A DNA stretch of 36,594 bases from Candidatus Poribacteria bacterium (GTDB lineage: Bacteria; Poribacteria; WGA-4E; WGA-3G), in assembly GCA_003635305.1 (NCBI GenBank), contig PYJE01000183.1:1-36594 (forward strand), given 5' to 3'. Below are positions 1 through 36,594 of this stretch, piece by piece. A program made the position numbers and the translations under genes. The first letter of the stretch is position 1, and the number at the start of each line of letters is the position of its first letter. The notes under the pieces are model-generated. The model saw only the letters and a list, made by a program, of their open reading frames with translations. It was not told where the DNA came from and did not search any database.

Positions 1-403
1 GCAGCGTAAGTTCTCCGAGCTGCGTCACCGGTGACATCAACGTCGCTGTCCACTTCTCAACGTCGACGTGCCATTCCGCGCGGCCGCCTTCGGGCATCTC
101 GGAAGCGACATAACCCGGGTCAAGGACATTCGGCGCGATGACGGTGGCAGTCCTCCCAATCTTACGGTTCGGAAGAATCCTGTCAAAGTGAACGGCTAGC
201 GTATCCCCCGGCTCCGCCGATTCAATATAGAACGGACCCGTCTGTGGGTTGCCTCCGGGCGTAACTTGCGTGTCTGTGGCATCGTAGCCGGCGTTGTCCA
301 CCGTTGTCGTGAAGACGGTATCGCCGCTCTTAATCTGCAGCACCGGCTCGTGCGCGCCGAGCGTGGTGTGATAATGTGTCGGTTGAAAATGATGAATAGC
401 CAT
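1..403 (-). CDS. Acetamidase/formamidase family protein, N-terminal part (runs off window start)
   Basis: Reverse-strand translation from ATG 403-401: MAIHHFQPTHYHTTLGAHEPVLQIKSGDTVFTTTVDNAGYDATDTQVTPGGNPQTGPFYIESAEPGDTLAVHFDRI...; FmdA/AmdA-like; AGGAGG-type RBS just upstream. Not in ORF track because it is partial. Confidence 0.88.
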   Translation of the reverse strand, partial: MAIHHFQPTHYHTTLGAHEPVLQIKSGDTVFTTTVDNAGYDATDTQVTPGGNPQTGPFYIESAEPGDTLAVHFDRILPNRKIGRTATVIAPNVLDPGYVASEMPEGGRAEWHVDVEKWTATLMSPVTQLGELTL

Positions 404-489
404 TTTAACCTCCTCGCGAAAAAACTTGAAAAATTCTCTTTTTCGTGATAAACTCAATTAAAATCGGCTGGACGCAAAATCCACACGTG

Positions 490-534
490 CCGGTAGGCGC
501 GCTTTCAAACCGCGCCTACGGGAGGCGTTCTGCG
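490..534. repeat. Family A dispersed palindromic repeat (cggtaggcgcg-ctttcaaa-ccgcgcctacgggaggcgttctgcg)
   Basis: Imperfect inverted repeat; same core recurs at 3714, 6988, 13363, 29172, 29984, 34533, 36256. Confidence 0.8.
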
Positions 535-578
535 TAAAGCCTGTTAACAATGAAAAATAGGAACTTGAAAGGATACCA

Positions 579-1988
579 ATGAACTTCAAACAGAGACTGA
601 TTGCGCTGTGCGTGTGGTTTATCCCGATTGCCTACGCGCACGCAGCACACAACTGGACAGAGCAGATCGCCGCCTTTAAACCGATGGTGGTTAACGTTGA
701 AACCTCCTCCGAAGTCGTCTTTGAGACAGAGACGAAAGGCACTAGTTTCGCCACCGGCTTCGTCGTTGACGCGGAACGCGGCATCATCGCGACAAATCGG
801 CATGTGACAGGCAGCAGCCCCGCCTATGTCAAAATCAATTTTCACGATGGCAGTTTCACCGAGGCGCGCATCCTCCACTACGATGCCACGCACGACTTCG
901 GGTTCTATCAAATCAATCCTGCCGAAGTTGACTTTGAACTCCAAGCCGTCAAACTTGGTGCTTGGGACAAACTCGCCCTCGGCGATGAACTTCTGCTCAT
1001 CGGCAATAACGATAAGGAGGAGTATTCCATTAAATTCGGCACGGTAGCCAACCTCAACGTCAACAAAGGCGATAGGCATTCCAGCTATATCCACACGACG
1101 TTCGACCGGACGGGCGGTTCCAGCGGCAGTCCGGTGTGGAATACGTCAGGAGAGGTAATCGCCATTCACGCGCGCGGCACGGATACCTCCAGTTTTGAAT
1201 TGCCGGTTGATTATCTCATTGATGCGCTGGAGTTCATTCGCAATGAGAAGCAGATTCAACGCGGCGAGATTGGCGTAGACCTGGAGCTTATCTCCATCGG
1301 CGAGGCGATTAAACACTTTAATTTTCCAGCGGCACTACGGAAGGAAATCGGCCCCTCCAAAGCCGGCACACCGAAGGTGATTCAGATTGAATCGATGGTC
1401 CCGCGGACAACGGGCGAGACGATGCTCCGCGCTTCTGACATTATCTATCGCATTAACGAGCAACTTATCAAGGATGCTCTCTACACGTTTGACGCTGTGC
1501 TGAATCAGCACGTTGGCAAAACGGTCAACTTGGACATCTATCGGAACGGCGAGAACCTCCGCCTTGACGTTCCTGTCGAAGACTTGGAGTTAAAAAAGGT
1601 TCGCCGATTCGTCAGGTTCGGCGGTGCGGTTTTCCATGATATTACCCCGCAACTGCGGCGGATGCTCTACCTAGAGGCAGACGGTGTCTATTTGCCGCAC
1701 GCTGTCGCCGGCAGTAGTTTCTCCCGCGTTGGCTTGCAGGAACGGAACGGTAACTCTAAAGTCGTCATTCTGAATATCAACGGCAAGCAGATTCGCAATT
1801 TAGACGACTTTATCGCGGCGTGCCAAACGATTTCCGATGGGCAGCACACCTACGTTGTCGTCCGCGATTTCAACCTGTTCGACAGTTCTCCAACGCCGAA
1901 GAGTTTGACGGTTAACCTCAAATTCGGTCCGCTGCAACAGTTTGAGTGGCATGCGGCCGCGTTGGATTGGGTGAACGTGCCGGAATAA
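579..1988 (+). CDS. Trypsin-like serine protease with PDZ-like region (HtrA/DegP-like), secreted
   Basis: Signal peptide MNFKQRLIALCVWFIPIAYAHA; ATNRHV, HDFGFYQI and GGSSGSPVWN triad motifs; C-terminal PDZ-like segment. Confidence 0.85.
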   Translation: MNFKQRLIALCVWFIPIAYAHAAHNWTEQIAAFKPMVVNVETSSEVVFETETKGTSFATGFVVDAERGIIATNRHVTGSSPAYVKINFHDGSFTEARILHYDATHDFGFYQINPAEVDFELQAVKLGAWDKLALGDELLLIGNNDKEEYSIKFGTVANLNVNKGDRHSSYIHTTFDRTGGSSGSPVWNTSGEVIAIHARGTDTSSFELPVDYLIDALEFIRNEKQIQRGEIGVDLELISIGEAIKHFNFPAALRKEIGPSKAGTPKVIQIESMVPRTTGETMLRASDIIYRINEQLIKDALYTFDAVLNQHVGKTVNLDIYRNGENLRLDVPVEDLELKKVRRFVRFGGAVFHDITPQLRRMLYLEADGVYLPHAVAGSSFSRVGLQERNGNSKVVILNINGKQIRNLDDFIAACQTISDGQHTYVVVRDFNLFDSSPTPKSLTVNLKFGPLQQFEWHAAALDWVNVPE

Positions 1989-2840
1989 CTAAAACCGCAG
2001 TTCCGCGGAGACGAAATCCGATACGAAACGCTTCTCGAAAATTCGGGCATAGTCAATGCGGATGCCTTTCCAAGCGATACCTATCCCGGCAGTGACATCG
2101 CCGTTTGAACTGCCGAGGCGAATGGGCAAATAGGGGAACGGATGCCATGCCGCACCGAGGTAAAGTTCCGGCGTTTCTCCCTCGGTGGAGAGCGCGACAT
2201 CCATTGAAAGTTCAAAACGTGCGGGGTGAAAAACCCCGACTTCCGACAGTGTATCGTCAGCGTAGCGGTACGCTGCGCCGAGTGTTATCCAGTGAAGGCC
2301 ATATCCCTCAAGGTTCTGCAAGAGACATCCGAGTTTGAAGTCTGCGCGCGGTTTCACTAGCACGCCGATGTCATAAGCCGTCTCGTAGCCGAAAAACTGA
2401 TACACGTCCGATGGATGCCGCCGCTTGAATTTGAGGCTCGCGCCGATAGCGGTGTAAGAACCGAGTTGACACGCAACGCCGTAGTAGTTAAAATCAGGAA
2501 CACCGCTGTCAACACCGAGGGCGATTTTGTTGCCCCAGAAGAGGCCATAGCCTCGGTAACTGTAGCCGATGCCCTTCGGATCGAAGCGGTAATCGCGCCT
2601 GTCATGGAATTTATTGACACCGAAGAGTTTCACGCCTTGCCACTGAATGAGCCCGGCGGGGTTCCAAAACCCGGCGGTGGCATCGTCTGCAACGGCGGTG
2701 AAGGCGTTGCCTCTTCCCAATGCCCGCGCGCCGACGTAGAGGGGGCGCGCCGATTCAAACGGCAATTTCTCTGCACCGTGCGCGGGAACTATCAGCCATA
2801 AGAGGCACACTGCCACCGTAAAAAGAGACGCGGTTTTCAT
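1989..2840 (-). CDS. PorV/PorQ-like (UPF0164-type) outer membrane beta-barrel protein
   Basis: Signal peptide MKTASLFTVAVCLLWLIVPAHGA then ARALGRGNAFTAVADDATAGFWNPAGL motif; start taken at internal ATG 2840 rather than ORF-track 3008. Confidence 0.75.
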   Translation of the reverse strand: MKTASLFTVAVCLLWLIVPAHGAEKLPFESARPLYVGARALGRGNAFTAVADDATAGFWNPAGLIQWQGVKLFGVNKFHDRRDYRFDPKGIGYSYRGYGLFWGNKIALGVDSGVPDFNYYGVACQLGSYTAIGASLKFKRRHPSDVYQFFGYETAYDIGVLVKPRADFKLGCLLQNLEGYGLHWITLGAAYRYADDTLSEVGVFHPARFELSMDVALSTEGETPELYLGAAWHPFPYLPIRLGSSNGDVTAGIGIAWKGIRIDYARIFEKRFVSDFVSAELRF

Positions 2841-2992
2841 ATTTTTGTCGTTCCTAGCGGTTGTTCGGCTGCTTCGTTTTAGAGACATCTGTCTTATCAA
2901 GTAGTCTTGACGTTGCCAAGGCGTGCAATTCTGGACTTGGTATGCTTGTTGGCTCCCCTTTCTTTTTAATGGATAAACGATTTTAGCACAAA

Positions 2993-3685
2993 ATGCACGA
3001 TAATTCAATTGGGACGCTTTATCTCGTCAGCACACCGCTCGGGAATTTAGAGGACATCACGCTGCGCGCCCTGCGTATCCTCAAGGAAGTTAACCTCATC
3101 GCCGCGGAGGATACGCGCAAGACACGCCGTTTGCTCACGCATTACGAGATTCAGACACCGATAACCAGTTATTTTGAAGGGAACCAGCAGACGAAGCGCG
3201 ATAAACTGTTGGCACGCTTGAAAGATGGCGAAACAATCGCGCTCGTTTCGGATGCGGGCACGCCGACTATTTCCGACCCGGGTTACCCACTCTTGCAAGG
3301 GTGCATCGCCGAAGGTATTCCCATCGTGCCGATTCCGGGTGCATCGGCGGTGATTACCGCGGCGGCGGTTTCCGGCTTGCCGTTACATAACTTTGCCTTT
3401 GAAGGCTTCCTCTCGCCAAAAGCGGGAAAACGGAAACGGCAATTAACTGAACTCAAAACCGAAAAAAGAACGTTAGTCCTGTTTGAATCACCGCATCGAC
3501 TTGTCCGTTTTCTGGAAGATCTTTTGGAAGTGATGGGTGAACGGGACATCGTCATCGCACGCGAATTGACGAAGCGGTTCGAGGAGATTAGCCGCGGCTG
3601 CGTCAGTGAAATGCTAGGAAAATTCCAGAACACCGCGCCTCGCGGCGAATTTACCATCGTGATTGCTCCAGAACGGAGGAGATAG
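2993..3685 (+). CDS. rsmI: 16S rRNA (cytidine1402-2'-O)-methyltransferase
   Basis: GTLYLVSTPLGNLEDITLRALRILKEVNLIAAEDTRKTRRLLTHY...ALVSDAGTPTISDPGYPL, characteristic RsmI. Confidence 0.95.
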   Translation: MHDNSIGTLYLVSTPLGNLEDITLRALRILKEVNLIAAEDTRKTRRLLTHYEIQTPITSYFEGNQQTKRDKLLARLKDGETIALVSDAGTPTISDPGYPLLQGCIAEGIPIVPIPGASAVITAAAVSGLPLHNFAFEGFLSPKAGKRKRQLTELKTEKRTLVLFESPHRLVRFLEDLLEVMGERDIVIARELTKRFEEISRGCVSEMLGKFQNTAPRGEFTIVIAPERRR

Positions 3686-3713
3686 GTGGACTTACGAAGT
3701 CCGGCAGCCTCAT

Positions 3714-3740
3714 CGGTAGGCGCGGTTTTCAACCGCGCTG
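3714..3740. repeat. Family A palindromic repeat (cggtaggcgcggttttcaaccgcgctg)
   Basis: Core matches other family A copies; sits between rsmI and the next gene. Confidence 0.8.
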
Positions 3741-3772
3741 GCAGCCGAGTAGAAGCAAATAGGAAACGAAAC

Positions 3773-4717
3773 ATGAATCTTGACGAAATTTTACACATAG
3801 CGGTTATCGGTGCCGGGCTCATGGGGCACGGCATCGCGCAGGAATTCGCAACCGCTGGCTATACCGTGCATCTGCACGACATAACCGACGAAAAACTTGC
3901 GACAGCGCGGGCGCAAATTGAGAAAAATTTGCACCTGCTCGCCGAAAATGGGATTATCACAGCGGAGAAAATCGCGCCAACGCTGCAGCGCATTCAGACT
4001 ACCACCGACTTAGCGGTGGTAACCGAAAACGCCGATTTTGTCGTAGAGGCGGTTACCGAGAATTTGCCGTTAAAACAGCAGATTTTCGCGGAACTGGACG
4101 CAATGTGCCAGCCGCACACAATTTTGGCGAGCAACACGACAGCCCTCATGCCGAGTCAAATCGGCGCGCAGGCGAAACGGCAAGATAAGATTCTTAACAC
4201 GCACTATTTTAATCCGCCGTATCTGATTCCGTTAGTGGAACTGATTCGGAGTCCCAAAACGTCCGATGAGACGGTTTCGGTGACAGCTGCACTCTTGTCG
4301 CGCGTGGGCAAAACGCCAGCGATTTTGGAGAGAGAATCTCTCGGTTTCGTCGGGCCTCGTTTGCAAGCCGCCTTAATTCGGGAGGCGATTTTCATCGTGG
4401 AGCAAGGCATTGCGAGCGCGGAAACCGTAGATATTGTCGTGCGGAATAGCTTCGGGAGGCGGCTGAGCGTCGCCGGTCCGTTTGAAGTCTTTGAGCTCGC
4501 CGGCTGGGATCTGGTGCTTGCCGCTTTTGAAGAACTCTATCGTGAGTTGAACAGTTCCACCGAAATCAATCCACTGCTCCGAGAGATGGTGGAGGCAGGC
4601 AAACTCGGTGTGAAATCCCAAGAAGGTTTCTACCAATGGGACGATGAAAACCTGCGAGCCCTGCGCGACAGGATGAACCGTGCGCTGATCCAACAGGCAA
4701 AAGCCGATTCAATTTAA
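3773..4717 (+). CDS. 3-hydroxyacyl-CoA dehydrogenase family protein
   Basis: MNLDEILHIAVIGAGLMGHGIAQEFATAGYTVHLHD Rossmann motif; ASNTTALMPSQIGA; HYFNPPYLIPLVELI; ATG 3773 preferred over GTG 3686. Confidence 0.9.
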   Translation: MNLDEILHIAVIGAGLMGHGIAQEFATAGYTVHLHDITDEKLATARAQIEKNLHLLAENGIITAEKIAPTLQRIQTTTDLAVVTENADFVVEAVTENLPLKQQIFAELDAMCQPHTILASNTTALMPSQIGAQAKRQDKILNTHYFNPPYLIPLVELIRSPKTSDETVSVTAALLSRVGKTPAILERESLGFVGPRLQAALIREAIFIVEQGIASAETVDIVVRNSFGRRLSVAGPFEVFELAGWDLVLAAFEELYRELNSSTEINPLLREMVEAGKLGVKSQEGFYQWDDENLRALRDRMNRALIQQAKADSI

Positions 4718-4794
4718 CTTGGAACTTTTCTACATCGCGGGTGTGGAATGTTGTTAGCTACGATTTTGGGCAATGTTTACCCGTTCGCGGTAAC

Positions 4795-6204
4795 ATGGGG
4801 GATTCTCAAATGGCTGACCCGAGAGAGGTATTTGACGATGCATTGTCCCATCTGGATTTCCTACAATCCGATGATTTTGAGGGGCAGTATTTCGACCGGA
4901 AAGAAGTCCGAGTTGAGACTCGGAACCAGATTAACACGTTAAAAGAGAGTATTCGGCGATGCATCTCTGCGTTCGCGAATAGCAACCGGGCAGGCGGCCT
5001 TTTGGTGCTCGGCATCGCCGACGATGGCACGCTTACCGGCACGCAGCACGTTGACGAACAAACGATGAACGGGCTCCTGCAGGCGTTGCATGATTTGGAC
5101 AATCATGCAACGGAGATGCAGGTTGTGGATGCGCCGGTTTTGGAGGGGAAGCGATTACATCTCTTCTACACGCATTGGACACAAGATGCCATCTGCGAAA
5201 CGCGCGCAGATTTCCCGCGCGCGTGGAGCCGGGTGGGAGCGCAGAGTCTCCCGCTGCGGCCGTTTTTACGCAATAGGCTACAACGGGATAAAGGGTTAAT
5301 TGATTTTGAAATGTTCTACTGCTGTCCCTACCGTGCGGAAGACTTGGATAAAGACGTGGTTGAGGAGTTTAAGGCCGCTTTCCTCGCCGAGAAAGCCGCA
5401 CAGTTTGATTATAGCACAGAGGAATTTCTCCTGAATATCGGAGCCATCATGACACATGAGGGCGGCTACGCGTTTACGAACGCGGGCTACCTCTTTTTCG
5501 CCGACTATCCGCGGCGGCGGCTACCGAGTGCATTCGTTAGAGTGCTGCGTTTTGAAGTTCCTGTCGAAGAGTGGCAAAACCGAGGGGCGACAACCTACGA
5601 TAAAGACTTTGATGGGCCTCTACCCACCCTCATTCGGAAACTGCGGACGTTTTTCAGAGATTCAGCCCTTTTCCGGACTATCATCAGGCGGAGTGATAAT
5701 GGGGGATTTATCGAAGACCCGGAATATCCGCTATTCGTGCTAGATGAGGCAGTTGTCAATGCCGCTATTCACAGAGACTATGGGGCCACCACCCCAATCC
5801 ACTATATTGCCTATAAAGATGGCTTGGTGGTGAAAAATCCTGGGAGCATTCCTCAGGATGTCCCACGGCGTTTCAGTCTTGCAGACACCCAACTCCCCTC
5901 TGTCTTGCGTAATTCGAGAATTGTTGCATGGATGCGCCTGATGAAGGATGAACGAGGGGAACCCCTAGTACGGGCCTTGAGTGAAGGCACGCGGAAAATG
6001 CGGGAAGAAATGGAGAAACTCGGCCTCCCGCCGCCTGTCTATGAAACGGATGCGGATACCACCTTAACACTCTATAACCAGTTTGAGGAACGCCTAGTTC
6101 CTCACGCGTATATTAATGCTGCGCGAGGCAAACCGCCGCAACGTCGGGGACAACTGACGAATGCCATGCGACTTATTGGGGAACGCATGGCAAGAATGGA
6201 TTAA
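4795..6204 (+). CDS. AlbA_2/Schlafen-like putative DNA-binding plus HATPase_c-like ATP-binding protein
   Basis: ISAFANSNRAGGLLVLGIADDGTLTG (AlbA_2-like) and DEAVVNAAIHRDY...IAYKDGLVVKNPGSIP; start 4795 or 4810 uncertain. Confidence 0.75.
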   Translation: MGDSQMADPREVFDDALSHLDFLQSDDFEGQYFDRKEVRVETRNQINTLKESIRRCISAFANSNRAGGLLVLGIADDGTLTGTQHVDEQTMNGLLQALHDLDNHATEMQVVDAPVLEGKRLHLFYTHWTQDAICETRADFPRAWSRVGAQSLPLRPFLRNRLQRDKGLIDFEMFYCCPYRAEDLDKDVVEEFKAAFLAEKAAQFDYSTEEFLLNIGAIMTHEGGYAFTNAGYLFFADYPRRRLPSAFVRVLRFEVPVEEWQNRGATTYDKDFDGPLPTLIRKLRTFFRDSALFRTIIRRSDNGGFIEDPEYPLFVLDEAVVNAAIHRDYGATTPIHYIAYKDGLVVKNPGSIPQDVPRRFSLADTQLPSVLRNSRIVAWMRLMKDERGEPLVRALSEGTRKMREEMEKLGLPPPVYETDADTTLTLYNQFEERLVPHAYINAARGKPPQRRGQLTNAMRLIGERMARMD

Positions 6205-6273
6205 CGAAGCCTGTGCCAAACGAAATCGATAGCGCGCGGTTGTCGTGTTCGGTAACGCGCGCCCTGATAAAGC

Positions 6274-6972
6274 ATGTTAAAAAAACTGCGCGAAAGTCCC
6301 AACTTTTTACGTAACCTTTTGATACTTCTCGCGGTGGCCGCCGTGCTGTTCTGGCTTGCTTTCAACCACAGAACCTTCTGGGGGTATCTGATACGGATGA
6401 GGGCCGCTTTTCAGAGCATGGAGACAGCGCGCGCGTATATTGAAAGTTTTGGTGCCTGGGGGCCTGCCATATCGGCGATGCTGATGGTTTTCCAGAGCGT
6501 CATCGCACCGCTACCGGCGTTCGTCATTACGTTCGCGAACGGCGCAATATTCGGCTTTTGGGGAGGCACACTTTTGTCGTGGAGCAGCTCCATGCTCGGT
6601 GCCGCTATCGCCTTCTATATTTCCCGCATTCTCGGGCCCAGCCGCGTCGAAAGGATGCTCGGACAACGCGCCGCTGAGAAGGCAGACCGGTTTTTTGAAA
6701 AATACGGCACCTATGCCATTCTCATTGCGCGTTTAGTCCCAGTCATCTCGTTCGATGCGGTTAGTTACGCAGCGGGATTGACGCGCATCAGGTTCATCGG
6801 ATTTTGGATAGCCACCGGGATTGGGCAGTTGCCAGCAACCCTCGTCTATTCTTATCTCGGCGAAAAGGCATCGGTGCATGTCAATTTGATGATGTGGGGT
6901 ATCGCGCTTGTAGTTGCAATTTCAATTGTCCTCTGGCTGATGAAAGCGCGAAAATCGGAAACGAATGGATAG
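6274..6972 (+). CDS. TVP38/TMEM64 (DedA/SNARE-associated) family membrane protein
   Basis: Multiple TM helices; FANGAIFGFWGGTLLSWSSSMLGAAIAFYISR and ARLVPVISFDAVSYAAGLTRIRF. Confidence 0.88.
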   Translation: MLKKLRESPNFLRNLLILLAVAAVLFWLAFNHRTFWGYLIRMRAAFQSMETARAYIESFGAWGPAISAMLMVFQSVIAPLPAFVITFANGAIFGFWGGTLLSWSSSMLGAAIAFYISRILGPSRVERMLGQRAAEKADRFFEKYGTYAILIARLVPVISFDAVSYAAGLTRIRFIGFWIATGIGQLPATLVYSYLGEKASVHVNLMMWGIALVVAISIVLWLMKARKSETNG

Positions 6973-6987
6973 CGTGCTGAAACCTCC

Positions 6988-7013
6988 CGGTAGACACGGT
7001 TTCAAACCGCGCG
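6988..7013. repeat. Family A palindromic repeat (cggtagacacggtttcaaaccgcgcg)
   Basis: Matches family A core. Confidence 0.75.
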
Positions 7014-7041
7014 CATTGGATGAAATAAAGGAGAATTCAAC

Positions 7042-8016
7042 ATGATTCGGATAGGTGTCATCGGTGTTGGGGGGATGGGCAGCTCACATTGCAACTCACT
7101 CCCGAACGTTGAGAATTGTGAATTTGTCGGTGTCGCTGACTTACGGTTGGAAGCGGCGCAAGCCATCGCGGAGAAATACGAGATTCGCGCGTTCCGCGAC
7201 TATCAGGAATTGCTAGAGATTGTCGACGGTGTCGTCGTTGCAACGCCGCCTGTAGCGCATACAGAAGTAGTCATCGCCGCGGCGCGGGCGGGTGTGCATG
7301 CGTTCTGCGAGAAACCGCTCTCCTTGACGCTCGCCGAAGCCGACGCGATGATTGACGCGGCAGACGCGGCAGGCACGCATCTGATGGTGGGACAAGTGCT
7401 ACGCTTCTATCCTGTCCACGTCCTCGGCAAACACCTCATCGATGCAGGCGAAATCGGCGACATCGTCTATATTGAGACAGATTACACGGGGCCTTACAAT
7501 GCGCCGCGCACTCGGCCCGCTAGTTGGTATGGCACCGTCGGCGGCTTGCTAGAGAACGGCATCCACAAGTCAGATTTGATTAACTGGTTCGGCGGCACTG
7601 CGCTCACCGTCGCAGCGGAGGTAGGCAGCTTCTCCGGGCATGACGATTGGGAGGACTACACCGTCTCTCTCATCCGTTACGATTCGGGTGCGGTGGGGAT
7701 TCTGCGATGGGGTGGCTTCCTCGGCGCGCGCGGCACGAACGAGACTATTATTGACGGTTCAAAGGGCTCTCTCCGTTTAGATATGCGGGAAGATATCGCC
7801 TATCTCAAGAAACTAGGAAACTCCGGCTGGGAGAAAATCGTTCCAGCCCGTTCCGGTCCGCGCGGTGTCGTTGGCGAGTTGACGCATTTTGTCGACTGCA
7901 TCCGCGATGACAAACCACCGCTCATCGATGGCAGAGGCGGCAGGCACGCGGTTGAGGTAGTATTAGCAACCTATCAATCGGCGCGGGAAAAAACGAAGGT
8001 TGCGCTGCCGATGTAG
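7042..8016 (+). CDS. Gfo/Idh/MocA family oxidoreductase
   Basis: MIRIGVIGVGGMGSSHCNSL; HAFCEKPLSLTLAEADAMI; MVGQVLRFYPVH. Confidence 0.93.
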   Translation: MIRIGVIGVGGMGSSHCNSLPNVENCEFVGVADLRLEAAQAIAEKYEIRAFRDYQELLEIVDGVVVATPPVAHTEVVIAAARAGVHAFCEKPLSLTLAEADAMIDAADAAGTHLMVGQVLRFYPVHVLGKHLIDAGEIGDIVYIETDYTGPYNAPRTRPASWYGTVGGLLENGIHKSDLINWFGGTALTVAAEVGSFSGHDDWEDYTVSLIRYDSGAVGILRWGGFLGARGTNETIIDGSKGSLRLDMREDIAYLKKLGNSGWEKIVPARSGPRGVVGELTHFVDCIRDDKPPLIDGRGGRHAVEVVLATYQSAREKTKVALPM

Positions 8017-8167
8017 TGCGCTTCATGCCAGCCATCCGCTCATGTTCTTCTTGGCACTTAACATCGTCCTGCTCTCCAGATTCGGACTGTTTCTCAAGCA
8101 TGCCAAAAACAACTGAGCCGCGCATCGCTAGTCCGTGCGGGTATAGCAGTCGTTGCGTTGATTCTCA

Positions 8168-8527
8168 TTAAAACGTAATCGTTCTGTTTGCATAATACCC
8201 CAGAAACGCCATATCCCGCAATCCTCGGAAAAGTAGGCGGCGCGCGCCGAAACGGCTCGCCGCCCACGTTTCAATATAGCGCGCCGCATCGAGAGAAGAG
8301 AGACGCGTGAAACGGCACGGCTTTAAAATAAAAAGAAGCGGACTCCACTCAAACAGAAACAGGCCGCAACGGAGCTGCACCTGCAACGCCTTCGGCAGCT
8401 GCAAGACGAACGCGTCAATTGCTTCAAGCGGTTCATCTAACGTCGCGTCGCGTGCAACACCTACCATCTCCGCGCACACGGATTTTAAAATGCGGCGTTC
8501 AGTTCGGCTAAAAAAGTAGGTTTTCAT
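8168..8527 (-). CDS. Conserved hypothetical protein (119 aa)
   Basis: ORF abuts downstream end of the isomerase gene on the same strand; composition protein-like; no confident family. Confidence 0.55.
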   Translation of the reverse strand: MKTYFFSRTERRILKSVCAEMVGVARDATLDEPLEAIDAFVLQLPKALQVQLRCGLFLFEWSPLLFILKPCRFTRLSSLDAARYIETWAASRFGARRLLFRGLRDMAFLGYYANRTITF

Positions 8528-8530
8528 GCG

Positions 8531-9457
8531 TTAGGACAGATAGGTTTGGCAGAATTCGCGCGCTTCCCGCACCGCTCGCGCTTCGCCGTGTTGAATCTCC
8601 AACACTTTCACGACATCTGCCGGCACTTGTGCGAACACTTCATCCCAATCTAAGTCTCCCGTGCCGGGCAGATGATACGCCTCAATCCCTTGCAAGTCGT
8701 GCAGATTCACGCCGATAAGATGCGCCGCGTATGCCTCCAGCCAGGATGCTGCGCGGCACAAACCGAGGCATTCCTGCATCGCGGCGTGTGCCACATCGTG
8801 CCAATAGCGCATCGGACTGCCGTAGAACTCCTGAAAAAACAGTCCCACTTCGTCAAAATTCGGAATTTGATAATAGCGCGGGCGATTTTCAATGGCAATG
8901 TGGAGGTGCATCCGCAAGGCGCGTTCATTCAATTCGTCTAGGCTTCGGAAGACAGCGTCGCGATGCTTCGCCTGCTTCCGCTTTCGCCATTCTGTCGCCT
9001 CGGTTACCTTTTTGCTGAACGCCTCAAACTCGCGTTCACCATAATCGTAAAGGGCTTCCAGCAGATAACTTCTGTCGTAGGTATCCACTTCGCCGAGGTG
9101 TAGCACGACTATCGGCACTTCCAATTCAACGGCGAGTTCCATCGTTCGCACAGTCCGACGGATTGCTTCCTTTCGTTCATCGGTGTTAAGACTGGCGAGG
9201 TGAACCAGCTCGTGCCGCCTGCTTCCCGGCGCGCGATTCCCTGGTGTGGGTGGCTGCGATAGGTTTGGACTCGGACAGAAATTATGGATAGAACAAGGCG
9301 GCTTTTCGCGGAGAAGCGGCTTGAGCTGCTCAACCTGCTCATGCGTCAGGTGTTGGCTGAGTTCAATCGTCTCAAAACCGAGTGCCTTCAGTTCGTCAAA
9401 CAGTGCCGCGCCATCGGGTTGTTTTAAAGCGTTCCAGAGTGTTGAAATGGCTAACAT
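8531..9457 (-). CDS. Sugar phosphate isomerase/epimerase (xylose isomerase-like TIM barrel)
   Basis: VPIVVLHLGEVDTYD, IAIENRPRYYQIPNFDEV, HDVAHAAMQ, HLIGVNLHDLQGIEAYHLPGTGDLDWDEVF. Confidence 0.87.
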   Translation of the reverse strand: MLAISTLWNALKQPDGAALFDELKALGFETIELSQHLTHEQVEQLKPLLREKPPCSIHNFCPSPNLSQPPTPGNRAPGSRRHELVHLASLNTDERKEAIRRTVRTMELAVELEVPIVVLHLGEVDTYDRSYLLEALYDYGEREFEAFSKKVTEATEWRKRKQAKHRDAVFRSLDELNERALRMHLHIAIENRPRYYQIPNFDEVGLFFQEFYGSPMRYWHDVAHAAMQECLGLCRAASWLEAYAAHLIGVNLHDLQGIEAYHLPGTGDLDWDEVFAQVPADVVKVLEIQHGEARAVREAREFCQTYLS

Positions 9458-9461
9458 GTTT

Positions 9462-10070
9462 TTAGGTGGCTGTCACAATAACTTTTCGCCCCTCAATTCT
9501 CAATTTTCCCTGCGCGTACCACTGAATCACCTGCGGATAGAGTTGATGTTCTTCAATTTGGATGCGCGCATGCAGGCTTGCTTCATCGTCCGTATCAAAC
9601 ACGGGCACCGCTGTCTGTGCGATAATCGGGCCGGAATCGACTCCTTCATCGACGAAATGCACAGTAACCCCGGTGACTTTCACCCCATACGCCAACGTAT
9701 CGGCGACAGGATGCGCGCCCGGAAAAGCGGGCAGCAGCGTTGGATGCACGTTGAGGATACGATTCCGATATTTGCGGACAAATGGCGGTTGAAACAGTCT
9801 CATAAACCCCGCGAGGACTATCAATTCCGCGCGTGCCCGCTCAATCTCTCGTGAAATTGCAGCATCAAAATCGACACGGTTCTTAAAATTCTGGGGTTTG
9901 ACAACGCGCGTTGGGATGCCAACATGTTCCGCGCGCGTGAGAGCATAAGCCCCCGTCCGGTCGCTGATAACAACAGCGATGTCGATGCCGCTGTTTGGTT
10001 CTTGATGGAGTTGCTCAATCAGGGTTTGCAGGTTAGTTCCGCTCCCTGAAACGAGGACAGCTATCTTCAT
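9462..10070 (-). CDS. purN: Phosphoribosylglycinamide formyltransferase
   Basis: MKIAVLVSGSGTNLQTLIE; VLAGFMRLFQPPFV; ILNVHPTLLPAFPGAH; VTVHFVDEGVDSGPIIAQ. Confidence 0.95.
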   Translation of the reverse strand: MKIAVLVSGSGTNLQTLIEQLHQEPNSGIDIAVVISDRTGAYALTRAEHVGIPTRVVKPQNFKNRVDFDAAISREIERARAELIVLAGFMRLFQPPFVRKYRNRILNVHPTLLPAFPGAHPVADTLAYGVKVTGVTVHFVDEGVDSGPIIAQTAVPVFDTDDEASLHARIQIEEHQLYPQVIQWYAQGKLRIEGRKVIVTAT

Positions 10071-10136
10071 ATTTTCCTTTTTCGCAATGCGTTTGATAAG
10101 GGTTTCTGATGCAAATACGCCTTTCTCCGTAAACCT

Positions 10137-10157
10137 GTCATCGACGTTGTCGATGAC
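10137..10157. repeat. Perfect 9-bp inverted repeat with 3-nt centre (gtcatcgac-gtt-gtcgatgac)
   Basis: Direct reading; intergenic between the VWA gene stop and purN start. Confidence 0.8.
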
Positions 10158-10251
10158 TACGTTTTCGATGTTGTTGATTCATGCTGATAAGGACTGATTT
10201 CGCAGGTTACCCATTTATGATGATTATCGGAACGGACTGTCTCTCCGGCCG

Positions 10252-12015
10252 CTACCAATACAAATTATTTGTGGTATGTCCTTCCGGAATGGGCACCCAC
10301 ACACCGCCTGTCTTCGCCGCTACCTGCTGTTGGAAATCGTCAAAAGTGCCGATGACGCTGACACGCGCATGCATTTGCTGCAAGAGTTGAATTGTCGCTG
10401 CCGCCGAGTATTTGCCCTCGGCAGGTTCATCGGTAATCAGGATGAGATGCAACTGCGCGTTCGGGCGGCGTTGCATCCGCCGCAATCCTTCTTCCACTGC
10501 ATCTAGCAACATTTCATTCTCTTGGCACGGCAATTCAGCGATTTTCCGCACTTGCCCCAGCGTCTGCGGCGGATTGAAAACGTTCACCATATTGACAGAG
10601 GCGCGCGTCCGGAACCGCACTACGCCGATTTGGTAGTCAATCAGCGCGTTATCCCAATCTTGAACGAGGAGTTCAAGCTGCTGCAAAAAGTGTGGCAGTT
10701 TGTCCTCCATGCTCTTGCTGGCATCAATAAAAAGGATAACGTCAAGTGGTGTCTGCCCACCTTGTTCGGCGGCGTGCTTTGTCAACGCGCCGCCGATTTT
10801 CCCGATGTTTGCCCATTGTGCGTTGCGCAGCGTCTGCATTTTAGAACGAACGGCCCCGGGCGAATGCGGCTTCGGTATTCCCCGCGGCTTCGGCGCGTCT
10901 TGCGGAATGCGGTGCCACTTGCCGCTTGTCTCTGCTGCTAATTTCTGATGTTCGTCGTCGCGGAGCCCAAGCACATTCACCGCGATGCCAAACTCGCGGC
11001 AGTATGCGATGGCATCGTCTACCGTCCGTTTTTTTAGACTCGTGAACGTTTCGTCGGTGACGAGAATAAAATGCCGTTTGGAAGTAGCCCGAAATCGGAG
11101 TTCCTTCACCGTCTGCACGATGGCATCCAGCGCGTTTTCATCTTGTTGCGGGGTTATCCCGCGGATGGTGCGTTTGTATTCGGCGAGACTCTTCGTCAAC
11201 TGAAACACTTTAATGATGTTTCGCTCCAAGTCTTGGTGCATCCAGAATTGCGTCAAACCGAGCGCGTAATCGATTTTGGCGGCGGTGTAGACATCAATCA
11301 TCGCCATCAAATGTTCCGCAACAGCCTTGATATTATCGCCCATGCTGCCGCTTGCATCGATGAGAAAAACGACATCAACCGGTCTGCCGTCGCTCGTTGC
11401 CACGATTTCCTGCGCGAGCCCTTTCATTAACTGACGAAATTGCGTCTGATTGACAACCGGCGGGTTTTTCGGGTTATCTTTGGAGGCGAAGACTTCTTCG
11501 TGGGCTGTCTGCGCCGTGACGTTAAGCATCGTGGAAGAACTTTTCGGCACGCGTAACACGCCGCTCCGTTTCGTCCCGTAGCTGCTGCCGCCTGTCACGC
11601 CAGTTGCCTCAGTCGTCGGCAGCTCACGCGCAACGTTCCACAGCGCACGTGAAGCAGTGCTGACATCCGGCGTTACTTCCGGTGAGACAAGCACCTGACT
11701 CAGGCGCGGCTGCGTGGTATCCACCGGGCGTGTTGACACGAGACTCGGTTGAAATCCTACCTCCGGTGCAATGGATTCCACCTTCGCGATGGAGACAGCC
11801 GCTGTATCTCGCAGCGGCTCGCGAAAAGCGGGCGCGTGCTTTTTCAGCGGCACCTTCGGTTGAAGTGGTTTGGCCACGGGTATCAACGCCGCCTCGATGC
11901 TCCCCTTTACCGGCGACAGCGGCTGATTTTGCATCAGGACGTAGAATGCTGTCACCAACAAAAATAAATGGAGACTTAGTGAGATGAACAAGGCGCGACG
12001 TGTTGCAGACTTCAT
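10252..12015 (-). CDS. Membrane-anchored protein with two tandem von Willebrand factor A domains
   Basis: N-terminal TM (ALFISLSLHLFLLVTAFYVLM); two MIDAS motifs VVFLIDASGSMGD and VILFIDASKSMED; start at ATG 12015. Confidence 0.88.
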   Translation of the reverse strand: MKSATRRALFISLSLHLFLLVTAFYVLMQNQPLSPVKGSIEAALIPVAKPLQPKVPLKKHAPAFREPLRDTAAVSIAKVESIAPEVGFQPSLVSTRPVDTTQPRLSQVLVSPEVTPDVSTASRALWNVARELPTTEATGVTGGSSYGTKRSGVLRVPKSSSTMLNVTAQTAHEEVFASKDNPKNPPVVNQTQFRQLMKGLAQEIVATSDGRPVDVVFLIDASGSMGDNIKAVAEHLMAMIDVYTAAKIDYALGLTQFWMHQDLERNIIKVFQLTKSLAEYKRTIRGITPQQDENALDAIVQTVKELRFRATSKRHFILVTDETFTSLKKRTVDDAIAYCREFGIAVNVLGLRDDEHQKLAAETSGKWHRIPQDAPKPRGIPKPHSPGAVRSKMQTLRNAQWANIGKIGGALTKHAAEQGGQTPLDVILFIDASKSMEDKLPHFLQQLELLVQDWDNALIDYQIGVVRFRTRASVNMVNVFNPPQTLGQVRKIAELPCQENEMLLDAVEEGLRRMQRRPNAQLHLILITDEPAEGKYSAAATIQLLQQMHARVSVIGTFDDFQQQVAAKTGGVWVPIPEGHTTNNLYW

Positions 12016-12084
12016 GGTGGTTTCTCTTGCACATTCGCGAGGAGCAGGCACTCGCGTTACGGGAAGTAGTTCTTCCTATGAGTT

Positions 12085-12735
12085 CTATCGGAATTGAGGC
12101 ATTTTCAACGAACGTTTCGGTTGCTCGTCCCGAATTACCTCAAAAGAGATTAGTTTTTCAGCGGTATCAAGTTCCGCTTGTGCGGTGCCGGCAAACCTAT
12201 CGCCGGGCGGCGCGTAAAGCGTCACACCTACCATCGTGAAAATGGTAAAGCAGAGCGCGAACGTGCCGGCTAACCCCGGCGGGCTGTGCGCGGGGATGTT
12301 TTGCCGCGCCCATCCGAGCGAAGTCTCAACGCACCGCGCAAGACGCTTCCCGATAGCAAACAATGGTGAACGGTGTTCCCGTTGATGCTGATACATTTTC
12401 GAGGCGCGCGTCACGACACTAGCCACGAAATCATCGGATGATGGAAGAGACTCCTCCGCGCGGAGAAACTTATCCATTTGCTCCAACCGCCGCACGTGAA
12501 ACGCGCAATTCGGGCACCGTTTCAGATGCTGCCGGACGAGTAGCCGTTTCCACGCCGGCAGCTCCTTGTCAATGTAGGCTGAAAAGTGCGTGTGAAGTTC
12601 TTCGCAGTGCCTTGTCGGCGGGATTTCCCATTCCCGATGTTTGTATGTCGGCTTGCTTTGTTCAGCGACTCCCAGGCTGATAACGTTGTCTTTCCAGGCT
12701 GTCTTGACGTTGTCGAGCCTTGCATCATTTTTCAT
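12085..12735 (-). CDS. Anti-sigma factor, zf-HC2-like, with one TM
   Basis: HCEELHTHFSAYIDKELPAWKRLLVRQHLKRCPNCAFH; TM FALCFTIFTMVGVTLYA; overlaps 3' end of the ECF sigma gene. Confidence 0.85.
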   Translation of the reverse strand: MKNDARLDNVKTAWKDNVISLGVAEQSKPTYKHREWEIPPTRHCEELHTHFSAYIDKELPAWKRLLVRQHLKRCPNCAFHVRRLEQMDKFLRAEESLPSSDDFVASVVTRASKMYQHQREHRSPLFAIGKRLARCVETSLGWARQNIPAHSPPGLAGTFALCFTIFTMVGVTLYAPPGDRFAGTAQAELDTAEKLISFEVIRDEQPKRSLKMPQFR

Positions 12736-13321
12736 TGACGTTTTCCCCCAATCCTGCCTTGATGAGCAGTTTTTTCATGCGCTGTCGCGCGCGGTGCACT
12801 AACGCTTTCACCGCGCCTTCGGAGATGCCGAGAATGTCGGCCACTTCTTCATAGCGCAAATCTTGGTATGTGACAAGCGTTAACGCTAGCCGTTGATTCT
12901 CTGGAAGCTGCGCCAGTGCCTTTCGGACAATCTGCCGCCGTTCCTCTTTCTCCGCCAGCGCGTCTGGCTGATAGCGCGTATCCTGCATCATGCTTGTTTC
13001 GTGGATATCCGCGCCGTCTTCCACCAAATCTTCAAAAAAGTAGGTATTCCGCCGCGCCCGATTTCGCACCTCGTTTCGGGACAAGTTGGTAGCGATGGTA
13101 TACATCCAACTTTTGAAGGAAGCCGTTGGTTGATAGCGGCTCGCGTTTTGGAAGACGCGGAGAAACGTCTCCTGCGCCAGGTCTTCCGCACGGTGATAGT
13201 CGTTAATAAGCCGATGAATGTAGTTAATCAGCGGCTCCTGATGCCGCCGCACCAACAATTCAAACGCGCTCATATCACCCTTCCCGCTTTGCATGATCAG
13301 GTCTTCGTCTGAAACAAACAT
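12725..13321 (-). CDS. RNA polymerase ECF sigma factor (sigma-70 family)
   Basis: FELLVRRHQEPLINYIHRLINDYHRAEDLAQETFLRVFQNASRY; LPENQRLALTLVTYQDLRYEEVADILGISEGAVKALVHRARQRMKKLL. Confidence 0.95.
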   Translation of the reverse strand: MFVSDEDLIMQSGKGDMSAFELLVRRHQEPLINYIHRLINDYHRAEDLAQETFLRVFQNASRYQPTASFKSWMYTIATNLSRNEVRNRARRNTYFFEDLVEDGADIHETSMMQDTRYQPDALAEKEERRQIVRKALAQLPENQRLALTLVTYQDLRYEEVADILGISEGAVKALVHRARQRMKKLLIKAGLGENVNEK

Positions 13322-13362
13322 TTTTGTATCTCGCGGGATGGACGCAATTCAAGCACTTCCCA

Positions 13363-13388
13363 CCGGTAGGCGCGGTTTGAAAGCGCGT
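13363..13388. repeat. Family A palindromic repeat (cggtaggcgcggtttgaaagcgcgtt)
   Basis: Matches family A core. Confidence 0.75.
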
Positions 13389-13401
13389 TTTTGCGTCTGT
13401 C

Positions 13402-13929
13402 CTATTTGAGTTTGAGCCGCAAGGCAGTTTTATAGGCAGCCACTGCTTCGCGACGCTTGCCTTGGAACGTGTAAACGGCACCGAGTTCGGAATGCAGCTC
13501 GGCATGATGCGGAATAAAATGGATGGCGCGCTGATAAACCTCAATCGCCTCATCGTAGCGTTTCAGCAGGCGATAGGTAGCGGCGAGATTGAGATGCGCC
13601 GCTGCTTCCTTCGGTTCACACGCAATCGCCTTTTTGTAGGCATCAAGTGCCTGCTCATAATCACCGAGCATAAAACGCGCTAAGCCGAGATGGAAATGCG
13701 CCTCTGCAGATTCGCGGTTGTGTTGCAACACCGTCTCAAATGCCGCAATCGCTTCCGGATACTGCCGCGCTTTTAACGCCGCTGCACCCTGCTTTAAGTG
13801 CTTCGCGACAGTTTGATACGTGTGAATATCGACGCGCCCGCGTTGAACGTGGTCTGCCCGTTTCCGGCTTTCGGAGACGCTTGTCGCATCGCTTGGAGTT
13901 AGGTTGCGGTTCTCATTCGGCTTATCCAT
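13402..13929 (-). CDS. Tetratricopeptide repeat protein
   Basis: AIAAFETVLQHNRESAEAHFHLGLARFMLGDYEQALDAYKKAIACEPKEAAAHLNLAATYRLLKRYDEAIEVYQRAI. Confidence 0.9.
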   Translation of the reverse strand: MDKPNENRNLTPSDATSVSESRKRADHVQRGRVDIHTYQTVAKHLKQGAAALKARQYPEAIAAFETVLQHNRESAEAHFHLGLARFMLGDYEQALDAYKKAIACEPKEAAAHLNLAATYRLLKRYDEAIEVYQRAIHFIPHHAELHSELGAVYTFQGKRREAVAAYKTALRLKLK

Positions 13930-13930
13930 A

Positions 13931-14836
13931 TTACTGCCTGTTTATATCGCGCGCGATGCGGCATCCGATGACGAATTCGGCATACCCTTTGCTAAAAAAA
14001 TCGTAACTCGTGCAGGTGCTGTAGTCGTGATTGTAATACCATGCGCCGCCGCACGCAACGCGGAAATTGCCGGCATCGTCATAAGGCGTGCAGGTCCACT
14101 CCCACACATTTCCCACCATATCGTAGCAACCGAAGGAGCTCACACCGCCGAGAAAAGTGCCGACCGGGGTGGTGTCATCTGCACCGAGTTCAGCGGTATT
14201 GCATCGCGGTTTATCAATCTCATCTCCCCAGGGAAAGAGCCTATCGTCGGCACCTCGTGCGGCGTATTGCCATTCGGGAAAGGTTGGTAATCTGCCTCCG
14301 ACGTAAGTGGCATACGCCTCGGCATCTTCGCAGGTAACCCAGACGACAGGATGATCTCCCTGATTTTCGGGGTAGGTTCCCCCTGTCCAATTCTGTGGCG
14401 GTTCGCGGCCCGTGTCCACCACAAACCGCTGATATTGCGCGTTCGTGACAGGATAGACGCTCATCTCATAAGCGTCAACTTCAAGCGGCGCGCAGTCCTC
14501 GCCGATAAGCGCGGTGCCTGCGGGAATACGAACGGTTGCATCCAGCACTTGCAGTGCGGCATCGCGTACCTGTTTATCCGAATGCGCCAGCGCGTATCCC
14601 ATCGGTGAGATGAGTCCGCCGACAGGCGGTATCAAGGTTTGCGGCATCTTTTCCCAGCCGAGTTCGGTAGTTAACAAGAGCCGTGCTGCGTCGCGGAGTG
14701 CATCGTTGAAATGCCAGAGCCAATACTCTCGGAGGAGTTTCTGAAATGCCGCCGGGTCATCGCTGTCAATTAGCGCGATGCGGGTTTCCTTCAGCCGTGT
14801 GATATTGAGGATATGCTGGTTTGAACCGTTGTTCAT
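13931..14836 (-). CDS. Formylglycine-generating enzyme (SUMF1) domain protein, likely non-canonical
   Basis: YEMSVYPVTNAQYQRFV, HPVVWVTCEDAEAYATYVGGRLPTFPEWQYAARG, GCYDMVGNVWEWTC; start at ATG 14836. Confidence 0.88.
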   Translation of the reverse strand: MNNGSNQHILNITRLKETRIALIDSDDPAAFQKLLREYWLWHFNDALRDAARLLLTTELGWEKMPQTLIPPVGGLISPMGYALAHSDKQVRDAALQVLDATVRIPAGTALIGEDCAPLEVDAYEMSVYPVTNAQYQRFVVDTGREPPQNWTGGTYPENQGDHPVVWVTCEDAEAYATYVGGRLPTFPEWQYAARGADDRLFPWGDEIDKPRCNTAELGADDTTPVGTFLGGVSSFGCYDMVGNVWEWTCTPYDDAGNFRVACGGAWYYNHDYSTCTSYDFFSKGYAEFVIGCRIARDINRQ

Positions 14837-14849
14837 GCTCCCCCACGTG

Positions 14850-15209
14850 CTAGAGTTCACCCGTAATTTCCAAGAGGGTTCCAAGTTTTTGTAACACCTC
14901 TTCCATCGTTTCATCGGGCATTTCGCAGATAAATATGGCTTCCCGTTCCGGCCACGCTATGCACCGGACCTGGTCTGCGAGAATAACCCCAACTATAGGC
15001 AATCCGGTAGGGATAGGCACCTCAAAAGGGTAGCCTTTGACTCGCGTCGTGATTGGACAGATGACTGCCAGCTTCGCGTCTCGGTTGTATTCGCTTTGCG
15101 ATAGGACAAGGGCGGGACGATGGCCGGCCTGCTCAGACCCTTTGTGAGGGTTCAAGTCAATCCATACCACATCGCCTCGCCACGGAAAGTAATCGGTTGT
15201 TCCTACCAT
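14850..15209 (-). CDS. mazF: MazF/PemK-family type II toxin (endoribonuclease)
   Basis: FPWRGDVVWIDLNPHKGSEQAGHRPALVLSQSEYN; VICPITTRVKGYPFEVPI. Confidence 0.92.
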   Translation of the reverse strand: MVGTTDYFPWRGDVVWIDLNPHKGSEQAGHRPALVLSQSEYNRDAKLAVICPITTRVKGYPFEVPIPTGLPIVGVILADQVRCIAWPEREAIFICEMPDETMEEVLQKLGTLLEITGEL

Positions 15210-15607
15210 ACCTCTTTGCCCACCGGCGGCCCGAAGTCAATCTCTTCGTGCCGGTTTTCCTCTGTGATTTGTGCCAAGAGGTCTTTGAGCGTGTAATCCG
15301 GCTTCCTGACACGGATGCGCGGTTCCTCCGTTCGAGTCCGTTTAGCAGGAGAGGGTGCTTTAACCTGTTCCGCATCCGGGGACTGCTTCAGTTCCTCTGC
15401 ACGAAAGAAATACGTCTCTTCCGGAATCTCGCGCACCGGTTGCCCTGCACACGCCACATCAACTGCGGTTTGCTCAGCGTCTTCCGATTTGGGCAGCTGC
15501 GCTAAAAGAGCTGCCAGCGTATAATCAGGTTTCCTGACACGAATACGCGGTTCTTCTGTCCGCGTGCGCTTGCCTGGAACCTTAAGATTGTTCTTTTCAG
15601 GAGTCAT
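15203..15607 (-). CDS. Atypical MazE-like antitoxin with duplicated C-terminal MazF-interaction-type motif
   Basis: C-terminus DYTLKDLLAQITEENRHEEIDFGPPVGKEVW is MazE-like; KRTRTEEPRIRVRKPDYTL occurs twice; 7-nt overlap (ATGGTAG) with toxin start; GGAAGG RBS upstream. Confidence 0.82.
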   Translation of the reverse strand: MTPEKNNLKVPGKRTRTEEPRIRVRKPDYTLAALLAQLPKSEDAEQTAVDVACAGQPVREIPEETYFFRAEELKQSPDAEQVKAPSPAKRTRTEEPRIRVRKPDYTLKDLLAQITEENRHEEIDFGPPVGKEVW

Positions 15608-15722
15608 TTTTGTTGATACCCTTCCTTTCCCATAGTTGACGCAAATGCCACGAGTCGCTGCCTGTCCGCGCGGTTACAAACAAGGTAGGCGGTGCTGGTT
15701 TTGCGTCAGTCTTATATCTCTA

Positions 15723-15752
15723 ATTATAGCACAGTGCGCGTCCAAATAGCAA
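15723..15752 (-). promoter_or_regulatory. Putative sigma70-type promoter for the toxin-antitoxin operon (TTGCTA-18 nt-TATAAT, extended -10 TGCTATAAT)
   Basis: Reverse complement of attata...tagcaa, upstream of antitoxin start at 15607. Confidence 0.5.
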
Positions 15753-15772
15753 GTTTTTTGCACGCGCGCAAT

Positions 15773-16162
15773 CTACGTCGTCAATACCCCGGTCGAAGCA
15801 TGGATTTGGACAAATTTCCATGCCCCATCAACCCTTTCCAAAACCCCTGTCATCCGCATGACAAACTCTTCGATTGGGTTTCCTTGCCACCGGAGCCGCC
15901 AGATTTGTCGCGTATAGAACCACGCCGCCTCGTTCCGCACTTGCACATCAAGGTTGAGAAAGGTGATGCTGAAATCCTCGGTGCTGGCGACATGGTTCTC
16001 ATAATACGCTGCAATTTCCGAGCCGCCTGTGAGAATCTCCCCGGCATCCGTTCCGATTTTCACGTAGTGCGAAACGGGATGCATGAGCTCGATGAGGTTT
16101 TCAGCATCTCTGGCGACGAGCGCGTCAAAATACGCTGTCACCGTATCATGCGCAGTCTTCAT
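15773..16162 (-). CDS. SnoaL-like / NTF2-like fold protein
   Basis: TVTAYFDALVARDAENLIELMHPVSHYVKIGTDAGEILTGGSEIAAYYENH...; start at ATG 16162. Confidence 0.75.
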   Translation of the reverse strand: MKTAHDTVTAYFDALVARDAENLIELMHPVSHYVKIGTDAGEILTGGSEIAAYYENHVASTEDFSITFLNLDVQVRNEAAWFYTRQIWRLRWQGNPIEEFVMRMTGVLERVDGAWKFVQIHASTGVLTT

Positions 16163-16736
16163 GGTGAATGCCGGTGAGTGCGTTCCACAAGGCACCGCTC
16201 ATTTGTTCGCACGCCTGCACGACGGTGGTTTGCGCGTCCGATGGCAGCGCGCCGATGCGCGCCAGCAGTTTTTCCGCTTCGTGCTCGTTGTGCGAATGCG
16301 TCTCAAAATACGGCTCCACTTTTTCGGGAAGCCGATAGAACTGCTTCAACCCGGCGAGTTTGGATTGCGCTGTGGCGGGTTGCTGCGCCTCAAACGCGTA
16401 GAGCGCGCCCAACGCCGTTGCCGGTTCAGCAAAGAGTGCGTCTGCTGTCTGCAGCAACGCTTTCACTTGTGGAATCTGTGCTTCGGCGACGGCGGTGTCC
16501 AGTCCGTCGGCGAAGTCAGCCCACATATCGATGTGTTCTGTCTCCTCTTCGGCGGTTTCGGCATCGTTCAGCGTCTCCCATCCCTGAGGTAGGGTGGCGA
16601 TGAAGGCACCGTATTCACGCGCATAGTGCTGCAAGGATGCGACGGGCAGCTCGCCAGCACTCCACGCTTGATAGAACGGGTGGTTGAGTAAGTTGTAATC
16701 TGCGATTTTGGCATCGAGTTGTTGCTTGATATTCAT
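16146..16736 (-). CDS. Heme-oxygenase-like/CADD-type iron-containing redox protein
   Basis: NHPFYQAWSAGELPVASLQHYAREYGAFIATLPQGW; EEETEHIDMW; ETHSHNEHEAEK. Confidence 0.75.
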   Translation of the reverse strand: MNIKQQLDAKIADYNLLNHPFYQAWSAGELPVASLQHYAREYGAFIATLPQGWETLNDAETAEEETEHIDMWADFADGLDTAVAEAQIPQVKALLQTADALFAEPATALGALYAFEAQQPATAQSKLAGLKQFYRLPEKVEPYFETHSHNEHEAEKLLARIGALPSDAQTTVVQACEQMSGALWNALTGIHHEDCA

Positions 16737-16773
16737 CGAAAGTGGTTACTCCATTGTTTTTCTGTGGAATCAT

Positions 16774-16800
16774 CGGTAGGAAGAAACTTCCTTCCGCTAT
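16774..16800. repeat. Short palindromic repeat variant (cggtaggaag-aaa-cttccttccgctat)
   Basis: 5-bp arms ggaag/cttcc behind the same cggtagg lead-in as family A. Confidence 0.55.
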
Positions 16801-16915
16801 AAAACTATGGAGGATAGTTTAACACAGAAACCCAATTGATGTCAAGAAAACGCGAAAATCGATTTAAATGTCTCTGCGTCCGCGTTTTTTCTCTGCAATT
16901 AAACCTAAAATATGC

Positions 16916-16921
16916 TATAAT
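16916..16921 (+). promoter_or_regulatory. Putative extended -10 element (TGCTATAAT) upstream of the DUF202 gene
   Basis: aaaatatgctataatcattc, 43 bp upstream of ATG 16964. Confidence 0.45.
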
Positions 16922-16963
16922 CATTCATCATCAACCCACTTTCACAAAGGAAGAACCGTGCCG

Positions 16964-17281
16964 ATGCAAGACAAACCAGCACCGTATCAAGGGCTCGAAG
17001 ACCGGCTTATTCTGCGAGACTATCTCGCCGCAGACCGGACAATTCTCGCAAACGAACGGACGTTCCTCGCTTACATCCGAACAGCACTCACGCTTTTCGT
17101 CGCAGGACTCTCCTTCGTGCATCTGAAAATCTTTAGTTCGCCTATTGTCGAAGCGATCGGCGTGATTTTCATCTTACTCGGCATCGCCACCTTTTTCGTC
17201 GGCCTTGTCAGATATAAACGGATGCAGGTACTCATCCGCGAGATTAAAAAGAAAGAACTAGGAGAAGGAAACGCATCATGA
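16964..17281 (+). CDS. DUF202 (YidH) family membrane protein
   Basis: LAADRTILANERTFLAYIRTALTLFVAGLSFVHL; two TM helices; aaaggaag RBS; GTG 16958 also possible. Confidence 0.88.
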   Translation: MQDKPAPYQGLEDRLILRDYLAADRTILANERTFLAYIRTALTLFVAGLSFVHLKIFSSPIVEAIGVIFILLGIATFFVGLVRYKRMQVLIREIKKKELGEGNAS

Positions 17282-18300
17282 CAATCCGAGAAGTCGTCGT
17301 CACCGGGCAAAATCAGGTGGAACTGCAAACTGCCGAACTCACTGCGCCTGCACTGTCTGCCAACGAAGTGCTCATCGACACCGAATACACCTTCATCAGC
17401 AGCGGCACTGAACTTGCCAACTACACCGGTAGAGAGCCGAAAGTCTTCCAGAAAGGCGCGTGGTGTGCCTATCCGTGGCGTTCCGGCTACGCCAACGTCG
17501 GCATCGTGCGCGAAGTCGGCGCGGGCGTAACGCGAACCCAACCCGGTGCGCGCGTCTTTACCTATGGACGACACGCCTCCACTATCCGTTACTCTCAAGA
17601 CAGGCTTATCGCACCCGTTACGCACGCGGTAGAACCTGCCGTTGTCGCCGCATCGCGCATGGCAGGCGTTGCGATGACAGCCATCGTCGTCGCCGAAATC
17701 CCGACGAATGCCACCGTCATCGTCTTTGGAATGGGGCTCGTCGGCAACCTCGCCGCGCAAATGTTCCGGCTACACGGATGCCGCGTTATCGGCGTAGATT
17801 TGGTTGAAGAAAGACGTGCTCTCGCGCAACGGTGCGGCATAGAACACACCGTCGGCGGCACCCCTGACGAAGCGCAAGGGCAACTGCAGGAACTCACCAA
17901 CGGCGAACTCGGCCACATTACCGTCGATGCTGTCGGGCATAGCGGCGTTGTGATGCAAGCACTCCGCGCCACCGCCAGTCACGGACAACTTATTATCCTC
18001 GGTTCCCCTCGCGTCGCTGTCCACGGGAACCTGACTGAGTTGCTTTCCGACACCCACTTGCGGTGGATTACTATCCGTGGTGCGTTGGAATGGTGCGTTC
18101 CGATGTATCCGGATATTGGTAACCGCACTTCGCAGTGGAGCAAGCAGCAGACTATTTTTGACTGGATGGCGCGCGGGCAGTTGCACGTTGAACCGCTCAT
18201 CTCGCACCGTCTCGAACCCGAACAAATCAAGCGCGCCTACGACGGCCTCCTCAACGAACCGAATGTCTACACCGGAGTCGTTTTGGATTGGAATCTTTAG
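17278..18300 (+). CDS. Zinc-binding dehydrogenase (MDR superfamily)
   Basis: VLIDTEYTFISSGTELANYTGREP; VIVFGMGLVGNLAAQMFRLHGCRVIGVDL; ATGA overlap with DUF202 gene. Confidence 0.9.
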   Translation: MTIREVVVTGQNQVELQTAELTAPALSANEVLIDTEYTFISSGTELANYTGREPKVFQKGAWCAYPWRSGYANVGIVREVGAGVTRTQPGARVFTYGRHASTIRYSQDRLIAPVTHAVEPAVVAASRMAGVAMTAIVVAEIPTNATVIVFGMGLVGNLAAQMFRLHGCRVIGVDLVEERRALAQRCGIEHTVGGTPDEAQGQLQELTNGELGHITVDAVGHSGVVMQALRATASHGQLIILGSPRVAVHGNLTELLSDTHLRWITIRGALEWCVPMYPDIGNRTSQWSKQQTIFDWMARGQLHVEPLISHRLEPEQIKRAYDGLLNEPNVYTGVVLDWNL

Positions 18301-18334
18301 TCGTTATACTCAGAGGATAGGAGCGATATTTTAG

Positions 18335-19228
18335 ATGAACTGCACACATTCACAACTCCCAGCGGGGCTTCAATCCCGCCTCAGCCAGAGCCAAGTCACC
18401 GCGCTCGCCTTTTCGCCCGATGGCACCAAAATCGCCGCCGGTGGCGAGAGACGCATCTGGATTTACCGTTTGGACACCGGCACGCAATTCGCCATGCTTC
18501 CCGGACACACCGCGCGCATCCGTGCCCTCGCCTTCGCACAGGATAACCGAAGCCTAGCCAGCGGATGTGAAGATAACACGCTGTGGCTTTGGGACACTGA
18601 CACCGCCCGCGAAATCTCGCTTCTCGCCGGACACGCCGCGATGATTGATGCCAGCGCAGTAACCCCCGATGGAATGCCGATTCCTGCGTGGGACGAAGTT
18701 TTGCCCACGTTTACGGAATCCCCCGGCCGCGTTCGCTCCCTTGCGTTCGCCGCGGGGAGCATACTCGCCAGCGGTGGCACCGATGGAAAAATTCGAGTGT
18801 GGAACCTGGATACCGGCTATCGTCTCCAAACTCTCGCCGCACATGATGGGCTTGTCTTGGCCTTGGCATTTTCCGCTGACGGCAAACGCCTCGCCAGCAG
18901 CAGCTCCGATACCACCGTTCGGCTATGGGATACGGAAAGTTATGAACTCCTTGCCACACTCATTTCGCATGCTGATTCGGTGCATGCCGTGGCATTCTCA
19001 CCTGATGGCACAAACCTCGCCTCCGGTGGGAAAGACCGGCGGCTTCGGATGTGGCACCTCCCCTCGCTATCCGAACCGAGAGGTTCTGATGCCGCGCCCG
19101 AACGTGCCAACATCGCGGTGTCCAAACTCCCCGCACAGAAAAGTGCTATCCGCGCCTTAGCCTTCACCCAAGAAGGCCAACTCATGAGTGCCAACCACGA
19201 TGGAACGCTCTATTTTTGGAATGCCTAA
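18335..19228 (+). CDS. WD40 repeat protein
   Basis: Repeated LAFSPDGTKIAAGG..IWIYRLDTG / LASGCEDNTLWLWDTDT / LASGGTDGKIRVWNLDTG / LASSSSDTTVRLWDTES / LASGGKDRRLRMW. Confidence 0.95.
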   Translation: MNCTHSQLPAGLQSRLSQSQVTALAFSPDGTKIAAGGERRIWIYRLDTGTQFAMLPGHTARIRALAFAQDNRSLASGCEDNTLWLWDTDTAREISLLAGHAAMIDASAVTPDGMPIPAWDEVLPTFTESPGRVRSLAFAAGSILASGGTDGKIRVWNLDTGYRLQTLAAHDGLVLALAFSADGKRLASSSSDTTVRLWDTESYELLATLISHADSVHAVAFSPDGTNLASGGKDRRLRMWHLPSLSEPRGSDAAPERANIAVSKLPAQKSAIRALAFTQEGQLMSANHDGTLYFWNA

Positions 19229-19308
19229 GTCTCTCGCGAGAGACAGGCTTCCGCGCTATGTCACAGGGCCAGGGCAGACGCAGACTGCCTACATGGCGAG
19301 GGACAGGT
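19229..19308. repeat. Family B repeat remnants (ctctcgcgagagacaggc...; ggcgagggacagg)
   Basis: Matches dispersed gcgagggacaggccctcgccctac family, partial copies. Confidence 0.55.
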
Positions 19309-19325
19309 TTTTGTCAAGTTTTTTA

Positions 19326-19355
19326 TTGTTATTTTAAAAATAATGGTGGTATAGT
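19326..19355 (+). promoter_or_regulatory. Putative promoter TTGTTA-18 nt-TATAGT
   Basis: AT-rich region with palindrome ttatttt-a-aaaataa; upstream of the FGE-domain lipoprotein at 19422. Confidence 0.4.
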
Positions 19356-19421
19356 TAACGCTATTATCTACAGAGCGGGATGCGTATCGCTTCCCGTTCA
19401 ACTAAAAAAAGGAGTATTTTC

Positions 19422-20327
19422 ATGTTGAAAGATTTAGGAACTTTCGCTGTTTGTTTTTTCGCGCTGGTGCTGGCACTGGGTGGCTGTGATAGGGGGCAGG
19501 AAATGGTTGCGCCGATGGTTGCAGGTGGTGGTGATACGCCGCCGCTGCCTGTTGGGCAGCCGGAGGGGATGGTGCTGATTCCTGCTGGCACATTTCAGAT
19601 GGGCAACACCGACGCGGAGGCATACGAAAACGAACAGCCGGTGCATACTGTCCATTTGGATGCGTTCTACATGGATGAATACGAGGTGACGAACGCGCAG
19701 TTTAAGGCGTTTGTCGATGCGAATCCACAGTGGCAAACGGACAACATTGAGGACAGGTTCCACGATGGGGATTACCTTTTGCACTGGAGTGGCAATAACT
19801 ATCCCGCTGGAACAGCAGACCATCCGGTGGTTTGGGTGAGTTGGTATGCGGCGATGGCGTATGCGGAATGGGCAGGCAAGCGGCTGCCGACGGAGGCGGA
19901 GTGGGAATATGCGGCGCGCGGCGGGCTTGCGGGGAAGAAGTATCCCTGGGGAGATACCATCACCTCCGACGATGCAAACTACAATCGCAATGTCAGCGGT
20001 ACGACACCCGTTGGGCAGTATGCGGCGAATGGGTATGGGTTGTACGACATGGCGGGCAACGTGTGGGAATGGTGCCTTGATAAATACGATGCCGATTTCT
20101 ATGCTGTCTATGAGAACAGTCGGAATCCCATCGCTGGCGATGAGACTATCCAGTCGATACTTGAGAACTTCACAAGTATCCCAAACGACTCCTATCGCGT
20201 GTTACGCGGTGGTTCGTGGTTCGTCGACGCACGGGCTCTGCGTGTCACCAATCGCAACGGCTCTACGCCAACGTTCACGCACACGTACTACGGTTTTCGT
20301 TGCGCGCGGGGAACCGTGATGCGTTAG
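19422..20327 (+). CDS. FGE/SUMF1-domain lipoprotein
   Basis: Lipobox FALVLALGGC; MVLIPAGTFQMGNTDAEAYENEQPVHTVHLDAFYMDEYEVTNAQFKAFV; GYGLYDMAGNVWEWCLDKY; GGAG RBS. Confidence 0.92.
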   Translation: MLKDLGTFAVCFFALVLALGGCDRGQEMVAPMVAGGGDTPPLPVGQPEGMVLIPAGTFQMGNTDAEAYENEQPVHTVHLDAFYMDEYEVTNAQFKAFVDANPQWQTDNIEDRFHDGDYLLHWSGNNYPAGTADHPVVWVSWYAAMAYAEWAGKRLPTEAEWEYAARGGLAGKKYPWGDTITSDDANYNRNVSGTTPVGQYAANGYGLYDMAGNVWEWCLDKYDADFYAVYENSRNPIAGDETIQSILENFTSIPNDSYRVLRGGSWFVDARALRVTNRNGSTPTFTHTYYGFRCARGTVMR

Positions 20328-20378
20328 TTTTCAACGCTCTTACGCCGTAGGAACGGTTTTTGGCAGATGTGCGGTGCA

Positions 20379-20400
20379 GCGAGGGATAAGTCCTTCGCCG
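20379..20400. repeat. Family B repeat variant (gcgagggataagtccttcgccg)
   Basis: Matches family B inverted repeat with substitutions. Confidence 0.5.
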
Positions 20401-20469
20401 CGCCTGCATTTTGACGTGTTGCTCTTCATCAGCAGCCTCACGGATGTGGCGGCGTTTGCGAGAGATAGC

Positions 20470-20515
20470 ATGCGCGGCTGAAGATGGCACCGTCCGATTG
20501 TGGGACATCCCCGGG
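20470..20515 (+). pseudogene. Relic fragment of a WD40 repeat gene (..ACAAEDGTVRLWDIPGR)
   Basis: Translation of gctgaagatggcaccgtccgattgtgggacatcccc is AEDGTVRLWDIP, a WD40 repeat end, with no surrounding WD40 ORF. Confidence 0.55.
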
Positions 20516-20521
20516 CGAAAC

Positions 20522-21553
20522 TTAACAAGTCTCCCGCCGACAATCCACGGAAACCGATAATTCATGCGTCCCACTCCCAAAAACAACCCCCTTTAGCAAC
20601 GTCACATCCGAATAATCGCGTCCCCACGCCACCGTGATATGCTGCTCCCCTGGCTCCTGATTATTCGTCGGATCGAAGTCTAACCACTCGCCGCAACTTG
20701 CCGTAGACGTGCGTTCCAAAGAGTTTCCGGAAGGGCGGCTTTGTAAATAATTTTCCGTTGGCGTGTGTGGAACGCGCGCCACATCTGGCACATACACCGA
20801 AAACCATGCATGCGACGCATCTGCACCCGCTAACCGCTCCTGTCCAAGCGGCGGCATCGTCTCAATATACCCACTCACATATCGCGCGGCTAACCCCATC
20901 GCCCGGAGACATCCAATCCCCAAATGCGCGAAATCTTGGCAGACACCCCGACGGTGTGCCAACACCTCCGCCAGCGGTGTCGCAACCGTCGTCCATCCCG
21001 GGTCGTAGGTAAAATCGGTATGGAGCCGTGCGGTTAGATCGCGGACTGCCTCTTGCAAAGTTCTCCCATGTGCAAACGATGGCGTTGCATACTCGCGAAG
21101 TTCTGGCAACCGCGTCGGAATCATGGGCGAATCCAACACATACTGCCGCGTCTCCAAAATTTCTGGATGCAGTGACGTTTGAAGCTGCTCCCGAACCGCC
21201 TCCCATGCCTCGCTTTCAGAGCTCTCTCTCGCCGCCGTGCTATGCCGCTTCACCTCCACCTGACTCGTTACCGTGACGGTAAGTGTTTGATGCGGCCGCT
21301 GAATCGCAAAATAACAGACGGTATTCCCGAAGAAATCCTCACGCTCGCGATAACTTGTCGGCTGCGGCTCAACGACAAACCGACTGCCGTGAACCTGCTG
21401 CAAATGCCCCCACGCCGACAAAACCCCACTCGGCGTGTAATGTTTATACGGATGCCTCGCAAAGTCCCTCGGTGTCAACCGCGCCTCGTTATAGGATAAA
21501 TTCGCCGTGTTGCTGTAGGTGTAGTGCGTCTTATGCGTAATTTGATAATGCAT
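20522..21553 (-). CDS. Transglutaminase-like cysteine protease family protein with N-terminal bacterial transglutaminase domain
   Basis: MHYQITHKTHYTYSNTANLSYNEARLTPR; AHRRGVCQDFAHLGIGCLRAMGLAARYVSGY; GADASHAWFSVYVP; WLDFDPTNN; start at ATG 21553. Confidence 0.92.
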   Translation of the reverse strand: MHYQITHKTHYTYSNTANLSYNEARLTPRDFARHPYKHYTPSGVLSAWGHLQQVHGSRFVVEPQPTSYREREDFFGNTVCYFAIQRPHQTLTVTVTSQVEVKRHSTAARESSESEAWEAVREQLQTSLHPEILETRQYVLDSPMIPTRLPELREYATPSFAHGRTLQEAVRDLTARLHTDFTYDPGWTTVATPLAEVLAHRRGVCQDFAHLGIGCLRAMGLAARYVSGYIETMPPLGQERLAGADASHAWFSVYVPDVARVPHTPTENYLQSRPSGNSLERTSTASCGEWLDFDPTNNQEPGEQHITVAWGRDYSDVTLLKGVVFGSGTHELSVSVDCRRETC

Positions 21554-21581
21554 TATCTTCGTCAACCAAATTGGCCAATTC

Positions 21582-21610
21582 GGTAGTGCGAGGGGGCTGT
21601 CTCTCGCGAA
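21582..21610. repeat. Family B repeat (ggtagtgcgagggggctgtctctcgcgaa)
   Basis: Matches family B. Confidence 0.6.
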
Positions 21611-21658
21611 CTCCAATTGAAACGAAACCGCCCGGTCCTTCAAGTTCTCTACAATTCT

Positions 21659-24346
21659 CTAATTCACCGTTACCAACTGTTGCGGCCCCTGCACGTGACT
21701 AAAATAGGTTCGCGTCAACGTCTCCGAAAGTTCATGCAGCAGCTGTGCTAACCGCGCCAACAACTTCTCTAATCCCTGCCGCAGTTGCCCGGAACGTTCC
21801 GCAAGGTGCCTCGTATTTGATAGTTGCAGTTGCGTCAACGCCTCCAAAATTAGCTGCTCTTCTTCGCTGAGTCGGTACCCCAGTTTCTCCCGCGGCAGCG
21901 AGCAAATATGCTGCTGGAGCCGTTTCAATTGATAGAGTAAGGAACGCGGATTGCCCCGGTCAAGCAGCAGCAACTCCAACACCGTTGGGAAGTGCAGTTC
22001 GGCGCGATACCTTCCTCGATACGTAATCAGACTCTCCGCGGCGGCCAAAATCGCCTCCAGCAGCCGATTTTCGAGCCAATCGTCATACGCGCCGACAATG
22101 CTAGAACGGCACAGCCGAATGAGCAGGAGTGCGCGTTCAATCCGCCGCCCCATATCTAGACTCAGCCATCCTATCGTCTGCGTCATGCTTTCCGCGTTTA
22201 AACCTGTCAGTGCAGCCAGAAAAATCATCAACCTATCCAATTCTGTCTGGATATCCTGCAGGGTGTGCGCTTCCAACGCTGTGCCTTGTCCGCGGGCGTG
22301 TCCGCCCGATTGCGATGCTGTAAGTTCTCTTTCAAGCGCGGTGCATAAATTTTCAATGTTATTCATCACGCGCCAAGTATCGGTAGACCAGCGGTCTCGC
22401 ACAGCATACGCCGCGCTTACCATTGACTGAAGCGTTGAGACGAGGCTACTGCTATTTTGTGTATCCAACGTGAGAGAAAACAACTCATCGGATAACGTGG
22501 CGTTGCGCTTCTCCGTAGGCGCGGCTGTCCCCGAAAACCCGGTAACCGAGCGAAACAGATTGTGCAGATATGTCAATTCAGAGCCATCCCGTGCATCCTC
22601 TGCTAACGGACTTGTCTGCAGCGTATCCAAAATAATCCGTAGCAATCGCGCCTGTCCTTCCGCGCGTTCTGCATAACGTCCTACCCAAAACAGATTTTCC
22701 GCCGCGCGGCTTGACAACCCGCGCGAATTTCCGACGTTATCATACGCCAACGGACGTAGCCCATTCTTCGGCTGCCGCCATAAACTGACATGCGGTTCGG
22801 GTTCATCTGCTAGCACCCATGTATCCTTACTCACGCCACCGGCGCGGCTAGAGACGATTAGCGCGCCTTTCTTCGCTGCACTCCGCGTTAGTCCCCCCGG
22901 CATCACCACATATCCCTCTTGCTGTGCGAACAAGAAGCTGCGCAGCGTCGCGTGCCGCGGCTCCAACTTGCCATCAATCAACGAAGGCGTTGTGGAGAAA
23001 TGCACCTGCTCCTGTCCGACGTAAAGATGTGGTTCCGCGCAGATTTGCTTGCGCAGTGTTTCCAACTCCGCCTTGCTCATCTCTGCGCCAAACAGGGGAT
23101 AGGCAGCCATCGGTTTCCGGTGAATCGTTTTGATAACGAGGCGTTCAAGGTTCTCCAGCACATACACGCGCTCCTCTCGCTGCCCGCACCACCACGTCGC
23201 TACTGATGGCAACAGCAGTGAGCTATCAGCGGTAATGCCAAACCACTTCGCGATGCTTGGCAAAAACGGCATCAGGCCGGGGTTCTCCAAAACGCTAGTT
23301 CCTGGCGCGTTCACGACGACGACATTCCCTAGCCGAATCGCCTCCATCAACCCTGCAACGCCGAGTCGCGAGTCCTGCCGCAATTCCAGCGCATCGCAGA
23401 AGACATCGTCGACTCGCCGCAAGATAATATCGACGGGAAGCAACCTATCTAGCGATTTCAACCAGACGCGCCCATCCCACACCCTCAAATCACCGCCTTG
23501 CACCAGCGTATAGCCGAGATAACTCGCCAGATATGCATGCTCAAAATAGGTTTCGTTCAACGGGCCGGGGGTTAGCACCACCACATGTGGGTTTGCCTTC
23601 CCGTGCGGTGCCATTTCCTCCAATTCGTTCTGCATCGCACGAAAAAAGAACGAGAGCCGATGCACTCCGATATCCCCGAACAGATTCGGCATTACCCGCG
23701 CTAGGGCAGTGCGGTTCTCCAGTGCATATCCCGCGCCGGAGGGAGCCTGCGTCCGGTCGCTCAGCACCCACATCTGTCCATCTGACCCTCGTGCCAAATC
23801 GGCTGCATACAGTAGAAGCAACTTCCGGGTAGCGATACCACCAGTTTTCTCGGCGGCGATACCGTCACATTCCCGCAAAAATCCCGCGTGCGCGTACACA
23901 ACCTCCGGCGGCAGCACTCCCTCCTTGATAAGCCGACGTTCCCCATACACATCCATCAGCACGCGATTCAGCAACTCGGCGCGCTGCGTCAACCCTGTCG
24001 CAATCTTCTCCCATTCTGCCGATGAGAATATCAACGGAATCGGATCCAGTTCCCACGGCCGATGCCCCTGTTCCTCGCCATGCACGACATAGGTGACTCC
24101 GTTCTCGCGCAACAGCCGCCGCAACTCTTGATGCCGCGTCTCCATTTCCTCAAGCCCGAGGGTTTGCAATGCCGCGATAAAGGCTTGCCAATGCGCGTGG
24201 ACTTGCCCGATGCCATCGAACATCTCGTCTTCCGAGGCATCGCCCGTGCGCGATTCGGTTAACCGATAATTTTCGTCAATGACGGTGTAGTGTGTGTTAT
24301 TTGAACGTTGCATATCTCTTTTTCGTCCAATTCCGTTCGTTCGCAA
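21659..24346 (-). CDS. Fusion of circularly permuted ATP-grasp (type 2) and alpha-E (DUF403) domain
   Basis: N-terminal half: VLMDVYGERRLIKEGVLPPEVVYAHAGFLRECDG, VLTPGPLNETYFEHAYLASYLGYTLVQGGDL; C-terminal half: LSSRAAENLFWVGRYAERAEGQARLLRI. Start could be ATG of MQRSNN. Confidence 0.92.
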   Translation of the reverse strand: MRTNGIGRKRDMQRSNNTHYTVIDENYRLTESRTGDASEDEMFDGIGQVHAHWQAFIAALQTLGLEEMETRHQELRRLLRENGVTYVVHGEEQGHRPWELDPIPLIFSSAEWEKIATGLTQRAELLNRVLMDVYGERRLIKEGVLPPEVVYAHAGFLRECDGIAAEKTGGIATRKLLLLYAADLARGSDGQMWVLSDRTQAPSGAGYALENRTALARVMPNLFGDIGVHRLSFFFRAMQNELEEMAPHGKANPHVVVLTPGPLNETYFEHAYLASYLGYTLVQGGDLRVWDGRVWLKSLDRLLPVDIILRRVDDVFCDALELRQDSRLGVAGLMEAIRLGNVVVVNAPGTSVLENPGLMPFLPSIAKWFGITADSSLLLPSVATWWCGQREERVYVLENLERLVIKTIHRKPMAAYPLFGAEMSKAELETLRKQICAEPHLYVGQEQVHFSTTPSLIDGKLEPRHATLRSFLFAQQEGYVVMPGGLTRSAAKKGALIVSSRAGGVSKDTWVLADEPEPHVSLWRQPKNGLRPLAYDNVGNSRGLSSRAAENLFWVGRYAERAEGQARLLRIILDTLQTSPLAEDARDGSELTYLHNLFRSVTGFSGTAAPTEKRNATLSDELFSLTLDTQNSSSLVSTLQSMVSAAYAVRDRWSTDTWRVMNNIENLCTALERELTASQSGGHARGQGTALEAHTLQDIQTELDRLMIFLAALTGLNAESMTQTIGWLSLDMGRRIERALLLIRLCRSSIVGAYDDWLENRLLEAILAAAESLITYRGRYRAELHFPTVLELLLLDRGNPRSLLYQLKRLQQHICSLPREKLGYRLSEEEQLILEALTQLQLSNTRHLAERSGQLRQGLEKLLARLAQLLHELSETLTRTYFSHVQGPQQLVTVN

Positions 24347-24386
24347 GCCCTCGGCGGACGGTTGCCTGCCTGACGGTACCCCAAAT

Positions 24387-25421
24387 CTACCTTAGGAGCG
24401 AGGGGGGCCTGTCCCTCGCCATCCTTTGAGTGCGGGGAAATTTCTGTAGCTGCTCGTTTTCCGTTCCTCCTTCATCCACCGGACGCAGCGCAAAAAACGT
24501 TTCATGCACATCGGCTCCAACCAGATTCAACTTCGTCTGAAACGCGTCCAAAAATTCATGCAAACCGGTTGAGAGCAACTGCTTCACCTGTGCATAAGCA
24601 AACTCCGAACGCAATTGTCCGAGCCGCTGCTCGGCCGAATTAGAGAACGTCTCCAAGGGCGTGCCAGAAATCGCGTGGAGTGACTCCTCCGCCTTTGACA
24701 GGCAATAAAGCACTGAGCGCGGAAACTCCCGGTCCAGCAACAAAAACGCTACTACCTGCGTCGGCGCGATTAATCCGTGCGTCCGCCGGTACATCTCAAA
24801 TGCACTTGCAGAATGCAACAGCGCGCCCCACTGAATATCGTCAAACGGTGTATCCACATGCCACAACGAGGGCAGCAGAATAAAGTATTTCACATCGACG
24901 ATGCGCGAAGTCTTGTCCGCACGCTCAATCAATCTGCCTAACCGACAGAAATGCCACCCTTCGCTGTGAGACATGCTGTTATCGGTTAACCCCATAAACA
25001 GTTGCGAGGCCCGTTTAATTTCGCCGAAGAACTCGTGCGGCTCTGTCATTGCCCACTCTTCTGTCGCTTCTGTCACCGTCAAATAGGCCACGTTGAGCTG
25101 CTCCCACATTTCCGATGAGATATTCTCTCGGATAGAGCGTGCATTCTCCCGCGCTGCCCGTAAACAGGAGATGATTGAATTCGGGTTCTTTTTGTCAAAT
25201 GTCAGAAACCGAATCACTGTCTCCTGTGATGCCTCGCCGTACTGTTCAGCGAACACTTCGTCGTCGCCCGTTGTCGCCACCAGCGGGTTCCACTGCGTCT
25301 GTATCCCCACCGGCAAATCCAGCATCAGATGCAGATTCACATCAACAAACCTGGCGACGTTCTCTGCACGTTCAATATAGCGGCTCATCCAATAAATCGA
25401 TTCTGCCACGCGACTCAACAT
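24387..25421 (-). CDS. Alpha-E domain-containing protein (DUF403)
   Basis: MLSRVAESIYWMSRYIERAENVARFVDVNLHLMLDL; start at ATG 25421. Confidence 0.93.
   Translation of the reverse strand: MLSRVAESIYWMSRYIERAENVARFVDVNLHLMLDLPVGIQTQWNPLVATTGDDEVFAEQYGEASQETVIRFLTFDKKNPNSIISCLRAARENARSIRENISSEMWEQLNVAYLTVTEATEEWAMTEPHEFFGEIKRASQLFMGLTDNSMSHSEGWHFCRLGRLIERADKTSRIVDVKYFILLPSLWHVDTPFDDIQWGALLHSASAFEMYRRTHGLIAPTQVVAFLLLDREFPRSVLYCLSKAEESLHAISGTPLETFSNSAEQRLGQLRSEFAYAQVKQLLSTGLHEFLDAFQTKLNLVGADVHETFFALRPVDEGGTENEQLQKFPRTQRMARDRPPSLLR
24392..24423. repeat. Family B repeat overlapping the 3' end of the alpha-E CDS
   Basis: ttaggagcgaggggggcctgtccctcgccatc. Confidence 0.7.
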
Positions 25422-25437
25422 AGTCCCTTTCCCTTCC

Positions 25438-25470
25438 TCGTAAGGCGAGGGAAACTTGTCCCTCGCCGTG
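25438..25470. repeat. Family B repeat (tcgtaaggcgagggaaacttgtccctcgccgtg)
   Basis: Inverted repeat ggcgaggga...tccctcgcc. Confidence 0.7.
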
Positions 25471-25508
25471 CTCACTGTAAACGGGGATGTCTCTCTCCAC
25501 CGGCTTAT

Positions 25509-26963
25509 CTATGACGCGTTTGACAACACCCACGTATCCTTACTCCCGCCGCCCTGCGACGAATTCACCACCAACGAACCCTTCTTCAGCGCGACTCGTG
25601 TCAACCCACCGGGAAGGACATAAATCTCCTCACCATACAAGATAAAGGGACGCAAGTCAACGTGTCGTCCCTCAAACCGCCACTGTGCATCGTCATCGAT
25701 TAGCACAGGCACCCGTGAAAGTGCAAGCGTCGGCTGTGCGATATAGTTCCGCGGATTCGCCTGAATGCGCTGCGCGAACTCCTGTTGTTCGGCCCTTGTG
25801 GAGTGCGGTCCAATCAGCATTCCATAGCCGCCGGACTCGTTCGCCGCTTTCACAACGAGTTCGTCCAGATGCTCCAACACATACTTCCGGTCTGAGTCTT
25901 CCCAGCACATATAAGTCGGCACATTGGGGACGATAATCTCTTCGCCGAGGTAGTATTTGATAATTTTCGGCACGAAGGCGCACACCACCTTATCATCGGC
26001 GACGCAAGTGCCAGGCGCGTTCACCAAAGCGAGCCGGCCTGCTTGATAAGCCTCCATCAACCCCGGCACGCCGAGCATCGATTCCGAGCGGAACAAGTTC
26101 GGATCCAAGAAATCGTCGTTAATTCGGCGATAGAGGACATCGATGCGTTCAAATCCCTTCGTCGTCCGCATGTGCACGAACCCATCCTGCACCACCAGAT
26201 CGCGGCCCTCCACCAACGCCACGCCCATCTGCTGCGCGAGGAACGAATGTTCAAAATAGGCGGAGTTATAGACACCCGGTGTCAGCACCGCAATCTTCGG
26301 CACTTTCACCTTATCGTTGGCCAGGTATTGGAGCATGTCGAGGAGCCGGCTCGGATAATCCTCGACCGGCTCAATCTGCGACATCCCGAACAATTGCGGG
26401 AACGTCCGCTTCATCAGATTCCGATTCTCCAACACGTAGGAAACCCCGGATGGACACCCGAGGTTATCCTCTAATACATAATATTGTCCATCGCGGTCGC
26501 GCACCAAGTCAGTTCCTGTGATATGGCACCAAATGCCGCGCGGCGGATCCAAACCAATGCACGGTTCAAGATACCGATTAGACGAGAGCACCACTTCCGC
26601 CGGCACTACCCCGTCCTTCAGAATCTTCTGTTCATGATATACGTCATCAATGAACAGGTTCAGGGCATGGATGCGCTGCTTCAGCCCGCGTTCGATCCAC
26701 TCCCACTCGCTTGCATCGATGATGCGCGGCATGAGATCGAAGGGAAAAATCTTTTCAACGCCTTGTTCATCGGCATAGACATTGAACGTAATCCCCAGTT
26801 GCAACAGCGCGCGCTCCGCCGCAATCTGCCGACGCAGCAGCTCTCCAGCCGGCAGCCGTTCGATGCGCTCCATCAATATCTGCGCAGCGGGCCGCGGACT
26901 TCCATCCGGTGCAAACATCTCATCATAAAATTCATCGGTGGTGTATCCATCAAATATTGACAT
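25509..26963 (-). CDS. Circularly permuted ATP-grasp protein (DUF404/DUF407 type)
   Basis: FNVYADEQGVEKIFPFDLMPRII; RYLEPCIGLDPPRGIWCHITGTDLVRDRDGQYYVLEDNLGCPSGVSYVLENR; start at ATG 26963. Confidence 0.94.
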   Translation of the reverse strand: MSIFDGYTTDEFYDEMFAPDGSPRPAAQILMERIERLPAGELLRRQIAAERALLQLGITFNVYADEQGVEKIFPFDLMPRIIDASEWEWIERGLKQRIHALNLFIDDVYHEQKILKDGVVPAEVVLSSNRYLEPCIGLDPPRGIWCHITGTDLVRDRDGQYYVLEDNLGCPSGVSYVLENRNLMKRTFPQLFGMSQIEPVEDYPSRLLDMLQYLANDKVKVPKIAVLTPGVYNSAYFEHSFLAQQMGVALVEGRDLVVQDGFVHMRTTKGFERIDVLYRRINDDFLDPNLFRSESMLGVPGLMEAYQAGRLALVNAPGTCVADDKVVCAFVPKIIKYYLGEEIIVPNVPTYMCWEDSDRKYVLEHLDELVVKAANESGGYGMLIGPHSTRAEQQEFAQRIQANPRNYIAQPTLALSRVPVLIDDDAQWRFEGRHVDLRPFILYGEEIYVLPGGLTRVALKKGSLVVNSSQGGGSKDTWVLSNAS

Positions 26964-27006
26964 TGCAGTCTGCTCTCTATTCGGAAATTTCTCTGTTCGA
27001 TTCAAT

Positions 27007-27035
27007 GCTCGCGGGCGACAGGCCCCCGCGCTACG
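27007..27035. repeat. Family B repeat (gctcgcgggcgacaggcccccgcgctacg)
   Basis: Matches family B with GC-rich arms. Confidence 0.6.
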
Positions 27036-27062
27036 TTACGCTGACAAGAACGTCTGCCCTTT

Positions 27063-27090
27063 CCGTAGTGCGAGGGCCTGTCCCTCGCCA
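27063..27090. repeat. Family B repeat (ccgtagtgcgagggcctgtccctcgcca)
   Basis: Matches family B. Confidence 0.7.
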
Positions 27091-27132
27091 TGCCGCGTTC
27101 GTCAAGTAGTTTGCCACAACTTTGAAGAAATG

Positions 27133-27885
27133 TCAAACCGCGGGCAGATCTGGCGGCTTGGGCTGCGAATCAAACCCATAAATCCGATGCATCACCGGCG
27201 TAGCCCGTGCAACCACCTCAGGCTTCAAATACTGCACGAAATCAAACATCGGCTTGATAAACGAACGGCAACAGAAACAGATTAGTGCGATCCGCGCCCG
27301 GTCTGTCTTATTCGCACCTGCAGAATGCCAGACTGCACCGTTAAACAGGAATACCGAACCCTTCGGCGCGGACAGCCGAACCTCATTGGGATGATGCGTC
27401 GTCCCAGGCGGCGGTTTCACCCCTTGCCGATGAATGCCCGGGACATAGCGCGTGCCGCCATTTTCCGGCGTGAAATCGTCCAACAGCCAGAGACTATTCG
27501 CCACCACTGGAAAACTCGGCAGCGGCTCAGGCATCGTGCCAAGCACGCTATCCACGTGGTAACCTCCATCCGGCGCGCCCGGCTCAATGATATTGGAGGT
27601 AAGCGTGCTTAACGTGTAATCCTCGCCGAGCAGGTATTCAAAAAACGGCATCACCTTCGGACGAGCAACGATTCGCTCGTAAATCTCGCCTTTATTTGCC
27701 AACCAGCGAACGTGCTGCCCATACCCATTGGTATGCCGAAGTGCTGAGCCGTCCTGCCGCTCCGCTGCCGCGAGTCGCAGCAAATCGGCACGATACATCT
27801 CAATCTCCGCCGAAGAAAGCACATCAGGAATGACGATGCACCCCTGCTCATCCAATTCCCGCTTCTGCGCTTCTGTGATACCCAT
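27133..27885 (-). CDS. Phytanoyl-CoA dioxygenase (PhyH) family protein
   Basis: LDEQGCIVIPDVLSSAEI; GYHVDSVLG; PENGGTRYVPGIH; LFNGAVWHSAGANKTDRARIALICF; start at ATG 27885. Confidence 0.9.
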   Translation of the reverse strand: MGITEAQKRELDEQGCIVIPDVLSSAEIEMYRADLLRLAAAERQDGSALRHTNGYGQHVRWLANKGEIYERIVARPKVMPFFEYLLGEDYTLSTLTSNIIEPGAPDGGYHVDSVLGTMPEPLPSFPVVANSLWLLDDFTPENGGTRYVPGIHRQGVKPPPGTTHHPNEVRLSAPKGSVFLFNGAVWHSAGANKTDRARIALICFCCRSFIKPMFDFVQYLKPEVVARATPVMHRIYGFDSQPKPPDLPAV

Positions 27886-27933
27886 CTCGCTTCCCTCCTG
27901 CAAAGGCGGATTTTTATGGTTTCCGCCCGCGAA

Positions 27934-29151
27934 CTACGCCGCGAAATCCTTCAAACATTCCTCATACGCGCCAAACCGTTCACCCTCATGCTCTTCCGGA
28001 TCGACTAGTTTTAACCACAGCGCGCTATCTTTCTTCGCGCCGCTCAGCTGCCGACGACTTCCTAGATGCGCCGGATCCGGGCCGCTCCAGACTACCTCGC
28101 CGCCCTGCAAATAGATGAAATTCCCGCGATACCTGTCGATTAGCGATTTCTGGTTCTCCAGATAAACCAGTCCCTGCTCACACGTCGTCCGCCGCCAATT
28201 TGCGACTGTTTCCTGGCTATCCGTCTCCACCGAGTCAAATTCCGCCAACGGTGCGGTGACTTCACTCGTCCAATCGATTTCGTCCAATTCTACTGTCCCA
28301 TACCCGCGTTGCGCGGCGATGAGGATATGGTTCCGATCGCGTTTAAAGGGCGGTGTCGGCCAATCGGATTTCGGATCGTGCCCCATCAAATGCATTCCGA
28401 CGGTATCGGTTGCTATCGGATGGTCTCCTGCGACGAGCGCGTTACAGATTCTTCCTTCGCCGCCCCATTCGCGTCCCCACTGCCCCGTTAGCGCGTCGAT
28501 GATGTTGAGGCAAGGCTTCGTTATCAACGCCAGATCTGGCAGCACATAAGACAGGCGGATCAGGTGGTGATAATAACTGCGCGTTCTGCCTTCCGGCAGC
28601 AACATCGGCGGCAAGCCGAACAGATTCTTGGTGCATAAGGTAATGCCCATGAACGCATGATTTTTCATCTTGGCCACAGAGACGACAGCATCTGCATCGT
28701 CAAAACAGGCACTCAGCGTGTAGCGATCGAACATTGAACCGCCGCCGGGGACATCGTAAACCTTGAATGGCGGCAGATTCGAGTCCACAAAATCCACCCC
28801 GAATTCCTTGAGGTGATGTTCGTAGTTGAAACCGGGTGGCATCCGATGCCCGTGCGTATACGGATTCGTATCTGTAGCGACAATTTGCGCGTTCGTGTGC
28901 TCCTTTAGCAGCCGAAACACCGCGCGGCACACCGCATCGTCCACCAATTCCCGTCGTCGGCCTTCGTAATAGATAATCCGCTCGTGCGGCTTCATCATAT
29001 TCAGTTTGATGACAACCTTTTTGGCGGTTTCAATGGGTTTCCAAGCGCGTGTGAGCGGATCGGTAACTCGGCGCAGCGTTTGATAAATCTCTTCTTCTGT
29101 CGCCCGATAATCACAATGCGCCGCCCGCACCTTAAACTGTTTTTCTACCAT
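27934..29151 (-). CDS. DUF362 domain-containing protein
   Basis: KKVVIKLNMMKPHER; DADAVVSVAKMKNHAFMGITLCTKNLFGLPP; NIIDALTGQWG; ALVAGDHPIATDTVGMHLMG. Confidence 0.88.
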   Translation of the reverse strand: MVEKQFKVRAAHCDYRATEEEIYQTLRRVTDPLTRAWKPIETAKKVVIKLNMMKPHERIIYYEGRRRELVDDAVCRAVFRLLKEHTNAQIVATDTNPYTHGHRMPPGFNYEHHLKEFGVDFVDSNLPPFKVYDVPGGGSMFDRYTLSACFDDADAVVSVAKMKNHAFMGITLCTKNLFGLPPMLLPEGRTRSYYHHLIRLSYVLPDLALITKPCLNIIDALTGQWGREWGGEGRICNALVAGDHPIATDTVGMHLMGHDPKSDWPTPPFKRDRNHILIAAQRGYGTVELDEIDWTSEVTAPLAEFDSVETDSQETVANWRRTTCEQGLVYLENQKSLIDRYRGNFIYLQGGEVVWSGPDPAHLGSRRQLSGAKKDSALWLKLVDPEEHEGERFGAYEECLKDFAA

Positions 29152-29171
29152 ATCCTTCTCCTCAATTCTCC

Positions 29172-29281
29172 GTCGGTAGGCGCGGTTTCAAACTGCGCCT
29201 ATCGGGTTCGTTCTATGAACTGCGCATCCGTCTCCTCAAAGAAGGCGTTCCGTTTCAAACTGCGCCTATCGGGTTCGTTCT
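29172..29281. repeat. Tandem pair of family A repeat units; 30-nt perfect direct repeat gtttcaaactgcgcctatcgggttcgttct at 29185-29214 and 29252-29281
   Basis: Direct reading. Confidence 0.85.
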
Positions 29282-29384
29282 GCTTCAGTTCTATTATTAA
29301 AAGGATACCATCCCTCCCGAAAAATGTCAAGAAATTTCTTTATCGCCCATCTTCGTTCCATTTTCGTGCGTCTACCCGAAAGAG

Positions 29385-29419
29385 AAAACGCCCGCGGCGC
29401 GGAGGCCAGGGCGTTTTTT
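29385..29419 (-). terminator. Intrinsic terminator-like hairpin (aacgccc...gggcgtt flanked by A/T runs), possibly bidirectional
   Basis: gagaaaacgcccgcggcgcggaggccagggcgtttttt downstream of the minus-strand lipoprotein gene. Confidence 0.6.
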
Positions 29420-29434
29420 GATATAATCGACGCA

Positions 29435-29461
29435 CGGCGAGGGACAGGCCCTCGCCCTACG
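29435..29461. repeat. Family B repeat (ggcgagggacaggccctcgccctac)
   Basis: Near-perfect inverted repeat gcgaggg/ccctcgc. Confidence 0.8.
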
Positions 29462-29521
29462 GTGAAAAGGGGCCGCGGTTTGAGAAACTCTGCCTCCCTC
29501 GATTTACGGGTGAACGTGGCG

Positions 29522-29923
29522 TTAAGTTTTCTGCCACTTCAAACGAAGCGTCGATTCATCTTCGGTAAAAGAAAAGATGAGATACGTTCCATGCCATGTG
29601 TAGGGGATAGGTTCTTCAGCCAGCCATAAATCTGTGCCATTGGCACTCCAAGTGGTGCCGGATTGGTTAACCCGATAAGACTCGCGGTACAAAAGAGTTA
29701 AAGACCAGGGGCCGCCTTTGCTACCGAGGGTAAGTTGTCCAAAGAGGTCCGGAGGACGGATAACAACCGAAGACCCTCCTTCTTCAACAATCATCTCAGT
29801 AGCCGTATACCTTCCGGTGAGTTCATCCACCGCTTCATCTTCATCGTCTCCGCCGCAGCCGATGAAGGCGACAGAGAACAACGCAACCAGCATTAACGCG
29901 AACACGCGAAAACTAGTTTTCAT
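29522..29923 (-). CDS. Hypothetical lipoprotein
   Basis: MKTSFRVFALMLVALFSVAFIGCGGDD lipobox; start at ATG 29923. Confidence 0.7.
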   Translation of the reverse strand: MKTSFRVFALMLVALFSVAFIGCGGDDEDEAVDELTGRYTATEMIVEEGGSSVVIRPPDLFGQLTLGSKGGPWSLTLLYRESYRVNQSGTTWSANGTDLWLAEEPIPYTWHGTYLIFSFTEDESTLRLKWQKT

Positions 29924-29983
29924 CAAAAATCTCCTTTCTCGCACTCTGGCGAGCAGCTAAAGAAAACAGCCGCAAAACAAATC

Positions 29984-30010
29984 CCGTAGGCGCGGTTTGA
30001 AACTGCGCAG
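29984..30010. repeat. Family A repeat (cgtaggcgcggtttgaaactgcgcag)
   Basis: Matches family A core. Confidence 0.7.
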
Positions 30011-30044
30011 ACCAGAAATTGCGCATGTCTTGTGCAACAGAAAT

Positions 30045-30102
30045 GGCGAGGGACAGGCCCTCGCCCTACGGTTTATTAAAGGACAGGCCCTCGCCCTACG
30101 GG
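30045..30102. repeat. Tandem family B repeat units overlapping the end of the AMP-ligase CDS
   Basis: gcgagggacaggccctcgccctacggtttattaaaggacaggccctcgccctacgg. Confidence 0.8.
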
Positions 30103-32087
30103 TTATTAGGGGTTTTTTGTTCACGCAGTAATCGACGCATCACCTTATTCGATGCAGTGCGCGGTAGTGCCTCCACCACTACAACCTCATCAATCCGAAA
30201 CAACGGATTCAGACGCTGACGCAATGCTGTCTGCAAAGTTTCGCGAATTTCTGGCACGGAAATCGCGCAGACCGGCACAACATATATCACCAACTGACTC
30301 GGCCCTCCATCTTTCGGCGATACCGCCACCGCCGCGGTTTCCCGAATTCCATCAACGCCGTTCAGCACTTCCTCAATTTCCGCCGAGCTCACCTTAATCC
30401 CGCTCAGATTCATCGTATCGTCAACGCGCCCATGGATGCGATAATACCCGTTTGCCAACCGTTCCAGTGCATCCCCGTGCCGGCGCAAATCCGGCTGCGG
30501 CGTTCCCGAAAAGTAGACTGCGTCATGTTCCGCGTTCACCAAGTTACTTGATAACCCTAGCGATGGCGGCAGAATAAAAACCTCGCCGTTATCCGCAAGC
30601 TGCCCTTCTTCATCGCAAAGCACAAAATCCAAACCGAGTGCGGGAGTGGTAAATGTTGAAGGCGCGGCCGGTTGCACGCGCGTTCCTGTGATATACGCGC
30701 CGCCGATTTCTGTCCCACCGCAGTATTCAATCACGGGCCGGTACTCTGCCAGCGACATCAAAAACAGCATCTCCATGGGATTAGAACACTCCCCGGTCGA
30801 ACTAAATGCGCGAATCGCGTCCCAATTCAGTCCCTGCATGCACCCACTATTTTTCCATGCGCGCACGAGCGTCGGCACCACACCGAGGAGGTTCACCTTC
30901 GCATCCTGCACGAAAATGCCGAAATCGCGTCCGGTCGGCACGCCGTCATATAGTGCTATAGTGCCCCGATTGATTAGACTTGCATAGATAAGCCAAGGTC
31001 CCATCATCCATCCAAGGTTCGTCGGCCAGGCGAGGACATCGCCGGGATGAATATCGTGATGGAGGAAAGCATCTGCGGCGCACTTAATCGGCGTGGTATG
31101 CGTCCACGGAATCGCCTTCGGTTCTCCTGTCGTTCCGGACGAAAAGAGGAGATTCGTATGCGCTTCTGGATGACACGGCACCGCCGTAAACGTCCCGCGG
31201 TCGCTCAGAAAATCCTCCCATGTCAGATCTTCCCTACCCGCTAACCGTGCTTTTGTCGCCGACATTACAATCGCCTTTGGGGCATTCGCCGCAACAACCT
31301 TCTCATATAGCGGCAGCCGTTTTCCACGGCGATAAATAGCATCCTGCGTAAAAATCGCCTTCGCCTTGCCGATGCGGAGCCGCGTCGCAATCTCTCTCGG
31401 TGCAAAACTATCGGCGATGGACACTACTGCGCACCCCGCCTTCACAATTCCCAGATAAATCGCGACAGATTCTGCATGCATGGGCATATCAACCGCCACG
31501 GCATCCCCCGGCTCCATGCCGAGTGCTACGAGTCCATTCGCAACGCGGTTCGTGAGACATTCCAATTCGCGATAAGTAATTATTTTCAGCGTCGGATCTG
31601 TTTCGCTTCGCGTGATAATCGCAACAGCATCGTCAGGCGCGCTGAAACAACTCTCAACGATGTTATAGCGGCCGCTTGTGATATTCAGGTTTCTACCCGC
31701 AATCTCCACCTTAAGGGAAGGAAGATGAACCCCCAACGTCTCAATCATCATCTCCCAAAACGCGGCGCGGTTGTCCACACTCCACGCATGAAATGCGCGA
31801 TAGGTTTCTATTCCCAACTTCTCCATCAACTGTGTAATGTTGGCTTGCGCGATATCCGTTTCAGATGGAAACCAAGCCGGTGGTGGCCCTTGCGTTTCGG
31901 CATCCCAGGCTGCATATACCGTCTCATAAAGCAGTTGATGCAGCGCGAACGGATGCTTCGGCGACAAGATATTGCGCGAGACTTCGGCCCAACATGCCGC
32001 CGCCCCCTTTTCGGCCAAAAGCGCGTTCACTGCCTTCGCTTCCTCTTCCCCGAATCCACAAGCGATGAGTTGTTTAGTTGTGAGCAT
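30096..32087 (-). CDS. AMP-dependent acyl-CoA synthetase/ligase (AAE17/18-like)
   Basis: TNLLFSSGTTGEPKAIPWTHTTP; YCGGTEIGGAYITGT; YRIHGRVDDTMNLSGIKVSSAEIEEVL; PRTASNKVMRRLLRE. Confidence 0.92.
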   Translation of the reverse strand: MLTTKQLIACGFGEEEAKAVNALLAEKGAAACWAEVSRNILSPKHPFALHQLLYETVYAAWDAETQGPPPAWFPSETDIAQANITQLMEKLGIETYRAFHAWSVDNRAAFWEMMIETLGVHLPSLKVEIAGRNLNITSGRYNIVESCFSAPDDAVAIITRSETDPTLKIITYRELECLTNRVANGLVALGMEPGDAVAVDMPMHAESVAIYLGIVKAGCAVVSIADSFAPREIATRLRIGKAKAIFTQDAIYRRGKRLPLYEKVVAANAPKAIVMSATKARLAGREDLTWEDFLSDRGTFTAVPCHPEAHTNLLFSSGTTGEPKAIPWTHTTPIKCAADAFLHHDIHPGDVLAWPTNLGWMMGPWLIYASLINRGTIALYDGVPTGRDFGIFVQDAKVNLLGVVPTLVRAWKNSGCMQGLNWDAIRAFSSTGECSNPMEMLFLMSLAEYRPVIEYCGGTEIGGAYITGTRVQPAAPSTFTTPALGLDFVLCDEEGQLADNGEVFILPPSLGLSSNLVNAEHDAVYFSGTPQPDLRRHGDALERLANGYYRIHGRVDDTMNLSGIKVSSAEIEEVLNGVDGIRETAAVAVSPKDGGPSQLVIYVVPVCAISVPEIRETLQTALRQRLNPLFRIDEVVVVEALPRTASNKVMRRLLREQKTPNNP

Positions 32088-32093
32088 GTTTTT

Positions 32094-33308
32094 TTACATT
32101 CCTCTGGACAATTCTCGCAACCGATTCACAGTCGCCACGACTTCCTCAACCACAACATCCACCTCTTCCGCCGTGTTATAACGTCCCAAACCGAAACGCA
32201 CTGCTGTTACCGCGAGTTCATGAGGCACGCCCATCGCTGTCAACACATGCGAGGGTTTGACCGATTCCGAATCGCACGCCGAACCTGTTGACACCGCCAC
32301 CTGCTTCAGCCCCGCCAACAGCGCATGGCTTTGGACACCTTCAAAACAGAGATTCAAATTGCCGGGCAGCCGCTTTTCAGGATGTCCGTTGAGATGAATA
32401 TCCGTCAACCGCGTCCGCAGTTCCTCATGCAGCCTATCCCGCAACACCCCAGTAGGAGAGATCTCCCGGTCCTGATTTCTCTTCTCCCGGTCTTGATACA
32501 ATTCACACGCTGCTCCCAAACCGACAATCCCCGCCACATTCAATGTGCCGGGCCGAACTCCCATCTCCTGTCCGCCGCCATAAAAAAGCGGTTGTAATTG
32601 TATGCGCGGATGTCGTTCATATCCGCCTGCGCGAACATAGAGCGCGCCAACCCCTTTCGGTCCATACATCTTATGCGCTGTCAGCGATGCCAAATCCACT
32701 CCCAACGTCTCCATATTCGATGGGAGTTTCCCAATTCCCTGCACCGCATCCGAGTGAAACACTACGCCGTGCTTTTGCGCGATGTCGGCAATTTCGGCAA
32801 TTGGGTTTATCGTTCCGACTTCGTTATTCGCATACATGAGGCTGATGAGCGCGGTCTTCGGTGTAATCGCCGCCGCCACATCGTCCAGATCGATCATTCC
32901 GTATGTATCCACTGGCAGATACGTCGTCTCAAACCCCTCCGCCGCCAGAGCGTGACACGTATCCAACACGGCGTGATGCTCCGCCGTGCTTGTGATAATA
33001 TGATTTTTCTCTGCTTGAGCGGTTGCAACTCCCCTGATAGCAAGGTTATCCGATTCTGTCGCGCCACTCGTAAAAATAATCTCTCCGGGGGAACAGCCGA
33101 GCAGTGTCGCGACTTGCGCGCGCGCCTTCTCCACTGCATCCTTCGCCGCTATGCCAAACGGATGCGTGCTAGCGGCATTCCCGAAATGTGTCGTTAAATA
33201 AGGCATCATCGCCGTTAGCACCTCTGGCGCAATCGGCGTTGTCGCATGGTTGTCCATGTAAATGACATCACTATTCACAAATGAAGTTTCAGAAAACAAG
33301 TAGGGCAT
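32094..33308 (-). CDS. Cysteine desulfurase (NifS/IscS-like)
   Basis: VIYMDNHATTPIAPEVLTAMMPYL; FTSGATESDNLAI; SLTAHKMYGPKGVGALYV; VSTGSACDSESVKPSHVL. Confidence 0.94.
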   Translation of the reverse strand: MPYLFSETSFVNSDVIYMDNHATTPIAPEVLTAMMPYLTTHFGNAASTHPFGIAAKDAVEKARAQVATLLGCSPGEIIFTSGATESDNLAIRGVATAQAEKNHIITSTAEHHAVLDTCHALAAEGFETTYLPVDTYGMIDLDDVAAAITPKTALISLMYANNEVGTINPIAEIADIAQKHGVVFHSDAVQGIGKLPSNMETLGVDLASLTAHKMYGPKGVGALYVRAGGYERHPRIQLQPLFYGGGQEMGVRPGTLNVAGIVGLGAACELYQDREKRNQDREISPTGVLRDRLHEELRTRLTDIHLNGHPEKRLPGNLNLCFEGVQSHALLAGLKQVAVSTGSACDSESVKPSHVLTAMGVPHELAVTAVRFGLGRYNTAEEVDVVVEEVVATVNRLRELSRGM

Positions 33309-33332
33309 TTTTTGTGCTGATACCGCTTTGGC

Positions 33333-33396
33333 ACGTAGGACGGGGGGCCTGTCTCCGTGCTTGGAACACGACGAGGGACAGGCCTTCGCCCTACGA
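33333..33396. repeat. Two adjacent family B repeat units
   Basis: cgtaggacggggggcctgtctccgtgc and cgacgagggacaggccttcgccctacg. Confidence 0.7.
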
Positions 33397-33457
33397 TAAG
33401 GCGCGCCGGTTGTGGTAAGGACAGATGTCGTTCATATCCGCTCCATCTGCCCGATAC

Positions 33458-34495
33458 TTACAACCGTTCCCGGAACATCGCCATCATTCCATCTGGCGGA
33501 TTGAACGGCAACTCAACCACGGTATTCGTCAACCCGCTATAATAGATCCCCAACAGCAGATTGAATTCCGCCAGCGACTGCGGCAGGTGCGTCGGATGCA
33601 CCTTGCTTTCATCGTCTAGCCACTCAAATACTGCATCGGTGAGGCCGCCTTGCGCGATGACATCCTGCGCGCCGTAACTCAGGGCTCCGCCTTCATAACC
33701 GCCTTCGGGGGTACTCCGTTCCCAACTCTCAAACCTCCAGTGAACAAACCCGTGTTGTCCGAACACACAGACCCGCTTATGCCGATTATTGCCAGTCTCA
33801 GGCAACACGCGGGGTGCCATTTCGGGCCCGAAAGCGACGGAGGCTTGCACGCCGTTCGCGTAAGTCACCAACGCTGTCGCATTCGCCGGCGATGGCTGCG
33901 CGCTATCCAACTGGCCGGCACCCGAAATCTGTCCATGCACTCTCACCGGGCGCGAGTTGTCAATGTAAGACGACACCAATTGCAACACATGCGGTGCCTG
34001 ATCTACGGGCGGATTGCGTGCGCTTGCCTCAATAAACTTAATCGCCCCGATTTTTCCCTCTGCCACATCCCGTTTCAACGCAAGGTTTTGCGGGTGGAAA
34101 TTGAGCTGCGTATTAACGACGAACTTCGTTTTTGTCCGTTGCGAAAGCTCAGCAATCTGCCGCCAATCCTCACTCTCCACTGCAATCGGTTTTTCGACGA
34201 TAGCCGCCGGCACCCCGTGTTCGGATGCCTGATTCATCAGTGGGTATCGGATGCGTTCGTTCGTTCCGCGGAGCACCGGTGCTGTCACGATATGCAACAG
34301 ATCTGGTTTCTCCTTTGTGAGCATTTCGTCAAGATCGGTGTATCGGGCATCTATTCCGAACTCATCACCGAAGCCGTTGAGCAACTCTTCATTCATATCA
34401 CAAATCGCTGTGAGTTTTCCGCCTTTGACGTGTTCGTAGGCGCGGGCGTGTCCTCTTGCACGTCCCCTGCATCCCAGAATCGCGCTTTTATACAT
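33458..34495 (-). CDS. Gfo/Idh/MocA family oxidoreductase
   Basis: MYKSAILGCRGRARGHARAYEHVKGGKLTAICD; AAIVEKPIAVESEDWRQIAEL; start at ATG 34495. Confidence 0.88.
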   Translation of the reverse strand: MYKSAILGCRGRARGHARAYEHVKGGKLTAICDMNEELLNGFGDEFGIDARYTDLDEMLTKEKPDLLHIVTAPVLRGTNERIRYPLMNQASEHGVPAAIVEKPIAVESEDWRQIAELSQRTKTKFVVNTQLNFHPQNLALKRDVAEGKIGAIKFIEASARNPPVDQAPHVLQLVSSYIDNSRPVRVHGQISGAGQLDSAQPSPANATALVTYANGVQASVAFGPEMAPRVLPETGNNRHKRVCVFGQHGFVHWRFESWERSTPEGGYEGGALSYGAQDVIAQGGLTDAVFEWLDDESKVHPTHLPQSLAEFNLLLGIYYSGLTNTVVELPFNPPDGMMAMFRERL

Positions 34496-34532
34496 TCGGT
34501 TTCTCCTATCAACACAAAATTTACGTGAATCG

Positions 34533-34580
34533 TCGGTAGGCACGGTTTGAAACCGCGTCTACCGAAGGCGTTCCGCGTAG
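34533..34580. repeat. Family A repeat (cggtaggcacggtttgaaaccgcgtctaccgaaggcgttccgcgtag)
   Basis: Inverted repeat, family A core. Confidence 0.8.
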
Positions 34581-34662
34581 GTTCTGCCATGATGATTTGC
34601 GTTGATGATACCACAGACGCAATTTTAAAGCAATAGCGAAAAATGCTTGCAGTGAAAAACTC

Positions 34663-34692
34663 TTGACATTCCCTCGCAAACTTTGCTATACT
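34663..34692 (+). promoter_or_regulatory. Near-consensus sigma70 promoter TTGACA-18 nt-TATACT
   Basis: cttgacattccctcgcaaactttgctatactttaattaccATG; the ORF-track start (TTG at 34663) is the -35 box itself. Confidence 0.75.
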
Positions 34693-34701
34693 TTAATTAC
34701 C

Positions 34702-35619
34702 ATGCAAAATGCGTTAGATCAGTTTTACACCAAAAAAGAAATCGCTGCTGCCTGTTGGAAGCATTTCACTGACATCTTCGCAGTTGAAGCCCTATTTTTT
34801 ATAGAACCCTCGGCTGGCACCGGCGCGTTTTACAACCTCTTGCCGCCACAACGCAGATTGGGAATGGACATTGAACCCAAATGCGAAGGCGTAATCGCAC
34901 AAGATTTTTTTAAAGTATCGGCCGGATATAGAAATCCTCTCTTACAAACTGCGCAGAGAGATATGAGCGGATATGGAGACGCGCGCATACAAACTGCACC
35001 TAATGAGACTGCCATCATCGGCAACCCGCCGTTTGGCAAACGCGGGAAATTGGCGATAGCGTTCTTCAATCACGCCGCCTATTTGGCGGACACCGTCGCC
35101 TTCATCGTGCCGGTGAATTTCCGAAAGTGGACGGTGCATAAGCAGCTTGACTCCAGCATGCGGTTCATCAGCAAATTGGCACTGCCGAGGGAAGCGTTCC
35201 AACTAGGCAACGGCAAACCTTACGCGGTGAATACCGAATTCCAAATCTGGACCCGGGGTGAAGCGAACGCGTATCCAGACATGCGGCTCCATCAACCGTT
35301 GCCCACTTCGCACCCGGATTTCCAGATGTGGCAGTATAACAACACGGCTGCAGCACGGAAGGTCTTCCGAAATGCCTTCGATTTCGCCGTGCCGTGCCAA
35401 GGGTGGCAGGACTACTCCCGCAAGGAAACCGATGAAAAGCGGTGCGAACGGAATAAGCAATGGATATTGCTGAAGGCGAAAAATCCGAACGTCTTGGCGC
35501 GGCTCATGTGCATCAATTATGAACGCTTAGCACAGGAGTGCGCCACCGCTGTCCCCGGCTTCCGCAAAGGCGACTTAGTGCAGGCGTATGCGAAACAAAA
35601 AACGCCTCCTGGCTCATAG
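34702..35619 (+). CDS. SAM-dependent DNA methyltransferase (NPPF motif, N6-adenine-type)
   Basis: MQNALDQFYTKKEIAAACW; FIEPSAGTGAFYNLL (SAM motif); IIGNPPFGKRGKLAIAFFNHA (motif IV). Confidence 0.85.
   Translation: MQNALDQFYTKKEIAAACWKHFTDIFAVEALFFIEPSAGTGAFYNLLPPQRRLGMDIEPKCEGVIAQDFFKVSAGYRNPLLQTAQRDMSGYGDARIQTAPNETAIIGNPPFGKRGKLAIAFFNHAAYLADTVAFIVPVNFRKWTVHKQLDSSMRFISKLALPREAFQLGNGKPYAVNTEFQIWTRGEANAYPDMRLHQPLPTSHPDFQMWQYNNTAAARKVFRNAFDFAVPCQGWQDYSRKETDEKRCERNKQWILLKAKNPNVLARLMCINYERLAQECATAVPGFRKGDLVQAYAKQKTPPGS
34924..35013 (+). repeat. In-frame 45-nt imperfect tandem duplication inside the methyltransferase gene
   Basis: ggatatagaaatcctctcttacaaactgcgc / ggatatggagacgcgcgcatacaaactgcac, 22/31 identical; peptides GYRNPLLQTAQRDMS / GYGDARIQTAPNETA. 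Confidence 0.65.
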
Positions 35620-35647
35620 CGCGAAGACCTATTTGGCCATTCAGAAC

Positions 35648-35673
35648 CCGTAGCGCGAGGGCCTGTCCCTCGC
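35648..35673. repeat. Family B repeat (cgtagcgcgagggcctgtccctcgct)
   Basis: Matches family B. Confidence 0.7.
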
Positions 35674-35716
35674 TAACGCTCCCTGGAACTACATTCGCTG
35701 GAAAGAGGAGGAACCG

Positions 35717-36247
35717 ATGCGACATTACCTTATCATTTTCTTATCACTCTGCGCGATTATCCTATTTTCTGGGTGCCAATCCCAGGCCCTCCGTGCCCTC
35801 ATTGAACCGCAGGAATGGACAAACTATGCCATCACGGAAGGCGTAACCTGCACAGATCCGGCGATGATAGATGGCGATGCGAAAACTAGGGGGTATGCCG
35901 ATGGCAGGTGGATTCACATCACGCTGCCGACTCGGAAGCCCATCCACCGCATCGTTATCCGCGGCACGAACATTCGGGATGCCATGGTCTATCAGAAACT
36001 CCAAGGTAATGGACAGTGGCGCGCAATTCTGCAGGTTCAGAATAACCGAGGGCCGGCAATTGAGATGCGGGCGAGTGTCGTCACGGAGGCACTCCGCGTC
36101 TATATCAGCGGCACCGCTGACGACAAGCAAGGCGCACGAAGATTTTCCGAACGTCACAATGCGATGGTGCGGCCAATCCAACTCGGCAGAGCCTATGCCC
36201 ACGAAATTGAGGTTTACGGGTTCGCTTCAAAAGAAGAGCAACCCTGA
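35717..36247 (+). CDS. Lipoprotein with discoidin-like (F5/8 type C-like) region
   Basis: Lipobox IILFSGC; ITEGVTCTDPAMIDGDAKTRGYADGRWIHITLPTRKPIHRIVIRGTN resembles discoidin-type beta-sandwich; aggaggaa RBS. Confidence 0.65.
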   Translation: MRHYLIIFLSLCAIILFSGCQSQALRALIEPQEWTNYAITEGVTCTDPAMIDGDAKTRGYADGRWIHITLPTRKPIHRIVIRGTNIRDAMVYQKLQGNGQWRAILQVQNNRGPAIEMRASVVTEALRVYISGTADDKQGARRFSERHNAMVRPIQLGRAYAHEIEVYGFASKEEQP

Positions 36248-36255
36248 AACCCACA

Positions 36256-36283
36256 CCGGTAGGCGCGCGTTGGAAGCGCGCTC
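36256..36283. repeat. Family A repeat (ccggtaggcgcgcgttggaagcgcgctc)
   Basis: Matches family A lead-in with altered arms. Confidence 0.65.
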
Positions 36284-36414
36284 ATCGACAAAATGCCGAG
36301 AATCACTGATACGCAATTAACCTTTGTAGTTCGGGTTGCTTGCCACCGACAGGCCAAACGGCTCAAGATCGGACGCTCTTGAACTACTGATTAAATGAAT
36401 TTGGTATAACACAC

Positions 36415-36594
36415 ATGAAACGCTTGATTTTTGAAGACATATACACCTGGTCGGTCTTCAGCGAAGAACGACAGATCGACTTTAACGGACATCTGTGGGT
36501 GCGGCAGGAAGGAAACATCCTCATCGATCCGGTCCCAATGAGCAGTTCCGACGAAGCGCAGCTCGCTGAACTCGGCGGCGCGAAGTGGATTGTT
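36415..36594 (+). CDS. MBL-fold metallo-hydrolase-like protein, N-terminal part (runs off window end)
   Basis: MKRLIFEDIYTWSVFSEERQIDFNGHLWVRQEGNILIDPVPMSSSDEAQLAELGGAKWIV. Confidence 0.65.
   Translation, partial: MKRLIFEDIYTWSVFSEERQIDFNGHLWVRQEGNILIDPVPMSSSDEAQLAELGGAKWIV

Follow-up and report, generated by a model that had tools for sequence, protein, structure and literature searches.

A MazE-like antitoxin without an AbrB domain and with a doubled toxin-binding segment: a family proposed to cap both site-II pockets of MazF

Introduction

MazE and MazF form a textbook toxin-antitoxin pair and have served as a model for conditional cooperativity, which depends on an antitoxin that is dimeric and binds DNA. 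The MazE proteins of M. tuberculosis and Bacillus have ribbon-helix-helix domains, and a disordered C-terminal segment neutralises MazF. To our knowledge, they retain a DNA-binding domain, though of another type, and do not have a doubled tail.

When E. coli MazE is bound to the MazF dimer, site III is occupied by MazE residues 48-53, site II by residues 54-67 and site I by residues 68-82; a peptide of residues 54-67 is by itself sufficient to inhibit MazF, while peptides 48-53 and 68-82 do not inhibit it (PMC12557383). Two helical SamF peptides are accommodated per MazF dimer, at two identical pockets that correspond to site II, and in the MazE complex a pair of MazF dimers shares a single MazE dimer, so that each MazF dimer receives one tail (PMC12557383). 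Type II antitoxins without a DNA-binding domain are known in tripartite systems, namely epsilon (omega-epsilon-zeta) and PaaA2 (PaaR2-PaaA2-ParE2) (PMC4803016). A search of the literature, largely of papers available without subscription, found neither a MazE-type antitoxin without a DNA-binding domain nor a doubled MazE tail.

The locus and its toxin gene

In the window (the whole stretch of DNA analysed, 36,594 nt, from a Candidatus Poribacteria contig), the antitoxin gene is an ORF of 134 aa on the minus strand (15203-15607). It lies immediately 5′ of mazF, and the antitoxin stop overlaps the mazF start by 7 nt. The product of mazF (14850-15209, minus strand; 119 aa) matches PF02452 (E=8.9e-27; 93.9 bits against a cut-off of 23.1) and, in the PDB, the MazF proteins of D. 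radiodurans (2.3e-29) and E. coli (1ub4; 1.5e-24). The gene looks intact, and an Arg (in GHRP) and a Thr (in CPITT) that are the counterparts of the catalytic residues of known MazF proteins (PMC8086154) were identified by inspection. With this toxin gene adjacent to that of the antitoxin, the pair is classified by sequence as a type II toxin-antitoxin module with a MazF/PemK toxin (PF02452).

The 5′ neighbour of the antitoxin gene is a SnoaL-like gene (15773-16195), approximately 165 nt away, and the 3′ neighbour of the pair is an FGE-sulfatase-like gene. Examination of the neighbouring genes revealed no separate regulator gene between or beside the antitoxin gene and mazF. A promoter-like element, TTGCTA-18-TATAAT, was found 5′ of the antitoxin gene by inspection (15723-15752, minus strand), and alignment showed that it is kept as TTGATA-18-TACAAT in L008, the orthologue from the same genus (loci are designated by L and a number).

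A MazE tail without an AbrB domain

The last 34 residues of the antitoxin (101-134) align with residues 49-82 of E. coli MazE (1MVF/1UB4, E about 3e-5). The NCBIfam MazE family PRK09798 also matches across positions 49-82, with a value of 2.5e-7 that lies below the whole-protein cut-off of that family. Using the site definitions of PMC12557383, a complete MazE toxin-binding tail is located at aa 100-134 (15206-15310, minus strand), equivalent to E. coli MazE residues about 48-82. This agrees with the initial annotation, which had reported a typical MazE C-terminal tail and had further suggested that the AbrB/SpoVT domain is lacking.

The second point also held. No Pfam or NCBIfam AbrB match was found in residues 1-100, and no convincing match to either database was found for the antitoxin outside its tail. 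Among the family representatives, none of 27 match the AbrB families. When PF04014 was searched in all frames of the whole 4.35-Mb assembly (87 % complete), there was no match over the cut-off and the best signal (E=0.38) was on another contig; all 14 control genomes gave some signal, over the cut-off in 9 of them. The AlphaFold2 model of the antitoxin, made with a 27-row family alignment, has a mean pLDDT of 66 and a pTM of 0.23, with low confidence outside the two copies of the repeat described below. It contains no AbrB fold and only two short helices, one per copy. Each copy is modelled as the same strand-like stretch followed by a short helix, with pLDDT of 82-85 in the best blocks, and the model suggests a chain that has no fold of its own apart from this local structure. 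A hidden AbrB fold is rejected on the basis of the domain searches, the AlphaFold2 model and the genome-wide PF04014 search taken together. We regard the protein as a MazE-like type II antitoxin in which the AbrB domain, responsible for DNA binding and dimerisation, has been lost or was never present, and it should be filed as an AbrB-less MazE-tail antitoxin and not as an AbrB-type MazE.

The doubled block

A block of 27 residues is present twice in the antitoxin (PGKRTRTEEPRIRVRKPDYTLAALLAQ and PAKRTRTEEPRIRVRKPDYTLKDLLAQ), with 24 of the 27 positions identical. The repeat score is 108, compared to a maximum of 30 among 2000 shuffles, and the duplication of the linker and first interaction motif that had been noticed by eye is thereby confirmed. 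Copy 1 (aa 11-39; 15491-15577, minus strand) comprises the linker, a site-III-like VRKPDY and the helix TLAALLAQ (AlphaFold2 helix 31-36, pLDDT 82-85 in residues 21-40). Copy 2 (aa 87-115; 15263-15349, minus strand) has the same linker and site III, followed by the helix TLKDLLAQ (AlphaFold2 helix 107-113). In the alignment with E. coli MazE, the doubled block corresponds to residues ~48-67, which fill sites III and II, and not to residues 68-82. The doubling stops at the end of site II, and the unduplicated rest is the site-I segment.

At the DNA level, the copies (15270-15350 and 15498-15578) are 72-73 % identical. Synonymous sites are saturated (pS 0.89, pN 0.07), and the same codon is used for 7 of the 24 identical, synonymously variable residues, where 7.9 would be expected from codon usage alone. 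A recent duplication, gene conversion or an assembly error would be expected to leave similar DNA, but here the protein alone has been kept, which indicates that the copies are old and constrained, and that their protein identity has been maintained by selection.

The repeat period in the window is 76 residues (2 x 38), compared to the usual 41 elsewhere. The middle stretch QPVREIPEETYFF (aa 56-68; 15404-15442, minus strand) is homologous to the linker that is doubled in L008, and is perhaps the remnant of a third unit. A search for a third degenerate unit using the window protein alone was not significant (p=0.25), and the resemblance of QPVREIPEETYFF to the L008 linker is indirect backing. 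Duplication of the full tail was also considered and is unsupported, as the scores for a GPPVGKEVW-like remnant 3′ of copy 1 were not distinguishable from those of shuffles (p=0.08 in the window and 0.09 to 0.97 in others).

Distribution of the family

With the window protein as query, matches were found in 55 of 87 genomes from the same phylum, and the MazF toxin family is present in 74 of the 87. About 110 loci were taken around matches to the window protein or to MazF, together with a few further loci from other collections, and the proportions given here are therefore those of this sample and not a census. Among 98 tail-bearing ORFs, 19 include AbrB-like sequence, as judged by motif, and 79 do not. 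Two of the 98 (L031 and L032) are from outside the phylum and a few of the 79 are fragments. Most of the AbrB-less ORFs adjoin mazF, and nearly all are from the same phylum. The initial annotation had proposed a search for homologues with the same duplicated motif, and a strong internal repeat was found in 39 of the 79; the remaining 40 have a single good copy.

The repeat period is 41 residues in 28 of the doubled genes and 40 to 47 in ten, with the window standing apart at 76. The helix pattern [TKS][LVF]xx[LV][LM V] is kept by both helices in all 38 doubled genes that could be anchored by motif, the 39th, L008, having a different linker. In many of the single-copy members a first helix is still recognisable, in degenerate form and at a similar distance, which suggests that two units are the ancestral state. 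Many relatives (L002, L009, L015, L016, L070, L118, L119 and others) have an N-terminal conserved hydrophobic stretch, ECLxxxAYLxxL, that is absent from the window protein.

Searched against the PDB, the family profile (A1) retrieved MazE tails only. Outside the phylum, one scan of reference genomes yielded just a 43-aa Oceanobacillus ORF and an AbrB-type MazE from Sphingomonas. Three of 399 genomes from another phylum had a match, in each case limited to the tail end of the profile, and viral contigs had none to the family. The antitoxin belongs to a whole family of AbrB-less antitoxins in its phylum that has apparently been undescribed so far.

Bare MazE tails were also seen elsewhere. In small enterobacterial plasmids of the ColE1/ColRNAI type, a product of 49 aa annotated as a 'hypothetical protein' (WP_003978816.1, with its relatives) consists of a MazE tail, EYDLFDLMAQVTEENLHAPVDFGPPVGREAL, with no AbrB. 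It is found at L144:598-747 (NZ_AP027826.1) and in 565 plasmid records. No mazF is annotated beside it in four plasmids examined, and it is possibly an orphan anti-MazF (anti-addiction) peptide. The ORF in Oceanobacillus saliphilus (L031:2965-3099; 43 aa) likewise consists of a MazE tail only and is followed by a terminator-like hairpin, with no mazF in the surrounding kilobase.

Evolution of the repeat

Several linker types were distinguished, FGPPR.EKGS, KPHRTPPPPRRRKPK, VPNRSIPEEAYSP, KPHREEK.GRPP, PPPKKERGPVPPP and KRTRTEEPRIRV, and each goes with one MazF clade. Linkers are 82 % identical within a gene and 23 % identical between MazF clades at the same position, and the corresponding values for the helices are 80 % and 55 %. 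That linkers are alike within a gene and bound to a clade is what would be predicted for two copies that recognise one and the same surface of the partner.

The copies have not been kept alike in the same way throughout. Among close orthologues, changes were predominantly concerted in L070/L084 (11 concerted versus 4 position-specific) and exclusively so in L091/L096 (11 versus 0), which points to gene conversion or re-duplication. The reverse was found for L005/L011 (0 versus 19) and L003/L004 (0 versus 16), which points to a long independent life of both copies under constraint. In most FGPP-clade genes, as in the window, synonymous sites are near saturation and the protein is conserved (pS 0.52-0.98, pN 0.07-0.18). 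In some genes (L009 and L126) the copies are identical in DNA. From these DNA comparisons, the likeness of the copies in some clades is attributed to recent duplication or gene conversion and not to selection.

In a MazF tree of 63 rows, which is a guide only, given a short alignment and several long branches, there are switches between the doubled and the single form. The best tree has 9 changes; at least 5-6 changes fall on well-supported branches, which for the doubled label force at least 6. One and two copies are also found in close orthologues (L124 versus L018, L128_72 versus L015_45, and L025 versus L028). Beyond what the initial annotation described, the window antitoxin thus has relatives throughout the clade, forming a family whose members change between one copy and two, and many of these relatives have a degenerate first copy.

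Some of the loci include a damaged toxin gene. The L008 locus is syntenic with that in the window and its antitoxin has a doubled linker of another type, QPVREFPEEAYFF; there, an internal deletion has left only a scar of mazF (the remnant is MVRTEVLQKIRQLLRIPLGP, ending in a stop) and the antitoxin frame is open, so that the toxin has been lost and the antidote kept. The second MazF of the genome that includes the window, L119 (G000:C101:22447-24252), has an internal TAG, and its antitoxin is AbrB-less and doubled, with AT-hook-like KRGRPPGLPRLKL linkers. In L068 and L095, another antitoxin-like protein (MITISKELRQAIQESKDNLVRLIDPETNT...) has a VPNR-type MazE tail fused at its C-terminal end, and the neighbouring MazF is interrupted by a stop.

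Possible modes of MazF binding

The C-terminal 35 residues would be expected to bind the MazF dimer as the canonical MazE tail does, in which case site III would be covered by an extended strand, one site-II pocket would be filled by an amphipathic helix and the acidic end would run along the central site I. Copy 1 would provide a second site-III/site-II module. The most likely place for this module is the other site-II pocket of that MazF dimer, related to the first by symmetry, and one flexible chain would then block both catalytic edges. We infer that MazF is bound by copy 1 as well, and that both copies sit on one dimer. The part that has two pockets is doubled, unlike the part placed along the central groove, of which there is only one, and it is for this reason that copy 1 is proposed to cap the second pocket. 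We assign a probability of roughly 0.55 to this reading, namely that the protein is a MazE antitoxin without AbrB and that its two helices cap the two site-II pockets of a single MazF dimer. Counted in its favour are the mazF gene directly 3′, the MazE tail alignment, the published inhibition by the site-II peptide and the two site-II pockets per dimer (PMC12557383), the pattern kept by both helices, the synonymous saturation, the likeness of linkers within genes and the structure that AlphaFold2 predicts alike for the two copies. Counted against it are that the tail in site I might hinder entry to the second site-II pocket, that the spacing in the window departs from the usual one, that doubled and single forms have switched several times, and that in some clades recent duplication or gene conversion accounts for the likeness of the copies. 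The 40 AbrB-less members that have just one good copy, in some cases preceded by a degenerate first helix, indicate that the second helix is non-essential in the family; as read from their genes, the single-copy relatives beside an intact-looking mazF show that neutralisation would not always depend on copy 1.

The protein had originally been suggested to bind two MazF protomers or dimers. Binding of two protomers is plausible from the sequence, given that the site-III/site-II segment is doubled and that site II occurs twice per MazF dimer (PMC12557383), and binding of two dimers is retained only as the main rival. In the latter case, the two modules would bind two different MazF dimers, replacing the MazE dimer held together by AbrB and giving a single-chain MazF2-antitoxin-MazF2 complex. 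The canonical complex is MazF2-MazE2-MazF2, the window protein lacks a dimerisation domain, and the inter-helix spacer of 30-65 residues is long enough for such a bridge. However, for a bridge one would expect the entire tail to be present twice, and the site-I segment (68-82), the source of much of the affinity of MazE, is in one copy only, with no remnant of GPPVGKEVW type after copy 1 above the level of shuffles. We consider bridging unlikely.

Regulation of the operon, and whether the repeat has a function

In the KPHRT clade, a dyad, AATTTGA-N9-CAAATTGTGG, is found 5′ of the antitoxin gene in L013, L016, L020, L025 and L028. It overlaps a promoter-like element and is kept though the flanking DNA differs, and it is a candidate operator on this evidence.

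The initial annotation had raised autoregulation through Arg/Lys-rich repeats. On this account, the doubled basic, Pro-rich linkers would bind DNA in an AT-hook-like manner, at two half-sites, and replace AbrB. One clade, which includes the second system of this genome, does have doubled linkers of the GRPP(G) type such as that of L119, the linkers have a net charge of +4 in the window antitoxin and of +7 in the KPHRT clade, and the KPHRT dyad is conserved in five genomes. Nevertheless, across the relatives the charge ranges from -5 to +7, with a value of 0 for the VPNR clade, of -2 to -5 for some of the PPP clade and of -4 for L008, and no operator-like dyad was seen in the alignment of the region upstream of the window gene. 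Because the linkers are positively charged in some clades and negatively in others, binding of DNA is rejected as their general function. It may occur in some clades, but as the explanation of the doubling it is improbable.

Similarly small is the chance that the repeat is a minisatellite without functional consequence, in a disordered antitoxin of which the C-terminal tail alone matters. The flips in copy number between close orthologues and the DNA-identical copies in L009 and L126 would fit, but the window and most FGPP-clade genes combine near saturation of synonymous sites with a conserved protein, and the helix pattern is kept by every first copy examined. That the ORF is a frameshifted or mis-assembled normal mazE, a possibility named at the outset, is virtually excluded, as no support for it was found, dozens of relatives from other assemblies share the AbrB-less architecture, no frame of the genome has a significant PF04014 match, and copies that differ at most synonymous sites are no assembly or frameshift artefact.

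Returning to capping of both pockets, a wider proposal can be made tentatively, at somewhat short of even odds. It is that this is a phylum-specific family of AbrB-less MazE antitoxins in which two helices of one chain cap both catalytic sites of a MazF dimer, the module is renewed by intragenic duplication and gene conversion and the copies change with the toxin, and operon control is not via a DNA-binding domain of the antitoxin.

Significance and comparison with known systems

A natural family that is without the DNA-binding half, doubles exactly the segment whose site occurs twice per dimer and has copies that stay alike over the long term uncouples neutralisation of the toxin from control of transcription. 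A single antidote chain may be enough to plug the two active sites of a paired toxin, and the family makes it testable whether both MazF active sites must be capped, and how balance is achieved in a toxin-antitoxin operon whose antitoxin does not autoregulate it. For the search for short MazF inhibitors, the family is a further source of natural sequences.

Of the known antitoxins, MazE appears from these comparisons to be the closest. The window antitoxin shares with E. coli MazE (1UB4, 1MVF) the C-terminal toxin-binding tail (34 aligned residues), the antitoxin-toxin gene order with overlap and the MazF partner. It is set apart by the absence of AbrB, a defining feature of MazE, and by the doubling of the site-III/site-II segment together with a conserved linker. 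Epsilon and PaaA2 resemble it in being antitoxins without the usual DNA-binding domain, but they act with other toxin families and their operons include a separate regulator gene of a kind not seen at the window pair. SamF, an engineered MazF inhibitor of 12 residues (PMC12557383), resembles it in that a site-II helix alone suffices for inhibition and two are bound per dimer. However, SamF is artificial and unlinked, whereas the window antitoxin is a natural chain with two such helices.
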